64,000 bases of DNA, taken from positions 1-64,000 of the forward strand of contig JAFXTO010000025.1 in NCBI GenBank assembly GCA_017535725.1, written 5' to 3'. The translations under genes and the position numbers were made by a program. Origin of the DNA: Bacteroidaceae bacterium (GTDB lineage: Bacteria > Bacteroidota > Bacteroidia > Bacteroidales > Bacteroidaceae). This document shows, piece by piece, positions 1 through 64,000 of this stretch. The notes under the pieces were generated by a model, which was not told the origin of the DNA, ran no database searches, and was given only the letters and a program-made list of their open reading frames with translations. Position 1 is the stretch's first letter; each line of letters opens with the position of its first letter.

Positions 1-77
1 GGGTCACTCTCGTGGAGAGGGTTGGGACGGAGCCCAAGACTGTACTTGACAGTCTGAAAAGAATCTTGGTTTGCCAT
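1..77 (-). CDS. N-terminal fragment of a small, possibly HU-like DNA-binding protein (runs off the left edge)
   Basis: An ATG at 77 on the minus strand opens 25 codons that stay open to the window edge, reading MANQDSFQTVKYSLGLRPNP and onward. A good Bacteroidales promoter lies about 85 bases upstream. The 'VKYSLGLRPNP' style start resembles short HU-like DNA-binding proteins common in Bacteroidales accessory regions, but 25 residues are too few to assign a family. The reading frame and promoter are seen; the family is a guess. Confidence 0.5.
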   Translation of the reverse strand, partial: MANQDSFQTVKYSLGLRPNPLHESD

Positions 78-160
78 GATCTTTTTTTGTTTTAGATTGA
101 TAATTTTGTTAACTGAGTGTGATGGTTAGGAGTGTCGCGACCTCCTCCTCTTTCACGATG

Positions 161-191
161 CAAAGGTACTCATTTTTCTTGAAATATGCAA
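161..191 (-). promoter_or_regulatory. Bacteroidales promoter for the left-edge gene
   Basis: On the minus strand a TACCTTTG -7 box (168 to 161) lies 20 bases after a TTG (191-189), the spacing of the Bacteroidetes primary sigma factor promoter. It points at the partial gene starting at 77. Confidence 0.65.
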
Positions 192-296
192 GCATTTTCA
201 AAATTATTTTCAACTATTTACGAAAAATCATTGAAAAATATTTTCACAGAACAAACAACTTACATTTTTCACTCAAAAGGACGCAAATAGAAACAC

Positions 297-353
297 GTAT
301 ATACGTGTTGTCATTTACGTATATACGTGATGTTGGTTCTGTATATACGTGTT
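297..353. repeat. Array 1 of GTATATACGTG units, 3 copies, 22-bp period
   Basis: Units start at 297, 319 and 341, exactly 22 bp apart, each reading GTATATACGTG(T/A)T. The core CGTATATACG is a perfect palindrome, and the first copy extends to a 16-bp palindrome (ACACGTATATACGTGT). The bases between units are not conserved. A six-copy array of the same unit and period lies at 45897-46019. The surrounding 200-690 stretch is AT-rich and shows no credible gene. Confidence 0.85.
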
Positions 354-593
354 TGCGATTTCGTCCGTAGGTGCGGAGAGGGGTATGTATTTAGGGAGAA
401 GAAGTATAGGAATCGTGAGGTATTTTTGAGTTTTCGATACTTTAAAAGTGGCTTATAATTATATGGAAATGAGGTGGTTATATATACAATTTTGAGTTAC
501 TTTCATTTTTTTCTGAAAAATTATTTTTTTAAATAGAACTATAGAAAAGTTTTTGCGAAAAAATGGCAGAAACTCAAAAATGTACATGTAAAA

Positions 594-628
594 TCCTCTG
601 AAACAGACTGTTATGTCGTTTCAGAGGA
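594..628 (-). terminator. Hairpin terminator after the primase operon
   Basis: TCCTCTGAAAC (594-604) pairs perfectly with GTTTCAGAGGA (618-628) around a 13-base loop. It lies about 65 bases beyond the primase stop codon. On the minus strand a short TTTT follows the stem, so it may be an intrinsic terminator with a weak U tract. Confidence 0.55.
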
Positions 629-694
629 CTCACGAAAACTCAAAAATTCCTCAAGGGAAATTCAAAGAGAGATAGATCTATTCAAAGTAGAAGG

Positions 695-1741
695 TCAGAA
701 TGGCATGGGTTGCCGCAGCTGCTGAATGTAGTCGGCAATGTCGAACTTCTCAGCGCAGCTCGGAGCCTGACGTTCGCAAAAGTCGCTGATGACGAAGTTG
801 GCGAGGTCGCGCATGGTGGCAATGGTCTCCGTCCAAGCCTGGATGGCGTCGCGGTCGGGGATTACGAGAACATCGCGGCCTTGCAGAGGTTGCAACACCC
901 TTCGTTTCAGCGCTCCTTTGTTGCCGGTGGCGACCCAGAGCATCCGCGGAAAGGCCAAGGCTCCGAAGATGGCGTTCTTGGGGCTTTCGACGAGGGCTAC
1001 TTTCTGCATGGGATAGCGCGGCAGCAGGTGTTCGCCGAAGAGGCAGTCCGAGCGGAACTCGGCGTCCTTGGCCAAACGTCCTTCCTTTGCCCAAAGACTC
1101 CCTAACCAGAGGCATCCGGCATCGCTGTGGGCGAAGCGGAGTGAGGAGGGTTCGGTGTCGTAGTGCTGGATTTTCAGGTTGCACACCCGACCTCGTGCAT
1201 CGATGTTCGGAAAGACGGTGTACTCGTCGATGTCGCGGTAGTTGTAGGTTCCGAGCAGGTATTCACCGGCGACGCTCTCCACGGCAGCAGGAGTGAACAT
1301 GCGCATGAGGCACTGACAGAGGCTGTTGTCCACAGAAACCAGCCCGGCCAACATCTCCTGCGGGATGTAGGTGTATGTCGGCTCTGCGGGTTTCTCCACG
1401 CGTTTCGGAACGGGTAGTGGTACATGGCCGTGCTCTTGGGTCGTCGGGATGCAGAACTCGTTGCAGAGCCATCGGCACGCTTCCTGAAACGTCCAGCCAC
1501 TGTGCTGCATGGTGAGGTCGATGACGCTTCCACCCTTGCCGCAGGCAAAGCAGTGGCAGCGGTTCTCGTTGGTACGCTCGTAGAGGGTCAGCGAAGGATG
1601 GCGGTCTTCGTGCCAAGGGCATCGGGTCTTCCACACGGAACCCGCCCGCTTCAGTTCATAGCCCAGCCGCTGCGCCACCCCCGTGATGGGGATGGCATTG
1701 ATGCGGCGGGTGTCGTAGTGTTCGTACGGCGTGTTCATCAT
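695..1741 (-). CDS. CHC2 zinc-finger DNA primase-like protein
   Basis: 348 residues. The N-terminal third carries a CHC2-type zinc finger: CPWHEDRHPS at about 41-50 and CHCFACGKGG at about 62-71, the fold that DnaG-type primases use to read template DNA. Later segments VALVESPKNAIFG and VLVIPDRDA look like the acidic metal-binding strands of a TOPRIM domain. It is shorter than cellular DnaG (about 600+ residues) and lacks the helicase-binding end, typical of primases on plasmids, mobile elements and phage satellites. Its ATG overlaps the stop of the upstream helicase gene by 4 bases (ATGA), so the two are translationally coupled. It probably primes replication of a local mobile element. The family call is firm; the element is inferred. 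Confidence 0.85.
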   Translation of the reverse strand: MMNTPYEHYDTRRINAIPITGVAQRLGYELKRAGSVWKTRCPWHEDRHPSLTLYERTNENRCHCFACGKGGSVIDLTMQHSGWTFQEACRWLCNEFCIPTTQEHGHVPLPVPKRVEKPAEPTYTYIPQEMLAGLVSVDNSLCQCLMRMFTPAAVESVAGEYLLGTYNYRDIDEYTVFPNIDARGRVCNLKIQHYDTEPSSLRFAHSDAGCLWLGSLWAKEGRLAKDAEFRSDCLFGEHLLPRYPMQKVALVESPKNAIFGALAFPRMLWVATGNKGALKRRVLQPLQGRDVLVIPDRDAIQAWTETIATMRDLANFVISDFCERQAPSCAEKFDIADYIQQLRQPMPF

Positions 1742-3207
1742 TCTTCCACGATTCTAAGGTTGAAGTAATTGACGTGGGCATAGCTTGTCATCTGATAGCC
1801 AAGGCTTTCCAGCCGCTCGTAGAACTTCTGTTTGCCATAAGGTTTCAGCGATGACATGACACAGTAGTTGCGGTAGGCGTTGTAGAGCACGATTGCCTTG
1901 GTGGTGAAGTCCGACGCCTCGCACGACTCGCTGATGAACAACCGCACGTTGTCGGACTGCAGGCGGTACATCTCAAGGGCCTTCTCACTACTCTCGCTGG
2001 GCGAGAACTCACCACGCCTCATCAGTTCAGGCAGGGTGGCCAGCACCCAGTTGAGGATGCCACTGAGCTCCTGTTTCAGCTTCGATGCCAGCTGGCGGTC
2101 TATCTCCTCGCGGGGAATGGTGACCTTGTAAGGCAGGATGAGCAGACGTCGGAAGAATCCGAAAGAGTTCTCAGCACGCGGCAGGATGTTGAAGGCCGTG
2201 ATGAACTTGCCATAGTCATTGGTTTCGCGCGGGTCGCGATAGAGACGCTTGACGGTCACGCGTTCGCCTGACGTGAGCTGCTTCAACACGTTGGGGTTCA
2301 CGTCCTTGCCGCTCTCGTGGGAGATGTTGAGCATCTTACCCTCGATGTCGGCACGCTTCACATCGTCGTTGGTGAGGTCAGCAAGGCTGAGATAGCTGAC
2401 GTTACGCGAACCCAGCAGCGCCTCGATGAGCTCCAGCGTCACCGACTTACCGTTCAGTCCTTCGCCATAGAGCAGTAGCAGTTTCTCCAAGAGGTGATGC
2501 GGCATCAGGCAATAGCCTATGAACTCTTCGAGCAGCAGCTGGGCATCTGCCTCGGGCAGCACACGGTCGAGGAAACGGTGCCACAGAGGGCAAGCCGCCT
2601 GCGCGTCGTAGGCATAGGATAAGGTGTAGGTGAACACATCGTCCTTGTCATGCGGACGAAGCATCACGCTGCCATCCTTACGGACGACCAAGGTGCCGTT
2701 GCGCATATTCAGCCACACTTCGCCATCAGGGATGCGCTGCTTGCGGTACTTGGCCAGGTTGTAAGCCGCGGCCTCATACAGCGCTCGCATGAAGACGGGA
2801 TCCATAAGCTGCGATTCTGGCACACCACAACGCCCGGCACACAGCGAGATGAAATCCATCCACTGCTGCGAATCCACAGCGTCCCAGTGCGAGCCCGTGT
2901 AGATCAATACTTGCTGGTTGCTCTTCAGCTTCTCTACGTACTCAGGACACCACAGCAGGCCGTCGGCAGAGCGCTTCAGCTCACGCACGACAATCTCCCT
3001 GACGGCTCGCATACTGTTCTTGTTACCGGCAGCCATCACAGCCATAATGTCATTACTCATGGACTCCACATTATCGGCAATCCGACGAAGAGTGATATCC
3101 ACCAACAGTCGCTCCCGCGCCTCGCGCTGAGCATCCAGTTCACAGGCCTTTGCATCCAGTTCCTGCTCCAGAGAGCAGTCTTTGTTCAGTACGCTTAATG
3201 TTTCCAT
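1738..3207 (-). CDS. D5/P4-type superfamily 3 helicase (phage/plasmid primase C-terminal family)
   Basis: 489 residues. A Walker A loop, YGEGLNGKSVTLELIEALLG, lies near residue 250, followed by LNISHESGKDVNP and the QLTSGERVTVKRLYRDP segment typical of the poxvirus D5/phage P4 helicase family. The C-terminal 100 residues resemble the winged-helix end of such proteins. These enzymes unwind the replication origin of plasmids, phages and satellites. The gene overlaps the 73-residue gene upstream by 13 bases and the primase downstream by 4. Primase and helicase, usually fused in P4 alpha, are separate here and would act together. Confidence 0.85.
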   Translation of the reverse strand: METLSVLNKDCSLEQELDAKACELDAQREARERLLVDITLRRIADNVESMSNDIMAVMAAGNKNSMRAVREIVVRELKRSADGLLWCPEYVEKLKSNQQVLIYTGSHWDAVDSQQWMDFISLCAGRCGVPESQLMDPVFMRALYEAAAYNLAKYRKQRIPDGEVWLNMRNGTLVVRKDGSVMLRPHDKDDVFTYTLSYAYDAQAACPLWHRFLDRVLPEADAQLLLEEFIGYCLMPHHLLEKLLLLYGEGLNGKSVTLELIEALLGSRNVSYLSLADLTNDDVKRADIEGKMLNISHESGKDVNPNVLKQLTSGERVTVKRLYRDPRETNDYGKFITAFNILPRAENSFGFFRRLLILPYKVTIPREEIDRQLASKLKQELSGILNWVLATLPELMRRGEFSPSESSEKALEMYRLQSDNVRLFISESCEASDFTTKAIVLYNAYRNYCVMSSLKPYGKQKFYERLESLGYQMTSYAHVNYFNLRIVEE

Positions 3208-3416
3208 GGACGTCTACGTTTAATAATTGAACCATCAACGCATGTCTTTCGACCGAGTTCGACCCATGCGCGCCATACACTCGCCGGAGTTTCGGGCAAG
3301 AGGTCTTGAATGCTCTCATAGCATTCGCAGAGAGCGCGTTGACCCTCAGTGTTTTTGTTCTGTCCAGCCAGAGCCTCGCTCTGCTGAACTACACCTTTGG
3401 TGTTTTCTTTTTCCAT
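3195..3416 (-). CDS. Small protein of unknown function heading the primase operon
   Basis: 73 residues starting MEKENTKGVVQQSEALAG; an in-frame ATG at 3449 would add 11 residues. I chose 3416 because an A-rich stretch precedes it, as is usual at Bacteroidales starts. The protein is charged, has no membrane segment and ends in a basic RRRPWKH tail. The stop overlaps the helicase start by 13 bases. I do not recognise a family. Its place between the putative origin/operator region and the helicase would suit a small regulator or replication accessory factor, which is inference. Confidence 0.6.
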   Translation of the reverse strand: MEKENTKGVVQQSEALAGQNKNTEGQRALCECYESIQDLLPETPASVWRAWVELGRKTCVDGSIIKRRRPWKH

Positions 3417-3518
3417 TTTTGATGAATTAAAAAAGTGAACACCTCTCACACATTAGTCAGTCGCGGCGAGGTGAAAGCCGTTTGACCCCGAAGGCTGTGC
3501 TACGCCTTTATGTCGGTT

Positions 3519-3532
3519 AAGTTACGTAACTT
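3519..3532. promoter_or_regulatory. 14-bp perfect palindrome in the primase leader
   Basis: AAGTTACGTAACTT is its own reverse complement. It lies between the promoter at 3600-3630 and the first gene of the primase operon, where a dimeric repressor could bind. Confidence 0.4.
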
Positions 3533-3599
3533 TGAGAAACCACGCCAGAGTTTATCCGCATAAAACGAAAGCACCCGGGAACGTGGTTGTTCTCGGATG

Positions 3600-3630
3600 C
3601 AAAGGTACAAAAAACCTGCGAGCTTTTCAA
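3600..3630 (-). promoter_or_regulatory. Promoter of the primase-helicase operon
   Basis: On the minus strand TACCTTTG (3607 to 3600) lies 20 bases after a TTG (3630-3628). The transcript would carry a leader of about 180 bases before the first start codon at 3416. Confidence 0.7.
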
Positions 3631-3668
3631 GGGCAGGGTGAAGAAGTATATAAAAAGGTGGGATTTTG

Positions 3669-3722
3669 CAGGTGCAGGTACGACCAGGTAAGAGCAGGTC
3701 AGGAAATTAGGTATGACCAGGT
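3669..3722. repeat. Iteron-like cluster of CAGGT repeats upstream of the primase operon
   Basis: CAGGT occurs at 3669, 3675, 3685, 3695 and 3718, with a TAGGT at 3708; most spacings are about 10 bp. The longer unit AGGTAYGACCAGGT is present twice, at 3676 and 3709, 33 bp (three helical turns) apart. Regularly phased direct repeats beside a primase-helicase operon suit an iteron-type origin or an operator. Confidence 0.5.
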
Positions 3723-3748
3723 CAGACTATTTAAAGAACTATTGCAGC

Positions 3749-3773
3749 TCCCCTGAGTCGTGATTCATGGGGA
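3749..3773 (-). terminator. Hairpin just after the gene ending at 3780
   Basis: TCCCC (3749-3753) and GGGGA (3769-3773) enclose a GAGTC/GATTC pairing with one mismatch. The hairpin begins six bases after the stop codon. No strong T tract follows, so it may mark a transcript end or only protect the 3' end. Confidence 0.4.
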
Positions 3774-3779
3774 ATTCCC

Positions 3780-4757
3780 TTATTCCGTACTTGGATAGGG
3801 GTGCTTCAGGTCGCCGTTATTGATTAAGTCAGTCTCGCCATCTTTGTAGAATTCAGTCTTGTCCCGTAGCCACTCACCTTTGACGGTATTCGCGAGATGA
3901 TTGATGACACGGTCAGCTAAATCACGATAGTCCTCGCCAAGGGTGGAATTAGGAACGGTGTAAGCATACCAGTCGGATAATGGTTCATCTCTGAGCGGTT
4001 TTGCAATATTATTTGAAAACTTAAACTTGGACGGACTATTCACATCCCATCCACAACCCCAGTGAAGGTTTGCCCACCTCAGGAACTTGGCCTGCGGCTG
4101 ACCTACCAACCAATGCAAATAGTCAAGCACCCTGTAATAGACGAAGAAACGCGGGTAGAAGTCTGACACATTGGGCGTTATCTCATTCTTCAACGCCTTG
4201 AAGATGGCCATGGGATTGAGCCGATTGTCAAACACATCGTCGAGGCTGGCGTCCCACTCGTCTTCCGACATTGTCCGACAATGCATTTCGGGCGTGTCAG
4301 GATTCAAAGCCTTCTCAATCCCTTCCGACAGCCGTTCCTCACTATCCACATATTCCATCATCCAATCACTCAATCCATCTGCTCCCTTCGAGAGTTCAAG
4401 GATAAACCGCTGTTCCTCCTCAGCAGTAACGCCCATGTTCTTCTCTGCAATATCCATCAGTTGATTCACCAGCCGTTCGCGAAAGAAACCATGCCAATGC
4501 TGAAGCAAGGCGGTAGCGACAACGTATAGGATAGCCCCCGAAACCATCTTCACCTCATTCTGTGGTGCCGTGGAATCCCAATGACGGATATTGATTTTCA
4601 ACGTGTTCCACAGTCCACCGATATACCCCTCTGCTGTTTCGGGATAAGACAGAACGTCATCCAAAACGGAAGCTGCCTCCACAAAAATCTCCTCTGGGGC
4701 AACCAACAGATGCTCCATATCCGCCTCATAGCAGCCAAACGCCAGCTGACAAGACAT
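3780..4757 (-). CDS. Unknown protein B of a two-gene accessory unit
   Basis: 325 residues from an ATG at 4757, which lies 13 bases after the stop of the upstream gene. An in-frame ATG at 4826 would overlap that gene by about 55 bases and add 23 residues. The protein has no signal peptide. One short hydrophobic stretch (GAILYVVATALLQHWHGFF) may be a buried helix rather than a membrane span. It is rich in Trp, Asp and Glu, with a C-terminal part KFLRWANLHWGCGWDVNSP and a tail of DKTEFYKDGE type. I do not recognise the family. It is coupled to the 338-residue gene upstream and sits beside a mobile-element replication operon. Confidence 0.75.
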   Translation of the reverse strand: MSCQLAFGCYEADMEHLLVAPEEIFVEAASVLDDVLSYPETAEGYIGGLWNTLKINIRHWDSTAPQNEVKMVSGAILYVVATALLQHWHGFFRERLVNQLMDIAEKNMGVTAEEEQRFILELSKGADGLSDWMMEYVDSEERLSEGIEKALNPDTPEMHCRTMSEDEWDASLDDVFDNRLNPMAIFKALKNEITPNVSDFYPRFFVYYRVLDYLHWLVGQPQAKFLRWANLHWGCGWDVNSPSKFKFSNNIAKPLRDEPLSDWYAYTVPNSTLGEDYRDLADRVINHLANTVKGEWLRDKTEFYKDGETDLINNGDLKHPYPSTE

Positions 4758-4770
4758 CAATAAAGGATGA

Positions 4771-5787
4771 TTACGAAACCTTATGCTTATCCTTTCTATT
4801 TGGTTTTGGCTTAACTTGCTCTTCATGGCTATAATCCTTAGTCTGTTCAACAACCCAGTCCAACCACTCTTCAATTTCGTACTCGTAGAACGTACTCTTC
4901 TGCCCCTCTTCAAAGTCCTTCAAGGCATGTGCCCTGTTCATGGGAAGTTCTGCCCGCAAATCCTCATTGCACTTATAGGTTATATCGTCGTCGAAGGTGA
5001 CACTCAGCGAGTAGTCACTGCTGGCACACAGAGCGACCATCTTCTTGATGTCTTCAAGTTTTCTGCGCAGAAGTACATCATCCGTAGGAGGTTGCACCGT
5101 CAGTTCGCCTTGTGCTCCACCCAAGTCATTCAGCATCCTCATGAGGCTTCGCAAGTGAGGGCTCAGTCCAATCGCGGTCTCAATAGATGGACGGATATTT
5201 GCATTGGGGAAAGAGAAAGTCATCCGCTTGATGCTGCGTCCTTCTTTCTTGCGGCGATAATCTACGTAGTCCCAATAGGAACTGGTACGCATCTTGGAAG
5301 TAATCTTGATGTGAAGTCCGAAGAGCCGTTCCAAATCCCGATTAAAGTTGGCTTCAATCAAATTCCTCACAATAGAAGTTTTACTCCACGCGGCAGACTC
5401 TATCTCTATGGCAATCTGATTCTTTCCCTCGCGGTTGTCGATGACGATGCGGCAGGGAGGATTCGACTCGTACTGCTTTTTCTCGATTTGCGGAATAGGC
5501 CCATGACCATACTGAGACTCGTAAACAATAACGTTCTTCACGTTCTCCAAACGCAACAAAATGACATTGTTATCATGAGCAAGCACATGGCAGGGACAAG
5601 GTTCGAAGTCATTCTTCCTCTTTTCGCGTAAGACCCGAACAAGGCTTCCCTTTCTGCCAAACAGTCGTTCGAAGTTCTCGTTAGCGTGATCTGATATGGG
5701 AATTTCCATTTCCTCCCCTAATGGAAGTTCCCTCTGCCATCCATCAACTCTCGTCAGTTCAAATTTGTATATTGCATATTTGCCCAT
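4771..5787 (-). CDS. Unknown protein A of a two-gene accessory unit
   Basis: 338 residues starting MGKYAIYKFELTRVDGW. An in-frame ATG at 5838 is rejected because the promoter's -7 box (5823-5816) lies downstream of it. The protein is soluble, with no signal peptide or membrane segment. The middle part (IVIDNREGKNQIAIEIESAAW, shortened) is beta-rich, and a helical section with KTSIVRNLIEANFNRDLERL follows. The C-terminal end is acidic then Lys-rich. The order of a beta-rich domain, a regulatory middle part and an acidic tail recalls DUF4747-type abortive-infection proteins in general style, but I see no motif that proves this. Together with the next gene it may be accessory cargo such as phage defence. 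Confidence 0.75.
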   Translation of the reverse strand: MGKYAIYKFELTRVDGWQRELPLGEEMEIPISDHANENFERLFGRKGSLVRVLREKRKNDFEPCPCHVLAHDNNVILLRLENVKNVIVYESQYGHGPIPQIEKKQYESNPPCRIVIDNREGKNQIAIEIESAAWSKTSIVRNLIEANFNRDLERLFGLHIKITSKMRTSSYWDYVDYRRKKEGRSIKRMTFSFPNANIRPSIETAIGLSPHLRSLMRMLNDLGGAQGELTVQPPTDDVLLRRKLEDIKKMVALCASSDYSLSVTFDDDITYKCNEDLRAELPMNRAHALKDFEEGQKSTFYEYEIEEWLDWVVEQTKDYSHEEQVKPKPNRKDKHKVS

Positions 5788-5815
5788 CTGCAAACAAGAT
5801 TTAGTTATTTGCCTG

Positions 5816-5823
5816 CAAATATA
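5816..5823 (-). promoter_or_regulatory. -7 box of the unknown two-gene unit
   Basis: TATATTTG on the minus strand matches TAnnTTTG and lies about 28 bases before the ATG at 5787. It fixes that start codon rather than the upstream one. The -33 element is weak. Confidence 0.6.
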
Positions 5824-5939
5824 CGCTCTTTTCACCACATTTCCGCATCTTCACGCCCTAAAAAAAGCAAAAATCCCCCCTTCTTCCCACTTTTGCATCC
5901 TTTTTCCCGCTCAATGTCGCGGAATTGAAGATAATTACG

Positions 5940-6080
5940 TATCGTTGCACCGCATTCCGCATAAAGAGTGCAAGACATAATTGCTCGATTGCCTGAGAAA
6001 TCACCACTCAAAGAAAAGAGAACAAGTTCAATCGAGTAGGAGGAAAATGAAGCGGTTTTCCTCCTACTCAATTGTGTGAG
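5940..6080 (+). ncRNA. Possible structured transcript sharing its 5' part with the leader at 11.24 kb
   Basis: A near -7 box TATCGTTG (5940-5947) is followed by a block of about 45 bases (5945-5989) nearly identical to 11237-11280. A perfect 14-bp stem then forms between 6034-6047 and 6056-6069 around an 8-base loop. No gene follows on the plus strand, so this is either a small RNA or a decayed copy of the leader at 11.24 kb. The rest of 5840-6196 holds no credible gene. Confidence 0.4.
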
Positions 6081-6196
6081 CTCTTGGCTCCTTTGAAAGC
6101 CTGAGTTATTGTTTGTCCTAAATTCAGTTTAATTGGATTATCTAATTATCTGCGAAATCTGTGGTATACTATTATTGATTGTTTACTTAGTCAATA

Positions 6197-6376
6197 TCAC
6201 TTGAAAGGATTTTCGTCAAAAATGCTGCCTTCTTCGGACTCGGACCAGATATTGCTACTCTTGACATCACCTCCTTGGCCTTCCCCACCCGGACCGATAT
6301 TGGTACCGACCAGCAGTTGAATGGTCGTTTCAATTATTTCTTCCTGCATGGCTGGTTGTTGATAATTCTTTTTCAT
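6197..6376 (-). CDS. Small 59-residue protein coupled to the BspA-like gene
   Basis: Reads MKKNYQQPAMQEEIIETTIQ, then a Gly-rich stretch (NIGPGGEGQGGDV) and ends SIFDENPFK. The ATG overlaps the stop of the giant surface protein gene by 4 bases (ATGA), a strong sign of translation. Short proteins starting MKKxYxxP with a Gly/Asn-rich middle and acidic end are common in Prevotella and Bacteroides and mostly lack a known function. No signal peptide is visible. Confidence 0.75.
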   Translation of the reverse strand: MKKNYQQPAMQEEIIETTIQLLVGTNIGPGGEGQGGDVKSSNIWSESEEGSIFDENPFK

Positions 6377-9300
6377 TTTACTAATACTTTTTTACCATTG
6401 ATAATATAGATTCCTTTATTCTTTTGCTGTGTGTTCACTTTGCGACCGTTCAGGTCATACACCGCGCCGTTAAATGTTGAATGATGATTGATGGATGACG
6501 AATTATGAGCTGGGAATTCAGCTATTCCAGTCTCTTCGCCAATCACCATCAGTTTCACTTCCGACGGGTTCGGCGTGGTGGCATAGGGGTTGTCCTCGCG
6601 ATCCTCGATCGTGAAGAAGCAACGGAAGGGCGCGAGCGTGTTGCTAACCAGCTGTTTGGAATACTTGCCGCCACTCAACGCATATAGGTTCTGGTCTTCC
6701 GCTGTAACCGCCCTGCGCGTGTAGTTGCCCCAGAATGTAATCTTCTTCTCTGCAGAAAGCACATAGAAACTGTTTTCTTCTGCGGCCTCCAGTATCACAT
6801 CGGTCTGGGTAATCACCTGCGGATTCGTGTTGTCGGCCACCTTGGCCTGCACACAGTACGGCGTGTTGGCTTTCACTACGTCGCCTTCTTTCAACCTCAC
6901 GACCGTAATATAGAAACTACCGTCTTCCTCTGTGTACGTCCCCGCGAACTTGGCAAAAGCGAAATGTTCCATCAGCTCACTTGTCAGTGTTACGTCAAAC
7001 GGAACGTACCACGCCTGCCAGTTCTTGTTTTTGAACGTGCGCGTAAAGTTTATTGTCTCATAATGCTTGTTTCGGTTGCGGCTATAGTTCTGACCATCGG
7101 CCAGCGTAATCTCTACAATCTCCTTGAACACCGCTTCGATGGTCATTTCGGATTCTACATGGGCTATGGTGTAGCTACCGTTCTCAACCTGCAGCTTCAT
7201 GTCCTCGCCGTTCACATAGAGGTTTATCAATTCGTAGTCCTCGTCTGCTTCTACGTTTACGGTCACGCTGCTGCCCCAGTTTGCCGTCAAGCTCATTACC
7301 TCATCTGTGCTGTCATCGGCCAGCAGACCGATGGTACCGCCCATGTTGGCTGAGGCGGTTACGGAGAACGTCTGTATGCAGAACGTTGCTGCTACGTTCA
7401 TTGCGCCTCTGACATCCTGCAACGTAAGCACATTACCGACAAGAGACGCTGTCCGGTCTTCTCCGTTCACATACACCTTATTTATATTATAGTGAGCAGC
7501 AGGTGTAATCGTTACCGTTACGTTGTCACCCCATTCAGGCGTTGTGGAAGAGAGCTGAATGCTGCCGTTCTCGCACTCTGATGCCGTTACCGTATAGCGG
7601 AACTTCTGGAACGTAGCCACCACGGTTTTGTTCTCCTTGATGTCGTTCAGCGTCAATACACCGTCTGTCACTTCTGCAGTCTTGTCTTCGCCGTTCACCG
7701 TTACGCTTGTCAGCTCATGTCCTTCATTGGCCGTCAGCGTAACCGTTGTACCGCTTCCCCACATCACTGATTCACTTCCCACAAGTGCCATACCGCCAGC
7801 AGAGGCTGTAACCGTCACGTCATAGTAAGGTTTGGCTGCGAAGGTCACAGTCACTTCTGTGTCGCTTTCCACGCTGGTAATTGTGTATTGTCCGTCTGTC
7901 ACGTCACTCGTCACGTCCTCACCGTTGACGGTCAGGCTCTCTAAGAAATGTTCATCGTCAGGCACAATGACCACCGTGACACCGCTGCCCCACACTGCCG
8001 TATTGCCCGACAGTTGCACGCTACCACCCGCATTACTGGTAGCAGAAACTGTGAAGGTCTGAAGACGGAATGTGGCACCGATGGTGACTGCTTGCTTGAT
8101 GTCGTTTATCGTCAGGCTGTTACCTTCAAGCAGTGCTGTGCAGTTTTCGCCATTCACACTCACCGAGGCCACCTCATAGTGAGCCGCAGGAAGGAGTGTA
8201 ATGGTGGCATCATCTCCCCATTCTACCTCGGTTGTCGAGAGCTGAATGCTGCCGTTCTCGCACTCTGATGCCGTTACCGTATAGCGGAACTTCTGGAACG
8301 TAGCCACCACAGTTTTGTTCTCCTTGATGTCGTTCAGCGTCAATACACCATCCACCAAGTCTGTTGTCTTGTCTTCGCCGTTCACCGTTACGCTTATCAG
8401 CTCATGTCCTTCATTGGCCGTCAGCGTAACCGTTGTACCGCTTCCCCAAATCACAGATTCGCTTCCCACAACCGCAATACCGCCAGCAGAGGCTGTAACC
8501 GTCACATTGTAATATGGTTTTTCAACGAATGTGGCCACCACCTCCAAGTCTTCCGACAAGTCAACAGGTGTCCATTTTCCGTCCACTATCTGTGCCGTAA
8601 CGTCCTCACCGTTCATCGTCAAGCTCTCCAAGTAGTACTCGTCCTCTGCCTCTATCTCAAACGTTAGCACACTGTTAGGCTTCACCTGCAACAGCTTCGT
8701 GTCGCCGCTAACCACCTCGTCGCCAAGCCTCAACGTTCCGCCTTCCGTCGCCGTCATCATCACACCTATAGCTGTCGGCACGATGTTTGCAAACTGATTC
8801 CATGCCGCTGTAGCTTGGTACTTCTTGACCGTACCGCCAGGGACGAGCAACGTGGCGTTAGAGTAAACCGCATTGGGAAACATATTTTTTTTGGTGGTTA
8901 TCGGTTGTTCCCACAAAGGATAGATGCGAGTCAGTCCTGTACAATTCTGAAACGTCTGATAATTCCATTGCTTGGATACACTGCTACCAATAGTCAACTT
9001 GGTCAGGCTTTTAGGGAATAGTGGATAGTAGTTTTCTTTTGTTTTCAGATTCCTGCCCAGATAAACAGAATCTATCGGACACTGGTAGAATGTAGACGAA
9101 ACAGCGTATTCCTCCAAAACAAGGTTGCTTGCTCCATCTTCAAACACAACATCCTTCAGACTGGTACAACCAGAGAATGCATAATAACCGATTTCCGTAA
9201 CACTCCTTGGAATCGTAATGCTTTTCAACGAAGTGCACCCCTCGAATAGTTCCCCACCCAAATATGTTACATTGGCGGGAAAGACAACACTTTCCAATGA

Positions 9301-10638
9301 CGTACAATTAGAGAAGGTGCCGTCAGGGACTGCCGTCAGTTTGCTGGTCATGTCTATGTGCTTGAGTGAAGTACAACCAGAAAATGCATCCTCCTCGAGA
9401 ATGGAGATGTTCTTACCAAAGTAGACCGAGGTCAAGTTCGTGTAGTTCATCCACGTTCCTAACTTAGTAACTTTGTCACCAAAGGCAAGGGCACGGAGAG
9501 ATGTATTATTAAGATCAGGGGAGCAGTTGGAATACCATAAACTTACAAGATGTCTTCCTACGTACATGGAGTCAATGGGGCTATTCTCAAACGCAGGGCT
9601 AGAGGAATCATAATCTATTCCCAATTCGGTGTCACCATCTTCAATAATAACGTCCCTTAGCTGAGCGCAGTTGTTGAATGCATGACCCCCTATTGATGTC
9701 AAGGATGAAGGTAAGCTTATACTTGTTAGTCCCGACCCTTCAAATGCATACCCTTCAATTGTAGTTAGTCCCTGTGGCAAAGCTATGCTTTTGAGACTGG
9801 TGCAGTGTCGAAAGGCTGAAGAATCTATAAAGGTAAGTCCACTCGGTAGGATGACCGAATTCAATGCGGTGCAACCATAGAAAATAGTTTCTGAGAGAGT
9901 ACTTAGTTTACTACATACACTTAAATTAATAGAAGTCAAGGATGTACAATTAGCAAACACTTGCATTCCCATTGAAGTCACATTGGCACCCAAATGGACG
10001 GTAGTAAGATTCTTGCAATCATTGCACAGATTTTCTTCTAATGAAGTAACATGGTCACCAATCCTGACTGTCTTTAAAGACGTTCCAAATACGTCATACA
10101 GACCTCCAACATACCCTCCTTCTCCAAGAAGATTCCGACCAAGGTACAAAGTTTCAATCGGTTGATGATTGAATGGTGAAACGTATTGGTCCCAATCCAA
10201 TCCTGTATCACCATCTTCTATAATCAGTTCGCGCAAAGACTCATAATACATACAATTGTCGATATAGGTGACAGTGTTAGGGATTGTCAGGCTTGTTAGC
10301 AAGGGACTCTCATCAAAAGCATTGTAGCCTATCTCCGTCACCGTATAAGTTATACCGCCATACGTCACTGTGGCGGGAATCACCACTTTGCCACTATAAG
10401 TGATGTTTGTATATACATAGGCTCCTTGCATTTTTCTTTGCACCTTCTTTCGAGGGGCTGCTTGGGCTAAAGCCGTCCACTTCTGCGCATAAGAGGTCAC
10501 CGACACTGTCCTGTTATCCAACGACAGTATCTCATAACCAATGCCATCAACAATGAACGACTCGTACTCAAGTGCCCTCCCATCGGTACTGATACATAAT
10601 CCAATGATAAGCAGCAAAGCACGTAATAGTTTTTTCAT
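6373..10638 (-). CDS. Giant BspA-like leucine-rich repeat surface protein
   Basis: 1421 residues. A signal peptide (MKKLLRALLLIIGLCIST) is followed by many BspA-type LRR_5 repeats, roughly residues 75-640, with the usual pattern 'F.NCTSLKSI.IP.SVT.IG..AF'. Residues about 655-1175 hold seven beta-rich modules of about 75 residues resembling divergent InlB B-repeats, with the recurring phrase SVTVNGEDKT. The end (AVYDLNGRKVN, GIYIINGKKVLVK) looks like a C-terminal sorting domain of the type-IX kind. Such proteins are exported and bind host or matrix proteins or other bacteria. Two of the 75-residue modules are near-identical in DNA 687 bp apart. The gene has its own promoter about 300 bases upstream and a small coupled gene downstream. 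Confidence 0.9.
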   Translation of the reverse strand: MKKLLRALLLIIGLCISTDGRALEYESFIVDGIGYEILSLDNRTVSVTSYAQKWTALAQAAPRKKVQRKMQGAYVYTNITYSGKVVIPATVTYGGITYTVTEIGYNAFDESPLLTSLTIPNTVTYIDNCMYYESLRELIIEDGDTGLDWDQYVSPFNHQPIETLYLGRNLLGEGGYVGGLYDVFGTSLKTVRIGDHVTSLEENLCNDCKNLTTVHLGANVTSMGMQVFANCTSLTSINLSVCSKLSTLSETIFYGCTALNSVILPSGLTFIDSSAFRHCTSLKSIALPQGLTTIEGYAFEGSGLTSISLPSSLTSIGGHAFNNCAQLRDVIIEDGDTELGIDYDSSSPAFENSPIDSMYVGRHLVSLWYSNCSPDLNNTSLRALAFGDKVTKLGTWMNYTNLTSVYFGKNISILEEDAFSGCTSLKHIDMTSKLTAVPDGTFSNCTSLESVVFPANVTYLGGELFEGCTSLKSITIPRSVTEIGYYAFSGCTSLKDVVFEDGASNLVLEEYAVSSTFYQCPIDSVYLGRNLKTKENYYPLFPKSLTKLTIGSSVSKQWNYQTFQNCTGLTRIYPLWEQPITTKKNMFPNAVYSNATLLVPGGTVKKYQATAAWNQFANIVPTAIGVMMTATEGGTLRLGDEVVSGDTKLLQVKPNSVLTFEIEAEDEYYLESLTMNGEDVTAQIVDGKWTPVDLSEDLEVVATFVEKPYYNVTVTASAGGIAVVGSESVIWGSGTTVTLTANEGHELISVTVNGEDKTTDLVDGVLTLNDIKENKTVVATFQKFRYTVTASECENGSIQLSTTEVEWGDDATITLLPAAHYEVASVSVNGENCTALLEGNSLTINDIKQAVTIGATFRLQTFTVSATSNAGGSVQLSGNTAVWGSGVTVVIVPDDEHFLESLTVNGEDVTSDVTDGQYTITSVESDTEVTVTFAAKPYYDVTVTASAGGMALVGSESVMWGSGTTVTLTANEGHELTSVTVNGEDKTAEVTDGVLTLNDIKENKTVVATFQKFRYTVTASECENGSIQLSSTTPEWGDNVTVTITPAAHYNINKVYVNGEDRTASLVGNVLTLQDVRGAMNVAATFCIQTFSVTASANMGGTIGLLADDSTDEVMSLTANWGSSVTVNVEADEDYELINLYVNGEDMKLQVENGSYTIAHVESEMTIEAVFKEIVEITLADGQNYSRNRNKHYETINFTRTFKNKNWQAWYVPFDVTLTSELMEHFAFAKFAGTYTEEDGSFYITVVRLKEGDVVKANTPYCVQAKVADNTNPQVITQTDVILEAAEENSFYVLSAEKKITFWGNYTRRAVTAEDQNLYALSGGKYSKQLVSNTLAPFRCFFTIEDREDNPYATTPNPSEVKLMVIGEETGIAEFPAHNSSSINHHSTFNGAVYDLNGRKVNTQQKNKGIYIINGKKVLVK
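7552..8487. repeat. Internal near-identical duplication within the BspA-like gene
   Basis: About 250 bp at 7552-7800 recurs at 8239-8487, an offset of 687 bp (229 codons, three modules). Only scattered differences are visible, far fewer than between other modules, so the copies are recent or kept alike by recombination. Confidence 0.75.
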
Positions 10639-10643
10639 AATAC

Positions 10644-10790
10644 TTACATGTTCGGTGCCCCTCCAGTCCCTCGAAGAGCATTAATATGCATGAAGCGTGG
10701 AACTGTATCCACATCTTCATCTAGGGGTCCTGAGAAAACCTTGTACGGGAGATACGGCTATAATCCACGCTTACGCATGGAAGCCATCAT
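10644..10790 (-). pseudogene. Small reading frame with an internal TAG in the leader of the BspA-like gene
   Basis: From ATG ATG at 10790 the frame reads MMASMRKRGL, then TAG (10760-10758), then 37 more sense codons (PYLPYKVFSGPLDEDVDTVP and onward, ending GGAPNM) to a TAA at 10646-10644, five bases before the surface protein's ATG. The part after the TAG has protein-like composition and no other stop. It may be a broken small gene, a 10-residue upstream peptide followed by chance sequence, or a stop that is read through. The MRKRG codons also form a 7-bp stem with a GTAA loop. Confidence 0.4.
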
Positions 10791-10940
10791 GTTCTCTTGT
10801 CGTACTTGAAATTTCTCAGGTTTCTAGATACAAGACGAGCATAACGCTTCGTTAATAATCAATAAGATATGCCGACCGCTGTCAGCTATGATTCCCCTCA
10901 AATCCGCCTCAAATGGGCATCAATGAGCGGTAACACGGCG

Positions 10941-10948
10941 CAAAAGTA
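10941..10948 (-). promoter_or_regulatory. -7 box of the BspA-like gene
   Basis: TACTTTTG on the minus strand matches TAnnTTTG. It gives a leader of about 300 bases before the ATG at 10638, within which CCTGAGAAA and a downstream TTTTCTCAGG can pair. A long structured leader suggests post-transcriptional control. Confidence 0.5.
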
Positions 10949-10967
10949 GGAATAAGTCGGGAAACGA

Positions 10968-11142
10968 CAAAGAAAAATGGGAGAAAAGAGCTATAATTCG
11001 TGAAAAATTGGTGGGTTTTATTTGTAGTAATTTGTGTGAGAAAAGAGGATTGCGGGTGAGATGGATTCATCATCTTCGATTTTTGAGTGCAATTATAGCT
11101 AATAATCGGCATTAAAGTGAAAGAAACGCTTTTAAAATGAAA
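10968..11142. repeat. Direct repeat R1 (about 175 bp)
   Basis: Nearly identical to 12351-12525, same orientation, apart from a short divergent stretch (GGGTTTTATTTGTAG versus GAATAATTCATGG). It contains runs of AATTnGTG. No gene is seen in it. Confidence 0.85.
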
Positions 11143-11231
11143 ATGTCAGCATCTTATCGCCCAAATCTTCAAAAAAATATTTTTTTGACCACTTTTTCCA
11201 CCTAAGAAGGTGCAGAACGGAAATTTTGTCA

Positions 11232-11239
11232 TATCTTTG
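11232..11239 (+). promoter_or_regulatory. -7 box of the small LRR gene and its leader
   Basis: TATCTTTG matches TAnnTTTG. The transcript would run about 235 bases before the ATG at 11477. Confidence 0.6.
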
Positions 11240-11420
11240 CACCGCATTCCGCATAAAGAGTGCAAGACATATTGCTCGATAGTCACACAATCACCACCGT
11301 AGGAATACGAGCAAACAAGTATTATGGAGCCGCCTCGAAAGGGGCGCAGGCTTCCCATATTTGAAGGTGGTTTGTGGTGAACCGTGTGACGTATGGCAAC
11401 AGTCTGCGCCTCGTGGTTTA
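11240..11420 (+). ncRNA. Structured leader RNA or small RNA ahead of the small LRR gene
   Basis: Several helices are visible. GTCACAC (11282-11288) pairs with GTGTGAC (11384-11390), and just inside TCACCAC (11291-11297) pairs with GTGGTGA (11374-11380). Within that loop are two short hairpins with GNRA-type loops: CGTA-GGAA-TACG (11298-11309) and CGCCTC-GAAA-GGGGCG. GGCGCAG (11343-11349) can instead pair with CTGCGCC (11404-11410), which excludes the second hairpin and would suit a two-state switch. The first 45 bases are shared with 5945-5989. I do not recognise a known riboswitch class. Confidence 0.55.
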
Positions 11421-11476
11421 CATAACAGGACATCTGGCCTCAACATTTTCTTCATAAACCTATAACATTATAACTT

Positions 11477-12037
11477 ATGGGCAACTTTCTTCTCCGACTA
11501 ATCAACAAGCTGGCCTCAACATTCTCACGCCGGCACGACAACGATTTCTTCGTGGATGGCACGGGCTATCGCATCATCTCGTACAGTAAGCAGCGGGTGG
11601 TCGTGTCCCCGCACCATCTGTACGTCCGTAGGAGCTTGCAAGTTCCTTCCGAGGTACATTACGGAGGGAAGACGTACACCGTATGGGGGCTATCGCGCAA
11701 GGCCTTCGCGCATTCTCGCCTACAACAAGTAAGTCTGCCCGAAACTGTTGCGCAGGTGGAAGAGTCGGCGTTTCTGGGATGTCACCGCTTGACGCAGGTG
11801 TCGCTGCCGGCAAGCATAAATGCCATACGCTCTGACGCCTTTCATGACTGTACAAGTCTCACAGTCTTGCGTTTAGCGGCCACTGAGCCACCTACCATCA
11901 ATTATCTGGCCTTCGACAGAGACACGCCGCCTGCGGTACGCCTGGAAGTGCCGCGAGAAAGCTTGGAACTGTATAGCAACGCAGAAAGCTGGAAGGATTT
12001 CGGAACTATCGTTCCCTTACAGAACACAAGCGAATAA
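11477..12037 (+). CDS. Small BspA-like leucine-rich repeat protein without signal peptide
   Basis: 186 residues, MGNFLLRLINKLASTFSRRH at the start. The N-terminal part (DFFVDGTGYRIISYSKQRVVV) matches the opening domain of BspA proteins. It is followed by two or three LRR_5 units (ESAFLGCHRLTQVSLP, SDAFHDCTSLTVLRL) and a closing segment (VPRESLELYSNAESWKDF) usual at the end of LRR_5 arrays. The first helix is amphipathic and basic rather than a signal peptide, so the protein may be cytoplasmic or membrane-associated. It has its own promoter and a long structured leader. Confidence 0.8.
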   Translation: MGNFLLRLINKLASTFSRRHDNDFFVDGTGYRIISYSKQRVVVSPHHLYVRRSLQVPSEVHYGGKTYTVWGLSRKAFAHSRLQQVSLPETVAQVEESAFLGCHRLTQVSLPASINAIRSDAFHDCTSLTVLRLAATEPPTINYLAFDRDTPPAVRLEVPRESLELYSNAESWKDFGTIVPLQNTSE

Positions 12038-12038
12038 C

Positions 12039-12096
12039 GTGAAATTTATGAAAAATTTGTGGTAATTTGTGTTAGAAAAGATGATTGCGGGTGAGA
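12039..12096. repeat. Partial third copy (R3) of the direct repeat
   Basis: Matches the middle of R1 and R2 (GTGAAAnATT, TAATTTGTGT, GATTGCGGGTGAGA) with more differences, right after the stop of the small LRR gene. Confidence 0.6.
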
Positions 12097-12102
12097 CAAA
12101 CA

Positions 12103-12348
12103 CTAAACTTGGGTGTTCTTCTTAATCTTATACTTCCTATTCTTATACTCCCCCTCTATTTCAAGGATGCCTTCGTCCACAAGTTGCTTGAGGTAGTCAC
12201 GGGTTCTTGAGGGTTTGAGTCCGATGGCTTTCGAAATGGATTTTGAATCTGAAATCACGTTATCGGCGATAAAATCGATGATTTGTCGCCGATATTCGTC
12301 ATTTCGATTTTGATTTCCCGTTTTTAGGCCATTATCTTTCCAACATGC
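12103..12348 (-). pseudogene. C-terminal winged-helix remnant, upstream part replaced by repeat R2
   Basis: The frame encodes a typical winged helix (YRRQIIDFIADNVISDSKSI, GLKPSRTRDYLKQLVDEGIL) like those ending Fic proteins and AlbA-type ATP-binding regulators. Upstream of about 12350 the frame runs into direct repeat R2, which would encode a Phe-rich nonsense N-terminus. The gene appears cut off on its 5' side by the repeat. No start codon lies between the repeat and the domain. Confidence 0.6.
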
Positions 12349-12350
12349 AT

Positions 12351-12525
12351 CAAAGAAAAATGGAAGAAAAGAGCTATAATTCGTGAAAAATTGGTGGAAT
12401 AATTCATGGATAATTTGTGTGAGAAAGAGGATTGCGGGTGAGATGGATTCATCATCTTCGATTTTTGAGTGCAATTATAGCTAATAATCGGCATTAAAGT
12501 GAAAGAAACGCTCCTAAAATGAAAA
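12351..12525. repeat. Direct repeat R2 (about 175 bp)
   Basis: Second full copy of the repeat at 10968-11142. Together they bracket about 1.2 kb holding the structured leader, the small LRR gene and the winged-helix remnant. Confidence 0.85.
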
Positions 12526-12563
12526 TTGTTTGCTGATTTTAATTGTTTCTTCTAGAAAATGCC

Positions 12564-12612
12564 TATATTTGCAACGCAAAAGGTGGTATATAACCCACTA
12601 AAATAGGTGGTA
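12564..12612 (+). promoter_or_regulatory. Promoter and operator-like repeats of the Fic gene
   Basis: TATATTTG (12564-12571) is a -7 box. Between it and the ATG lie two direct AGGTGGTA copies (12581 and 12605, 24 bp apart) with an inverted CCCACT between them. This suits binding of a dimeric regulator, perhaps the Fic protein's own winged helix. Confidence 0.5.
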
Positions 12613-12617
12613 CGCTT

Positions 12618-13688
12618 ATGAAAATTGAAGAAATATACAAAGAATGGATGACTCTTTTCCCACTATCGGAAAAGCATGCCGAACTATTGCGTAACAAGTT
12701 CACGACTGAGTATAACTACAACAGCAACCACATAGAGGGAAACACGCTGACCTACGGGCAGACGGAGTTGCTCCTGCTGTTTGGCAAAGTGAGCGGCGAA
12801 GGAGACCTGAAAGACTTTGTTGATATGAAGGCCAGTCAGGTGGGTGTAGAGATGGTGATGGATGCCGTACGCGACAAAAGCATGCCCCTGACGCAGAACT
12901 TCATCCGTCAGTTGCACAAGGTACTCTTGCGCGAGGACTACATCGTTTATCGTGACCTTCCTGGAGGTGGACAGACAAGCTACACCATTCATGCCGGACA
13001 GTATAAAACACGGCCTAACAGCGTTATTACCCGATATGGCGACCGTTTTGAATATGCATCGCCCGAAGAAACAGCCTCGCTCATGAGTGACCTCGTGGAT
13101 TGGTATAACGCTGCCGAGCAAGAAGGCAAGCTCACACCTGTGGAATTGGCAGCTTTGTTTCATTACCGATACATCCGCATTCACCCCTTTGAAGACGGCA
13201 ACGGGCGTATTGCCCGTCTGATGGTGAACTACATCATGGCCCGTCATGGATGGCCCATGATCGTTATCCGCAACCGCGTGAAGACAGATTATCTTGAGGC
13301 CTTGCATCGTTCAGACCAGAGAGTCGGCAAAGTCCCCTCCGATGGCGCTCACGCCACAATAGGCAAGATAGCTTCGTTCCTCGCTTTTTTCCGCCAGACG
13401 GTATGTGAGGAAATGCAATGTGATATAGACATCGTAAGAAATGCTGATAAGGACACGTGGTGGTACGACGGTCAGAGAATCCGTTTCAGGAGCCAGAACG
13501 GCAGCCGACTACTTCGGCTTTTGCGCGACAAGCCCTTTGTCACCTTTTCTGAGATGACAGAACACTTGTCGGTAAACCGTTCTGCTGTCCAGAAGCTGAT
13601 AGAGAGTTTCCGCAAGAAAGGCTATCTGGACCGCCGAGACGATGGCAGCTGGCACGTCCTGGCCTTGAACTCAAAAATTGAGGAGTAA
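12618..13688 (+). CDS. Fic-family AMP-transferase (class II) with C-terminal winged helix
   Basis: 356 residues. The catalytic motif HPFEDGNGR starts at residue 189, with the His expected to act as base and GNGR to bind ATP phosphates. An N-terminal inhibitory helix motif, S36-NHI-E40-G41-N42, fits [S/T]xxxE[G/N] and marks a class II, self-inhibited Fic protein. The last 70 residues (FSEMTEHLSVNRSAVQKLIE) form a winged helix, so it may also bind DNA and control itself. Fic proteins transfer AMP to hydroxyl side chains of target proteins; the target here is unknown. The gene stands alone with its own promoter. Confidence 0.9.
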   Translation: MKIEEIYKEWMTLFPLSEKHAELLRNKFTTEYNYNSNHIEGNTLTYGQTELLLLFGKVSGEGDLKDFVDMKASQVGVEMVMDAVRDKSMPLTQNFIRQLHKVLLREDYIVYRDLPGGGQTSYTIHAGQYKTRPNSVITRYGDRFEYASPEETASLMSDLVDWYNAAEQEGKLTPVELAALFHYRYIRIHPFEDGNGRIARLMVNYIMARHGWPMIVIRNRVKTDYLEALHRSDQRVGKVPSDGAHATIGKIASFLAFFRQTVCEEMQCDIDIVRNADKDTWWYDGQRIRFRSQNGSRLLRLLRDKPFVTFSEMTEHLSVNRSAVQKLIESFRKKGYLDRRDDGSWHVLALNSKIEE

Positions 13689-13716
13689 ATATATTGCAGA
13701 TGGGCGGTCTTGGGGC

Positions 13717-14880
13717 TTATTCCCTCCGATGGATTCTATCAACTACCAGGGCGATGGCGCCGTCTCCGGTGACATTACAGGCTGTTCCGAAGCTGTCCAT
13801 GGCGATGTAGAGGGCTATCATCAGGGCTTGCTGCTGCTCGCTGAACCCAAGCATCGAGGCGAGGACGCCGAGGGAGGCCATGATGGCGCCGCCAGGAACG
13901 CCGGGAGAAGCTACCATCATCACGCCAAGCATCCAGACAAAACCCACAAACATGCCGGTAGAGAAGGGCAAGCCTTGCATGAGCATCAGCGCCACGGCAC
14001 AGGCGGTAATCTTCATGCACGAACCGCTCATGTGGATGGTTGCGCAGAGCGGCACGGTGAACCCCGCCACGTCTTCCTCCACGCCCATCCGGACCACCTG
14101 ACGCATGGTGACAGGGATGGTGGCCGCGCTGGATGAGGTGCCCAGCGCCGTGAAATAGGCGGGCAGCATGGTGGCCAACAGACGGAGGGGATTGCGGCGG
14201 ACGATGCCTCCCGCGATGCAGTATTGCAGCAGAAGCAAAGCCAGGTGCATGGCGAAGATGATCCCGATGATGGCGGCGAAGGTCATTACGATATGCCAGG
14301 CCTGACCCGAGCGCGTCATCTCCGCAAAGATGCCGAAGATGTAGAGGGGCAGCAGGGGAATCACCGCTACTCCGATGGCTTTCTGGACGAGCAGGCGGAA
14401 GTCGTCGGCCACGCCCTTCATCTTGTCGAGCCCCATATAAGCCATGCCCAGCCCCGCCACGAATGCCAACACGAGCGCACTCATCACATCGAGCAACGGA
14501 GGGATGGCAAGGGTGAAATAGGGAGGCGCCACAGGGTCTGTGGCTCCCCCGACGGCGGAGACGGCAGAAGGGGTTATCAGATGCGGGAAGACGGAGGAAG
14601 AAACGGCGTAGGAGAACATGCCCGAGATGACCGTGGAACCGTAGGCTATGCAGACGGTTATCGTCAGCAGCCGCCCTGCCGACTTCCCAATATCGGCGAT
14701 GGCGGGCATCACCAGGCCCACGATAATCAGCGGTATCAGGAACTTCAGCCAGGAGGAGAAGACCGCATTGAAGGTCGTGAAGACGCTGAGGAGCCACAAG
14801 GGCATGATACGCCCGAGGACGATGCCCAGGAAGATGGCGATGACAATACGCAGGAGCAATGGTAAACGGTTCATTTTCAT
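13717..14880 (-). CDS. Dicarboxylate/amino acid:cation symporter (DAACS family)
   Basis: 387 residues with about eight hydrophobic segments and the family's Ser-rich re-entrant loop GTSSSAATIPVTM, followed by the substrate-binding region (VPLCATIHMSGSCMK). Members import glutamate, aspartate, serine/threonine or C4-dicarboxylates with Na+ or H+; the substrate cannot be read from the sequence. The start overlaps the stop of the rhamnulokinase-NUDIX gene by 4 bases, so it is the last gene of that operon. Confidence 0.85.
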   Translation of the reverse strand: MKMNRLPLLLRIVIAIFLGIVLGRIMPLWLLSVFTTFNAVFSSWLKFLIPLIIVGLVMPAIADIGKSAGRLLTITVCIAYGSTVISGMFSYAVSSSVFPHLITPSAVSAVGGATDPVAPPYFTLAIPPLLDVMSALVLAFVAGLGMAYMGLDKMKGVADDFRLLVQKAIGVAVIPLLPLYIFGIFAEMTRSGQAWHIVMTFAAIIGIIFAMHLALLLLQYCIAGGIVRRNPLRLLATMLPAYFTALGTSSSAATIPVTMRQVVRMGVEEDVAGFTVPLCATIHMSGSCMKITACAVALMLMQGLPFSTGMFVGFVWMLGVMMVASPGVPGGAIMASLGVLASMLGFSEQQQALMIALYIAMDSFGTACNVTGDGAIALVVDRIHRRE

Positions 14881-17234
14881 AGTCCAGAGAAGAACTTATA
14901 GAGGGCCGCAAGCATGGAAGCCTGCATAAATTCGCCGCGCAGGAGCATCGCTTTAACCTCCTCCTGGGTGAATGTATAGACTTCGATGTCCTCGGTGGCA
15001 TCCAGGTGTTGTGTATCCGTCTGTTCCACGCCCACGGCGATGTAGCTGTGGGTGATGTTGTTCATGGCGCTGGCATTACAGGTGAACTGCAGAGCCTCGC
15101 GCCATTCGCCGCCCGTATATCCTGTTTCCTCACAGAGTTCGCGCTTGGCAGCCGCCAGCGGGTCTTCGCCTTCCTCCACGCATCCTGCCACGATTTCGAA
15201 GCAGGTGCGCCCGAGGCCGTGGCGGTATTGCCGGATAATAACCATGTCACCGTCTTTGGTAATGGCAATAACGTGCACCCAGGTGGGGTACTCCAGGACG
15301 TAGTATTCGTCGTTGATGCGGCCGTTGGGCAGCAGGCAGGTGTCGCGGCGAGCCGTAAGCCACGGGCGACGGAAGAGGTATTCGCTCTTGAGGGTTTTCC
15401 AATCAAGAGACTCTCCCCCCGGAGACTCTCCCCCCGCCCTCCCTGTTAGGGAGGGAGCAGAATGTTCTGACTGGGCATCCGCCAAGCTCTCAGATGGACT
15501 CTCAAGTGAACACCCTTCACAGGTAATCGCTCCCTCCCTCGCTCGGCTCGAAGAGACGCTTGACCCTTCAAGAACAGGGAGGGCGGGGGGAGAGTCCGGT
15601 AAATATTCTTTCAATTCAATACTCCTCTTGATGATGGCGCGTGATTCGGAGAGGGTGCTGACGAGACCGGCAGCGCGGACTTGCACGAGGGCGTTGCCGA
15701 GGGCGGTACCTTCCTGCGGGCCTGCGATGACGGGCATCTGGAGGGCGTCGGCGGTGAACTGCATGAGGTATTGGTTGCGGGAACCGCCACCGATGACATG
15801 CAGGCGCTGGATGTCAACAGGGGTGAGGCGGCGCAGGATGTCCACCACTTCGCGGTAGCGGGCTGCAAGGGAGCGGAAGATGATGCGGACGTAGTCGGCA
15901 GGGGTCTCTGGCAGGGGCTGACCGGTCTCGGTGAGGTAGTCGCAGATGGCGGCGGTCATCGAGGCGGGATGGGCGAAGCGGGGGTCATCGGGGTTGATAA
16001 GGCTGGCGCAGGTGGAGGAGAGGCAGAGGGAGTTGAGGGTGTTGACGTCGGAGGGGACTGCGGCGGGAAAACCGCCGCACACCAACGCTGATGGGGAGGA
16101 GGAAGACGAGGAAGATGGGGAGGAAGAAGAAGAGGGGGATGCGGAGGGAGAAGACGAGGAAGATGGGGAGGAGGACGAAGAGGGGGAAGAGGAGGAAGAG
16201 GGAGACGGGGACGAAGAGGGGGAGGGAGACGGGGAAGAAGAGGAAGGGGAGGAAGAAGGCGAGGAGGGGGAGGAAGAAGGCGAGGAGGGGGAGGACCACT
16301 CTTTGCGGCATTGCTCATAGATCCAGAGGCCGGTGATGTTCTTGAGGAAACGGGTGGTGTGGTCGAGGCCTCCTTCGTTGGTGAAGTTCTCGGCAAAGCT
16401 GTCCGCATTGATGATGGGGGCGGGGGATTCCACGCCAAGGAGGGACCAGGTGCCACAGCTGAGGTAGGCGAAGTTGGCATCCTCTGCTGGCACGGCGGCA
16501 ACGGCGGAGGCGGTGTCGTGGGAGCCCACGGCGATGATGGGGATAGCAGCGAGACCTGTGGCGGCCTGCACTTGGGGAGTGAGCGTTCCCACCTGCTCGC
16601 CGGGCTGCACGAGGCGTCCGAACTGGTTGCGCGAGAGGCCGACGGTCTCCAACAAGGCGGGGTCGAGGTCGCCGGAGCGGGGATTCAGCATCTGGGAGGT
16701 GGAGGCCACCGTATATTCACAGACTGCCTCGCCCGCGAGCATATAGATGAGGGCATCGGGCATGAAGAGTATTTTGTCGACATGCTGAAGGGCGATACAG
16801 CCATTGCGGCGCAGGGTATCGAGCTGGAAGAGCGAATTGAAGGGCATGAGCTGGATGCCCGTGCGGTCATAGACTTCCTGCTGCGGCATGCGGTCGGCGA
16901 AGTAGCGCTCCATGGCTCCATCGGTGTGGGAGTCCCTGTAGCAGTAAGGCAGTCCGAGGAGCTGGCCGTCCTTGCCGAAGAAGGCGAAGTCACAGCCCCA
17001 TGTGTCGATGCCGATACTCTGCAAGGTGATGCCTTCTGCCTTCACTTGCCGCAGAGCCCGCAGGACTTCGTTGTAGAGGTGAGGCAGGTTCCAGAAGATG
17101 TGGCCGCCCAGGGGCAGCTGAGGATTCTCGAAACGAGTGAACTCACGCATCGCGATGCGCGTTCCGTCGAAAGTGGCCAGCACAGTGCGGCCGCTGGTGG
17201 CGCCGAGATCTACGGCGAGATAGTGAGTGGACAT
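14877..17234 (-). CDS. rhaB: Rhamnulokinase fused to a NUDIX hydrolase, with two unusual insertions
   Basis: 785 residues from MSTHYLAVDLGATSGRTVL; an upstream frame extension to 17279 lacks family support. Residues 1-530 are an FGGY-family rhamnulokinase (DLGATSGR phosphate loop, IGIDTWGCDFA, ATP-site HVIGGGSRNQYL), which phosphorylates L-rhamnulose. The C-terminal 180 residues are a NUDIX domain with a full box (GCVEEGEDPLAAAKREL then CEETGY, near 684-706), like ADP-ribose or sugar-nucleotide pyrophosphatases. Residues about 312-381 are an almost pure Ser/Pro tract replacing a short kinase loop. Residues about 545-607, between the domains, come from a palindromic repeat element. The two enzymes are usually separate genes, so the element may have fused them. 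Whether kinase folding tolerates the Ser/Pro tract is unknown. Confidence 0.85.
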   Translation of the reverse strand: MSTHYLAVDLGATSGRTVLATFDGTRIAMREFTRFENPQLPLGGHIFWNLPHLYNEVLRALRQVKAEGITLQSIGIDTWGCDFAFFGKDGQLLGLPYCYRDSHTDGAMERYFADRMPQQEVYDRTGIQLMPFNSLFQLDTLRRNGCIALQHVDKILFMPDALIYMLAGEAVCEYTVASTSQMLNPRSGDLDPALLETVGLSRNQFGRLVQPGEQVGTLTPQVQAATGLAAIPIIAVGSHDTASAVAAVPAEDANFAYLSCGTWSLLGVESPAPIINADSFAENFTNEGGLDHTTRFLKNITGLWIYEQCRKEWSSPSSPSSSPSSPSSSPSSSSPSPSPSSSPSPSSSSSPSSSSSPSSSSSPSASPSSSSSPSSSSSSSPSALVCGGFPAAVPSDVNTLNSLCLSSTCASLINPDDPRFAHPASMTAAICDYLTETGQPLPETPADYVRIIFRSLAARYREVVDILRRLTPVDIQRLHVIGGGSRNQYLMQFTADALQMPVIAGPQEGTALGNALVQVRAAGLVSTLSESRAIIKRSIELKEYLPDSPPALPVLEGSSVSSSRAREGAITCEGCSLESPSESLADAQSEHSAPSLTGRAGGESPGGESLDWKTLKSEYLFRRPWLTARRDTCLLPNGRINDEYYVLEYPTWVHVIAITKDGDMVIIRQYRHGLGRTCFEIVAGCVEEGEDPLAAAKRELCEETGYTGGEWREALQFTCNASAMNNITHSYIAVGVEQTDTQHLDATEDIEVYTFTQEEVKAMLLRGEFMQASMLAALYKFFSGL
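15425..15595. repeat. Palindromic insertion element joining kinase and NUDIX domains
   Basis: Perfect 23-bp inverted ends (15425-15447 and 15573-15595), rich in C on one side and G on the other, enclose about 125 bp. An inner pair GGGAGGGAGC (15449-15458) and GCTCCCTCCC (15529-15538) is also complementary. It is read through in frame and encodes PPALPV- and SLTGRAGGES-like peptides. It resembles a small non-autonomous palindromic repeat rather than a protein domain. Confidence 0.8.
16090..16302. repeat. Homopurine/homopyrimidine tract of about 210 bp inside rhaB
   Basis: The plus strand is almost wholly G and A (GAGGAAGATGGGGAGGA-type units, with GACGAGGAAGATGGGGAGGA present twice). On the coding strand this is Ser/Pro codons. 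Such tracts can form triplex DNA and change length by slippage. Confidence 0.85.
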
Positions 17235-17306
17235 ATTTTTTAGGTTATATTTGTTCAAGCAAGGAATCTTGGCTCCCAAGAGGGAGCGAGATGGTGATTT
17301 GGGGTG

Positions 17307-18368
17307 CTATTTCCAGAGGCGGGCGCCGAAGATGGCACGGGCTCTCCATTTATTCTGGTTGACGACCATGACGTTGTCATCGAAGATGGAATTGGTCATG
17401 GTGAGGGTGGCGGCAGCAAAGTAGCGGCGCGAGAAGTTCCAGACGATGGCCAGGCGCTCGTTGAAAATCATGTTAAAGCGGATGTGCTTGGCGCGTATCG
17501 CCGTGTCTGCGAGGGTAATCTTATTGTAGTTATAGACCACGAACGTAGGGGTCATGGAGGCGTGGAGAAGCCATTGCCGTCGCTTGCCTAAGACAAAGTT
17601 GTAGCCATAGCCTCCGCCGAGGCCGAGGTTGCCGATGCGTACGTTGAAGTCAGGCAGGTCGGGACGGCGTTCCTTGAGTTCGTCGCGCGTCTCGATAAAG
17701 CCGTACTGTATGCTGAGCCCGAGTAGGAATGAGCCTGCGGAGCGCCGCTGTATCCAGCTCTGAGAGAAGGCGGCGGGATAGGAGAAGCGGCGGTGGTTGA
17801 AGACATAGTAGGCGGCGATGTTACCCATTTTCAGGTTGACATCGTTCTCCTCCAGATAGCCTGTCTTGCCATCGATGGTGATGTCACCGGAGAGGGACGT
17901 GGAGCGATGGTAGCTGCCGTCGAGACTGAAGCGGCTGCTGTAATAGACCAAGCTGAACTCGTAGTCGGTGTATTTGCCAGCCATCTTGGCGGGATTGATG
18001 GCGAAGGAGGCGCCGAGGCCGCGGTAGGAAGCGCCGAGGCTGATGGTGCTCTTGAAGCGCGTGCGCAGGCGGGCGGAAGTGGAGATGCCGTTGTAGCCGC
18101 TCAGCTCGCCATCGAGTCCGCTGATGGTGCCTCGGACGTTGAAGTCGTCGCCGGAGAGGTTGACGCGCAGCTTGGCAGTAATCATGCCGATGGGCCGCAC
18201 GACGTAGTTGGTGTCGTAGCTGGTCTTGTTGTAGAAGCGGTGTGCGAGCACGCTGTCCACGCTGCCCGCCACTTCCAGAAGGTTTTTCTTCTCATGCTTC
18301 TGGGCATCAGCGGCGCTGGCAACAGGGAGCATGAGCGCGGCAAGTATCCAACAGCCAGCGTGTTTCAT
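17307..18368 (-). CDS. DUF4421 family outer membrane beta-barrel-like protein
   Basis: 353 residues with a signal peptide (CWILAALMLPVASAADA) and a long run of alternating strands rich in Tyr, Phe and Gly ending in GARLWK, typical of a barrel sorted to the outer membrane. It matches in style the Bacteroidetes DUF4421 family, which has no known function. The ATG overlaps the stop of the ABC permease by 4 bases, so it is translated with the exporter genes and may be an accessory outer-membrane component. The function is inferred from context only. Confidence 0.75.
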   Translation of the reverse strand: MKHAGCWILAALMLPVASAADAQKHEKKNLLEVAGSVDSVLAHRFYNKTSYDTNYVVRPIGMITAKLRVNLSGDDFNVRGTISGLDGELSGYNGISTSARLRTRFKSTISLGASYRGLGASFAINPAKMAGKYTDYEFSLVYYSSRFSLDGSYHRSTSLSGDITIDGKTGYLEENDVNLKMGNIAAYYVFNHRRFSYPAAFSQSWIQRRSAGSFLLGLSIQYGFIETRDELKERRPDLPDFNVRIGNLGLGGGYGYNFVLGKRRQWLLHASMTPTFVVYNYNKITLADTAIRAKHIRFNMIFNERLAIVWNFSRRYFAAATLTMTNSIFDDNVMVVNQNKWRARAIFGARLWK

Positions 18369-19549
18369 TCGAGGACGGTGCGACCTACTGCCTTACGAAT
18401 CTCGAACATGTACATGAAGCAAGAGAGGAGGAAGTACACGCCCGCAAGAATCCATAGGTTCAGAATCTCGCGATGGCAATCCCCCAGCGATGCTCCCATG
18501 CCCTGGATGCGAACGTAGGCGTTAGCGCCCCAGGTAGAGGGGAAGATGGTACCGACAACTTTCCAGAAAGGAGGTATCGAAGCTCCCGGCCAGCTGACAC
18601 CCGTGAGGAACAGCAGGGGGATGGACATGAAGACGAATAGCAGAATGCAGTCTTCACGGCGGAAGATGAAACTCGACCAGAAGATAGCCATATAAGTACA
18701 TGCCAACAGGTAGGGAACGAGGAAGCCGAGCAGCTCCGTGAAGTGTCCCAACTGCGGCAAGCCAAACCAGCGCGTGACGCAGACGGCCATATAAATCCCC
18801 ATCAACATGAAGAGCATGAAGTGCACAAGTCCCTTGCCGAGGACGATGGCAAGAGTGTTCTTGTAATGACGGGTGGGCGGTATGACCAGTCCGCGGAAGC
18901 GCTCGCGGCTACGCCCCATCGACATTCCTACCCCGAGGCACAGCGCCTGCTGGAGAATCAGCATCAGCACGGCAGGGATCAGGAAGGCGGCAAAGCCTCC
19001 GGCGGGATTATACAGCTTGACCTCCTCGAAGCGGATAGGCCAGCGCGCCAGTTCTTCCTCGCGGGCTGTGATGTTCTCCTGACGTTCCCTGACCTTGATG
19101 TTGCGGTTCATCTCCTGAGCGACATTGATGACAGCCAGGTACTCCACCTTGTAATAAAGCATGGAGGTGAGGTCGCTGTAAAGTCCCACCACGGCCTGCT
19201 GGCCACGCCACAGACGCATGTCGAACTCACGCGGAATACGCAAGATGCCGAAGACGTCGCGGCGGCGCATCAGCTTCTGTGCCTCTTCCATATTGGTGCA
19301 ATGGGCTGCAACCACCACCTCTGGCGTCGCATCCACACGGCGGATGAATTCGCGACTGCGGTCGGTCATGCAGTCATCAACCACACAGATGGGAAGTTCA
19401 CGCTGCGTCTCGTTGTTGTAAATCATGGCGTAGAGCAATGGGTAGGCCAGCGGGAGCAAGATGACGAAGATGAGGATTCCCTCGTCCTTCACCAGCTCAC
19501 AGAGCTCATCCCACCACACGTGGAGTATCGGAAACTTAGGAAATTTCAT
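18365..19549 (-). CDS. ABC-2 type exporter permease (second of a pair)
   Basis: 394 residues. One membrane span near residues 25-45 (LIFVILLPLAYPLLYAMIY) is followed by a periplasmic domain of about 130 residues and five C-terminal spans, the ABC-2 membrane (YhhJ/YbhS-like) layout. It is coupled to the permease upstream and to DUF4421 downstream by 4-base overlaps. With HlyD- and TolC-like partners it should form a tripartite exporter. No ATP-binding subunit lies in the cluster. Confidence 0.85.
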   Translation of the reverse strand: MKFPKFPILHVWWDELCELVKDEGILIFVILLPLAYPLLYAMIYNNETQRELPICVVDDCMTDRSREFIRRVDATPEVVVAAHCTNMEEAQKLMRRRDVFGILRIPREFDMRLWRGQQAVVGLYSDLTSMLYYKVEYLAVINVAQEMNRNIKVRERQENITAREEELARWPIRFEEVKLYNPAGGFAAFLIPAVLMLILQQALCLGVGMSMGRSRERFRGLVIPPTRHYKNTLAIVLGKGLVHFMLFMLMGIYMAVCVTRWFGLPQLGHFTELLGFLVPYLLACTYMAIFWSSFIFRREDCILLFVFMSIPLLFLTGVSWPGASIPPFWKVVGTIFPSTWGANAYVRIQGMGASLGDCHREILNLWILAGVYFLLSCFMYMFEIRKAVGRTVLE

Positions 19550-20721
19550 GCCTTGTATTCTTTATAGAGGAAGGCGTCTTTCAGGCGGAAGGCGAACAGC
19601 TGCGGCAGCAAGAAGATGAGTACCAAGGCGGTGACATTCATCCACGCATAGCTGATATGATAGCCGTTCAGACACTGATTGACGTAAATGAGGAAATAGT
19701 GGTGCAGGGGGAAGATATTCGCCAGCCACTGGAAGGGAGCGTCCATCGCCGAAACGGGGAACGAAAAGCCCGCCAACGAGAACTGCATGACACCCAACAG
19801 CGAACAAGCGGACATTGCCATACGCATCTGACCGGGGAAGGCCTCGAACAACAGCAGACCGAAGCCCTGGGAGGAGAGCACGGCGAGCAAACCCCACAGC
19901 ATCATGCGAGGAATGCCGCATTGACAGGGGAACTGCAGGTAGCCATAGAAGATGAAGTCTATGAGCCAGAATATGATGGTGTAGAGTACCGTCTGCGGCA
20001 ACAGCTTTCCGAGGACAATAACAGCAACGTTTCCCCTACCCATCTGATAGAGTTTTTTCTGACGGTCACGCTTCCATTCGATGCCGAGGGAATAGCTTGT
20101 GGTGAGCATGATGACCAGCATCAGCAGTCCGGGCACAAGGAGGTTCGAGAGGACAACGGAGTAGTTCAGATGCGGGTTGCCGAGGGGGTGGCTCTCGACG
20201 ACAATAGGCTGCAAGGTTCCCATGATCTGGGAATCGGTATAGCCCTTGGCCCGCATGACGGCTCGCGTCATCGCCAGTCCTGCCATCTCGCTCATCTTGC
20301 GCATATCCTTCATCAACAGCGACGCGGCGATATAGTACGTGTCGTTGGTGTAGAAGGAGATGACGGGCTGCCGCTGCGTCAATGCCGCCTCGGTCGTACC
20401 CTTGGGTATGCGGAAGATGCCATAGACTTCGCCGCGCTGCATGGCCTGCCGCGCTTCGGTGAAGCTCTTTGTCTGCAAGACGAAATTGGTCTCCTCCATC
20501 GTCCCGAGGATGCGGGTCAGCTGACGGGTGACGTGGGTGTCGTCCTCATCAACGAGCGCTGCCGGCAACTTCGTCGGAAGACCCGCTGACATCATGCTCG
20601 TGAACAGCCAGAGGAATCCCAGCGGTGCCAGAATCATGATGACGAGGAAGATGGGGCGACGGCCGAATCCTCTCAACTCGCGACGGGCAATTTTCCAGAT
20701 ATCCTTTAATGCAGTCAGCAT
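19546..20721 (-). CDS. ABC-2 type exporter permease (first of a pair)
   Basis: 391 residues with the same layout as its neighbour: a span near 25-45 (IFLVIMILAPLGFLWLFTSM), a large periplasmic domain and five C-terminal spans. The two are paralogues and likely form a heterodimer. It starts 7 bases after the HlyD-like gene. The substrate is unknown; in other bacteria such sets export drugs, bile acids or lipids. Confidence 0.85.
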   Translation of the reverse strand: MLTALKDIWKIARRELRGFGRRPIFLVIMILAPLGFLWLFTSMMSAGLPTKLPAALVDEDDTHVTRQLTRILGTMEETNFVLQTKSFTEARQAMQRGEVYGIFRIPKGTTEAALTQRQPVISFYTNDTYYIAASLLMKDMRKMSEMAGLAMTRAVMRAKGYTDSQIMGTLQPIVVESHPLGNPHLNYSVVLSNLLVPGLLMLVIMLTTSYSLGIEWKRDRQKKLYQMGRGNVAVIVLGKLLPQTVLYTIIFWLIDFIFYGYLQFPCQCGIPRMMLWGLLAVLSSQGFGLLLFEAFPGQMRMAMSACSLLGVMQFSLAGFSFPVSAMDAPFQWLANIFPLHHYFLIYVNQCLNGYHISYAWMNVTALVLIFLLPQLFAFRLKDAFLYKEYKA

Positions 20722-20728
20722 TTCACGC

Positions 20729-21715
20729 TCATTTTATTATCGCCGTCATTCCGGCAAGGATGTCCTTGATGTCAGCTTGGTTCACGGGATAGGCTGTGAC
20801 CTCGAAGGTCTTCAGGTCGTACTGATCCAGCGCCTTTGTAGCCTTCCAGGTGGCATAGCTGCCCATAACGTTGATACTGGTAACCTTCACCTTAAGCTCA
20901 CGATCGACGGCGGGAACATAGACGTTCAGCTCCGTGTCGAGAGTCATGCCGGGGAGGTAATCCTCGCGGACGTTGAAGATGAAGCGCACATCGTCCGTAC
21001 GAGCGATGTTCATGATGGGTGAACCCGTACCGACGAGTTCTCCGAGCTTGGGAAATATCTCGGTGACGGTGCCGTCGGCGGTGACCAGCAGCACGGTTTC
21101 CTTCTGATAGCCCTGTACTTCGGTGACAGCACCCTGAGCGCGAGCCACCTGTGCGGCAGCAGCGGCCTTATCCTCGCGGCGGGCACCTTCGCGAGCCATC
21201 TCATACTGGCTGCGGGCAGCCTTCTCGGTAGCCTGCATGGCCTTCAGCTGTGCCTCGGCCTCATCGCGTTTCTGGGCTGGAATGACCCCTTCGTCGAAGA
21301 GACGGCTGACGCGGCTGTAGGTCTTCTCTGCCACTTCCAGTCCAGCCTGTGCCTTCTGCCAGAGCTCGTAGGCACCCTGGATTTCCTGCTGGCGTGCGCC
21401 GTTCTGTGCCTTCTGCTCGATGGCCTTTGCAGCGGCCTCTGCAGCGGTGGCCTGCATCATCTTTGCTTCCACCTCAGGCGAGTCCATGATAACAAGAGTG
21501 TCACCAGCCTTCACCTTGTCGCCGGTCTTTACCCGCAATTCCTTCACGCGGCTGGGTACCTTGCTCGAAATACGGTAGTCGCTGGTCTCTGCCTGTCCCT
21601 GCAGCACTTCCTGCGGTTCCGGAAGGAAGATGCCGACAAGGATTACCAATGCCATCACGCCCACCAGAACGAGGGCGATGATAAGCAAGTTGCTCAATTT
21701 ATTTCGTTTTGCCAT
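20729..21715 (-). CDS. HlyD-family membrane fusion protein
   Basis: 328 residues from MAKRNKLSNLLIIALVLVGV, where an N-terminal anchor spans about residues 9-30. The order after it is a lipoyl-like half (VPSRVKELRVKTGDKVKAGD), a coiled-coil hairpin (about 75-190, Ala/Glu/Lys-rich), the second lipoyl half and a beta-barrel domain. It would bridge the inner-membrane permeases to TolC across the periplasm. The ATG at 21724 adds three residues and is less likely. Confidence 0.85.
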   Translation of the reverse strand: MAKRNKLSNLLIIALVLVGVMALVILVGIFLPEPQEVLQGQAETSDYRISSKVPSRVKELRVKTGDKVKAGDTLVIMDSPEVEAKMMQATAAEAAAKAIEQKAQNGARQQEIQGAYELWQKAQAGLEVAEKTYSRVSRLFDEGVIPAQKRDEAEAQLKAMQATEKAARSQYEMAREGARREDKAAAAAQVARAQGAVTEVQGYQKETVLLVTADGTVTEIFPKLGELVGTGSPIMNIARTDDVRFIFNVREDYLPGMTLDTELNVYVPAVDRELKVKVTSINVMGSYATWKATKALDQYDLKTFEVTAYPVNQADIKDILAGMTAIIK

Positions 21716-21747
21716 AATATTCACGGGCTTTGCCCGTCGTTTAATGT

Positions 21748-23388
21748 TTAATGATTAACGTAATGAAGAGTTCCTAAAGCACGCTGCATATATAGATGTG
21801 CAAGCCGGGTGTCGATTTCTGCTTCTACGAGCGTGGAGTGTGCCGAGAGCCAGGCGGTCTGTGCCTGCAGGACGTTGCTGACAGGGATAACACCCTCGCG
21901 CATACCCAGATTGGCGATACGCATATTCTCGTCGGCCTGGTCTTTCGAACGGCGTGCGGTGGCCAGACGTTCGCGGGCTTCCTGAAGTTTCTGCTGGTTC
22001 TGATTGACTTGGAGGGTAATTTTCTCGCGCACCTCTTCGGCACGGGTTTCGGCCATAGCTGCTTCAGCCTTCGCCTGACGCACCTTGTAAACGCGGTCAC
22101 CCCAAGTGAGGATGGGTACTTTCAGCATCACACCTACACTCCAAAGGCCTCCGAACTTCTTCTGAAAGCCGTTATAGACATTCGGATTCGAGAGGAGGTA
22201 CCCTGCGGTGAGTGCCAAGTTAGGCATATACTCTGAACGGGCGACCTTCACCTGTTCGCGTTTCACCTGAGCGGCGATGTCCAAAGCCTTCAGTTCGGCA
22301 CGATTCCCCATAGCCGTTTCCACAGCACCTGCCGCATCGGCGTTGACGTCTAACCAAGTATCAATGTTATCGTTGGTCAGGTCGCGCGTCTCGTCCACCA
22401 GCGTGAATTCGGTGTCGAGGGGCAATCCGCAGATTTGTGCCAGCGCCATACGGGAAAGGGCGAGGCCGTTGTTCACCTGAATCATGGCAACTTCGGCTTC
22501 GTTGAGTTTGACCTTCACGCTCAGGCCATCGGCTTTGGTTGCCATACCTTCTGCGATGATTTTCTCGACGTCGCCATCCATCTTCTGTACCGTTTTGAGA
22601 AAGCTTTCGGCCAGTTGCTTCTTGCTCTGCAGGGCAACAATGCGCCAGTAAGCCTCATCCACGCTGACGAGCAAGTCTTGCTCTTCCATCGTGTGCTGAA
22701 CGCCTGCAGCTTCCTCGGCCAAGCGGGTGATATGGTCGTAGGCGCGAATCTTGCCACCCATGTAAAGAGGCTGAGTCAGCATAATGGCCACACCCGTCAT
22801 ATTGCGGTTGTCGGTGCGGAAAGCATCCACGATGTTCTGGCCTGCGGCATCGAGCATAGAAGCCATATTCGTCAGCATTCCGTTGAAGGCGGTGGAAGCC
22901 TGCTGCAAGAGGGGAGCAGTCAACTGCTGTACCAAGGATGGGTTGCTCATCAGCTGCACCAAGGTGGGATTGTTTGCCAAAATGGCCTGCATCTGCGGAG
23001 TTTGCAGCAAAGCCGCTACTTCGGGAGAAGACTGCAGGGCTGTCAGACGCTGCTGGAAGTCGGTAACGCCCTGCTGCAAACCCTGACCGACAGCACCAGC
23101 AAGATTGGTTCCCACGTGTGAGAATTTGTCTTTCTGTTCATCGGTGAGCAGGGAAATTTCCTTTGATACGCGCTGATAGCTACCTACTGCCGAAATCTTC
23201 GGAAAGTAGTTCGTAAGCGCAGACTTACGTTGCCAATGAGCGGCATCCTGCTTGAGGGAGCTCATCTGCAACGCCTTGTTGTTGCGAATGGCAAGCGCAC
23301 GACAACTGTCCAGGCTCAGTGGCTGTCCGACAACAGTCACCAAGCCTGCAACAATGAGTATCGCGGCCAAGAAAATACGTCTTTTCAT
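21748..23388 (-). CDS. TolC-like outer membrane efflux protein
   Basis: 546 residues with a signal peptide (MKRRIFLAAILIVAGLVTVVG) and the two outer membrane efflux repeats: long helices around LDSCRALAIRNNKALQMSSL and, in the second half, the region of VARSEYMPNLALTAGYLLSN. An extra segment (about residues 90-180, Gln- and Ala-rich) makes it longer than the usual 430-480. It is first in the exporter operon. The 23389-23547 gap shows no clear terminator or regulator gene. Confidence 0.85.
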   Translation of the reverse strand: MKRRIFLAAILIVAGLVTVVGQPLSLDSCRALAIRNNKALQMSSLKQDAAHWQRKSALTNYFPKISAVGSYQRVSKEISLLTDEQKDKFSHVGTNLAGAVGQGLQQGVTDFQQRLTALQSSPEVAALLQTPQMQAILANNPTLVQLMSNPSLVQQLTAPLLQQASTAFNGMLTNMASMLDAAGQNIVDAFRTDNRNMTGVAIMLTQPLYMGGKIRAYDHITRLAEEAAGVQHTMEEQDLLVSVDEAYWRIVALQSKKQLAESFLKTVQKMDGDVEKIIAEGMATKADGLSVKVKLNEAEVAMIQVNNGLALSRMALAQICGLPLDTEFTLVDETRDLTNDNIDTWLDVNADAAGAVETAMGNRAELKALDIAAQVKREQVKVARSEYMPNLALTAGYLLSNPNVYNGFQKKFGGLWSVGVMLKVPILTWGDRVYKVRQAKAEAAMAETRAEEVREKITLQVNQNQQKLQEARERLATARRSKDQADENMRIANLGMREGVIPVSNVLQAQTAWLSAHSTLVEAEIDTRLAHLYMQRALGTLHYVNH

Positions 23389-23547
23389 ATACCTATATTA
23401 TAATATATCTTCTGGTTGCATAAACAAAAGTCGGACATTTTCCGGTTTCTGCAAGAAAAAAGCGTACAAATAAAGTGGACGATATACACTTTTCTTTGAC
23501 TAATTCATTATTCTTTTCGCACGATTGAAAGGTCCATTTTACTCGTC

Positions 23548-24939
23548 TTAAGCAAGGACGGCAGCTATGAGTTGTTCCGTAGTGACCGCTGTCTGCTCGC
23601 CCGTCTGCATATTCTTCAGGGTGAAGGTGCCTGCAGCCATCTCCGTCTCGCCGGCCAGGGCCACAAAGGGAATCTCACGGGCGTTGGCATACTGCATCTG
23701 CTTCTTCATCTTCGCTGCATCGGGATAAATCTCGGCGCGGATACCGGCACGGCGACAGGCTGCAACAGCAGGCAGGGCATAGGAAGCTTCTGCTTCACCG
23801 AAGTTCACGAAAAGGAGTTGTGTAGCGGTACTCACCTCCTTAGGATAGAGATCCAGCTGGTTCAGTACGTCGTAGATACGGTCGGCACCGAAAGAGATAC
23901 CGACACCCGAGAGGCCGGGCATTCCAAAGATGCCAGTAAGGTTGTCATAACGGCCACCTCCCGTGATGCTTCCGATTTCCACATCCAGCGCCTTTACTTC
24001 AAAGATGCAGCCAGTGTAGTAATTCAGGCCACGGGCAAGGGTGAGGTCGAGCTCGAGAAGAGACCCTCCCTCCGTTCTCTCTTCGAGGGAAGAAGCAGTC
24101 ACCAAAACATATTGACGGAGGACATATTCAACCTCGTCAATACCCTTCAGGCCAATCTCTGAATCTTTCAGGACCTCGCGCATCGTGGCTATCTTTTCCT
24201 CGTTGGTTCCACAGAGTTTGATGATAGGCTGCAGTTTCTCGATGGCATCGGCGGGGATGCCGTCCTCCGCCAGTTCTGCGTTGACGGCATCCAGTCCAAT
24301 TTTGTCGAGTTTATCGATTGCTACGGTAATGTCCACTATCTTGTCGGCCTGTCCTATCATCTCAGCGATACCGGTCAGAATCTTGCGGTTGTTAATCTTG
24401 ATGCAAACACGGATGCCGAAGCGACGGAACACCTCATCGATGATTTGCATCAGTTCCACTTCATTCAGCAACGAGTCGCTGCCCACAACATCGGCATCGC
24501 ATTGGTAGAACTCGCGGTAGCGACCCTTCTGCGGACGATCGGCACGCCACACGGGTTGAATCTGGAAACGGCGGAAGGGCAATGTCAGTTCCTCACGGTG
24601 TTGTACCACATAGCGGGCAAACGGAACTGTAAGATCGTAGCGGAGCCCCTTCTCACACAGGCAGGCGGCCAACTTCGGGGTTCCTCCCTCGCAGAAAGCG
24701 GAGGGGTCAATACCACGAAGGAAGTCGCCAGAATCAAGAATCTTGAACAGCAACTTGTCGCCTTCCTCGCCGTACTTGCCCATCAACGTGGAGAGATTCT
24801 CCATCGAGGGAGTCTCTATCTGACGGAAGCCGTAAAGAGCATAGACGCTGCGGATGGTGTCAAAGATATAATTACGACGCGCCATCTCAGCAGGGCCGAA
24901 GTCGCGTGTACCTTTGGGAATACTGGGTTTCTGTGCCAT
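23548..24939 (-). CDS. hisS: Histidyl-tRNA synthetase
   Basis: 463 residues starting [19 protein letters not shown]. Class II motif 2 appears as [15 protein letters not shown], and the histidine-specific loop as [10 protein letters not shown]. The C-terminal 90 residues are the anticodon-binding domain. An upstream ATG at 24972 is excluded because the -7 box overlaps it. The enzyme charges tRNA-His and is essential. It is transcribed alone from a promoter about 30 bases upstream, back to back with the dehydrogenase gene. Confidence 0.95.
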
Positions 24940-24969
24940 AAATGTAGCATCTTTTTTGTTTTGCGGGTG

Positions 24970-24977
24970 CAAAGGTA
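24970..24977 (-). promoter_or_regulatory. -7 box of hisS
   Basis: TACCTTTG on the minus strand, about 30 bases before the hisS ATG at 24939. Confidence 0.7.
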
Positions 24978-25020
24978 CAAAAAAACTGTCAACAAAGAGC
25001 CCTAAACTACAAACTTTTTG

Positions 25021-25028
25021 TACCTTTG
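25021..25028 (+). promoter_or_regulatory. -7 box of the 2-hydroxyacid dehydrogenase gene
   Basis: TACCTTTG on the plus strand, 27 bases before the ATG at 25055, divergent from the hisS promoter. Confidence 0.7.
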
Positions 25029-25054
25029 CGCCCAGATTGCTTATCTTTTTAAAT

Positions 25055-26023
25055 ATGAAAGTTGTAATTCTCGATAGTTATTCCGTCACTCAGGATGACT
25101 TGAACTGGCCTGGCCTACCCGCCGACGAGGTGAAGGTCTACGACCGCACTCGCCCAGAAGATACCATCGCACGCTGTCTGGAAGCTGACGCCGTGCTCAC
25201 CAACAAAGTCGTGTTCTCGGCTGAAACCATTGCCGCCCTACCCCACCTCCGATATATCGGAGTACTGGCCACAGGCTACAACGTGGTGGACTGCGAAGCC
25301 GCACGGGAGCGAGGAATCGTGGTCACAAACATACCGGCCTACAGTACCGCAAGCGTAGCTCAATTAGTCTTCGCCCACCTGCTGAATGTCTCCAATCAGG
25401 TGGCACACTACGCTGACTCAAACCACCAAAACTCCGATCACCCCAGCCGCTGGACGACAGCACCCGACTTTCTCTGGACGGACACCCCGCTGACGGAACT
25501 GGCGGGTAAGGTAATGGGTATCTACGGACTGGGGGCCATAGGATCTGCCGTTGCACGCATCGCCGTGGCTTTCGGTATGAAAGTCCTCGCCGTGACCAGC
25601 AAGATGCCCGAAGAGTTGCCCCCTGGCGTAGAGAAAACGGAATGGGACACCCTCCTTTCAAAAGCTGACGTGCTCTCGCTCCATTGTCCGCTCACTCCTC
25701 GCACGCGCATGATGATAAACAAGGAAGTGCTGGATTGCATGAAACCCACCGCCATCCTCATCAACACAGGTCGTGGCCCCCTCGTGGACGAACAGGCCGT
25801 GGCCACAGCCTTGCAGGACAACCGCCTCGCCGCATACTGCACAGACGTCCTCTCCACCGAGCCGCCGGCCGCAGACAATCCGTTGCTTTCGGCTCCCCGC
25901 TGCAACATCACTCCCCACATCGCATGGGCAACCCGCGAGGCACGCCAACGGCTGATGCACATCGCACTCGCCAACCTTCAAGCTTTTGTCGAGGGTGAAC
26001 CCGTAAACGTGGTGAACAGATAA
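25055..26023 (+). CDS. D-isomer-specific 2-hydroxyacid dehydrogenase (glycerate dehydrogenase-like)
   Basis: 322 residues from [20 protein letters not shown]; the frame is open upstream, but the promoter fixes this ATG. The NAD-binding loop is [14 protein letters not shown]. The catalytic Arg lies in [11 protein letters not shown], the Glu in DVLSTEPPA and the His in ITPHIAWAT. The enzymes interconvert 2-keto acids and D-2-hydroxy acids; similarity is greatest to glycerate/hydroxypyruvate reductases, though the substrate is not certain. Confidence 0.9.
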
Positions 26024-26038
26024 GGCACCTCTATGGCC

Positions 26039-26941
26039 TTATGCCACCTTGCCTTTCCTTCGCTCGGCCAGATAGACTCCTGCGATGGTGAGCAGAAGGC
26101 CAAGAATTGCGATAGGGGTGATAGGCTCAGAAAGGATGATAGCGCTGGCGATGCAGGTAGCTACGGGATTCAGATAGATGTAGTTGGAACTGCTGAGGGC
26201 ACCTATCTCCTTCACCGCCCAGCTCCAGAGAACGAAACAGATGAGAGAGGCAACGACACTCAGAAACAGTAGGTTCGTCCACACCATAGGCTGCAACAGA
26301 CCTGACAAGGGGAACTGCCAAGGATGCCACAACAGGAAGGGGATGATAGTAAGCAGACCATAGGCAAAGACCTTACGGGTAATGAACACTGCACTATAGT
26401 GCTTGGACACGCTACGAATCAGGATGCTGTAGAAAGCCCAGCACCAGGCAGCAGCAAATGCCAACAAGTCGCCGCGAGGACTTAAGTGAAGAACGTAGTG
26501 GCCATTGAAAATGATGGCGGCAATACCCACGAGGGCCAATGCAGAACCCGCCAGCAGACGACCCGTAGCCCGCACATCGCGGAAAAGTAGCAGAGCCAAC
26601 AAAATGGTGTACAAAGGTGCCGAACAGACGATGAAGGACACGTTGCTGGCCATCGTCCACCGCAGCGCCTCGTTCTCTGCCACAAAGTACAGACTACCAC
26701 CCGTGACACCCAAGGCCAGCATACGTAGTTCGTCACGCCAAGTAGTACACCACAGGCGACGAGGACTAAAGAGCCAAATGCCGAGGTAAGCCACCACGAA
26801 GCGCGCGACGAAAATCTCCACAGGTGACATGCCACAACCCAGCAGTACCTTCGTGTTTATGAAGGTGAAGCCCCACAGGATTACCGTGACAATGGCCACC
26901 ACATGGCCAATATATGGTTTATGAAGCTTCGAGAATGGCAT
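26039..26941 (-). CDS. EamA/DMT-family transporter
   Basis: 300 residues with ten predicted membrane helices arranged as two five-helix EamA repeats (first from about 10, second from about 155, where AAAWCWAFYSILIRS begins). Such proteins export amino acids or other small metabolites, usually unidentified. It begins 20 bases after the leuA-like gene and may share its transcript. It converges with the dehydrogenase gene, with only 15 bases between the stops. Confidence 0.85.
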   Translation of the reverse strand: MPFSKLHKPYIGHVVAIVTVILWGFTFINTKVLLGCGMSPVEIFVARFVVAYLGIWLFSPRRLWCTTWRDELRMLALGVTGGSLYFVAENEALRWTMASNVSFIVCSAPLYTILLALLLFRDVRATGRLLAGSALALVGIAAIIFNGHYVLHLSPRGDLLAFAAAWCWAFYSILIRSVSKHYSAVFITRKVFAYGLLTIIPFLLWHPWQFPLSGLLQPMVWTNLLFLSVVASLICFVLWSWAVKEIGALSSSNYIYLNPVATCIASAIILSEPITPIAILGLLLTIAGVYLAERRKGKVA

Positions 26942-26961
26942 CTCAGGAGAATATCACGGGA

Positions 26962-28503
26962 TTATTTATCAATTGTCGTATTGTATAGTGGTTCGATGAT
27001 GTTGAGGAGCTGGATGGTGGCCTTGATGGCAGCCTCCGTTTGGTCGGCATCAAGGGCATGAGTACGGTAGTTTTTCTCGTCAAACACCCATTCGATGGTG
27101 GTCTGCACGAGGGCATCGGTGCGACCACCAGGCGGGATGGTGACCACATAGTTCGAGAGCCAAGGGAAATGGCGACCGAGGCGGTCACGATAAATATGGC
27201 GCACGGCACGCACGAAGGCATCGTACTGACCATCGCCCTGGGCACTCTCCTCGTAGATTTCCTCGTTGACCTGCAGGCGCACCTGAGCCATAGGACGCAA
27301 GCCGTAAGCCGTTGAGACCATATAGGAGAGTAGGCGCACACGTTCGTCTTCCTCGCTGTGTTTCAACACATCACGGATAATAAAGGGGAGGTCTTCCTGC
27401 GTGACATGTTCCTTCTTGTCGCCCAGCTCGATGATGCGGTCTGTGACTTTCTTCATGTCTTCCTCGCTGAGATCAAGACCCAGTTCCTCCAGATTCATGC
27501 GGATATTTGCCTTTCCGCTGCTCTTACCCAAGGCGTACTCGCGGCGGCGTCCGAAGCGTTCGGGCTTCAAGGCATTCTGATAGAGGTTCCGCTTGTTGTC
27601 GCCGTCGGCATGAACGCCCGCCACTTGGGTGAAGACAGCAGAACCCGTGATGGGCTTATTGGGCGGAATGGCTATGCCGCTGTAGCTCTCCACCATGTGA
27701 GCTACTTTGTTGAGTTCCACCTCATTGATATTGGTCTGAGCGTTGAAGTGGTCTTTCAGGATGGCTTGCACGCTGGCCAAAGGAGCATTGCCCGCACGCT
27801 CGCCCAGTCCGTTGATGGCGGTGTGGAGGCCGCGAGCACCGCTGAAAACTGCCGCAAGGACGTTGGAGACAGCGAGGTCGTAGTCATTATGAGCGTGGAA
27901 GTCAAAGTGAACATTTGGATAGCGCTTCACCATCTGATGCATGAAGTCCATGACTTCCAATGGGTTGAGGATGCCAAGGGTGTCGGGGAGCATGATACGA
28001 CGGATGGGAAGCTCGACCAATGTATCCATCAGCCCAAAGACGAAATCTCCCTTTTCCTTCATGCCACCACTCCAATCCTCCAGGTACAGATTCACGGCTA
28101 TACCTCGCTCTGTTGCCATCTCCACATTCCGCCGGATATCCGAGGAATGTTCTTCGAGGTTCTTAGCCAGTTGTCCCTCGCAATGGCGACGGGAACCCTT
28201 GCACAAGAGATTAATGGTACGTGCGCCCGCGCGTTGAACCCATTCAAGGCTCTTGCCATCATCCACGAAGCCAAGCACTTCCACGCGGTCGAGCATATCC
28301 TTAGAAGCCGCCCAACGGGTGATGTGCTGCACAGCTTTCAGCTCGCCCTTGCTGACTCGTGCTGAGGCGACTTCCACGCGATCCACATGCAAATCCTCCA
28401 ACAGCGCACGACAGATCATCAATTTCTCGTGCGGCATGAAGCTCACGCCCGAGGTCTGCTCACCATCCCTCAGGGTGGTATCCATGATTTCAATGCTGCT
28501 CAT
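26962..28503 (-). CDS. Isopropylmalate/citramalate synthase family protein (LeuA-like)
   Basis: 513 residues. The HMGL-like barrel carries MDTTLRDGEQTSGVSF (metal and catalytic Arg) near residue 7 and DFHAHNDYDLAVSN (metal His pair) near 200. The last 120 residues are a LeuA dimer/allosteric domain. The family condenses acetyl-CoA with 2-ketoisovalerate (leucine) or pyruvate (citramalate to isoleucine); motifs seen by eye do not separate them. It overlaps leuD by 14 bases, placing it in the leucine operon. A leuB gene is not present next to it. Confidence 0.85.
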   Translation of the reverse strand: MSSIEIMDTTLRDGEQTSGVSFMPHEKLMICRALLEDLHVDRVEVASARVSKGELKAVQHITRWAASKDMLDRVEVLGFVDDGKSLEWVQRAGARTINLLCKGSRRHCEGQLAKNLEEHSSDIRRNVEMATERGIAVNLYLEDWSGGMKEKGDFVFGLMDTLVELPIRRIMLPDTLGILNPLEVMDFMHQMVKRYPNVHFDFHAHNDYDLAVSNVLAAVFSGARGLHTAINGLGERAGNAPLASVQAILKDHFNAQTNINEVELNKVAHMVESYSGIAIPPNKPITGSAVFTQVAGVHADGDNKRNLYQNALKPERFGRRREYALGKSSGKANIRMNLEELGLDLSEEDMKKVTDRIIELGDKKEHVTQEDLPFIIRDVLKHSEEDERVRLLSYMVSTAYGLRPMAQVRLQVNEEIYEESAQGDGQYDAFVRAVRHIYRDRLGRHFPWLSNYVVTIPPGGRTDALVQTTIEWVFDEKNYRTHALDADQTEAAIKATIQLLNIIEPLYNTTIDK

Positions 28504-29104
28504 ACTCCACTATTATATCTTTATTCCTAAGCAGGAAATCAATATCATCCAACCCGTTCATCAGACAATACTTCTTGTAACCATTGATGGGAAAGTGCTC
28601 GGAATGACCTGTGGCAAGGTTGGTGACCGTCTGTGAGGATAAATCCACACGTACCTGAGTCTGGGGGTTTGCTGCTATGCTCGCGAAGAGTTCCTGCTGG
28701 AAGGCCTTGCTTACCAAAACGGGTAACACGAAGCAGTTGAGTAAGTTATTGCGATGGATATCAGCAAAAGAGCTGCTGATGACCACGCGCACACCGTAGC
28801 CGGCAATAGCCCATGCAGCGTGCTCGCGACTGCTACCGCTACCCCAGTTTTGACCTGCCACGATGATTTCGTGAACACCTTCGTGAGGAATCTCGCTGAA
28901 GGCTGCCTGATTCATCACGAAGTCCTCCATCGGCTTCCCTTCCGCATCAAAACGCAAATCATGCATGAAGGCATCACCGAAGAACCGAGGGTCGCGAGTA
29001 GTCGTCGCCAGATAACGGGCAGGGATGATGAGATCCGTGTTGCAATTGTCGATGGCAATAGGGATACAGGTGGACTGTACAACTTCAAAGGTTTTATTTC
29101 TCAT
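28490..29104 (-). CDS. leuD: 3-isopropylmalate dehydratase small subunit
   Basis: 204 residues, full length. The substrate-binding signature GQNWGSGSSREHAAWAI is intact, and the swivelling aconitase domain 4 fold is evident. With LeuC it isomerises 2- to 3-isopropylmalate. It lies 3 bases after leuC. Confidence 0.95.
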   Translation of the reverse strand: MRNKTFEVVQSTCIPIAIDNCNTDLIIPARYLATTTRDPRFFGDAFMHDLRFDAEGKPMEDFVMNQAAFSEIPHEGVHEIIVAGQNWGSGSSREHAAWAIAGYGVRVVISSSFADIHRNNLLNCFVLPVLVSKAFQQELFASIAANPQTQVRVDLSSQTVTNLATGHSEHFPINGYKKYCLMNGLDDIDFLLRNKDIIVEYEQH

Positions 29105-29107
29105 GGG

Positions 29108-30625
29108 TCACTTTTCTATTTTCACTTTCCTGGGGTCTGTTATTACTCCACTTATTGCACTTGCAGCTACGGTCAGAGGACTGGCGAGGATGGTGCGGGC
29201 ACCAGGACCCTGACGCCCGACAAAGTTACGATTGGAGGTAGAGAGGCAGAGCTTGCCGGCGGGAACACGGTCGGCATTCATAGCCAGACAGGCAGAGCAG
29301 GACGGCAAACGGAGTTCAAAACCGGCGGCTTCAAGAATCTGGTCAATGCCCTCATCAATAATCTGTTGACGCACGGCCCATGAGCCAGGAACCAGCCAAG
29401 CCACTACATTGACAGCCTTCCTGTGACCTTTCACCACAGAGGCAAAGGCGCGGAAATCCTCAATACGTCCGTTCGTGCAGGCACCAAGGAAGATGTAATC
29501 AATGGGAGTACCTTCCAGCTTTTGTCCTGGTCGGAATTGCATGTAGGCGAGTTCTTCGGCAGAGAAAGGTCCAGAAGAAGGTATGACCTCATCAATTGCA
29601 ATACCGGCCCCCGGATTTGTCCCATAGGTGATGCGGGGTGCTATGTCTTCTGCACGGAAGGTGACTTCCTTGTCAAACACGGCATCGGGGTCGCTGTAAA
29701 GTTGTTTCCATTGCTCAACAGCCTTGCCCCATGCCTCGCCCTTGGGCGCATATTCACGTCCTCTGAGGTAGGTAAAGGTTGTCTCGTCGGGTGCGATGAG
29801 TCCTGCACGCGAACCCATTTCTATGGAGAGGTTCGAGAGTGTCAGTCGCCCTTCCATAGACATTTCACGAATAGTACTTCCAGCATACTCCACAGCGTAG
29901 CCTGTGGCTCCGGAAGTCGTCATCTGAGCCATGAGGTAAAGTGCCACGTCCTTAGCCGTTGAACCCTTGGGCAACGTCCCTTCGATATTGATACGCATGG
30001 TCTTAGGCTTCTGCTGGAGGATACATTGCGAGGCTAGCACCTGTGCCACTTCGCTGGTACCGATACCCATTGCCAAGGCACCTACGGCTCCATGGGTCGA
30101 AGTGTGAGAGTCGCCACAGACAATGGTCATCCCAGGCAGCGACAATCCCTTCTCAGGGCCCACGACGTGGATGATGCCGTTGTCCTTGGTGCCCATATCG
30201 AAGAAGGTAATGCCAAATTCTTCACAATTACGTTTCAATGTCTCCACCTGCTTCCTTCCTGTTGCATCCTCTATTTCAAGTGTCGTACATTTTCCTTTTC
30301 CCTTCTTCGTGGTTTCATTCGTCGCTTCACAAGTTACCTTTCCATCAGCACTATTATTCTCTCCCTTTTCCAAGGCTTCTCTTCCCTTCGGCATTGCAGA
30401 AGGAATATTATGGTCGGGGATGGCGAAGACTTGCTGCGGACGCAACACCCTTACGCCCTTATCCCGCAGGGTGTCGAAGGCCTGCGGCGAGGTAACTTCA
30501 TGGAGGTACAGACGGTCGATATACAACTGCGTAGGACCATCTGGAATGTGCTGAACTACGTGGGCATCCCATATTTTGTCGAAGAGAGTACGACCACCCA
30601 TAGGTTGTTGATTGCAACTATTCAT
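29108..30625 (-). CDS. leuC: 3-isopropylmalate dehydratase large subunit with a lineage-specific insertion
   Basis: 505 residues from [20 protein letters not shown]. The 4Fe-4S cysteines are in [12 protein letters not shown] and [10 protein letters not shown], and [20 protein letters not shown] is intact. Residues about 78-123, between DHNIPS and GRKQVETL, are a Lys/Glu/Thr-rich insertion ([20 protein letters not shown] and more) where relatives have about ten residues; its DNA is more AT-rich than the flanks. An upstream frame extension to a TTG at 30691 runs through a hairpin and is rejected. The gene starts directly after a terminator-like hairpin. Confidence 0.93.
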
Positions 30626-30634
30626 GTCTCTGTT

Positions 30635-30708
30635 CAAAAAAATTGAAGAGCCACAGAAACCATTGGACACCGCTGTTCCGGCTATCCACAAAATAGTTTC
30701 TATGGCTC
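30635..30708 (-). terminator. Strong hairpin and T tract immediately before leuC
   Basis: On the minus strand GAGCCATAGAAAC (30708-30696) pairs with GTTTCTGTGGCTC (30660-30648) over 13 bp, with an inner stem GGATA.CCG/CGGTGTCC. TTCAATTTTTTTG follows, giving seven T (30642-30636), 10 bases before the leuC ATG. It may terminate the upstream gene or work as an attenuator. A 30-codon frame (ATGAGCCAT start at 30711) covers the hairpin and ends inside the leuC start. Confidence 0.7.
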
Positions 30709-30762
30709 ATTTATCACGTTTCTGTAAGAGGAACGTCCTACCCCAATAAGGGGAGAGAAGCG

Positions 30763-31563
30763 TTACTTCACAAGCATCTTCTCGCCACCGACGACGTAGA
30801 TGCCACGGGAGAGCCCGTTGAGGGCTTCGCTCTTGCGAACCTTGCTGCGGATGAGTGCTCCAGCGGTGTCAAAGACATCCACGATGGCATCCTCGGCAAT
30901 CAATTGCTGCACGCCCGTTTGGATATCTTTGTTCATGACATGCTTGATACGCAGTTCCGTGGCGGATGCTGCCTGCTGCTCCCAGACGAAGCCACAGCGA
31001 GTTGGTAAGAAGTTCTGGTCGGGCTGTGTACGCACGAGGATACTCTGCAGCACGTCGGTGTCCTGCTTGGCGGGAATACCATAGCGGCCGTCGCCGGAAT
31101 GTTGGTTCCAGCTGCTGGTGAAGGTGACACGATTACCCTGACGGTCGGTCAAAGTCACGGGCTTCAACTTATCGCCAATAGACAAAGATTCCTCTGTGCG
31201 GGCACGAAGATACTGAGTCTTAGGCGAGTAAATCAAATAAGGGACACCAGCTTCAATGCCGTCAGAAGTGCAATCGATGAAGTAGAGGTTCACGACGTTT
31301 CCCTCCTGCTGGATGGCTGCAAGGCGCTCTATCTGGACGTCGCTACCAGCCTTTTGGAGCTGCTCGGCAGAGAGAGTCATGGGCAGACAGATGGTGTTAT
31401 AGCCTGCGAAGAGGATGCGGTTCAACTGAGTGGGACGTTCTGCCAGAAGGGACACTTCCAACTGTGCTTTTTCTGTGTAGACAGTCTTGAGAGGCTTGGG
31501 TTGTGCCAAAGCACTGAAACAAAATGTGGTCAGAGCCACAAAGGTTAGTGTAAAATGCTTCAT
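30763..31563 (-). CDS. Secreted protein with a C-terminal sorting-like domain, function unknown
   Basis: 266 residues with a signal peptide (MKHFTLTFVALTTFCFSALA). The C-terminal end (IVDVFDTAGALIRSKVRKSE, LSRGIYVVGGEKMLVK) matches the sorting-type end of Prevotella surface proteins and resembles that of the BspA-like protein. The middle carries beta strands such as NRILFAGYNTICLPMTLSAE, a phrase typical of Prevotella secreted proteins. No enzyme motif is visible. It is a single gene with its own promoter and a strong hairpin after it. Confidence 0.75.
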   Translation of the reverse strand: MKHFTLTFVALTTFCFSALAQPKPLKTVYTEKAQLEVSLLAERPTQLNRILFAGYNTICLPMTLSAEQLQKAGSDVQIERLAAIQQEGNVVNLYFIDCTSDGIEAGVPYLIYSPKTQYLRARTEESLSIGDKLKPVTLTDRQGNRVTFTSSWNQHSGDGRYGIPAKQDTDVLQSILVRTQPDQNFLPTRCGFVWEQQAASATELRIKHVMNKDIQTGVQQLIAEDAIVDVFDTAGALIRSKVRKSEALNGLSRGIYVVGGEKMLVK

Positions 31564-31613
31564 ATTCTATAGATTTAATGGGTTTTAGGAGGTCTAACGG
31601 CCTTTTTCAGCTA

Positions 31614-31640
31614 CAAATCTAAGAAGATTATTCCGAACAG
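31614..31640 (-). promoter_or_regulatory. Promoter of the secreted-protein gene
   Basis: On the minus strand TAGATTTG (31621-31614) lies about 19 bases after a TTG, matching the Bacteroidetes consensus. Confidence 0.65.
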
Positions 31641-31692
31641 CAAGCAGAAGAGCGAAATACTTAACTTTTTTTAAGGTTATTTTTACTCTACA

Positions 31693-32061
31693 TCATCTCC
31701 TTACGTCCAAAGAGACACCCGCGCCTGCACATTCCGCACCCATTGGCGGGTTCTCCTTAAGAATTTCCAAATGAATACTTTCGGCTGTGGGGAAGCTGTC
31801 AAAGAGGACACGACAGATACGGCCTGCCACATGCTCCAGCAGACGGGAGGGTGTGGCCATCTCGCCTTTCACGAGTTCAAAGAGGTCGGCATAGGAGATG
31901 GTGCCATCGAGTTCATCGGTGGCCAAGGCGCGCGAGAAGTCTGTCTGAACCGAGAGGTTGAGGATGAAATAAGCCCCCACGGTGCGCTCCTGCGGGAGCA
32001 CGCCGTGGAAGGCAAATATACGGACATCCTTCAGACAGACGGTGGAATTCTCAATTTTCAA
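31693..32061 (-). CDS. folB: Dihydroneopterin aldolase
   Basis: 122 residues, the usual size. FAFHGVLPQERTVGAYFILN holds the conserved region after the first strand, and the C-terminal LEILKENPPMGAECAGAGVS carries the conserved Lys and Pro. It cleaves dihydroneopterin in folate synthesis. It lies 23 bases after nrdJ and is likely co-transcribed. Confidence 0.9.
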   Translation of the reverse strand: MKIENSTVCLKDVRIFAFHGVLPQERTVGAYFILNLSVQTDFSRALATDELDGTISYADLFELVKGEMATPSRLLEHVAGRICRVLFDSFPTAESIHLEILKENPPMGAECAGAGVSLDVRR

Positions 32062-32084
32062 CCTTTCAACGTTTCAATCTTACA

Positions 32085-34679
32085 TCATCCACACCTGCTG
32101 GCTCCACAGTTGGTACAGATGAGGCATCCTTCCTGATAGACAAGGGATTCTTGTCCGCAGTTTGGGCATACCTGTCCGCGTGCTGCGGTGCCGTCGCTAA
32201 TGTACTTCTTCAGAGCTCGCTCCACACCGTTCTTCCATGTATTGATACTCTCACTGTTGAGGGACAACTGTCCAACGAGGCGAACGACATGATCTAAAGG
32301 CATCCGGTAGCGCAACACACTAGAAAGCAGCTTGGCGTAGTTCCAATATTCGGGATTAAACTTCTCTGAAAGACCTTCGACGGTGGTCTTATAGCCACGT
32401 TTGTTCTCGAACTGGAAGTCGTATCGCTTGGTTCCGTCGGGATTTATCCGCTTGATAATGCGCCCTTTAGTAACACTTTTTGGCAGCATGATACCTTCTT
32501 CATCGTCCTGTAATCCAGTAAAGATTTCGTAAGGATATCCATTGAGCAGTCCTACGAAAGCCACCCATTTCTCCTTGTTGTTCTGGAAACGTACGACGTC
32601 ACATTCGAGCACGTCGGGTCGCTTCTCCACCACTTCGGGAGGACGACACTCGGGCACCGGTTGCTGATGCCCGTGTTCCAAAGCGGGTGTATCTGGATGT
32701 TCCTCACCCTCCGGTGCTTTCTCCTTCTTTTTACTCACACTAATCATGACTCCACTTCGGGAACCGTCGCGATAGATAGTGCATCCCTTGCATCCACTGC
32801 GCCAAGCCTCCATGTAGAGATCGTTCACGAGCTGTTCGTCCACGTTACTGGGAAGATTGACGGTGACGCTGATACTATGGTCTACCCATTTCTGAATGGC
32901 TCCCTGCATACGCACTTTCATGAGCCAGTCGACATCGTTGGCAGTAGCTTTATAATAAGGTGACTGCTCCACGAGTTTGTCGATTTCCTCCTGGGTATAA
33001 CGCCGATTGGTATCGAGTCCGCAGGTCTTCATCCAGGTGAGGAAATGATGGTGGTAGACGATGTATTCCTCGAAGGAGTCGCCCGTCTCGTCCGTGAAGT
33101 CCACGTGAGCCTCAGGATCATTGGGATTAACCTTGCGACGCCTCTTGTAGACGGGCAGGAACACGGGCTCTATGCCACTGGTGGTCTGTGTCATCAGGGA
33201 GGTGGTGCCGGTGGGAGCTATCGTAAGGCAGGCCACATTGCGACGACCGTACTTGACCATTTCGTCATAGAGCTGGGGATCGGCAGCCTTGATACGCAGG
33301 ATAAAGGGGTTAGCCTCCTCACGCTGAGCATCGTACATCTCAAAAGCTCCACGCTCGCGAGCCAGCTGAACGCTGCTGGCGTAGGCGTTGAGGCAAACGG
33401 TTTTCTGTACTTCTACGGCAAAGTCCGTGGCGTCCTGAGTGCCATAGCGCAGACCCAATGCAGCAAGCATATCGCCTTCAGCAGTAATGCCCACTCCGGT
33501 TCGACGCCCCATGGAACTCTTGCGCAGTATCTTCTGCCAGAGGTAGCGTTCGGCACCCTTAACCTCTTCGCTTTGCGGGTCGGAATCTATCTTCTTGAGA
33601 ATGAGTTCTATCTTCTCGAGTTCGAGATCGATAATGTCATCCATTATACGCTGCGCCTTCTGGACGTGTTCGCGGAACAGCTGGAAGTTGAAGCGGGCGC
33701 TGGGGGTAAAGGGATTCTCTACGTAGGAATAGAGGTTCAGAGCCAGCAAGCGGCAACTGTCGTAGGGACAGAGAGGTATCTCGCCGCAAGGATTGGTGCT
33801 CACGGTACGGAAACCGAGGTCAGCATAGCAATCGGGCACGCTCTCACGCAAAATGGTATCCCAGAAGAGGACTCCGGGTTCGGCACTCTGCCAAGCGTTG
33901 TGAACAATTTTCCGCCAAAGCACAGAGGCATCGATTTCCTTGGTCACTATAGGTTCTGGGCTATCGATAGGGAACTGCTGAACATAGGGTTTTCCCTCTG
34001 CGGCAGCCTGCATGAAGGCATCATCGATTTTCACCGAGACATTAGCGCCCGTCACTTTCCCCTCCACCATCTTGGCATCGATAAAAGCCTCTGAATCAGG
34101 ATGCTTAATACTAACTGAGAGCATCAATGCACCACGGCGTCCGTCCTGAGCCACCTCACGAGTACTATTGCTGTAGCGTTCCATGAAAGGTACAAGACCT
34201 GTGCTGGTCAACGCAGAGTTCTTCACCGGAGTTCCAGCCGGACGCAGGTGCGAGAGGTCGTGACCCACGCCTCCGCGACGCTTCATCAACTGTACTTGTT
34301 CTTCATCGATGCGGATAATGGCTCCGTAACTATCGGCATCGCCGTCCAGTCCCACGACAAAGCAGTTGGACAACGATGCGACCTGATAGTGATTGCCGAT
34401 TCCCGTCATGGGAGAACCAGCAGGAATGATGTAGCGAAAGTGGTCGAGCAGGTCAAAGACCTCCTGAGCCGAAAGAGGATTGGAGTACTTCCGTTCAATA
34501 CGCGCCACTTCCATGGCGATACGCCAATGCATATCCTTAGGACTCTTCTCATAGATATTGCCGAAAGAGTCCTTCATAGCATATTTGTTTACCCAAACAC
34601 GAGCTGCAAGTTCGTCGCCCGCAAAATAATCTAAGGAAGCCTCGAAGGCTTCGTCGTATGTATAGGTCTGTTCCACCAT
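32085..34679 (-). CDS. nrdJ: Adenosylcobalamin-dependent (class II) ribonucleotide reductase
   Basis: 864 residues. The conserved Cys/Asn/Glu catalytic loop is NPCGEIPLCPYDSC, and the early region holds GIGNHYQVASLSNCFVV. The C-terminus ends in a four-cysteine zinc motif (CPNCG, CTNCG), as is usual in NrdJ. It makes deoxynucleotides without an oxygen-dependent partner subunit and needs B12, suiting an anaerobe. No ATP-cone or NrdR box was identified by eye. Confidence 0.93.
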   Translation of the reverse strand: MVEQTYTYDEAFEASLDYFAGDELAARVWVNKYAMKDSFGNIYEKSPKDMHWRIAMEVARIERKYSNPLSAQEVFDLLDHFRYIIPAGSPMTGIGNHYQVASLSNCFVVGLDGDADSYGAIIRIDEEQVQLMKRRGGVGHDLSHLRPAGTPVKNSALTSTGLVPFMERYSNSTREVAQDGRRGALMLSVSIKHPDSEAFIDAKMVEGKVTGANVSVKIDDAFMQAAAEGKPYVQQFPIDSPEPIVTKEIDASVLWRKIVHNAWQSAEPGVLFWDTILRESVPDCYADLGFRTVSTNPCGEIPLCPYDSCRLLALNLYSYVENPFTPSARFNFQLFREHVQKAQRIMDDIIDLELEKIELILKKIDSDPQSEEVKGAERYLWQKILRKSSMGRRTGVGITAEGDMLAALGLRYGTQDATDFAVEVQKTVCLNAYASSVQLARERGAFEMYDAQREEANPFILRIKAADPQLYDEMVKYGRRNVACLTIAPTGTTSLMTQTTSGIEPVFLPVYKRRRKVNPNDPEAHVDFTDETGDSFEEYIVYHHHFLTWMKTCGLDTNRRYTQEEIDKLVEQSPYYKATANDVDWLMKVRMQGAIQKWVDHSISVTVNLPSNVDEQLVNDLYMEAWRSGCKGCTIYRDGSRSGVMISVSKKKEKAPEGEEHPDTPALEHGHQQPVPECRPPEVVEKRPDVLECDVVRFQNNKEKWVAFVGLLNGYPYEIFTGLQDDEEGIMLPKSVTKGRIIKRINPDGTKRYDFQFENKRGYKTTVEGLSEKFNPEYWNYAKLLSSVLRYRMPLDHVVRLVGQLSLNSESINTWKNGVERALKKYISDGTAARGQVCPNCGQESLVYQEGCLICTNCGASRCG

Positions 34680-34722
34680 GTATTTTGGTAAAGTAAAAAA
34701 ATAATAAATCTTTGATTCAAGA

Positions 34723-35205
34723 TTAGTTACGGTTGTCTTCGTCCCTATAGGCCGCTACGCCGACAGCATCCATGAAAACAATATTGGGATCATAACCCTC
34801 ATGCTGCTCCAACATGATGAAGCCTACAGGCAACTGCCACTTGAAGCTGGTGCCCACGGCCTCGTAGGGTTCACCATAGCGAGACGTCAGGGAGTCCACG
34901 AGTTCGTCCAGAGGTACGTTGTGGGGCTGAGCCATGATGCGCCACACGGTCTTTGTCTTCTTCGTAAAATTCACCCGGAATTGCTGAGGATGCCCCAGAA
35001 GGTTACCCTTGAAGACGAAAAACAGTTGGTTGAGGTCACGCTGCTGCTGCTTATAGCCCTGCTTCTGCAGCGCCTTGGAGAAGTCATAGATGTCGCCCTG
35101 AACAGGAACGCCTTCGAACATGAGGTGTTCCGGAGCCTGGGGTTCCTGCGCCATCAAAAAAGGGGCTGCAAGAACCATTAGGAAGGTCAGAAAGAGTTTT
35201 TTCAT
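34723..35205 (-). CDS. Small exported protein of unknown function
   Basis: 160 residues with a signal peptide (MKKLFLTFLMVLAAPFLMA). The mature part has a KKTKTVWRIMAQPHNVPLDE region and a Tyr-rich C-terminal part. Related small exported proteins occur in Bacteroidales, but I know of no function. It lies 43 bases upstream of nrdJ in the same direction, with its own promoter. Confidence 0.7.
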   Translation of the reverse strand: MKKLFLTFLMVLAAPFLMAQEPQAPEHLMFEGVPVQGDIYDFSKALQKQGYKQQQRDLNQLFFVFKGNLLGHPQQFRVNFTKKTKTVWRIMAQPHNVPLDELVDSLTSRYGEPYEAVGTSFKWQLPVGFIMLEQHEGYDPNIVFMDAVGVAAYRDEDNRN

Positions 35206-35239
35206 TGCCTATAGAATAAATAAGGTGATTATTTCGGCA

Positions 35240-35270
35240 CAAAATTAGCTTTTCTATTTGAAGCTACCAA
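35240..35270 (-). promoter_or_regulatory. Promoter of the small exported protein gene
   Basis: On the minus strand TAATTTTG (35247-35240) lies 20 bases after TTTG, matching the consensus. Confidence 0.65.
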
Positions 35271-35289
35271 ACATTTCACATTTTTTATG

Positions 35290-35297
35290 TACCTTTG
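35290..35297 (+). promoter_or_regulatory. -7 box of the nitroreductase gene
   Basis: TACCTTTG on the plus strand, 35 bases before the ATG at 35332. It excludes the in-frame ATG at 35287. Confidence 0.7.
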
Positions 35298-35331
35298 CCG
35301 TCGATTTCGTTCAAGAATACTTCTTATATAT

Positions 35332-36072
35332 ATGGAAACGATACGAACCAGACGAACAGTCCGACAATACAGCGGACGAGATATCGAACCCGAAATGCTC
35401 CACCAGTTGCTGAATGATGCTGCGCGAACCCAAACGATGGGGAACCTACAGCTCTACAGCGTAATCATCACTCGCTCCACCCAAGGGAAGGCAGCCCTAG
35501 CACCTGCGCACTTCAACCAACCGATGGTTCAGGGGGCACCTGTTGTGCTGACCATCTGCGCCGACTTCCGCCGCGTCACCACCTGGGCTCTCTGCCGAAA
35601 GGGAAACCCTGGTTATGACAACCTGTTGAGTTTCATGAATGCAGCCACCGATGCGTTGCTCTTCACTCAGACCTTCTGCAACCTGGCCGAAGAATCGGGG
35701 CTTGGTCTCTGCTTCCTCGGGACAACCATCTATCAACCGCAGGCCATCATCGACGCTTTACACCTACCTAAGCTGGTATTCCCTGTGGCAACATTGACCG
35801 TGGGATGGCCAGCTGAAGAACCTCCCCTTTCCGACCGGCTCCCCATGGAGAGCTTCGTACACGAAGAGACCTACCACGACCCCACGCCCGAAGACATCAA
35901 CAAATTCTATGCTGAGAAAGAAGCGTTGCCGGAAAACCGCGAGTTCGTGCGTATCAACAACAAGGAAACCCTCGCGCAGATTTTTACGGATATCAGATAC
36001 ACCAAGAGCGACAACGAACAACTGAGCCGAACACTCTCGGAGGCTCTGCGGCGCCAAGGTTTCCTTCAGTAA
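35332..36072 (+). CDS. Nitroreductase family flavoprotein
   Basis: 246 residues starting METIRTRRTVRQYSGRDIEP, where RRTVRQY is the usual FMN-phosphate binding stretch. The middle holds the dimer and FMN region (AATDALLFTQTFCNLAEESG, LGLCFLGTTIY). Such enzymes reduce nitro compounds, quinones or flavins with NAD(P)H; the natural substrate is unknown. A long tail after residue 190 is typical of one Bacteroidales subgroup. Confidence 0.88.
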   Translation: METIRTRRTVRQYSGRDIEPEMLHQLLNDAARTQTMGNLQLYSVIITRSTQGKAALAPAHFNQPMVQGAPVVLTICADFRRVTTWALCRKGNPGYDNLLSFMNAATDALLFTQTFCNLAEESGLGLCFLGTTIYQPQAIIDALHLPKLVFPVATLTVGWPAEEPPLSDRLPMESFVHEETYHDPTPEDINKFYAEKEALPENREFVRINNKETLAQIFTDIRYTKSDNEQLSRTLSEALRRQGFLQ

Positions 36073-36094
36073 TTAATTGGGTAGGAGGCTTCTC

Positions 36095-37501
36095 CTATTG
36101 CAGGAGCTGGGCTTCGAGTTCGCCGATGCGAGCAGAGAATGCGCTGTCAGTATCCATTCGTTGTTCCACACAATGACAAGAATGTAACACCGTAGCATGG
36201 TTGCGTCCTCCAATGGCTTGCCCTATTTTCGTGGTACTCATCCTCGTATGTTTCTGTACCAGATACATAGCCACTTGCCGTGCGATGACTACGGATGCCT
36301 TGCGACTCTTGGAAAGTACGTCGGCGGGGTCTATCTCAAAGAAAGAACACGTATGCTCCAAGATTTGCGTGGGAGTGAGTTCACGACGCTGCTGCTCACG
36401 CTGTTTGCCTAAGGTGTGCTCAATTACGCGCTCAGCCATCTGAACATCGATATCGCTGTTCCAGACCACGGAGTAGGCCATCATGGAATGGACGATGCCT
36501 TCAAGGTCCCTGACGGTACATTCCACATTCTGGGAGATGTAGTCTATGACAGACTCTGGTATTCGCAATCCATTCTGCCGAATCTTGCTTCGCAGGATTT
36601 CGCGACGCAAGTCTGTGTCCGGACGTTCCAGTTCTGCCAGCAATCCCCACTTAAAGCGGGTCAGCAGCCGTTCCTCCAGACCCTGAAGGGCCATAGGCGG
36701 ACGGTCGCAGGTGAGAATGAGCTGACGACCATTCTGGTGCAGGTGGTTGAAAATGTGGAAAAACGTCTGTTGGGTGCCCGGCGTCACGAACTCCTGTACA
36801 TCGTCAATAATGAGGACATCCATGCTCTGGTAGAAAGAGATGAAGTCGTTCGTCTTGTTCTGACGAACGCTGTCGGTGTACTGCACTTGGAAGAGGTGTG
36901 CCGAGACGTAGAGCACGCGTTTCTCAGGATGCAGTTCCTTCAGGTGTGTACCAATGGCGTTCACCAGATGTGTCTTTCCCACACCGGAAGGCCCGTAGAT
37001 GAACAGCGGGTTAAAGGTCGTCTGACGCGGATTCTGGGCAATGGCCAGTCCTACAGTACGGGGGAGCTTGTTGGAATTACCCTCCACGAAGTTGTCGAAC
37101 GTGTAGTTGGGATTCAACTGAGAGTCCAGATGCTGCAACATGAGAGGACTCTTGTTGGCTGGAGCTCCTACTACGGGAGTGTCCACGGCCGTTGTGCGCT
37201 GAGTTCCTTGCACAACCATATCCTCCCCATTCGTGGAATCCGCGTGTACATTATAATATAAGGAGACACCTTGGCCATAGACCCTATAGAGCACCTTTCG
37301 CAGCAAATCGAGGTAATGCGCCTCCAGATGCTCGCGGAAATAGTGGGTGGGAACACCCATATAGACTCTCCGCTCAGCCTCGTCAAAGGTGACGGGACTG
37401 ATGTTGGCGAACCAGGTTTCATAGGCTTGCTGCTGAACGTTGTGACGAATCAGCTGCAAACATTGGTTCCACTTAGAATCTATAATGGGTTGATTTTCCA
37501 T
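36095..37501 (-). CDS. dnaA: Chromosomal replication initiator DnaA
   Basis: 468 residues. Domain I (residues 1-90) has the WFANISPVTFDEAERRVYMG pattern. Walker A is GPSGVGKTHL and Walker B LIIDDVQEF. The C-terminal DNA-binding signature is IGGRNHATVLHSCHCV. It opens oriC and binds DnaA boxes. It is transcribed alone from a promoter about 45 bases upstream. I see no cluster of TTATCCACA-type boxes in the flanking 37502-37838 gap. Confidence 0.97.
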   Translation of the reverse strand: MENQPIIDSKWNQCLQLIRHNVQQQAYETWFANISPVTFDEAERRVYMGVPTHYFREHLEAHYLDLLRKVLYRVYGQGVSLYYNVHADSTNGEDMVVQGTQRTTAVDTPVVGAPANKSPLMLQHLDSQLNPNYTFDNFVEGNSNKLPRTVGLAIAQNPRQTTFNPLFIYGPSGVGKTHLVNAIGTHLKELHPEKRVLYVSAHLFQVQYTDSVRQNKTNDFISFYQSMDVLIIDDVQEFVTPGTQQTFFHIFNHLHQNGRQLILTCDRPPMALQGLEERLLTRFKWGLLAELERPDTDLRREILRSKIRQNGLRIPESVIDYISQNVECTVRDLEGIVHSMMAYSVVWNSDIDVQMAERVIEHTLGKQREQQRRELTPTQILEHTCSFFEIDPADVLSKSRKASVVIARQVAMYLVQKHTRMSTTKIGQAIGGRNHATVLHSCHCVEQRMDTDSAFSARIGELEAQLLQ

Positions 37502-37544
37502 TCTCTTTGGTAAAGTGCCTCTCTATTAGGACCGAATTGCGGTG

Positions 37545-37552
37545 CAAAGGTA
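37545..37552 (-). promoter_or_regulatory. -7 box of dnaA
   Basis: TACCTTTG on the minus strand, about 45 bases before the dnaA ATG. Confidence 0.7.
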
Positions 37553-37698
37553 CGTCTTTTTTTTGGAACTACAAAATGAGCCTCAAAAAAAAGATTTATT
37601 CAAATGGAGGCTAAATGGCACATTTTCACAAGGCTGAACCTTACCATCAAAAAAACAATTCTAAAACACCTTGCAAAATAACAAATTGGTGGAAAACA

Positions 37699-37737
37699 AA
37701 AAGTTGGAAAAGATTAGAAAAATCTCATCCAACTTTT
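37699..37737. terminator. Bidirectional hairpin terminator between the MCE gene and dnaA
   Basis: AAAAGTTGGA (37699-37708) pairs with TCCAACTTTT (37728-37737), with an inner AGATT/AATCT. T-rich stretches follow on both strands. It would end the amidase-MCE transcript before dnaA. The rest of 37553-37838 is AT-rich without a gene. Confidence 0.65.
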
Positions 37738-37838
37738 ATTTTTGAGGTTAAGAAACGCTATCTAAAAAAGTTACAAAGGCTGGTTGTAAATGTTTCTTCC
37801 TTGCGTTTTTATTTAGAAAATTTCTTTTTATACGTATT

Positions 37839-38741
37839 TCAGTCTTGTTTTTTATCCTTCTTCCCAAAAAGGGAGAAGTGGACGTAGCGTTTGGGGTTGG
37901 CTTTCAGGTCTTCAAGCAGATTGGCCGCTCCCAAGGAGGTCCGATTGAGGTTTCCGTAGAGGGCTGTATCGTTCAGCAGGAGGCCGATATTGTTGTCCTT
38001 GGAGTTCAGTTGTGCGGTCATCTGCTGAACTTTCCCCATGACATTATCCACCTTGGCCAGTGTGGCCGAAAGATTCAGCTGCTTAAGGCTGTCGGTCAGA
38101 GCCACGACGTTCTCTCCTGCGCGGTTGAAGGTCTGTGTCAACTGGGGCAAGTCCTTTTCGAGCAAATGGTTCAGGTCACGTGAAGTGGTTCCGAGGGAAG
38201 CCGTGAGCTGCTTTGCATTGACGAGGATAGCCTGAATATTGCTGTCTCCAACCACGGTATTCAAGGTGGTCAGCAAGGTATCTACCTTGGCCAGCGTCTG
38301 GTCGAGTTTAGGAATCAGTTCTCCGGCTCGGGCCATGAGTCCATTGTTGGCTTGCGAAGGGATGGTATCGCCAGGTGAAAAGCGCTCCATCGGGTTGTTG
38401 CCCATCATCAGGTTCAGGGTGCAACCGCCCAACATGGCTTCGTCCAGGACAGCCACCGTCCCGGCTGGAACTCGCATACCATGCTCCACGGTGATTTCTA
38501 CGATAACACCTTTACCCGGATGTTCGTAGTCATAACGGATGTTAGAGACGATACCTACATTGTAGCCGTCGGCATACACAGGACTTGACTTGGCCAAAGC
38601 CTTGGCGTTTCGGAAGTTGATATAATAGGTGTCCTGTGTCGTGAAGAGCTGGGCACCTTGCAGGAAATTGATAATCACGAAAAGGACAATCAGGGCGATA
38701 ATACCCGTGACTCCGATCTTTACTTCTCGGGAGATGGTCAT
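37839..38741 (-). CDS. MCE (MlaD-like) family lipid-transport protein
   Basis: 300 residues. An N-terminal anchor (IGVTGIIALIVLFVIINFL, about 8-28) precedes an MCE domain (about 38-115, with VGIVSNIRYDYEHPGKGVIV). A long helical C-terminal part made of LKQLNLSATLAKVDNVMGK-type repeats follows. MCE proteins form rings that carry phospholipids between the membranes. The partner ABC genes (MlaE, MlaF) are not next to it in this window. Confidence 0.88.
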   Translation of the reverse strand: MTISREVKIGVTGIIALIVLFVIINFLQGAQLFTTQDTYYINFRNAKALAKSSPVYADGYNVGIVSNIRYDYEHPGKGVIVEITVEHGMRVPAGTVAVLDEAMLGGCTLNLMMGNNPMERFSPGDTIPSQANNGLMARAGELIPKLDQTLAKVDTLLTTLNTVVGDSNIQAILVNAKQLTASLGTTSRDLNHLLEKDLPQLTQTFNRAGENVVALTDSLKQLNLSATLAKVDNVMGKVQQMTAQLNSKDNNIGLLLNDTALYGNLNRTSLGAANLLEDLKANPKRYVHFSLFGKKDKKQD

Positions 38742-38746
38742 AAGGA

Positions 38747-39556
38747 TTATTTCTGTGTTTCTTTGTATTTCTTAATTGCTTGATAAATACTCTGCGCCAG
38801 CTGGTTTACTCCACGGTCGCTGGTCAGGTAAGCCTCCTCGGAGGCGGTGGTGATGTAGCCCAGTTCGATAAGACAGGAGGGCATGGAGGTCGCTCTCAGA
38901 ACCAGGAATCCGGCCTGATGAACACCCTTGTCCGGTCTCCCTGCTGAACGGAACTGCTTCTGTACGAGGGTAGCCATTCGCACGCTCTTCTCCATGTTCT
39001 GATCCTGCATGAACTCAAAGATGATGTAGGATTCAGAACTATTGGGGTCGAATCCTTCGTAGCGGTTTTCGTAGTCTTTCTCCAGACTGATAACGGAATT
39101 CTCACGCTTGGCGACATCCAGATTATCTGCAGCTCGGTGCATACCGAGGGTGTAGGTCTCACTTCCCGCCATCTTTTTCTTTCCGGGGAGGGCGTTGGTA
39201 TGAATGCTCACGAAGAGATCCGCCTTCGCTTTGTTGGCGATATTGGCGCGCTCATCCAGTTCCACTAAGACATCGGTCTTGCGGGTGTACACGACCTTGA
39301 CGTCCTTCAGGTTTTGCTCGACAAGTTTTCCTACTGCGAGGGTTACAGCGAGGTTGATATTCTTCTCCTTGACTCGTCCTGTCCCCAAAGCGCCTGGATC
39401 CTTGCCACCATGACCTGCATCAAGCACAAGCGTGAACGCAGCCTTTTTGCTGGAGGCGGGAGTGGCGGCGGAAACAGGATTCAACAGAGGCAGGAAAAAT
39501 AGGGTCAGCGCCAACAACGCGACCGTAAGAATATGCCTATGGGTACTCGCTCTCAT
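38747..39556 (-). CDS. N-acetylmuramoyl-L-alanine amidase (Amidase_3)
   Basis: 269 residues from MRASTHRHILTVALLALTL, a signal peptide ending before VSAATP. Zinc ligands are the His in VLDAGHGGKDPGALG, a Glu after it and the His in FVSIHTNALPG; the catalytic Glu is in CLIELGYIT. It cuts peptide stems off peptidoglycan during cell separation. An in-frame ATG at 39598 is excluded because the -7 box lies downstream of it. The gene is 5 bases upstream of the MCE gene and likely co-transcribed. Confidence 0.93.
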   Translation of the reverse strand: MRASTHRHILTVALLALTLFFLPLLNPVSAATPASSKKAAFTLVLDAGHGGKDPGALGTGRVKEKNINLAVTLAVGKLVEQNLKDVKVVYTRKTDVLVELDERANIANKAKADLFVSIHTNALPGKKKMAGSETYTLGMHRAADNLDVAKRENSVISLEKDYENRYEGFDPNSSESYIIFEFMQDQNMEKSVRMATLVQKQFRSAGRPDKGVHQAGFLVLRATSMPSCLIELGYITTASEEAYLTSDRGVNQLAQSIYQAIKKYKETQK

Positions 39557-39567
39557 AAAATTGGGTG

Positions 39568-39575
39568 CAAATATA
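39568..39575 (-). promoter_or_regulatory. -7 box of the amidase-MCE operon
   Basis: TATATTTG on the minus strand, 12 bases before the amidase ATG at 39556, so the leader is very short. Confidence 0.6.
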
Positions 39576-39639
39576 CTGCAAAATTGGTTCAAAGACAAAA
39601 AAAGCCACTTCTTTTTTTGGGAGGACGCTCATTTTGTGC

Positions 39640-39647
39640 TATCTTTG
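39640..39647 (+). promoter_or_regulatory. -7 box of the ATPase-DUF4435 operon
   Basis: TATCTTTG on the plus strand, 54 bases before the ATPase ATG at 39701. Confidence 0.6.
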
Positions 39648-39700
39648 CCCCTGAAAAGGATAAAAAGTGTACCTTTTAAAGGATAAAAACAGGACTATCT

Positions 39701-40534
39701 ATGATTGGACTTTACATCAAAAGCATCGAAATAGAATCGCTCTGGCGAGGCACCCGGCACATCTTCTGGAACTTGCGTCCGGGAGTGAACGTGCTCAGTG
39801 GAATCAACGGAGTGGGCAAGAGCACCATCCTCCGCCGCACCATCCGCCGTCTCACCCAGAGCCGCGAAGCCATCGAACGCAACATCACGTTGGGAGGAGT
39901 GCGTCTGACCTTCGAGCCAGAAGAAGCGGACAGCGTTCGCTACGACGTCATCCGTAGTACCGACCGCCCGCTGGTCAGCGCAGACATCGCCAGTAAGGTG
40001 GCCGATGCGCATATCTCCACGGAGCTGGACTGGGAGCTCTACCAACTGCAGCGTCGCTTCCTGGATTTCCAGGTCAACCAGTCGAACCGCATCGTCAACC
40101 TCTTCACCCAAGGAGTACCCGATGCCCAGCAAAAAGCGGCTGAAATCGCCCAGGAGAAGGCCCACTTCCAGGACCTTGTAGACGAACTCTTCAGTCCCAC
40201 GGGGAAGGTCATCGACCGCACGGCCAACGAGCTCTTCTTCCACCAACTGGGAGAACGTATTACGCCCTATATGCTGTCCAGCGGCGAGAAGCAGATACTG
40301 ATTATCCTGCTGACCGTACTGGTTCAGAACCGCGAGCCCTACGTCCTGCTCATGGACGAGCCGGAAATCAGCCTGCATATCGAATGGCAACAGAAGCTGC
40401 TGGATCTCATCGTTGACCTGAATCCAAACGCACAAATCATCATCACCACGCACTCCCCTGCCGTCATCATGAATGGTTGGATGGATCGCGTGACTGATGT
40501 CGAAGACATCATTGTAAAAGACAAACCCAATTAG
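39701..40534 (+). CDS. ABC-type AAA ATPase paired with DUF4435 (AriA-like)
   Basis: 277 residues. Walker A is GINGVGKSTIL, the ABC signature LSSGEKQILIILL, Walker B LLMDEPEISLHIEWQQ and the switch His lies in ITTHSPAVI. This is the RecF/OLD-like branch of ABC ATPases, here without a large coiled-coil arm. The DUF4435 gene follows 31 bases later. An ATPase beside a DUF4435 protein is the layout of the PARIS anti-phage system (AriA-AriB), but this ATPase is short, and similar pairs are widespread in Bacteroidales, so a defence role is only possible. Confidence 0.85.
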   Translation: MIGLYIKSIEIESLWRGTRHIFWNLRPGVNVLSGINGVGKSTILRRTIRRLTQSREAIERNITLGGVRLTFEPEEADSVRYDVIRSTDRPLVSADIASKVADAHISTELDWELYQLQRRFLDFQVNQSNRIVNLFTQGVPDAQQKAAEIAQEKAHFQDLVDELFSPTGKVIDRTANELFFHQLGERITPYMLSSGEKQILIILLTVLVQNREPYVLLMDEPEISLHIEWQQKLLDLIVDLNPNAQIIITTHSPAVIMNGWMDRVTDVEDIIVKDKPN

Positions 40535-40565
40535 GCAATATTAGGAAACACCGTTGGAGTAAGCA

Positions 40566-41681
40566 ATGTCCAAACGACTGACCCAGAACCTCAATTCGGC
40601 CTACCTCGAAGCAGCCAACCATCTGCGCCCCAACAACGCACGGCGCCGTATCGTGGCCTACGTGGAGAGCTACGACGACGTGGCTTTCTGGCGAGGTGTA
40701 CTCGATGACTTCGAGACGCCAGAGCTATTCTTCGAGGTCAAGCTTCCGGGACGCGACTCCTTGCAGAAAGGCAAGCGCCAGGCCCTCTCCAACGTTCTTT
40801 CCGCCAACCAGCTGGGTTGTGCCATGATTGCCTGTGTGGACGCAGACTACGACTACCTATTGCAAAATACGACCGCGGCCTCTCACACCTTCAACTCCTC
40901 GCCCTACGTGGTCCACACCGTGGTCTACGCCATCGAAAACTACCAATGCTATGCTCCCTCGCTGCATCAGTCCGTGGTCACGGCCACGCTGAACGACCGC
41001 CCCATCATGGACTACGAGGCGTTCCTACGCGAGTACAGCCAGATCATCTGGCCGCTATTCCTCTGGAACATCTGGGGCTACCTGCATGATGACATCAAGG
41101 ATTTCACGATGCTGGACTTCTGCGGGTTCATTTCGTTCCGCGACATCAGTCCCTACCACCCCGAACTGGCACTCGCTTCAGTCAGGAGGCGGGTTAATCA
41201 GAAGATGGCTTGGATGCAGCAGAAGCACCCCGAAGCCAAGAAATCCTACGCCAAGGTGAAGCAGAAGATGCGCGACCTGGGCCTGACGCCCGACACCACC
41301 TATTTATATATACAAGGGCACACGCTCTTCGAGAACGTCATAATGCCTCTGCTGGAACCCATCTGCACCATGTTGCGTAAGGAGCGCGAGCGAGAAATCA
41401 AACAGCTGGCCGTCCACAACCAGCAACGACAATGCGAGCTCTCTGCTTATCAGCACGCCGTGATGCCCATAGATCAGGTCTTGAAAAAAAACACCGATTT
41501 CAAAAGCGCGCCGCCCTTCCAGCTCGTGAGGGCTGCTATTCTGCGTGTTATAGAACTCAACCATACAAATACAGAACAAAATGAAACCGACACGACACCA
41601 GCCACGTCTAATTCTATGTCTGCTCACTCTACTGACACTCCTGCTGTTCCCCCTCTGCGTGAGCGCCCAAACAGCATATAA
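40566..41681 (+). CDS. DUF4435 (TOPRIM-like) protein
   Basis: 371 residues. AYVESYDDVAFW near residue 28 and IACVDADYDYLL near 90 fit the Glu and Asp-x-Asp metal site of TOPRIM-like DUF4435 proteins. In PARIS the related AriB is a nuclease released by its ATPase partner. The last 35 residues (TNTEQNETDTTPATSNS) are low-complexity because the frame runs 101 bases into the next gene, which is read in another frame. The true domain seems to end near residue 335. The function here is not known. Confidence 0.8.
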   Translation: MSKRLTQNLNSAYLEAANHLRPNNARRRIVAYVESYDDVAFWRGVLDDFETPELFFEVKLPGRDSLQKGKRQALSNVLSANQLGCAMIACVDADYDYLLQNTTAASHTFNSSPYVVHTVVYAIENYQCYAPSLHQSVVTATLNDRPIMDYEAFLREYSQIIWPLFLWNIWGYLHDDIKDFTMLDFCGFISFRDISPYHPELALASVRRRVNQKMAWMQQKHPEAKKSYAKVKQKMRDLGLTPDTTYLYIQGHTLFENVIMPLLEPICTMLRKEREREIKQLAVHNQQRQCELSAYQHAVMPIDQVLKKNTDFKSAPPFQLVRAAILRVIELNHTNTEQNETDTTPATSNSMSAHSTDTPAVPPLRERPNSI

Positions 41682-43590
41682 CTACTCCCGCATTCAACGT
41701 GAGCGGCTGAATCGGGGCACGGTGGCTATTCGCACCTCACCTGATTCCGTCCTCGTCTCGTGGCGCTACCTCGAGAGCGACCCTTTGGACGTCACCTTCG
41801 AAGTGTTGCGCAACGGCAAAATGATAGGACGACGCTCCAAAGTGGAACCTACCCTATTCATGGACTACAACCCCGCCAGCGAGGAAGCCACCTATACCGT
41901 GCGCCCTGTCTTCGCCAACGGCAACCTGCCCCAGGACCTGAAGACGGCGGACCTCGCCCTGCTGACCTCCTCTTGGACGCTGCCTGCTCACGCTCCTTTC
42001 GGCTACCTCGACATCCCCCTGAATCCTCCTGTGCTGGAAGCCGATGGAAGCCCTTCGCGCCTCAACGCCGTCACCTATTCCGCCAACGATGCTACGATGG
42101 CTGACCTCGACGGCGACGGCCAGCTGGAAATCATCCTCAAGTGGGATCCCTCAAATTCCAAGGACAACAGCCAGAGCGGTCTCACCTCCCCCACCATCAT
42201 CGAAGCCCTGCAACTGGATGGTACTTCGATGTGGCGCATAGACCTCGGAAGGAACATCCGTAGCGGTGCCCACTACACTCCCTTCATCGTGGCTGACCTC
42301 AACGGCGACGGACGAGCAGAACTCCTTGTCCGCACCTCCGACGGCACCATCGACGGCGAAGGTGACGTCCTCGGCGATGCCAAGGCTGACCACCGCCGCC
42401 ACCCCGACACAGGGAACTATCAGGCTAATGGGAACCCTCGAGAGCAATTCCGCGGTCCCGGTTGGCCAGATAACATGCCCCGAAATGTGCGCCGAGGTGG
42501 CTTCATCTACAAAGGACCCGAGTGGGTCACCTGCTTCGACGGCCGAACGGGGAAAGCCCTCAGCACCATCGACTATATCCCTGAGCGCGGGGAGCTAACA
42601 GCTTGGGGCGACAACTATGCCAACCGCAGCGACCGCTTCTTGGCGGCCTGTGCCTACCTCGATGGCCAGCACTTGAGCGCCGTATTCTGCCGCGGTTACT
42701 ACACACGCTCCGTCCTTGCTGCATACGATTTCGACGGCAAAGACCTGAAAGTGCGCTGGGTCTTCGACACCAACGCCCCAGAGTGGGCGAGCTATGCCGG
42801 CCAGGGTAACCACAACCTCCGAGTGGCAGATGTCGATGGCGACGGCTTCGATGAAATCACTTACGGATCAATGGCCGTGGACCACGACGGCCGCGGGCTC
42901 TACAACACCGGCTTCGGCCACGGCGATGCCATGCACCTGACGGCCTTCTTCCCCAACGACGATGCTCTCCAGCTATGGGATTGCCATGAGAACAAACGAG
43001 ACGGTAGCGACTTCCGCGATGCCCGTACAGGAAAGGTTCTCTTCCAGATACTTTCAAATCAGGATGTAGGCAGATGTATGGCCGCCGATATTGACCCCAC
43101 AAATCCCGGCCTCGAGATGTGGTCTTCCGCCTCGGGCGGCATCTGCAACGTCCGCGGCGAAGTCATCGACAGCACCGCCCGCATCCCGGTCAACTTCGGC
43201 ATCTGGTGGGACGGCGACCTGCTCCGCGAAATGCTCGACCACGAAACCGTCAGCAAATATATGGTAGAAAACCGCGCGTGCACAAACATTATTAAATTTA
43301 GTGACTGCACCTTCAACAACGGCACCAAGTCCAATCCCGCCCTTTGTGCTGACGTCATTGGCGACTGGCGTGAAGAAGTGTTGACACGCACCAGAGACAA
43401 CCGCCACCTCCGACTCTATGTCTCTCCCCTGCCCACAAAGTACCGTTTCCACACATTCCTCTCCGAACCGGTCTATCGTCATTCTGTCGTGATGCAGAAT
43501 GTAGGCTACAACCAGCCCACCAACGTCGGCTTCTATTTCGGTGCCGAACTCGAAGGCTGTGGCCGACTCTTCCGTGGATGGCAATTTTAA
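41581..43590 (+). CDS. Rhamnogalacturonan lyase (PL11-like)
   Basis: 669 residues with a signal peptide (LILCLLTLLTLLLFPLCVSA). An N-terminal fibronectin-like part (NYSRIQRERLNRGTVAIRTS) precedes an eight-bladed propeller. The propeller has calcium loops DLDGDGQLE, DLNGDGRAE and DVDGDGFDE, and ends with DVIGDWREEVLTR and NQPTNVGFYFG, all features of family PL11. It would cut the rhamnose-galacturonate backbone of pectin outside the cell. Its start lies inside the 3' end of the DUF4435 gene; the signal peptide supports the ATG at 41581. Rhamnose released from this substrate could feed the rhamnulokinase at 15-17 kb. Confidence 0.88.
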   Translation: MKPTRHQPRLILCLLTLLTLLLFPLCVSAQTAYNYSRIQRERLNRGTVAIRTSPDSVLVSWRYLESDPLDVTFEVLRNGKMIGRRSKVEPTLFMDYNPASEEATYTVRPVFANGNLPQDLKTADLALLTSSWTLPAHAPFGYLDIPLNPPVLEADGSPSRLNAVTYSANDATMADLDGDGQLEIILKWDPSNSKDNSQSGLTSPTIIEALQLDGTSMWRIDLGRNIRSGAHYTPFIVADLNGDGRAELLVRTSDGTIDGEGDVLGDAKADHRRHPDTGNYQANGNPREQFRGPGWPDNMPRNVRRGGFIYKGPEWVTCFDGRTGKALSTIDYIPERGELTAWGDNYANRSDRFLAACAYLDGQHLSAVFCRGYYTRSVLAAYDFDGKDLKVRWVFDTNAPEWASYAGQGNHNLRVADVDGDGFDEITYGSMAVDHDGRGLYNTGFGHGDAMHLTAFFPNDDALQLWDCHENKRDGSDFRDARTGKVLFQILSNQDVGRCMAADIDPTNPGLEMWSSASGGICNVRGEVIDSTARIPVNFGIWWDGDLLREMLDHETVSKYMVENRACTNIIKFSDCTFNNGTKSNPALCADVIGDWREEVLTRTRDNRHLRLYVSPLPTKYRFHTFLSEPVYRHSVVMQNVGYNQPTNVGFYFGAELEGCGRLFRGWQF

Positions 43591-43637
43591 GATAAATGAT
43601 TAATGAATAATGAAAAAATTATAAAACATCATTCACA

Positions 43638-45806
43638 ATGAAACACCATTTCCTATTCCTCGCTGCGTTCACTCTTGCAGCAATCATTTCTGCGCCCGCC
43701 TCGGCACAGTCTCACCGCATCCTGTCTCCCGACGGCCTCACCTACCTCGACGTAAAGCTCTCTGATGGCCGCCTCAGCTACTCCGCAGGCTATCGCACCA
43801 TCGTGAAAGCCAAGAAGAAAAGCGCCAAGCCCGACACCCTTGATGTGCCCGTATTGCTAGACTCCCCCCTCGGAGTCTATACCAACGTGGCCGACTTCAG
43901 CAAGGACCTCAGCATCATACAGGATAGCCAGTCCGACGAGCCCATCCGCCAGACCTACCAGCTGCGCCAGGGCAAGCAGAGCACCATCACCACGGAGAAC
44001 AACGACTACAACCTGCTGGTTTCCACGCCCGCAGCAGCGAAGAGCGGCGTTCAGATGAGCGTCCACTTCCGCGTCTTCAACAACAATATCGCCTTCTGCT
44101 ACGGCTTCCATCAGACGGGCGAGACCTCGGCTATCGTCGTCACCGGCGAGGCCTCCGGCTTCCGCGTCCCCACCAACACCACCGCCTTCATCTGCCCGCA
44201 GAGCGACCCCATGATTGGCTGGAAGCGCACCAAGCCAAGCTACGAGGAAGGTTACATCTGGGACGAGCCAGCCACCAAGCGTAGCGGCTATGGCCACGGC
44301 TGGACCTTCCCCTGCCTCTTCAAGATTCAGACCCCCTCCCCGCTCCACCTCAAGGGGGAGAGTGGTCACCTCTCAAAAAAGGGGGATAAACAGCAAAACA
44401 TTCAACCCTCCTCTGGCCCCGTTAACGGCGGTCCGTCCGCCGCAGATAGCTGGCTCCTCATCTCCGAGACTGGCGTCACAAGCAACTACTGCGGTAGCCA
44501 CCTCAGCGATGCCACCCCCGACGGCCTCTTCACCATCGCCTTCCCCATGGAGGGTGAGAACAACGGCTTCGGAAGCACCGGCGCACAGATGGGTCTGGCC
44601 GACGCCACTATCTCTCCCAACAGCGCTCAGACCGGCTACACCCCCTGGCGCACCATCACCTTCGGTTCCTCGTTGAAGCCCATCGTAGAGACCACTATCA
44701 CCTGGGATGTCGTAGAACCGCTCTATGAACCCAGCATCGACTACCAAGGCTCGCGCAACACCTGGTCCTGGATTCTTTGGCAGGATGCCAGCATCAACTA
44801 CGATGACCAAGTGAAGTTCATCGACCTCGCCGCCGAACTCGGATGGGAGGGTTGCCTCATCGACGGCGGATGGTACGAACACATCGGTCGCGAAGGTATG
44901 GAGAAACTATTTGCCTACTGCAAGCAGAAGGGCGTCCGCCCCTGGGTGTGGTACAACAGCAACGGCGGCTGGAACGACGCCCCCCAGTGCGCTCGTCAGG
45001 CCATGCATAACTCCATCGTCCGCAAACAGGAGATGAAATGGTTGCGCGACGGCGGCGTGGCCGGCATCAAGGTGGACTTCTTCGCCGGCGACAAGCAGGA
45101 GACCATGCGCTTGTACGAAGGCCTCCTCTCCGATGCCAACGACTACGGCATCCAGGTCATCTGCCACGGCTGCACCCTGCCTCGCGGTTGGGAACGCATG
45201 TACCCCAACTACTGCAGTTCCGAGGCAGTGCTTGCCTCTGAGAACCTCTACTTCAGCCAAGGTTTCTGCGATATGGAAGCGCGCCACGCCTGTCTGCATC
45301 CCTTCGTCCGCAACACCGTCGGCTCCATGGAATACGGCGGCACCGCCCTGCAGAAGCGCCTCCATAAAGAACCTAACAAGGGCAACACCCGCCGTACCAG
45401 CGACGTCTTCGAGCTCGCCACCGCCATTGCCTTCCAGAGCAGCGGGCAGAACTTCGCACTCACGCCCCGCAACCTCACCGAGCAACCTCAGTTCGAAATC
45501 GACTTCATGAAGCAGGTGCCCACCACCTGGGACGAGACCCGCTTCATCGAAGGCTATCCCGGCCGCTACATCGTCATGGCTCGCCGCCACGCAGACCGCT
45601 GGTATCTCATTGCCATGAACGCCGAGAAGGATGCCAAGACCCTCACCCTCACTCCGTCGGTGCTCGACGGTTTTCCCGTCGAGAAAGCCACCCTACTCCA
45701 CGACGGCCCCGACGGCCAGTCACCCCAGCAGGAACCCCTGAAGCTCGACAAAAAAGGCAACATCACCCTCACCCTGCAGCCCCAGTGCGCCGCCGTCCTC
45801 TTCTAA
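43638..45806 (+). CDS. GH97 family glycoside hydrolase with a repeat-derived insertion
   Basis: 722 residues with a signal peptide (HHFLFLAAFTLAAIISAPAS). The N-terminal super-sandwich (LSPDGLTYLDVKLSDGRLSY) is followed by a barrel with DGGWYEH, VKVDFF-like IKVDFFAGDKQE and the SSEAVLASEN segment, then a C-terminal beta domain. GH97 enzymes are exo alpha-glucosidases or alpha-galactosidases; the retaining type uses the Asp in KVDFF as nucleophile, which is present and favours alpha-galactosidase. Residues about 231-268 (TPSPLHLKGESGHLSKKGD and more) interrupt a strand between CLFKI and WLLISETGV and come from a palindromic DNA repeat. Confidence 0.9.
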   Translation: MKHHFLFLAAFTLAAIISAPASAQSHRILSPDGLTYLDVKLSDGRLSYSAGYRTIVKAKKKSAKPDTLDVPVLLDSPLGVYTNVADFSKDLSIIQDSQSDEPIRQTYQLRQGKQSTITTENNDYNLLVSTPAAAKSGVQMSVHFRVFNNNIAFCYGFHQTGETSAIVVTGEASGFRVPTNTTAFICPQSDPMIGWKRTKPSYEEGYIWDEPATKRSGYGHGWTFPCLFKIQTPSPLHLKGESGHLSKKGDKQQNIQPSSGPVNGGPSAADSWLLISETGVTSNYCGSHLSDATPDGLFTIAFPMEGENNGFGSTGAQMGLADATISPNSAQTGYTPWRTITFGSSLKPIVETTITWDVVEPLYEPSIDYQGSRNTWSWILWQDASINYDDQVKFIDLAAELGWEGCLIDGGWYEHIGREGMEKLFAYCKQKGVRPWVWYNSNGGWNDAPQCARQAMHNSIVRKQEMKWLRDGGVAGIKVDFFAGDKQETMRLYEGLLSDANDYGIQVICHGCTLPRGWERMYPNYCSSEAVLASENLYFSQGFCDMEARHACLHPFVRNTVGSMEYGGTALQKRLHKEPNKGNTRRTSDVFELATAIAFQSSGQNFALTPRNLTEQPQFEIDFMKQVPTTWDETRFIEGYPGRYIVMARRHADRWYLIAMNAEKDAKTLTLTPSVLDGFPVEKATLLHDGPDGQSPQQEPLKLDKKGNITLTLQPQCAAVLF
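44330..44400. repeat. C/G-rich palindromic insertion in the GH97 gene
   Basis: A CCCCCTCCCCGCTCCACCTC stretch is followed by AAGGGGGAGAG and AAAAAAGGGGGAT, forming inverted C-run/G-run pairs like the element at 15425-15595. It is read in frame as extra residues that the family lacks. Confidence 0.6.
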
Positions 45807-45896
45807 TCGAGCAGGGAAATAATTAAGCAAGAACCACCGTACCAGCAACTCTGCATACGGTGGTTCTTTGTTTTACACCATCACCACGTTAAAGTT

Positions 45897-46019
45897 GTAT
45901 ATACGTGTTAGGAAAGTTGTATATACGTGTTGGACAAATCGTATATACGTGTTGAGCATTTCGTATATACGTGTTGGACAAGTTGTATATACGTGTTGAG
46001 CAAGTTGTATATACGTGAG
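45897..46019. repeat. Array 2 of GTATATACGTG units, 6 copies, 22-bp period
   Basis: Units start at 45897, 45919, 45941, 45963, 45985 and 46007, exactly 22 bp apart. Five end GTGTT and the last GTGAG. Linkers (9 bases) vary around GGACAAG and GAGCAAG types. The array lies between the converging GH97 and asnA genes and otherwise the 45807-46069 gap holds no gene. Unit and period are the same as in array 1. Confidence 0.9.
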
Positions 46020-46069
46020 GACGAAAACGAACGGACGTGAAGAAGAGAGTGAAATCGGCAACGTTGCCG

Positions 46070-47107
46070 TCAGATGAGTGGGATGCCCGCCTCGCGGCAC
46101 TCCTGACGCATGGGTTCTGGCCAGATGCTGGACTGTGTCTCTCCAATGTGCGCCTTGTGGAGCAGAATCATACAGAGGCGGCTCTGTCCCAGACCTCCTC
46201 CGATGCTCAAAGGCAGTTCGCCGCGCAGCAACCGTTGGTGGAAAAAGAGCTGCTTGCGTTCTTCCTTGCCCTGCAAGGCGAGTTGTCTCTCAAGCGCCTC
46301 CTGATCCACACGAATGCCCATGGACGATAGCTCGATGCTACGTTGGAGCAGGGGGTACCAGATGAGCAGGTCTCCGTTCAGGCCGCAGAAGCCATCCTCG
46401 TTCGGAGTAGACCAGTCATCGTAGTCCGGTGCACGCAGGTCGTGTTCGCGGCCGTCGCCCAGCTTGCCGCCAATGCCGATGATAAACACGGCTCCGTAGG
46501 CCTTGCAGATGGCATCCTCGCGCTGCTTGGGTGTCAGGTCGGGGTACTGGCGGCGTAGTTCCTCGCTATGGATGAAGTGTACCTCCTCAGGCAAGAAGGG
46601 CTTGAGCTGGGGGTACATCTCGCTGAGGTAGTACTCCGTACGGAGAATGCAGCCGTAGATGCGATCCACGGTACGGCGGAGGTATTTCAGGGTGCGATCC
46701 TCACGCGTCATCGTGCGCTCCCAGTCCCATTGGTCCACGTAGATGGAGTGAATGTTGTCCAGTTCCTCGTCGGCGCGAACGGCGTTCATATCCGTGATGA
46801 CACCATAGCCAGGCTGTACGTGGTACTCAGCCAGCGTGTTACGCTTCCACTTGGCCAAGGAATGAACAATCTCTGCGGGAGCGTCATTCATGTCCTTGAT
46901 GGGGAACGTCACGGCGCGCTCCACGCCATTGAGGTCATCGTTCAGGCCCAGCCCTTTCAGGACGAACAAGGGAGCCGTCACACGGCGCAGACGCAGTTCA
47001 GAACTGAGGGAGCTAAGAAAGAAATCCTTTATCTTCTTGATGGCCAGCTCCGTCTGTTGCAAATCCAGCAGAGGATGATAGCCTTGAGGTTTAAGAAGTT
47101 TGCTCAT
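46070..47107 (-). CDS. asnA: Aspartate-ammonia ligase (AsnA)
   Basis: 345 residues, the normal size. It has the class II synthetase-like fold with DQWDWERTMTREDRTLKYL, the IGGKLGDGREHDLRAPDYDDW stretch and C-terminal ASGGLG-type loop SIGGGLGQSRLCM. It makes asparagine from aspartate, ammonia and ATP. It is a single gene with its own promoter and converges on GH97. Confidence 0.95.
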   Translation of the reverse strand: MSKLLKPQGYHPLLDLQQTELAIKKIKDFFLSSLSSELRLRRVTAPLFVLKGLGLNDDLNGVERAVTFPIKDMNDAPAEIVHSLAKWKRNTLAEYHVQPGYGVITDMNAVRADEELDNIHSIYVDQWDWERTMTREDRTLKYLRRTVDRIYGCILRTEYYLSEMYPQLKPFLPEEVHFIHSEELRRQYPDLTPKQREDAICKAYGAVFIIGIGGKLGDGREHDLRAPDYDDWSTPNEDGFCGLNGDLLIWYPLLQRSIELSSMGIRVDQEALERQLALQGKEERKQLFFHQRLLRGELPLSIGGGLGQSRLCMILLHKAHIGETQSSIWPEPMRQECREAGIPLI

Positions 47108-47139
47108 TGTATTCCAAGCTTTGTTTTCTTTTTGCGGGG

Positions 47140-47147
47140 CAAAGGTA
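47140..47147 (-). promoter_or_regulatory. -7 box of asnA
   Basis: TACCTTTG on the minus strand, about 33 bases before the asnA ATG at 47107. The remaining 47148-47440 stretch shows no credible gene. Confidence 0.7.
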
Positions 47148-47440
47148 CTGCTTTTCTTTCAATATGACAAGAAAAACGCTCATTTCTTTGTCAAATCGCC
47201 TACTTTCCTGACTTTTCGTCGATATTTTATCGTTTTTTTGCCACAACCTTGCCTTTTCGTCGATTCCTTTGTGGATAATCATTTCAATAGTCATTGAGGA
47301 TTTAAGGATTTGAGGACTGAGGACTATTTGCGACGTCTCATACACCCCTACGAAGTCCTCCTATCAGAACCTTTTTCATCTATTTTACAAAAAAAGAACG
47401 TATATTGCCCCCAAAATTTGGCCATTTGCCGAAAAAGCGC

Positions 47441-47448
47441 TACCTTTG
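47441..47448 (+). promoter_or_regulatory. -7 box of the host tRNA-Arg locus
   Basis: TACCTTTG on the plus strand, 20 bases before the truncated tRNA. It now reads toward the complete tRNA-Arg at 47562 and the integrase. Confidence 0.7.
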
Positions 47449-47467
47449 CACTCGAAAACGAGACAAC

Positions 47468-47508
47468 GGCTCCGTAGCTTAGCTGAATAGAGCGTCAGAT
47501 TCCGGTTC
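47468..47508 (+). pseudogene. 5' half of a tRNA-Arg(CCG) gene cut in the anticodon arm
   Basis: GGCTCCG (acceptor 5' strand), TA, a D arm GCTT/GAGC and an anticodon arm TCAGA-TTCCGGT-TC are present. After GATTCCGGTTC (47498-47508) the partner strand of the anticodon stem and the T arm are missing. The break matches a recombination core also found in the intact tRNA downstream. Confidence 0.7.
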
Positions 47509-47561
47509 GTCAACCATGTAAAATGACGTTTCCGAGGAAGAAACACATCACAAAGTGCTCT

Positions 47562-47633
47562 GCGCCCATAGTTTAATGGATAGAATAGGGGATTCCGGTT
47601 CCTCTGATAAGGGTTCGATTCCCTTTGGGCGTA
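47562..47633 (+). tRNA. tRNA-Arg(CCG), complete
   Basis: 72 bases fold as a cloverleaf: acceptor GCGCCCA/TGGGCGT with A discriminator, anticodon loop TTCCGGT (anticodon CCG) and T arm AAGGG-TTCGATT-CCCTT. The D stem is weak (GTTT/AGAA) and 1-72 is a G-U pair. CCA is not encoded. It shares only the GATTCCGGTTC core with the truncated tRNA-Arg 94 bases upstream. It lies 65 bases before the integrase start, so it is probably phage-borne and may replace the broken host gene. Confidence 0.85.
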
Positions 47634-47697
47634 CTTCACTTTTGGTCACGATTTCCACTTGTGGAGGGTGAAATTTCCGCAAAAATTCCGCAAATTT

Positions 47698-48876
47698 ATG
47701 GCTACAATCACCATCGAAATCGGACGGAAAGGAAAGAAGAAAGAGAGACCTGTTTCATTCCTTATCTGTCAAGGCAAAACAAAGAAGAGAATCCCCACAG
47801 AGGTCTTCGTGACGGATTCTGAGCTGTCATCAAACGGAAAGCGTATCAAGGAACCTACAAAGGCAATGTATATCGAGAAGATGCGCCGCACGTTAGAGGA
47901 CAGACTAATGCAGCTCTCCCTCGAACTTGTAGGCAGGGATGTAGATGCCAGCTTCATCGTTGAGCGTCTTACAGCCCACAGCGGCGAAGTGGACTTTTTC
48001 ACCTTTGCCGATGAATGGATGCAGACCACCCGCACGACGTGCCTAAAGAACTACCGCACGATGCTCAATGCACTGGAAGCGTACAGAGGCAGTCGCTCGC
48101 TCCCGTTTTCAAGTATCAGCTACTCTTTCTTGAAGGGCTTTGAAGTACACCTCAAAGATAAGCCGCGCGCGCAATCCATGTACCTTGGTCTCATACGTCA
48201 CCTATACAGGGAGGCAATGAGGCGATATAACACCGACTATGAGCAGGTAATCAGTAATGACCCGTTCATGCGCTACAAAGTGCCGCGCCAGCAGTTGAAG
48301 AAAGGTGTGCGCGCCCTTTCCCTCGAACAATTCCTAAAGGTCTATAACTACCAAGGTACACCATGCAGCCGCGCCCAGCTCGCGCGCGATACCTTTATAT
48401 TATCATTCTGTCTCATGGGGATGAACTCAGTGGATATGTACGATTGTGCGGACTGCAAGGGTGGTGTCATTCGATACAACAGGGCAAAGACCAAGGGGAG
48501 GCGCAGCGATGAGGCTTATATTGAGGTTAGAATCCATCCTTTCCTCCAGCCGCTGATGAAGAAATACAGCGACACCGAGCGCGTTTTCAACTTTCATCGC
48601 CGATTCTCCATGTATGAGACGTTCAATTCCAGCATCAATCACGGCTTGAAGGATATTGGCAAAGCCGTGGGGATAGAAGGCTTGCAGTTCTACCAAGCCC
48701 GACACACGTTTGCAACACTCTCCCGCAATCTGATGAAGTTCTCCAAGAGTGACGTAGATGAAGCCTTGAACCATGTCGGCACGATGGATATTGCAGACGT
48801 GTACATCGCAAAGGATTTCTCCATCATCAACGAGAACAATGCCAAGCTCATTGAAAGGGTCTTTGGACTGGAATAG
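47698..48876 (+). CDS. Tyrosine recombinase (phage integrase)
   Basis: 392 residues from MATITIEIGRKGKKKERPVS; the frame is open 13 codons further up without support. The N-terminal SAM-like domain (about 90-180) precedes the catalytic domain with YQARHTFATLSRN (Arg-His pair), HVGTMDIADVYI (late His and the nucleophile Tyr) and the beta-hairpin Lys in RAKTKGRR. The first catalytic Arg position reads GMNSVDMYD, with Asn, as in some Bacteroidetes integrases. It would catalyse integration at the tRNA-Arg core next to it. Confidence 0.9.
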   Translation: MATITIEIGRKGKKKERPVSFLICQGKTKKRIPTEVFVTDSELSSNGKRIKEPTKAMYIEKMRRTLEDRLMQLSLELVGRDVDASFIVERLTAHSGEVDFFTFADEWMQTTRTTCLKNYRTMLNALEAYRGSRSLPFSSISYSFLKGFEVHLKDKPRAQSMYLGLIRHLYREAMRRYNTDYEQVISNDPFMRYKVPRQQLKKGVRALSLEQFLKVYNYQGTPCSRAQLARDTFILSFCLMGMNSVDMYDCADCKGGVIRYNRAKTKGRRSDEAYIEVRIHPFLQPLMKKYSDTERVFNFHRRFSMYETFNSSINHGLKDIGKAVGIEGLQFYQARHTFATLSRNLMKFSKSDVDEALNHVGTMDIADVYIAKDFSIINENNAKLIERVFGLE

Positions 48877-48880
48877 AAAA

Positions 48881-48909
48881 CCCCTGCCGCTCATCGCGAG
48901 TAGCAGGGG
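48881..48909. terminator. Bidirectional terminator between integrase and lysis genes
   Basis: CCCCTGC (48881-48887) pairs with GCAGGGG (48903-48909), with a further GCTC/GAGT inside. It separates the converging integrase and phage late genes. Confidence 0.6.
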
Positions 48910-48927
48910 CAACCCTTAAAACTAATT

Positions 48928-49437
48928 TTACCACTTATGAACTATTTTGAGAGAGAGTAGAACGAGCAGGAGGATGAACAACCCCATGAACCACATAGCG
49001 GATTTCAGCTTGAACTTCTGGAAGACGGTAAGCTCTTTCTCCTTGGGAACGATGACGGGTATTGAGTCGTGAATGGTCACGGTGTCGGCCTTTAGTTGTT
49101 CGAGGCGTGAAATCTCGCGCTCCAGTTCCTTCGACTTTATGAGCCATGCCTTTTCAGCAGTGGCGAGCTTGATGCCGTATTGTGCCATAGCTTCTGAATC
49201 CACCTGCATGACCACCGTCTCTTTCTCATGGAACACAGAATCGACCTGCTTCACTGAGTCGATGGTATGGACGTATTCGGTGTGTACGGTCTCAACTGGC
49301 ACATACTGCGTCTTGCAGGATGTGAACAACAGCGCGAGGATGAGCGCACAAGCAATATAGAACGGCGTGCCACAGCCGCCATTACTCTGCATCAACTCCA
49401 TGCGGATGATACAATCACGGATTTCTTCGTCTGTCAT
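48928..49437 (-). CDS. Spanin-like lysis protein (possible unimolecular spanin)
   Basis: 169 residues from MTDEEIRDCIIRMELM, whose ATG overlaps the stop of the DUF5675 gene by 4 bases. A hydrophobic stretch ends in a lipobox-like LLFTSC (near residue 41). A periplasmic part follows (VDSVFHEKETVVMQVDSEAM, ELEREISRLEQLKADT, coiled coil), and a C-terminal membrane span (SAMWFMGLFILLLVLLSL). Lipoprotein at one end and inner-membrane span at the other is the layout of u-spanins, which join the two membranes in the last step of phage lysis. The charged residues ahead of the first hydrophobic stretch are unusual for a signal peptide. Confidence 0.65.
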   Translation of the reverse strand: MTDEEIRDCIIRMELMQSNGGCGTPFYIACALILALLFTSCKTQYVPVETVHTEYVHTIDSVKQVDSVFHEKETVVMQVDSEAMAQYGIKLATAEKAWLIKSKELEREISRLEQLKADTVTIHDSIPVIVPKEKELTVFQKFKLKSAMWFMGLFILLLVLLSLKIVHKW

Positions 49438-49874
49438 ACTATTAGAATATAGACGCTCTCCTTCTTGCGTCTTGCTGGTTCGAGATATTTCTGCCAAAGC
49501 ATCTTATATGTCGCTATTGAGTCTGTGACCTTACCGACAACGGTATTCTTCCCGACTAACAGACAACCATAAGTGTCGGCAGCTGTGTTGCCGCAATGAA
49601 TACGCACGCCCTCGAACTGAGGAACGTCACAGATGAGCGGAACGATGCCGTTTGCGAGGCTCTTATACGGCTCTTTCTTGCCGAACTTCGGCGAATATGT
49701 GAACGCCACGCGATAGCCTCCCGACGGGATGGCCGTCTTGCCATAGACCTTACCCTCTCCGAAATGGAAGCGGTCTCTGTCCTCGATTGTGTCACAGACA
49801 TATACCCCATCGACATACAGATGCCCAATGGTATATTCACCCTTGCGGGCTATTCTTTTCACTTTTAGCTCCAT
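49434..49874 (-). CDS. DUF5675 family phage protein
   Basis: 146 residues. YTIGHLYVDGVYVCDTIEDR, KTAIPSGGYRVAFTYSPKF and VRIHCGNTAADTYGCLLVG are the conserved blocks of DUF5675, with a His and a Cys spaced as in L,D-transpeptidase-like folds. It lies between the holin and the spanin-like gene, where an endolysin is expected, so a role in cell-wall attack is likely but unproved. Confidence 0.75.
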   Translation of the reverse strand: MELKVKRIARKGEYTIGHLYVDGVYVCDTIEDRDRFHFGEGKVYGKTAIPSGGYRVAFTYSPKFGKKEPYKSLANGIVPLICDVPQFEGVRIHCGNTAADTYGCLLVGKNTVVGKVTDSIATYKMLWQKYLEPARRKKESVYILIV

Positions 49875-49875
49875 G

Positions 49876-50184
49876 TCAGTCGAAATTTACATTATCGTCG
49901 AGTGGCGTATCGTCAATCTCTTCGTGGTTTTTCTTTTCTTTTTGAATGTACTCCACGATTTCCTTCCTTGTTCTGCTTTCAAACTCACCGAGTCGGGTCT
50001 TGAAGTAGATGCTCACTCCAAAGATACCTCCAGCGTAGATAAGTGCCTGTGAGATGTACCAGAGCACACCTTCGGCAATGTCGTAGTTGTTTAAGAAGAA
50101 CGAGAGGAAAGCCAAAACAATACCGCTTGCAATCATTGCTATTGCAGAGCCGTACTGAATCCACTCTTTTGTATTCGCTTGCAT
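49876..50184 (-). CDS. Holin-like small membrane protein
   Basis: 102 residues with two membrane spans (about 11-31, SAIAMIASGIVLAFLSFFL; about 42-60, YISQALIYAGGIFGVSIYF) and a charged cytoplasmic tail. The order small membrane protein, putative wall enzyme, spanin is the classic lysis cassette. It is preceded by its own promoter. Confidence 0.7.
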   Translation of the reverse strand: MQANTKEWIQYGSAIAMIASGIVLAFLSFFLNNYDIAEGVLWYISQALIYAGGIFGVSIYFKTRLGEFESRTRKEIVEYIQKEKKNHEEIDDTPLDDNVNFD

Positions 50185-50215
50185 GATTCTGTGATGTTAA
50201 AGTACTTGTTTGGTG

Positions 50216-50223
50216 CAAAAGTA
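50216..50223 (-). promoter_or_regulatory. -7 box of the lysis genes
   Basis: TACTTTTG on the minus strand, about 32 bases before the holin ATG at 50184. Confidence 0.55.
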
Positions 50224-50307
50224 CTCCTTTTGAAAATACAAAACAGCAACCAGCAAACCAAAGTGTTTACTTTGGCTCGCATGGTAACAAATTCCTTGGA
50301 AATACTA

Positions 50308-50640
50308 TCACTTCAAGCTTTCAAGAACCTCTTTCGCCTTGCTTTTTGCCATAGCCCTCCATTCTTTGAGCTGGGCAAACTTATTCTTATGCTCGGTGGT
50401 CTTGGATTCCATGTAGTTGAGCTGGATAGCCTCTACTTCGTCGGAAGAGAATTTAGCTCGGATGATGGCTGAAACTATTGCGCCGTAGTCATCTTCACTG
50501 ATGGGGTTCTCGGTTGCGATGGTGACGCTTTCCACGTCAAAACCACCTTCAACCTCTTCAATCTGATAGTTAATCGTCGTGTGATAGCCGTTCTTGGTCT
50601 TTGTCACAGACATAAGGGATGGTTTTTCTTCGTAAATCAT
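50308..50640 (-). CDS. Small phage protein of unknown function
   Basis: 110 residues, soluble and acidic in the middle (VESVTIATENPISEDDYGAI), with a Lys-rich helical end (KAKEVLESLK). The start overlaps the stop of the reverse transcriptase gene by 4 bases, so it is translated with the DGR genes. I do not recognise the family; a link to the DGR is only positional. Confidence 0.7.
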   Translation of the reverse strand: MIYEEKPSLMSVTKTKNGYHTTINYQIEEVEGGFDVESVTIATENPISEDDYGAIVSAIIRAKFSSDEVEAIQLNYMESKTTEHKNKFAQLKEWRAMAKSKAKEVLESLK

Positions 50641-52148
50641 AATGCTTGATATAATTCTAATTCGCGATATTTGTTTTTCGCTCTGATACTCTCATAGTGA
50701 CCACGGATGAAGAAATACTTGAAGAACTCGCCTCCGAACTTGTCAAGTATCTCTTTCCGTCGCTTATAGGTACGTTTGCCCTTGCAGAATCCAAGGTAAG
50801 AATTGACAACTTGCTCGATGCGCTTGCAATCCAGCTCGTTCAACGCCCTTTCCTCCATCATCCTGTTAAATCCGACAATGCGCTCTTCAAAGCGTGCGAG
50901 CGTGCGATTAGAAAGGTAGATTCTATTTGGCTTTATGTAGCTCCCAACAAGTGCAACGCCATGACTGGCTGGCTGGATATACCTCTTGTCCTTGTGCAAT
51001 GTCAACTTCAAGGACTCATCCAAGAACCTCTCTATTTTCGGAATAGCGGAAAGCAGAAACTTCTTATCATTACAGACGATGCAGAAATCATCTACGAATC
51101 GCACGTAAGAAAATCCCCTTCCACGGAACATAAACATGATGTACTGGTCGAAGAATGACATCAAGAAGTTTGCAAAGAGCTGGGTCGTGAGATTGCCGAT
51201 TGGCTCGCCTTTGTCCTTGCTGCACCCGAAGAGAGATTTGTTTGGCGGTAGCCCCCTCCAAAGTGCGGGGTCTGAGTTAAGAACACAATCCTCTTCGGGG
51301 TGGTGCATAACGATGGCCTTGGTGGTTCTTTGCAGAATATCCCAATACATAGGGAGCTGTAATATCGCACCCCGCGCCTCTCTCTTTCGCCAACGGATAA
51401 TGAACCGCTCCAAGAGATACCAAAGCAGATGTTTGTCGATACTCATAAAGAACCCAACCAAGTCACCCTTGAATATCCATGCGGGTCTCTGATAGCCTCC
51501 CGTGACCTCTTTCATTCCGGCGGCGCAATGTTCGACGCATTTCTGCGTACCGTACCCCTTGCGGCAGTTGAAGGACACGTCACCCTGCGCCATAAAGCGC
51601 ATCTCAAACAGCGGCTCCAGCCTCAGACACACCCAGTGATGGACTATCCTGTCTCTGAAATTGGCTGCAAAGACCTCTCTCAGCTTGGGATATTTAACAA
51701 GAAAGCAAGTGGAGGTGGACGGCTTGTAAATGCCAGCCCACAGCTCCCATGCAAGTGAAGGAAGGTCTGCCCATGCTATCTGCATATACTCGATAGCTTG
51801 CGAAGATGACATCTTCCCTCTCATGCAACCCCTGTAAGCGTCATGCACTCCTTGGAAGAAATCTACAAAAGAACGGTCATCTTCTGCGTGAATGGGGAGG
51901 CCGATGAAGTCGTACTTAAATCCGTCATGTGCTGCCACTGGCCGAACAACGTTACTGTTGTACTTGTTGTTGTTGTTGACGTTACCAGAGCCAAAATTCA
52001 CGTTCCATGCGTTGTTGCTGTTGTACTCAGTAACACTCCAGTAGTTGCTATTTTCCTGCGATTTTGCAACATCGTAACTACGACGGGGGAGAATCCCCAT
52101 CGTAGTAAATCGCCCATTTAACGGATTATGTAGCACTCTGTCAGTCAT
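50637..52148 (-). CDS. DGR reverse transcriptase with the template repeat inside its coding frame
   Basis: 503 residues from MTDRVLHNPLNGRFTTMGIL, five bases after the Avd-like gene's stop. Residues 33-73 are encoded by the template repeat (YWSVTEYNSNNAWNV and onward). The polymerase part has motif A FKGDLVGFFMSID (226-238), the DGR-type KGEPIGNLTTQLFAN (313-327) in place of the retroviral SQG box, and the catalytic FVDD (351-354). A maturase-like Lys/Arg-rich end follows. The enzyme copies the TR RNA with errors at adenines and the cDNA replaces the VR. The 4-base overlap couples it to the next gene. Confidence 0.93.
   Translation of the reverse strand: MTDRVLHNPLNGRFTTMGILPRRSYDVAKSQENSNYWSVTEYNSNNAWNVNFGSGNVNNNNKYNSNVVRPVAAHDGFKYDFIGLPIHAEDDRSFVDFFQGVHDAYRGCMRGKMSSSQAIEYMQIAWADLPSLAWELWAGIYKPSTSTCFLVKYPKLREVFAANFRDRIVHHWVCLRLEPLFEMRFMAQGDVSFNCRKGYGTQKCVEHCAAGMKEVTGGYQRPAWIFKGDLVGFFMSIDKHLLWYLLERFIIRWRKREARGAILQLPMYWDILQRTTKAIVMHHPEEDCVLNSDPALWRGLPPNKSLFGCSKDKGEPIGNLTTQLFANFLMSFFDQYIMFMFRGRGFSYVRFVDDFCIVCNDKKFLLSAIPKIERFLDESLKLTLHKDKRYIQPASHGVALVGSYIKPNRIYLSNRTLARFEERIVGFNRMMEERALNELDCKRIEQVVNSYLGFCKGKRTYKRRKEILDKFGGEFFKYFFIRGHYESIRAKNKYRELELYQAL
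51930..52053 (-). repeat. DGR template repeat (TR), 124 bp
   Basis: Aligns without gaps to the VR at 52771-52894 with 15 mismatches. On the coding strand 14 are TR adenines, all within its 12 AAC codons: AAC becomes TAC six times, CTC twice, and GGC, GAC and AGC once each; one stays AAC. One mismatch (51949) is a coding T. This is the signature of adenine-specific mutagenic retrohoming. Confidence 0.95.
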
Positions 52149-52152
52149 ATTT

Positions 52153-52596
52153 CTACGATTTGACACCCTCGCCACTTGTGTAATCGCGCCACGCCACAAG
52201 CTGCGCGATTATCTTCTTCACCAACGCCTTTGCCTTGTTGTCGAGGTCTTTGCTTGGCATTACCTCCAGTTTGCGAAGCGTCGTGAAGTCATCGCTCACA
52301 TCCTGCATCAGTACGCGGGCGCACTCCAAATACCACACCCTATCTGTCGGGTTGCGCGAAATGTCGGCCATGCCGATGGATTTCTTCAACTCCGACACCG
52401 TGGCAAGCATCTGGTCATAGAACTTCGTGAGTTTCCTTGGGCTGTCAGCCAGCAGAGCCGTCACGATGTACTTTAGATTTGCAGCATCCCTATATACGGG
52501 AAGTTGAGCCAATGTTTTCTTAGACTTCATCTTTTTGGTGTTGCTGTCCTCTATCGTCGAGGGAGGAATGACAACACCCACATTTTCCGTTTGCAT
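52153..52596 (-). CDS. avd: Avd-like DGR accessory protein (four-helix bundle)
   Basis: 147 residues. After a flexible N-terminus, KTLAQLPVYRDAANLKYIVT begins four amphipathic helices like those of Avd and the 23S-rRNA intervening-sequence proteins (LPVY start, basic helix faces, RVWYLECARVLMQDV). Avd forms a pentamer that binds the reverse transcriptase and the TR RNA. It lies between the VR gene and the TR, the usual place. A second ATG at residue 23 is possible. Confidence 0.8.
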   Translation of the reverse strand: MQTENVGVVIPPSTIEDSNTKKMKSKKTLAQLPVYRDAANLKYIVTALLADSPRKLTKFYDQMLATVSELKKSIGMADISRNPTDRVWYLECARVLMQDVSDDFTTLRKLEVMPSKDLDNKAKALVKKIIAQLVAWRDYTSGEGVKS

Positions 52597-52712
52597 ATCT
52601 TGCTTTCTTTTTCCATTCTGCGATGAGCTGTCCGTCGGATTCTGTTATCGTCAGAACAAGCTCACCGCAATAATAATGTTCTTGTTTCAATGTTTGTTAT
52701 CTCTTGGGAGGC

Positions 52713-52730
52713 CGCGCGTTGAAACGCGCG
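52713..52730. promoter_or_regulatory. Second GC-rich hairpin/cruciform downstream of the VR
   Basis: CGCGCGTT (52713-52720) and AACGCGCG (52723-52730) form an 8-bp perfect inverted repeat around GA. It lies about 40 bases beyond the VR. Hairpins at this place guide target recognition in the Bordetella phage DGR. No such structure follows the TR. The 52597-52712 stretch otherwise holds nothing clear. Confidence 0.65.
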
Positions 52731-52748
52731 ACCGAAGGTGAAAGGTGA

Positions 52749-52762
52749 CGCGCTAAAGCGCG
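52749..52762. promoter_or_regulatory. First GC-rich hairpin/cruciform, containing the target gene's stop codon
   Basis: CGCGCTAAAGCGCG forms a 6-bp stem with a two-base loop (or 5 bp with four), eight bases beyond the VR. The target gene's TAG is within it. Confidence 0.6.
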
Positions 52763-55700
52763 AAGTTAAATGCTGCCACTGGCCGAACAGCGCTACTGTA
52801 GTACTTGTCGTTGAGGTAGACGTAACCAGAGCCAAAATTCACGAGCCATGCGTAGTAGCTGCCGTACTCAGTAACACTCCAGTAGTAGCTATTTGAGGGA
52901 ATGGCGAATGGCGACCCCGCGTTTTCAACCCGTGCGATGCGTGCAAGGAGGTTAGCGAACAGCGGAAGCAATGCCTCGCTTTGTGGAGCCTCGTTTGCGT
53001 TAGCTGCCGTGCATCGGCCACCACTATCATACGTCACCCGACCACAGCTGTTATAATAGAAGTTGTAGATTCGGGAGAGCAAGCCAGCCGACGGAAGCAA
53101 CCATTTTCCACGGGCATACTGCGGGCTGATAGTCTCATCCTCCGCACTCGCTGGCTCATACAGATGACAGGCGTAGGTGGCTGGGTAGTATAGTTGTCGG
53201 TAGCGCGACGGGGCTGATACTCCTTGGGCGGTCATCGCGGCGACAAGTGCCTGCATTGCATTTGCAAGCTCCGTCGGTGTCGTTGGGTAGGATTCATCGA
53301 GGTAGCCGCTGATGATAGCATTGGCGTGACGGATGACAATATCATTCTTGCTCTCGGTTGCAAAGTCATTGCAAGCCCCGCCAGTCAGAACGGCATAGCC
53401 GTCCTCTTGGTTTGAATCGAGGAAGGTGTTACGGATATATCGGTAGTCCTTGTTTGTTGCATCACTTGGGCTTGTCAATCCCGACGTGGTGATATTGGTC
53501 ATCGCCGTATCTACTGCGCTGGATAGCTCTGCGGCATCGCGGATTTCGTTTGTCACCGAAGCGGGGAATCCGTTTGATGCAGCCTCTTCGGGATAGATAC
53601 CCCAAACGTGAGAGCTGGTATTATATGTTCCGTCGCTACTTCTGCATACCGCATTTTCTTTGGCATAGACCCACAGCTTGTATTCGGTCTCGGAAACTTG
53701 CTCTTTCTTGACAACCGTTCCCGCCAAGGTCTTTGACTTGTCGTATTCGTCATCAAAAGTGCCGTCGATGTACGCGAAATCTCCCACCTTCGGGATTCGG
53801 TTGTAGAAACCTACCTTTTTATCCATCGTTACTGATGTGCCGTCTATAAGCCCAATCGTCACGCGGATGGTGAATCGCAGGTCGATGGCTGAGTCTGACA
53901 GCCTCTTGACGTTCACGTAACCCTTCACGGCGTTTGTGAACTCCGCATAGGTGCTGACCACGTTGGAATTTTCGCCTACAAACGCCCATGTAATATCCTC
54001 ATGTCCGTTTACAATGGCGACGTTGTTTCCCGTCGTGGGCTGTGCATTGATAACCCAATCCCTAAACTCCCCAAGCGTCTTGATATACTTCAAGCCTCGG
54101 ATGTTAAACGTATTGATAGAGCGTTTCGGGTAGTCGATATAGAGGGCGTTTTGCTGGCTCTGTATGTTGCCAAACTGGTCTATGAGGCCGACAACCTCCC
54201 TAAAGGTGAGATAACGGTCATTGGCAGCTGGAAGCATGGCGATGGAACCTGTCAGCGTGCATGAGGCTACATTTGTGAGGAAGGTGAGCATATCGGCACG
54301 GATTCCCGTCCAGCTAATACCCGTGAAGCTTACAGATGTAAGCGGCGCGCCTCCCTCTGTTTTCTCCAAATAGATATTTGTCGCGAGCTGGCCAGTGTCA
54401 AGCGTTCCCGCCCTGCTCTGGTCAACCTCAACCCTCGTTAGAAGGTCTGCGCCGTCCAATGTGAGCGTTTCGAGGTTCGGCTGGTTGTTGACCACAAGCT
54501 CGGATAGCGTAGATGGCATGGCCACGGATTCCAAACTCTCGGATGCTGGCAGCTCAACGATGGAGAATGTAGAGCCTCGGAGGTCAACGTTTTCAAGTCG
54601 CGTACACTTGGAGATGTTGAACGCGCCGCCCACGGTCGAGACCTTGCGGACGATAAGCTCCTTGATGTTGATGGCGTTTGATACCACGATGCTCGTTGCA
54701 AGGAATCTGTTTTCATCCGTGCCGTCCTCATTGATGGTGATACGTTGCAGCCTCTTGCCGGACAGCGAGAATGTGCCTTGTTCTGAGGAAAGGCCAATGT
54801 TCATGTCGCCGATGTCAAGGTAGTAGTCAATGCCGCGCACGGAAATCCAAGAGTCTGACGAGAGGGTTATTGCTGGGTAGTTGATTTGTGTGCCAGCTGG
54901 AACGCGCACGCGCTTACCTCCCGCGCTTGCAGGATAGTTGCCCGAATCAGAACCGACGCGAGGATATAGCCACTTCGCGGGTGTCAGCTTGAAGTTATAC
55001 GTCGCTCCGTTCTTTCCGCGCCATGACATACCATTCGGGGCGGTAGAAGAGCCAGCAAACTCACCGTACTCGCACCATGAAGAGATATACATGATACGGT
55101 CTTTGAGCCATTGGTATTCACTCCACCTCTGAGAGCCGCAAGATTGGGTGATAGCCTGTACGGAATCGTTCTTATAATCACCTGCGGCCTGTGCCACGGC
55201 TGCGGCCTCATAGACAAGGCGGGCTTGCTCGTTGTAGGCAATGGCGGGGAAATAGTCTTGTGTCGAGAGGAAATATCTCTCATGGAAAGCCATGACAGAG
55301 CCTCCCAGCTGCGCCATACCCGTCATCATGTTGTTCATCATCGTGGTCATCTCGGTCTCAAAAGCCTCTTCAAGAACATTGTAGAAGCCCGATTCCTCAC
55401 CCTGCCAGTAGAAATCACCAGCGGCGTTGATGTCGTGCTCTTCCACGTAGTAGGGCTTGCGGTTCTGTCCTACGTTGTTGGTCTTGATGGTCGTGTCGAG
55501 GTCATCGGCAACGAAGCGAATTTTCAAAGTTTCGGGGTCGGTGTAGTAGTAGGTATTCTTGGCTCTGTTGTCAGTGCCTCCGTAGAACTTGATGAAGCAG
55601 GAGTGATACAGGGCATCGTCGATATGAATATACTCGCTGGCCTTTGCCTTGAAGTGCGCGCGGCGCATGGCGATTATCATTTCATTGGTTGCTGCCCATT

Positions 55701-58700
55701 GGCCTTGCGTCCATGTCTGAGGTGTTGCACTTGTCTCGGAGCAGAAAGTTTCGTACTGCGCGCGCAGGTTCAGCGTCTCATAGTTTCCGCTGGAAATCTT
55801 GCCTACACCAGCATTGACCCAGTTCTGCGTGAGTTCGTCGTAACGGTAGAGGTCGTAACGGCTACTCCCCAAATTGCTATCGTCTTGCGTGACCCAATAA
55901 AGGCCGGATGTCGATACGCTCTCACTTCTTCTCAGCTCGGAGAGTGTGCCATTGAAGGGCTGCACCCTTGAATGGTGAAGGTAGGCAAAGTTAAAGAAAG
56001 CCTTTTGCGCATTGATGGCAGCTGTGGATGACGGGTATTCCTTGTTATTGGACTTTGTTGTCGTGCCAAATCCGAAGTTGAGCTGCTTCTGTCCGTTGTA
56101 CATCCATGCCTCATCGTCGGGTGAATAGGTGATGTCATCGTTCCACGGAATACGGAAGAGTGCCAGCGGGCGGTCGTTGTTCGCGCCCTCAACCATCAGC
56201 ATATTAGGGGTGGTGTTCTTGTTGAATCCGAATGTCGGCTTGTCGCCCTTGCCAGCTCCGAAGGTCATAAGGTACTTGAACGTCCACGGGTCTTCCTCTG
56301 TCTCGCGATGGAAGAAGAGGAACGGCTTTTCAAGGACGGAGATTCGAGAGTTCGGGTAGGTTGTCATCTGCGATGGCCTTGTGATGACTCCGTTAGAGAC
56401 AAGACGCTTGAAGAGGTCTGTATATATCCACGTAAGACCGAGCTTGTGCGACTGCATACCCGAAGCGAAGTTGATTTTACCAACCAGCTTCTTTGCAAGA
56501 TACTCCCCTGCTTGGATGGCATAACCAGCACCCGCCTCGCCAGCCACGCCCTCATCGGGGGTGAAAACGCTGTCATCGGTGGTCTTGTACTGCTGATTCC
56601 AGTCTCGATATGTCATGGCGGTGGTTCCCTGTCCCTTTGATTCCAGCTCTGTCAACGTGCCGCTATGAGTGGGGTCGCCGACAATGTTCACATAGATAGA
56701 CACACCTTCGGACGTACCCTTGTTTTCATCTCCATATTTCGGGAGGTGGCCAGTGTGGCCGATGAGGTTGTACTTGCCCAAGCACTTCGTAAAGCTTATC
56801 TCTTCGTTATCACCAAGAATGTCGTTTTTGTCGGCAAACTCAACCTTCTCGGAAACGCTGCTCATGCTGGCCTTGTAGTCCTGCATGACTTCGGCGGTTG
56901 ACAGGGCTTTCTTGTAGCACCTAATGCCGAAGATGTCGATGTCGCTCGAAGAGTTACCAATGACAATATGCACATTCGGCTCCGTGAAGCGGTCGTTGGA
57001 TTCGTAGTTGAACTCACGTTCTATCTTGCCGTCAAGGAAGATGCGGACGTAGTTAAGACCTTGGAGGCCATAGACGATATTCACGGCCAAATGAGTGCGC
57101 ACACCTTCTGCCCAGCTTACATTCTGGTCATCGGTGGTTCTCATGCGTTGCGTGAGGAAGCGAGCCTCCAGTGGCAGCATCTCGAAGCCCCAAATCTTGC
57201 CATCGCTATGGTATGTGCCGAATGTCAAGATAGGCTCTTCTTCATCGAGGATGTTGTTTGTGCGGAAATCAACCTCAAAAGTCATCGAGCGACCTGTGTT
57301 GTTTCCGTCGGTAAGCTCGGAACACGGGTTATACGTCCAGTCCGTTTGTCGGCCTGCTGGCACATGGAAGGCGCGCACCTTCTCAGCGTTGGCAGATGTT
57401 GAGTCCACATCCTTATTCACGTCGATGAAGCCGTCTGTGGTGAAGCCGAATCCATCAAACTCCGCTTCTATCTCTTGCCCGTTGGCATTGTTGATAATGC
57501 GCCGTGGGTTGGTTTCGCCGTTGCTTCTGTTTGATGGGAGGAATACGAAATCTGCACCCGCTGTCGGCTGGTTGTCGGCAGAATTAGAGAATACAAAGAA
57601 GATGGGGTCTGCAAGCTCGTTGCCCTCGTTGTCTTCGATGTGCATATAGCCGTAGAACTCCGTGAGTGCGCTGTTTTCCAGCTCTATGCCAAGCTGAACG
57701 CCGAAGAGGTATTTTGTGCTATTCTCGGCGGTGAAAGACCATGATGCGTATGTGTCTTCATTGTCCTCATCCGTCAAACGGAAGTTTACGCCCATCGTAG
57801 GCGCGCCGCCCGCGTAAGCTGCCCAATCGAAAAACTTGACCTCAGTCCAGTTGGCAAGGTTGCCATGCACGTCATTCACCACGACGTGAGGCGTTGCGGG
57901 AGCTGTCTTTACCACCATGTACTGACTCTCTATCCAGTCGGTCTTAACGTCCTCAGAGACATACAGGCGTGCGCGGACGGTATGCACTCCGTCGGACATG
58001 ATGGATTGAAGCATCGTAGAGTCGGTAAACTCAAACGTCATACCTGTGGAGGTGTTCGTGCTGGTGCCAAGGGCGCGCGAACAACCTACATCGTTATTCT
58101 GGTAGGAGAATTGGGGTATGAATGAGCTGCCAAGCCCCGTGCCAAACTCGAATTGAAGTGTTTTCGCGACCGAACCGCCGACGAGGTAATTGAGCGATAT
58201 AGATTCCCCCGTCATTGGCAGTTCGAGCGCGGTATTGGGTGCTAAGGACAGATTCACGACGTTAAGAGTGAAAGACCTCCATACGCTCGATGAGTATTCA
58301 CCCACGGCGCGGATGCGGACGTAGTTTGTGCCAGCGTAGAGGTAGTTCTTCAGTGAAATCTCGGTGAAGTTGGTATCGTTGGCCACGATGACCGTCTCTC
58401 CCCTGTTCGTCCATGAAGCGGATGGGCTTGTACGGGTCTGCACCTGCACCACCAAATCCTCGATGATGTTCTCTGAACCTCCAGCGGCATAGATGACGGA
58501 CGATGTACCTTTGACATTGAGCTTAACGTCGTTTGTCGGCTGGATGGTTGATGGTGTTGTTTGCAGGATTAAGGTGACGGTATATGTATCGCTGCCCTCT
58601 GCGGAAGGTAGCGTGTCATAGGTGACGATATACTGCTGGCCAGTCGCACCCCATTTGTCAGAGTCAGACAATGACCTCCATGTGTTATAATCGTCCTCAT

Positions 58701-58854
58701 CCTTGAAGCCGATAACGACATTCGCCGTGCCGTCTGCGTTCTGAGCGGTACGGACACAGCCGACGCGCTCGCCAAAAGTCTCCTTTATGAACTCTTCTAT
58801 TTCGAGGCCAGTGTGATTCTCCCACGCCTCAGATAAATTTCTTATTGCTGCCAT
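52753..58854 (-). CDS. Large phage tail protein, target of the DGR
   Basis: 2033 residues. The N-terminal 100 residues (NLSEAWENHTGLEIEEFIKE) look like a virion attachment part, followed by beta-sandwich repeats to about 500. A LamG/concanavalin-like domain (about 520-670) holds GKIWGFEMLPLEARF and RIFLDGKIEREF. An LRR-like stretch (ELPASESLESVAMPSTLSEL type) lies near 1430. The last 150 residues form a C-type-lectin-like (DUF1566/FGE-type) domain with KWLLPSAGLLSRIYNFYYNS, ending in the VR at residues 1987-2028. It is probably the receptor-binding tail fibre or tip, whose Tyr-rich binding surface is changed by the DGR. It lies 3 bases after a 58-residue gene. Confidence 0.88.
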   Translation of the reverse strand: MAAIRNLSEAWENHTGLEIEEFIKETFGERVGCVRTAQNADGTANVVIGFKDEDDYNTWRSLSDSDKWGATGQQYIVTYDTLPSAEGSDTYTVTLILQTTPSTIQPTNDVKLNVKGTSSVIYAAGGSENIIEDLVVQVQTRTSPSASWTNRGETVIVANDTNFTEISLKNYLYAGTNYVRIRAVGEYSSSVWRSFTLNVVNLSLAPNTALELPMTGESISLNYLVGGSVAKTLQFEFGTGLGSSFIPQFSYQNNDVGCSRALGTSTNTSTGMTFEFTDSTMLQSIMSDGVHTVRARLYVSEDVKTDWIESQYMVVKTAPATPHVVVNDVHGNLANWTEVKFFDWAAYAGGAPTMGVNFRLTDEDNEDTYASWSFTAENSTKYLFGVQLGIELENSALTEFYGYMHIEDNEGNELADPIFFVFSNSADNQPTAGADFVFLPSNRSNGETNPRRIINNANGQEIEAEFDGFGFTTDGFIDVNKDVDSTSANAEKVRAFHVPAGRQTDWTYNPCSELTDGNNTGRSMTFEVDFRTNNILDEEEPILTFGTYHSDGKIWGFEMLPLEARFLTQRMRTTDDQNVSWAEGVRTHLAVNIVYGLQGLNYVRIFLDGKIEREFNYESNDRFTEPNVHIVIGNSSSDIDIFGIRCYKKALSTAEVMQDYKASMSSVSEKVEFADKNDILGDNEEISFTKCLGKYNLIGHTGHLPKYGDENKGTSEGVSIYVNIVGDPTHSGTLTELESKGQGTTAMTYRDWNQQYKTTDDSVFTPDEGVAGEAGAGYAIQAGEYLAKKLVGKINFASGMQSHKLGLTWIYTDLFKRLVSNGVITRPSQMTTYPNSRISVLEKPFLFFHRETEEDPWTFKYLMTFGAGKGDKPTFGFNKNTTPNMLMVEGANNDRPLALFRIPWNDDITYSPDDEAWMYNGQKQLNFGFGTTTKSNNKEYPSSTAAINAQKAFFNFAYLHHSRVQPFNGTLSELRRSESVSTSGLYWVTQDDSNLGSSRYDLYRYDELTQNWVNAGVGKISSGNYETLNLRAQYETFCSETSATPQTWTQGQWAATNEMIIAMRRAHFKAKASEYIHIDDALYHSCFIKFYGGTDNRAKNTYYYTDPETLKIRFVADDLDTTIKTNNVGQNRKPYYVEEHDINAAGDFYWQGEESGFYNVLEEAFETEMTTMMNNMMTGMAQLGGSVMAFHERYFLSTQDYFPAIAYNEQARLVYEAAAVAQAAGDYKNDSVQAITQSCGSQRWSEYQWLKDRIMYISSWCEYGEFAGSSTAPNGMSWRGKNGATYNFKLTPAKWLYPRVGSDSGNYPASAGGKRVRVPAGTQINYPAITLSSDSWISVRGIDYYLDIGDMNIGLSSEQGTFSLSGKRLQRITINEDGTDENRFLATSIVVSNAINIKELIVRKVSTVGGAFNISKCTRLENVDLRGSTFSIVELPASESLESVAMPSTLSELVVNNQPNLETLTLDGADLLTRVEVDQSRAGTLDTGQLATNIYLEKTEGGAPLTSVSFTGISWTGIRADMLTFLTNVASCTLTGSIAMLPAANDRYLTFREVVGLIDQFGNIQSQQNALYIDYPKRSINTFNIRGLKYIKTLGEFRDWVINAQPTTGNNVAIVNGHEDITWAFVGENSNVVSTYAEFTNAVKGYVNVKRLSDSAIDLRFTIRVTIGLIDGTSVTMDKKVGFYNRIPKVGDFAYIDGTFDDEYDKSKTLAGTVVKKEQVSETEYKLWVYAKENAVCRSSDGTYNTSSHVWGIYPEEAASNGFPASVTNEIRDAAELSSAVDTAMTNITTSGLTSPSDATNKDYRYIRNTFLDSNQEDGYAVLTGGACNDFATESKNDIVIRHANAIISGYLDESYPTTPTELANAMQALVAAMTAQGVSAPSRYRQLYYPATYACHLYEPASAEDETISPQYARGKWLLPSAGLLSRIYNFYYNSCGRVTYDSGGRCTAANANEAPQSEALLPLFANLLARIARVENAGSPFAIPSNSYYWSVTEYGSYYAWLVNFGSGYVYLNDKYYSSAVRPVAAFNFAL
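52771..52894 (-). repeat. DGR variable repeat (VR), 124 bp
   Basis: Encodes SYYWSVTEYGSYYAWLV and onward at the C-terminus of the tail protein. It differs from the TR almost only at TR adenines. Its last 19 coding bases (52789-52771), rich in G and C, are identical to the TR and are the likely initiation-of-homing site, followed by the two hairpins. Confidence 0.95.
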
Positions 58855-58857
58855 GAT

Positions 58858-59034
58858 TTAATTATGATTTTTCCATGTTTCTGAACCAAGCCAAGGTTTA
58901 TTGCTTATCCATACGCCACTACCGAAGCAGGAGCGTACAGCCATCCAAACGAGGCGCAAGCCCTTATATACAGCCTGTGCCACCATTGCACCCTTTCGGC
59001 GGGCGACAAGTATATGACTTCCCTTGGTTATCAT
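58858..59034 (-). CDS. Small 58-residue phage protein between two tail genes
   Basis: Starts MITKGSHILVARRKGAM and holds KGLRLVWMAVRSCFGSGVW followed by SNKPWLGSETWKN. The ATG overlaps the stop of the upstream gene by 4 bases and its stop is 3 bases before the tail protein's ATG, so the spacing fits a real operon gene. Short Trp-rich proteins with a VRSCFGSG-type phrase are familiar from Bacteroides phage tail regions; the function is unknown. Confidence 0.8.
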   Translation of the reverse strand: MITKGSHILVARRKGAMVAQAVYKGLRLVWMAVRSCFGSGVWISNKPWLGSETWKNHN

Positions 59035-59339
59035 TCTTCGTAAATATTATATTCAATATCGGGATTCACCGTACCAGCGTCAACGAGCGCGTCATACTGA
59101 GCTTGCGTGAGCCATACGGACTGAGTGAACGCATCGGAGAGTTGCCGAATCGTCTGAGTGTTCTGTCCTAACTGCGTGCTCATTGAGTCAAGGGCATTGT
59201 TGATGGTGTTGATAGATGTATCATGCCCACTGAGAATGTCGGCATTGTTGTTTACGACCTCCTTCACCTCGTTAGCGTCGGTGGCAGTCCAGAGGTCGCC
59301 GCGACGTTTGGCGGCATATTCAATCTTCTGTATCGGCAT
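59031..59339 (-). CDS. Small phage tail-associated protein
   Basis: 102 residues. The helical middle (TSINTINNALDSMSTQLGQN) looks like a trimeric coiled coil, and the end WLTQAQYDALVDAGTVNPD is a phrase common in phage tail-fibre-associated proteins. No enzyme motif. It lies 2 bases after the next gene upstream and overlaps the 58-residue gene by 4. Confidence 0.75.
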   Translation of the reverse strand: MPIQKIEYAAKRRGDLWTATDANEVKEVVNNNADILSGHDTSINTINNALDSMSTQLGQNTQTIRQLSDAFTQSVWLTQAQYDALVDAGTVNPDIEYNIYEE

Positions 59340-59341
59340 AG

Positions 59342-59614
59342 CTATACTATTTTGCGGTCGTTTTCGTCTAACAGCTCAAAGTCGAGGACGTGCGGGAACC
59401 CAAAGCCAGCCTCCATCTCAAAGTCCAGCGTGTAGTCAAAGCCCACTTGCACCTCTGCATCCATGAGCTGACTATGCTTTAGGGCGTTGAGGATAATGGG
59501 AAGCTCATTAGTGGTAAGTTGCGGCTTATCACTATTGAGCATCCTAATCGACAGATGGACTACGCCATTGGGAGCTACATCCCTGTCTTCGACAATGAAG
59601 CCAATCTTGTTCAT
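59342..59614 (-). CDS. Small phage protein of unknown function
   Basis: 90 residues, soluble and beta-rich (VGFDYTLDFEMEAGFGFPH). It overlaps the HETIH protein gene by 4 bases upstream and lies 2 bases before the coiled-coil gene, so it is part of the tail operon. I do not recognise it. Confidence 0.7.
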   Translation of the reverse strand: MNKIGFIVEDRDVAPNGVVHLSIRMLNSDKPQLTTNELPIILNALKHSQLMDAEVQVGFDYTLDFEMEAGFGFPHVLDFELLDENDRKIV

Positions 59615-59940
59615 TTCTTAATGTAGTGAATCCATGAGAAGAGTTTTCTCTTGGAAAGATACTCTTTGTTTCCTTCGTTGGCGTATGCCTCCCGCTCAAA
59701 GGAGATATTGCGGTAGGCGGTGTGCCAGTTGCGATACTGGATGAGACGGACAAGAAACTCCAGTCCATACCAAATGAAGAACGGAAGAATAAGCATTTCC
59801 TTCTGCTGCTTGCTGTGGATAGTCTCATGCGTGATGAGGCGTTCAGATACATTGTAGCCCTCCTTTACGATGAGCCACCAAATCAGAGTGATTGCGGAAT
59901 ACCCCTTCGGGGGGAACCATGAACATTTTACTATTTTCAT
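59611..59940 (-). CDS. Small membrane-associated protein with an HExxH motif
   Basis: 109 residues. HETIHSKQQ near residue 38 fits the zinc-peptidase HExxH motif, and SFEREAYANE about 45 residues later could give a third ligand (Glu). A hydrophobic stretch (MLILPFFIWYGLEFLVRLI) lies between them. The layout resembles small Bacteroidetes proteins of unknown role. It could be a wall or protein-processing enzyme of the phage; the motif is seen, the activity is inferred. Confidence 0.7.
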   Translation of the reverse strand: MKIVKCSWFPPKGYSAITLIWWLIVKEGYNVSERLITHETIHSKQQKEMLILPFFIWYGLEFLVRLIQYRNWHTAYRNISFEREAYANEGNKEYLSKRKLFSWIHYIKK

Positions 59941-59952
59941 TTTGATAAATAT

Positions 59953-62900
59953 TTAGGATAATAAATCTTGCCAGCTTTTATGTTTGGTTTGGCCGCTTGC
60001 GGTAAACGTTATTCCGTCTTGCGCGTCTATATTCAACGCCGTGTTTTTTGTATTCATGTACAACGATGCCACACGCTGCAATCCATCGGGGTCTGTCTCA
60101 AACTGAATCTTAAACAGGTCGATAATAGATGCCCCTTGTGCTGGTAGCTGGTGGTTTTCGTCTTGCACTCCGTTAGGGCCTCGCATTTTGATATAACCAT
60201 TGCCAGCATCTACGATGATGGAATTTTGCGTCGTTGTATTCACGGACTCAAACACGCCATTTATTGATGCGTTTGTCGTGTGAAGCGTTCCTGTTGTCGG
60301 GTCAATCCATATCTTACCACTTACCGAACCGTCAGAACTTTCAAACGTCACCTTGTCGGCTCTCAGCTTGATTTTTCCAGCCGTGATGTCAATGCCAGTC
60401 TTTAGGAGGTTGTTCTTTGACATGATTTCGACAATCTGCGGACAGACACCACCGAGGACGATGCCGACGGCATAGACTCTCCATGTTCCCATCGCGTGAC
60501 AGACACCAATAGTCGAGCCTAACGCACTGCTCATCTTCTTTGTGGCATAGTACTTGCGCCAACCGTCGCCAAGGTCGATATATGGGGATGTCAGAGTGTC
60601 AACGACAATCTGCGTGCCGGAACTATCATACCCGAAACACAGACGGACGTGTGCATTGTTCCCGTTGTTGTCCGTGACGTATGCCTCCGTGCTTGCGGAT
60701 ATACACTTGCAAATCATGTAGAATGTGGCATGATTACCCGTTAGGAGTGAATAGTTATCGCGACGGGTGAATTTTATCTGCCAGCATCCATTTACATTGT
60801 GAGACAGTTGTACGACCTTCCCGAAAACGCCATCCGTGACCTCCGTAGATGTGATGTGCTGGTCATCTATTGTGCCACTGACTGCCAGCGGGTTCACGAT
60901 GAAGTTATCGAGGTCTCTGCCATCGGCCTCTTCTGCCGTCCAGTTTGTCGCAATCTCTCCCTCTTCAACCTTATACCAAAGAACGGTGACGGGGTAGGTG
61001 CGTGTGCCACCGCTGCCGTTTGAGCCGTTAGAGATAGCGGTATCGTAGAGGTAGCTTGTGATGTAATACGTTCCCGTCCTGTTGGCGGTGAATGATACGC
61101 TGCCAGTTGCCGCATTTCCACCGTTGGCCGATATGTCAACGTGTACTTCCTGCGCCCATCGAGAACCCCAATCAGAGCTAACATTTGTGTCGCCGCTATC
61201 CATCAGTCTGAACAGATACACCCTCAGCTTCATGGCAGACGGCAGAGATGTTGGCGTGATTCCGCTTACGGAGAATGTGTATTTCTTGCCGTTTTCGAGC
61301 CGTAATGAGCGGTGCGCAAAGCCATAATCCGTGCTCGTCTCGTTGATGATGGAATTTTGAAGGAGGTTCGGATTGTAGGCGGCATTGGCAACGGCGAGGC
61401 TGATTCTGTCATTGCCAGTGAGGTTCACTTGGTCAGCGTCAATGGTTACGCCGCTTACTATCTTCCCATTGCTGTCCTTTTGGACGTAAGCCGAAAGATA
61501 TGCCTGTGCGATTGTCCTTCCCTGCTGGTCTGTGGCTGTCGCAAAGTTCTGAACAAGGTTGCCAGTCGTAATCATCCCAGCCGTGGAAGTGTAATCGCCA
61601 GCGGACTTCATCGCCAGTGCTCGCACGTAACCTTTCAGATTCTCAATGAGGCTGTGCGCTGACTCCTGCAACACCTCCCAATCCGTACCGTTGTACATCT
61701 GAATCTGAATACCACCTTCTACGGTGCGATATTCGCTGTCTGACGGGAGATTTGTATCGGTAAATGTGATGGGCGAACATACAAGGTCGTAAAGATTTGC
61801 CGTAATGCTTGGACGGGAGCGGAATATGCGTATTGTGTACTCGCCGATAGCTTCATACACAGATTGTAAGGCCATGCGCATATTCTCATCCGTAACGGCC
61901 TGCCATGAACCCGAAACATACCGCTTGATGCCATTTGTCGGAGTGTATGAAATATCACCCTCCAAAATCACTGAGAGAGTGCTGGTGCCATAGATAGTGA
62001 GGTATGCGTTTGTACCCTTGTTCTTGATGGTGTTCTTGCAATCAGCATTGTCATAGACCATGTTAGCCAGCGCAGCAAGCAGGATGCGCGGGTCTCTTTT
62101 CTCCGTGATGTCCGAAAGGTCTGCCCAATCGCTCAGTTGACCGTTTCCCGTTGAGCGTCCAGTGACACAAACCATCATGTTATTGCCATTGTTGGTCTGC
62201 ATCCACAAATCGCCTCTCTTGTAAGGAGGTGTCGGCACACTACTTTGAACAAAGAAATTCACCTTGCTCGAAGACATCAGCGAGAGAATCCCAGCACGCT
62301 CATAGTAGAAATTCTGCCAGTCGTTTTTGAAAACTACGCTGCTTATGGTCGTGTTCCCGCTTGCAGCCAGCGCGGTAGGTGTCCTATTATCGGGGAAGGT
62401 ATTAGTGTTTGAGCTTTCCGATGTCGGGTCATCCAAGTACCAGCTTAGAACGTTGTACGCTCTTTCATAGTCCGCTGTACTGATATGGGCATCTATCGCA
62501 TTGGCCAATATGATTTCTTTCTCAGATGTGATATTCTCCCACTCGCGCAGTACATTCAGCTTCTCAAAAGGAGTCAGAACACCGTCATCCGCAAAGTCTG
62601 ACAGCTGACCAAGTGCATTAGTCGCATCTTCCTGTGCGTCATCTGCCCTGTTCTTTGCATCCTCGGAAAGCAGCGTCAACACCTCAACCCTCGCGGCGTA
62701 GAACGCGCCCCAAAGACCTCGGAATGTCTCGCTGTTGATGTTCTCCGTGTTGGAAATATTACTACTTGTCAGCCATGACGGTATGATAGTATTTAGATAT
62801 GTGCTTATTGCCGACGGTGGCCACGTCTTCGTGCCGTTTGGCCATTGTGTGCCTCCGTTGAGGTAGGTAAACAAATCCTCAGCCGCACTTTTGTATGTCG

Positions 62901-64000
62901 CCATGCTTACGCCAGCCGTCGTGCATTTGCTTTGGATTTTGTAGTATTCATGGACTATTGCAGTGAAATCCGAAAGGAGGTCAAGTTTTTCGCTTGGGTC
63001 GAGCTTGCCGTCATTGGCCATGTCGCTGATTTTACCGAGCGCGGTGGTGGCATCGGCCTGCGCTGCATCCGCTAAGTCCTTGGCCTTTTTCGTGATGACC
63101 TCTAACAAGGCGGTGAGTGCCGTCTGATAGGCGTTCCATACGGAATGATACGTCGAGCTGTTGGCCGTCGGCGTGTCAGCCAGCACGGTATCGGTATTCA
63201 TGTTTGCCGCCGTGAGCCATGCGGGGCGGGCTACACCGTTCAAGATGTCATTCGATATGGTGGCCGTGGTGTCATTTGGATTGCCGTTGTTGAGCATGAC
63301 GGCCAATTTCTTATAAGCCGCTACAAGGGCATCGTCCTGTGTGTTCGTGCTCCCGAAATAATCGCTTGCCTGTTCGATGTATTTCTTATATTCGGCGATG
63401 GTTTTAAGCCAGTCGATATACAGAAGCGATTTCTCAGAGCCAGCACTGATTACTCCATCGGAAACAATATCGTCGATTCTGTCATGGGCATTGTCTGCCG
63501 TGGATTGTGCCTTGTCCGTGAGTGCCGTCAGTACAGCCGTGCGGGTGGCGTAGAACTCTGCCCAAAGATTCCTCCATGTGCCGCCCGCGATGGTCTGCGT
63601 GTTGCCCATATTGGCATCCTTAATCCATGCGGGAAGTGTGGAATCTCCAAAGTTGGCCAGTGTCGGCTCAGTCCATGAAGTGCCGCCATTGAGATATGTG
63701 CCAATGGCACGGAAAGCGGTTATATACGGCTCTATCCATACGCTGTATGTGATAATCCAGCTATTGCCGTCTTTGGCCATGTCGAGGATTCCCGACGCAT
63801 AGCCATCCGAATCGGTGTCCATCATTTCATGGTATGCCGCGATGAACTCCCTCTTTACGGTCAACTTCTCGCTTGGGTCAAGCTTGCCGTCATTGGCCAT
63901 GTCGCTGATTTTACCGAGCGCGGTGGTGGCATCGGCCTGCGCTGCATCCGCTAAGTCCTTGGCACATTTTGTTATCTTCTTCAAGAGAGCTGCCAGCGCG
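59953..64000 (-). CDS. Large phage tail/tip protein with helical repeats (5' end beyond the window)
   Basis: At least 1349 codons; the frame is open past the right edge (a TTG at 63984 is not the true start, since the repeat ALAALLKKITKCAKDLADAA continues upstream). The visible N-terminal part has three or four helical repeats of about 290 residues with the phrase ADATTALGKISDMANDGKLD, two copies of which are almost identical in DNA 879 bp apart. The C-terminal half has beta domains (galactose-binding-like NLLQNSIINETSTDYGFAHR region) and ends ITFTASGQTKHKSWQDLL. It is likely a tail-tip or baseplate protein that presents the DGR-varied protein. Confidence 0.8.
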   Translation of the reverse strand, partial: ALAALLKKITKCAKDLADAAQADATTALGKISDMANDGKLDPSEKLTVKREFIAAYHEMMDTDSDGYASGILDMAKDGNSWIITYSVWIEPYITAFRAIGTYLNGGTSWTEPTLANFGDSTLPAWIKDANMGNTQTIAGGTWRNLWAEFYATRTAVLTALTDKAQSTADNAHDRIDDIVSDGVISAGSEKSLLYIDWLKTIAEYKKYIEQASDYFGSTNTQDDALVAAYKKLAVMLNNGNPNDTTATISNDILNGVARPAWLTAANMNTDTVLADTPTANSSTYHSVWNAYQTALTALLEVITKKAKDLADAAQADATTALGKISDMANDGKLDPSEKLDLLSDFTAIVHEYYKIQSKCTTAGVSMATYKSAAEDLFTYLNGGTQWPNGTKTWPPSAISTYLNTIIPSWLTSSNISNTENINSETFRGLWGAFYAARVEVLTLLSEDAKNRADDAQEDATNALGQLSDFADDGVLTPFEKLNVLREWENITSEKEIILANAIDAHISTADYERAYNVLSWYLDDPTSESSNTNTFPDNRTPTALAASGNTTISSVVFKNDWQNFYYERAGILSLMSSSKVNFFVQSSVPTPPYKRGDLWMQTNNGNNMMVCVTGRSTGNGQLSDWADLSDITEKRDPRILLAALANMVYDNADCKNTIKNKGTNAYLTIYGTSTLSVILEGDISYTPTNGIKRYVSGSWQAVTDENMRMALQSVYEAIGEYTIRIFRSRPSITANLYDLVCSPITFTDTNLPSDSEYRTVEGGIQIQMYNGTDWEVLQESAHSLIENLKGYVRALAMKSAGDYTSTAGMITTGNLVQNFATATDQQGRTIAQAYLSAYVQKDSNGKIVSGVTIDADQVNLTGNDRISLAVANAAYNPNLLQNSIINETSTDYGFAHRSLRLENGKKYTFSVSGITPTSLPSAMKLRVYLFRLMDSGDTNVSSDWGSRWAQEVHVDISANGGNAATGSVSFTANRTGTYYITSYLYDTAISNGSNGSGGTRTYPVTVLWYKVEEGEIATNWTAEEADGRDLDNFIVNPLAVSGTIDDQHITSTEVTDGVFGKVVQLSHNVNGCWQIKFTRRDNYSLLTGNHATFYMICKCISASTEAYVTDNNGNNAHVRLCFGYDSSGTQIVVDTLTSPYIDLGDGWRKYYATKKMSSALGSTIGVCHAMGTWRVYAVGIVLGGVCPQIVEIMSKNNLLKTGIDITAGKIKLRADKVTFESSDGSVSGKIWIDPTTGTLHTTNASINGVFESVNTTTQNSIIVDAGNGYIKMRGPNGVQDENHQLPAQGASIIDLFKIQFETDPDGLQRVASLYMNTKNTALNIDAQDGITFTASGQTKHKSWQDLLS
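63001..63967. repeat. Near-identical direct repeat inside the tail-tip gene
   Basis: About 90 bp near 62990-63084 recurs near 63869-63963, offset 879 bp (293 codons). It encodes the LADAAQADATTALGKISDMA phrase. Confidence 0.75.

Follow-up and report, generated by a model that had tools for sequence, protein, structure and literature searches.

How does the reverse transcriptase (RT) of a diversity-generating retroelement (DGR) define the start and end of its template when that template lies inside the RT gene itself? As far as the literature that we found shows, this has been worked out in one phage, BPP-1, and the question is raised by a DGR in the 64,000-nucleotide stretch analysed here (the window; positions given on its whole contig carry the prefix C33). 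We consider it probable that this is a phage-borne DGR with two targets, in which an RNA element 5' of the template repeat (TR) stops reverse transcription and perhaps docks RT and the accessory protein Avd.

The TR (51930..52053, minus strand) aligns with the first variable repeat (VR1, 52771..52894, minus strand) without gaps across 124 nt (52053..51930 against 52894..52771), as an earlier note on this DNA had claimed, and 14 of the 15 mismatched sites fall on TR adenines, all 14 within AAC codons; 11 of the 12 AAC codons are altered (counted from the codon list). Adenines make up 44 of the 124 TR bases, and the hypergeometric P for this concentration is 1.2e-6. A second variable repeat, VR2, lies beyond the window at C33:89405-89528, 37 kb from the DGR, where it forms the end of a 225-amino-acid (aa) protein in the early gene region; all 14 of its mismatches are at TR adenines (12/12 without two edge columns), and it was detected with BLAST, an adenine-favouring scorer having missed it. 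These near-repeats, with mismatches on TR adenines in 14/15 cases for VR1 and 14/14 for VR2, bear out the identification as a DGR. An adenine-favouring scorer, applied to 17 locus pairs, placed 192 of 199 mismatches at A after removal of duplicates (L088 and L086, duplicates of L059 and L075, were dropped and two pairs gave no result). A hairpin/cruciform downstream of the VR, a BPP-1-type feature, is present behind both VR1 and VR2. The one behind VR1 is GC-rich (52710..52733, minus strand; z of -3.57 for the stretch 52700-52775), and fold analysis gives a second small hairpin that spans the tail gene stop codon (52749..52762, minus strand). By eye, the loops behind the VRs are not of the GRNA type that PMC3240598 names for DGR hairpins.

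The DGR sits on a prophage of about 56 kb that extends beyond the window, and the prophage origin proposed earlier holds: an att-like direct repeat at 47673..47694 (plus strand) has a partner at C33:103434-103455 (20 of 22 bases identical) about 55.8 kb away, the two marking the prophage ends, and a tyrosine integrase gene (47698..48876, plus strand) has a Phage_int_SAM_5 domain match. The repeat was recovered by a mismatch-tolerant search; the sole match of an exact 14-base search was rejected as chance. The tRNA-Arg(ccg) gene found by ARAGORN at 47562..47634 (plus strand) adjoins the integrase gene, and this is likely the attachment neighbourhood. Target 1, the predicted 2033-aa open reading frame (ORF) with VR1 at its C-terminus, was found at 52753..58854 (minus strand) adjoining tail genes, and upstream of it lies part of a 2497-aa ORF (59953..64000, minus strand) that leaves the window and reaches as far as C33:67446. 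The match of the VR-bearing target to the C-type-lectin-related domain Lcl_C is weak (E 1.1e-4; 22.9 bits, where the cut-off is 34.9), and the two Lcl_C scores, E 1.1e-4 and 2.7e-4, both lie beneath the curated cut-off. By likeness to BPP-1 and to the Bacteroides uniformis phages described in PMC8143477, it is plausible that the DGR alters host receptor use. The earlier single-target reading is supported as to a DGR with a target by the tail genes, but lacked the template RNA element and the second target, which lies outside the DNA that it covered.

The RT ORF (50637..52148, minus strand) is full length and contains both motifs reported in the earlier note, IGNLTTQ and FVDD; the former has T for S relative to the canonical (I/V/L)GxxxSQ, a substitution common to close kin. 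Sequence comparison relates the protein to known DGR RTs, and among solved structures it is closest to a reverse transcriptase of 328 aa, the 8ub7 series (E 2.5e-23). The ATG of the RT ORF at 52148 lies 4 nt past the stop codon of the gene called Avd-like at first (52153..52596, minus strand). That assignment gains profile-profile support from hhalign (probability 97.5, E 5e-12, against a set including BPP-1 and Bacuni Avd), although the gene has no Pfam, NCBIfam or PHROGs match, and we treat it as a divergent Avd candidate; set A5, behind this call, has six members named Avd by position alone. It does not match PF22296, whereas BPP-1 Bbp7 and Bacuni Avd both do, and its profile matched none of the solved structures (best E 0.058). 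The window TR is inside the RT ORF and in its frame, as it is in 31 of 40 loci examined (L052 yielded no ORF). This layout was rejected as a novel trait, since TR overlap with the RT ORF already defines DiGReF structural group 3 in the account given in PMC3521204, and the window DGR has it too. The RNA element and TR together occupy about the first 73 RT codons, so that the template is a stretch of the RT message itself.

The RNA element (52058..52113, minus strand) lies between the RT start and the TR, beginning 35 nt past the RT start codon, and consists of two helices, P1 (52113-52107/52064-52058) and P2 (52106-52098/52085-52077), with a near-invariant 12-nt 3' bulge (52076-52065). The arms of both helices covary strongly, and RNAalifold recovers the element unaided. 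Pairing is found in 94.9% of alignment cells against 79.3% in shuffled versions (0/500), and slid versions give 28-50%. When each locus was tested with its own P1 arm, 20 of the 23 loci had a partner of at least 6 bp (18 of 19 distinct arms; mean 4.9 and maximum 13 in 100,000 permutations, with L021 lacking an anchor and that of L012 misplaced). Synonymous identity is 0.76 (to 0.82) in the leader and 0.72 in the TR, falling to 0.52 in the RT and 0.45 just 3' of the TR, where it is not raised. Among windows of the RT ORF without overlap with the leader, none folds more stably than -4.7, against -18.4. When the P1/P2 plan was searched for automatically, 18 of the 25 leaders outscored all but 0-2 of their 40 shuffles and the other seven (L014, L015, L019, L027, L031, L033 and L035) did not; single-sequence z-scores are mixed, from -4.81 in the window to +0.11 in L039. 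Model R1 locates the element just 5' of the TR in five loci outside its building set and, with E<=0.011, just upstream of the RT in 16 of 80 loci from genomes, with one false site among 399 genomes (L181, E 0.0087). Models R1 and R2 gave no match at the leaders of L015, L018, L021, L023 and L031, though pairing is visible there, and none in BPP-1. Alignments A7 and A10 were adjusted to fit the model, L016 was omitted for figures identical to those of L015, and L049 was omitted from the 11-row tests. An Rfam search of 51600-52950 gave no match at E<=1, and we found no description of a 5' TR leader structure in the open-licence PMC literature. Locus L099 was rejected as a case of the element without RT fusion; its leader, TR and RT start share a frame, which changes later in the RT.

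From the position of the RNA element alone we infer that it is a stop of reverse transcription, perhaps also a docking site. It may instead be the main scaffold for RT-Avd binding and priming, standing in on the 5' side for the BPP-1 spacer, and not a stop, a possibility that we hold only tentatively and whose probability overlaps that of the preferred reading, which allows docking too. A conserved local fold was looked for and not found on the 3' side of the TR, at the BPP-1 spacer position (sliding RNAalifold energy 0.0), the near-invariant bulge resembles a binding site, and BPP-1, with z-scores of -2.47 on the 3' side against -1.3 on the 5' side, is the reverse of the window, with -3.63 (5') against +0.55 (3'); but cDNA must begin at the TR 3' end, 124 nt from the element, and a priming adenine was not identified. 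Some individual 3' flanks fold too (L012 and L017, for example), and RNAalifold run from the avd end to past the TR also gives a few long-range pairs. Rather unlikely, in our judgement, is a role chiefly in controlling RT translation, through structure of the start region or avd-RT coupling, with no part in reverse transcription. Such control would suit an element so near the start codon of a gene that begins 4 nt after avd, but against it stands the position of the element's 3' end: in 20 of 23 loci, TR/VR homology begins 1-10 nt away from it (L015 and L035 were left out of this count, and the helix arms of L014, L019 and L033 were placed by hand). Where the distance between P1 and the first TR codons changes, the homology start shifts along with P1.

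Mutagenic homing, in which the VR changes and the TR does not, is seen only in relatives: phage L023 differs from L024, L025 and L036 at 12 VR positions, 10 of them at TR adenines, with the TR unchanged and with 0 or 1 difference in 8.9 kb outside the VR. No near-identical phage was found for a strain-level VR comparison with the window, its RT relatives being at most 73% identical. A decayed DGR, its variation old and inactive at present, would fit the single non-A mismatch in VR1, but the full-length RT ORF with FVDD, VR2 mismatches that are all at A and the variation in L023 make it improbable. The idea that the DGR is of ordinary BPP-1 type and the leader an N-terminal RT segment conserved as protein is very improbable and already contradicted because the helix arms covary; an LNGRxT-like peptide does recur, and TR and leader are open and in frame with the RT in those 31 of 40 loci, but leader amino acid identity is just 0.54-0.62 against synonymous identity of 0.76-0.82.

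Under the preferred two-target reading, and by analogy with DGR biology, RT and Avd would make a cDNA copy of the TR, starting at its 3' end and misreading adenines, and the cDNA would replace VR1 in the 2033-aa tail-region protein and VR2 in the 225-aa early-region protein, with help from the hairpins that follow them. At the TR 5' edge, the RNA element would halt reverse transcription and may dock RT-Avd, thereby taking roles given in BPP-1 to the avd end and the spacer 3' of the TR. BPP-1 (AY029185) shares the order of VR at a tail protein C-terminus, bbp7 (Avd), TR and RT, together with adenine-specific TR/VR differences and, as PMC3240598 describes, a hairpin behind the VR. Its TR, however, lies between bbp7 and brt and not inside the RT ORF, the structured spacer described in PMC12875486 is 3' of the TR where the window fold is 5', and the remote second target is a feature of the window DGR. 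We offer as speculation, and regard as doubtful, the wider proposal of a Bacteroidales-phage DGR clade with a mirror-image template RNA: with the structured element 5' of the TR inside RT coding sequence, one RNA would be both message and template, translation would compete with reverse transcription, and the DGR would also diversify a conserved, signal-less early target that may act inside the infected cell, for example against variable host defences, and not on the virion. The element at the TR 5' edge in this clade is compact, covaries strongly and lies within a message that has to be translated as well.

A small remote relative was seen in 11 of 16 viral records; one follow-up analysis covered 9 of the 16, picked from the 11 that show a small remote ORF, and when the remote target served as query in a scan of viruses, one split contig was the sole find. 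This recurring early-region target raises the question of whether phage DGRs diversify anything besides adhesins. The Bacuni phages F1, F2 and F4 of B. uniformis also have two targets, one of them remote, in the description of PMC8143477; the remote one (224 aa, among replication genes) is 31% identical to target 2, both VRs vary between isolates, and the TR is in a small ORF directly before the RT. Unlike in the window, that ORF is separate from the RT and the near target has 253 aa. The RNA element was not found there by model (E 9.3 at the spot) and was rejected, a similar stem pattern being visible by eye alone. In the two-target gut phages nd4 and nd12, as PMC10743442 presents them, a single TR likewise serves two proteins, the second of which is again small, a lectin-like protein of one domain (234-294 aa); the other target is described as a tentaclin with Ig-like domains and not a protein of about 2000 aa, and the account assigns the two to a single cassette. 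Bacteroides phage BS-TP1 (PQ571274), for which our literature search found no paper, has a 2187-aa protein related to target 1 (28.9% over 99%), a four-helix-bundle gene, an RT with the TR inside it, the RNA element (E 1.5e-7) and a remote target, gp76, all 11 of whose mismatches are at TR adenines. It differs in being a 111-kb record from sewage with host B. salyersiae BG8, in an RT 44% identical to that of the window and in having the remote target on the opposite strand. BS-TP1, whose host strain is named, carries both the RNA element and the remote second target.

The DGR in the window is read from the minus strand, where the first target gene (58854..52753) encodes a 2033 amino acid protein with VR1 at its end (52894..52771), a small accessory protein gene occupies 52596..52153, and the TR (52053..51930) is followed by the RT. 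Realignment bears out the earlier note's claim that the two repeats match without gaps over 124 nt and that 14 of the 15 mismatches are at TR adenines, each of these 14 within an AAC codon; with adenine at 44 of the 124 TR bases the hypergeometric probability is 1.2e-6. The RT motifs IGNLTTQ and FVDD that it named are also present, and the best solved relative of the RT is the 328 amino acid reverse transcriptase of the 8ub7 series (E 2.5e-23), which we take to be complexes from the Bordetella phage BPP-1. In profile comparison the accessory gene product comes out as a candidate Avd of divergent sequence. Hairpins lie 3' of both VRs (z -3.57 and -4.10; the second VR is described below) and behind the VRs of many relatives. 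The DGR is real and probably works. Within the 2033 amino acid target, weak matches under the cut-off were seen to CotH kinase (residues 1039–1140, E 6.7e-4) and leucine-rich repeats (residues 1400–1469, E 0.012).

Four viral contigs, separate IMG/VR entries, are identical across 8.9 kb around the TR, apart from the VR and a single base elsewhere. One of them, L023, differs from each of the other three at 12 VR positions, 10 of them at TR adenines, at 0 or 1 position elsewhere and at none in the TR. The published Bacteroides uniformis (Bacuni) phages likewise show differences mainly in their VRs (PMC8143477). According to the same paper, the RT of Bacuni F2 (L050) has 19 extra residues relative to that of F1; we find them beginning near residue 86.

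A search with the TR stretch against the host genome (2.9 Mb, 72 contigs, 76% complete) found three places: the TR itself, VR1 and a third copy about 37 kb away at C33:89405-89526 on the same contig. In register this copy, VR2, spans C33:89405-89528 and has 14 mismatches to the TR over 124 positions, every one at a TR adenine; the first two are at the edge of homology. It forms the end of a 225 amino acid ORF (C33:89393-90070). Genes recognised around this ORF encode an HNH nuclease, an N6/N4 DNA methylase, a DNA helicase and a RecE-like exonuclease, and they place the second target in an early/replication region away from the tail genes. The ORF has no strongly hydrophobic stretch (top 19-residue hydropathy 1.05), and inspection by eye found no signal peptide.

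The RT start codon (ATG at 52148) is 4 nt past the avd stop, so ribosomes likely pass across the RT leader, the stretch before the TR, and the TR itself, and both are likely translated as part of the RT. Among 11 related RT ORFs, synonymous third-position identity is 0.76 in the leader and 0.72 in the TR. The RT body has 0.52 (Mann-Whitney against leader and TR, respectively, 5.5e-6 and 4.7e-6), and the value directly past the TR 3' end is 0.45; leader amino acid identity is only 0.54–0.62. An RNA fold is the likely cause of the leader conservation. It has two helices, P1 (52113-52107 with 52064-52058) enclosing P2 (52106-52098 with 52085-52077), and an almost invariant 12 nt 3' bulge. In the 11 sequences 94.9% of cells pair versus 79.3% when shuffled, and the covariation score is 0.542 versus 0.215 (0 of 500 shuffles reach either); sliding the partner columns by 1–3 lowers pairing to 28–50%. 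Unaided RNAalifold recovers the fold, with double changes in 8 of 17 pairs, and along the RT ORF it scores the leader at -18.4 and non-overlapping windows at -4.7 or weaker; from the avd end to beyond the TR it also draws a few long-range pairs. Single-sequence folding is uneven, z ranging from -4.81 (window) to +0.11 (L039) among nine sequences.

An RNA model (R1) built from the 11 sequences was run on 34 sources (544 kb, window included) and matched the window and then sites directly 5' of the TR in L049, L029, L019, L020 and L022 (E≤0.007), plus a site away from the TR in L023 (E 0.83). On 80 named-genome loci it gave 16 matches at E≤0.011, all 16 immediately upstream of the RT match, at least three being the same phages as building rows; the next, at E about 0.5, were L152 (elsewhere) and L116 (in the expected place). 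On 399 whole family genomes it gave five matches at E≤0.01, our own genome counted, four at such an RT and one at an unrelated gene. In alignments fitted to the model, double changes occur in 13 of 16 pairs over 18 rows (0 of 500 shuffles) and in 14 of 16 over 26 rows. A second model adds L116, L033, L028, L114, L017, L108 and L027 (E≤0.004) and, more weakly, L109, L110 and L112; it has no match in 24 of the 34 sources, including BPP-1, Bacuni and clade members L015, L018, L021, L023 and L031. When 25 leaders were searched automatically for the two-helix arrangement, 18 beat all but 0–2 of 40 shuffles and seven failed. In an alignment-free test, where the seven bases following an anchor (AATGG, AACGG or TATGG) must find a partner of at least six pairs, 20 of 23 loci found one in their own leader versus 21% for arms of other loci; among distinct arms 18 of 19 succeed (100,000 permutations: mean 4.9, maximum 13). 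Rfam gave no match at E≤1, and searches of open-licence PMC papers turned up no earlier description of a conserved RNA structure in this place, inside the RT and 5' of the TR. Bacuni F1 (L048 35188-35330) has AAAUGGGC and nested stems ahead of its TR in a different reading frame, unconfirmed by the model.

TR/VR homology starts 1–10 nt past the P1 end in 20 of 23 loci (4 nt in the window); in the exceptions the distance is 13 nt, 40 nt, or the VR is cut by the contig end. The distance between P1 and the first TR codons ranges from 19 to 38 nt, and the homology start shifts along with P1. Since reverse transcription proceeds toward the TR 5' side, the element is positioned where copying must stop. 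PMC12875486 says that in BPP-1 reverse transcription stops at a motif at the avd end and that the spacer 3' of the TR recruits and primes it. This position and precedent suggest that the element would end reverse transcription at the TR 5' edge; perhaps it serves for docking as well. In BPP-1 folding is stronger 3' of the TR (z -2.47) than 5' (-1.3), whereas the window is opposite (5' -3.63, 3' +0.55), and 20 relatives are mixed.

A viral-contig scan with the window RT gave 28 loci; among 139 genomes of the genus, an RT match is present in nine, our own counted. The TR is within the RT ORF in 31 of 40 loci (window counted; several rows, such as L023/24/25/36, are copies of one phage), outside it in four and not found in four, and one locus lacks an ORF with both motifs. 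A remote-target search matched in 16 of 22 genomes or records; among 16 viral records it found a small separate ORF in 11, the RT or large protein alone in three and nothing in two. A search for the Lcl_C domain covered nine of those 11 and two genomes, and each of the nine has exactly three Lcl_C places: an ORF of 1924–2258 amino acids, the RT ORF (476–543) and a small ORF (145–430). When the remote VRs of 13 loci are each set against the TR of the same locus, 192 of 199 mismatches (two duplicate rows removed) fall on TR adenines, which is supportive only, as the scorer favours A mismatches. TRs overlapping the RT (PMC3521204), multiple targets (PMC6642488, PMC10743442) and remote targets (PMC8143477, PMC8144416) are already described in published work. 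One genome, G036 (L038, L046, L058, L070), carries two DGRs of this kind together with two remote targets, and its two TRs pair with different targets; its L046 (G036:C71) has one TGA within the RT match. L099 has an intact leader and TR and then a frame change inside the RT, and L034 8623-9962 is a more distant DGR with two closely spaced VRs before a TR outside the RT. The DGRs L106 and L107 are equal in RT length and leader score; a Muribaculaceae genome holds one of them and the other is on a contig assigned to Candidatus Saccharibacteria, probably through misbinning.

A tRNA-Arg gene (47562-47634) with the integrase next to it, a 22 bp repeat at 47673-47694 and C33:103434-103455 (20 of 22 bases identical) and a G+C shift (per 2.5 kb, 0.54–0.58 outside and mostly 0.42–0.54 inside) mark the ends of a prophage of about 55.8 kb. 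The window covers its left 16 kb; a recognised major head protein and tail protein family lie farther right. The short gene cluster separating integrase and RT includes a DUF5675 protein (49434-49874, E 9e-27), perhaps lysis-related. Directly outside the prophage, tandem copies of a 22-base unit (core GTATATACGTG) lie at 45875-46039.
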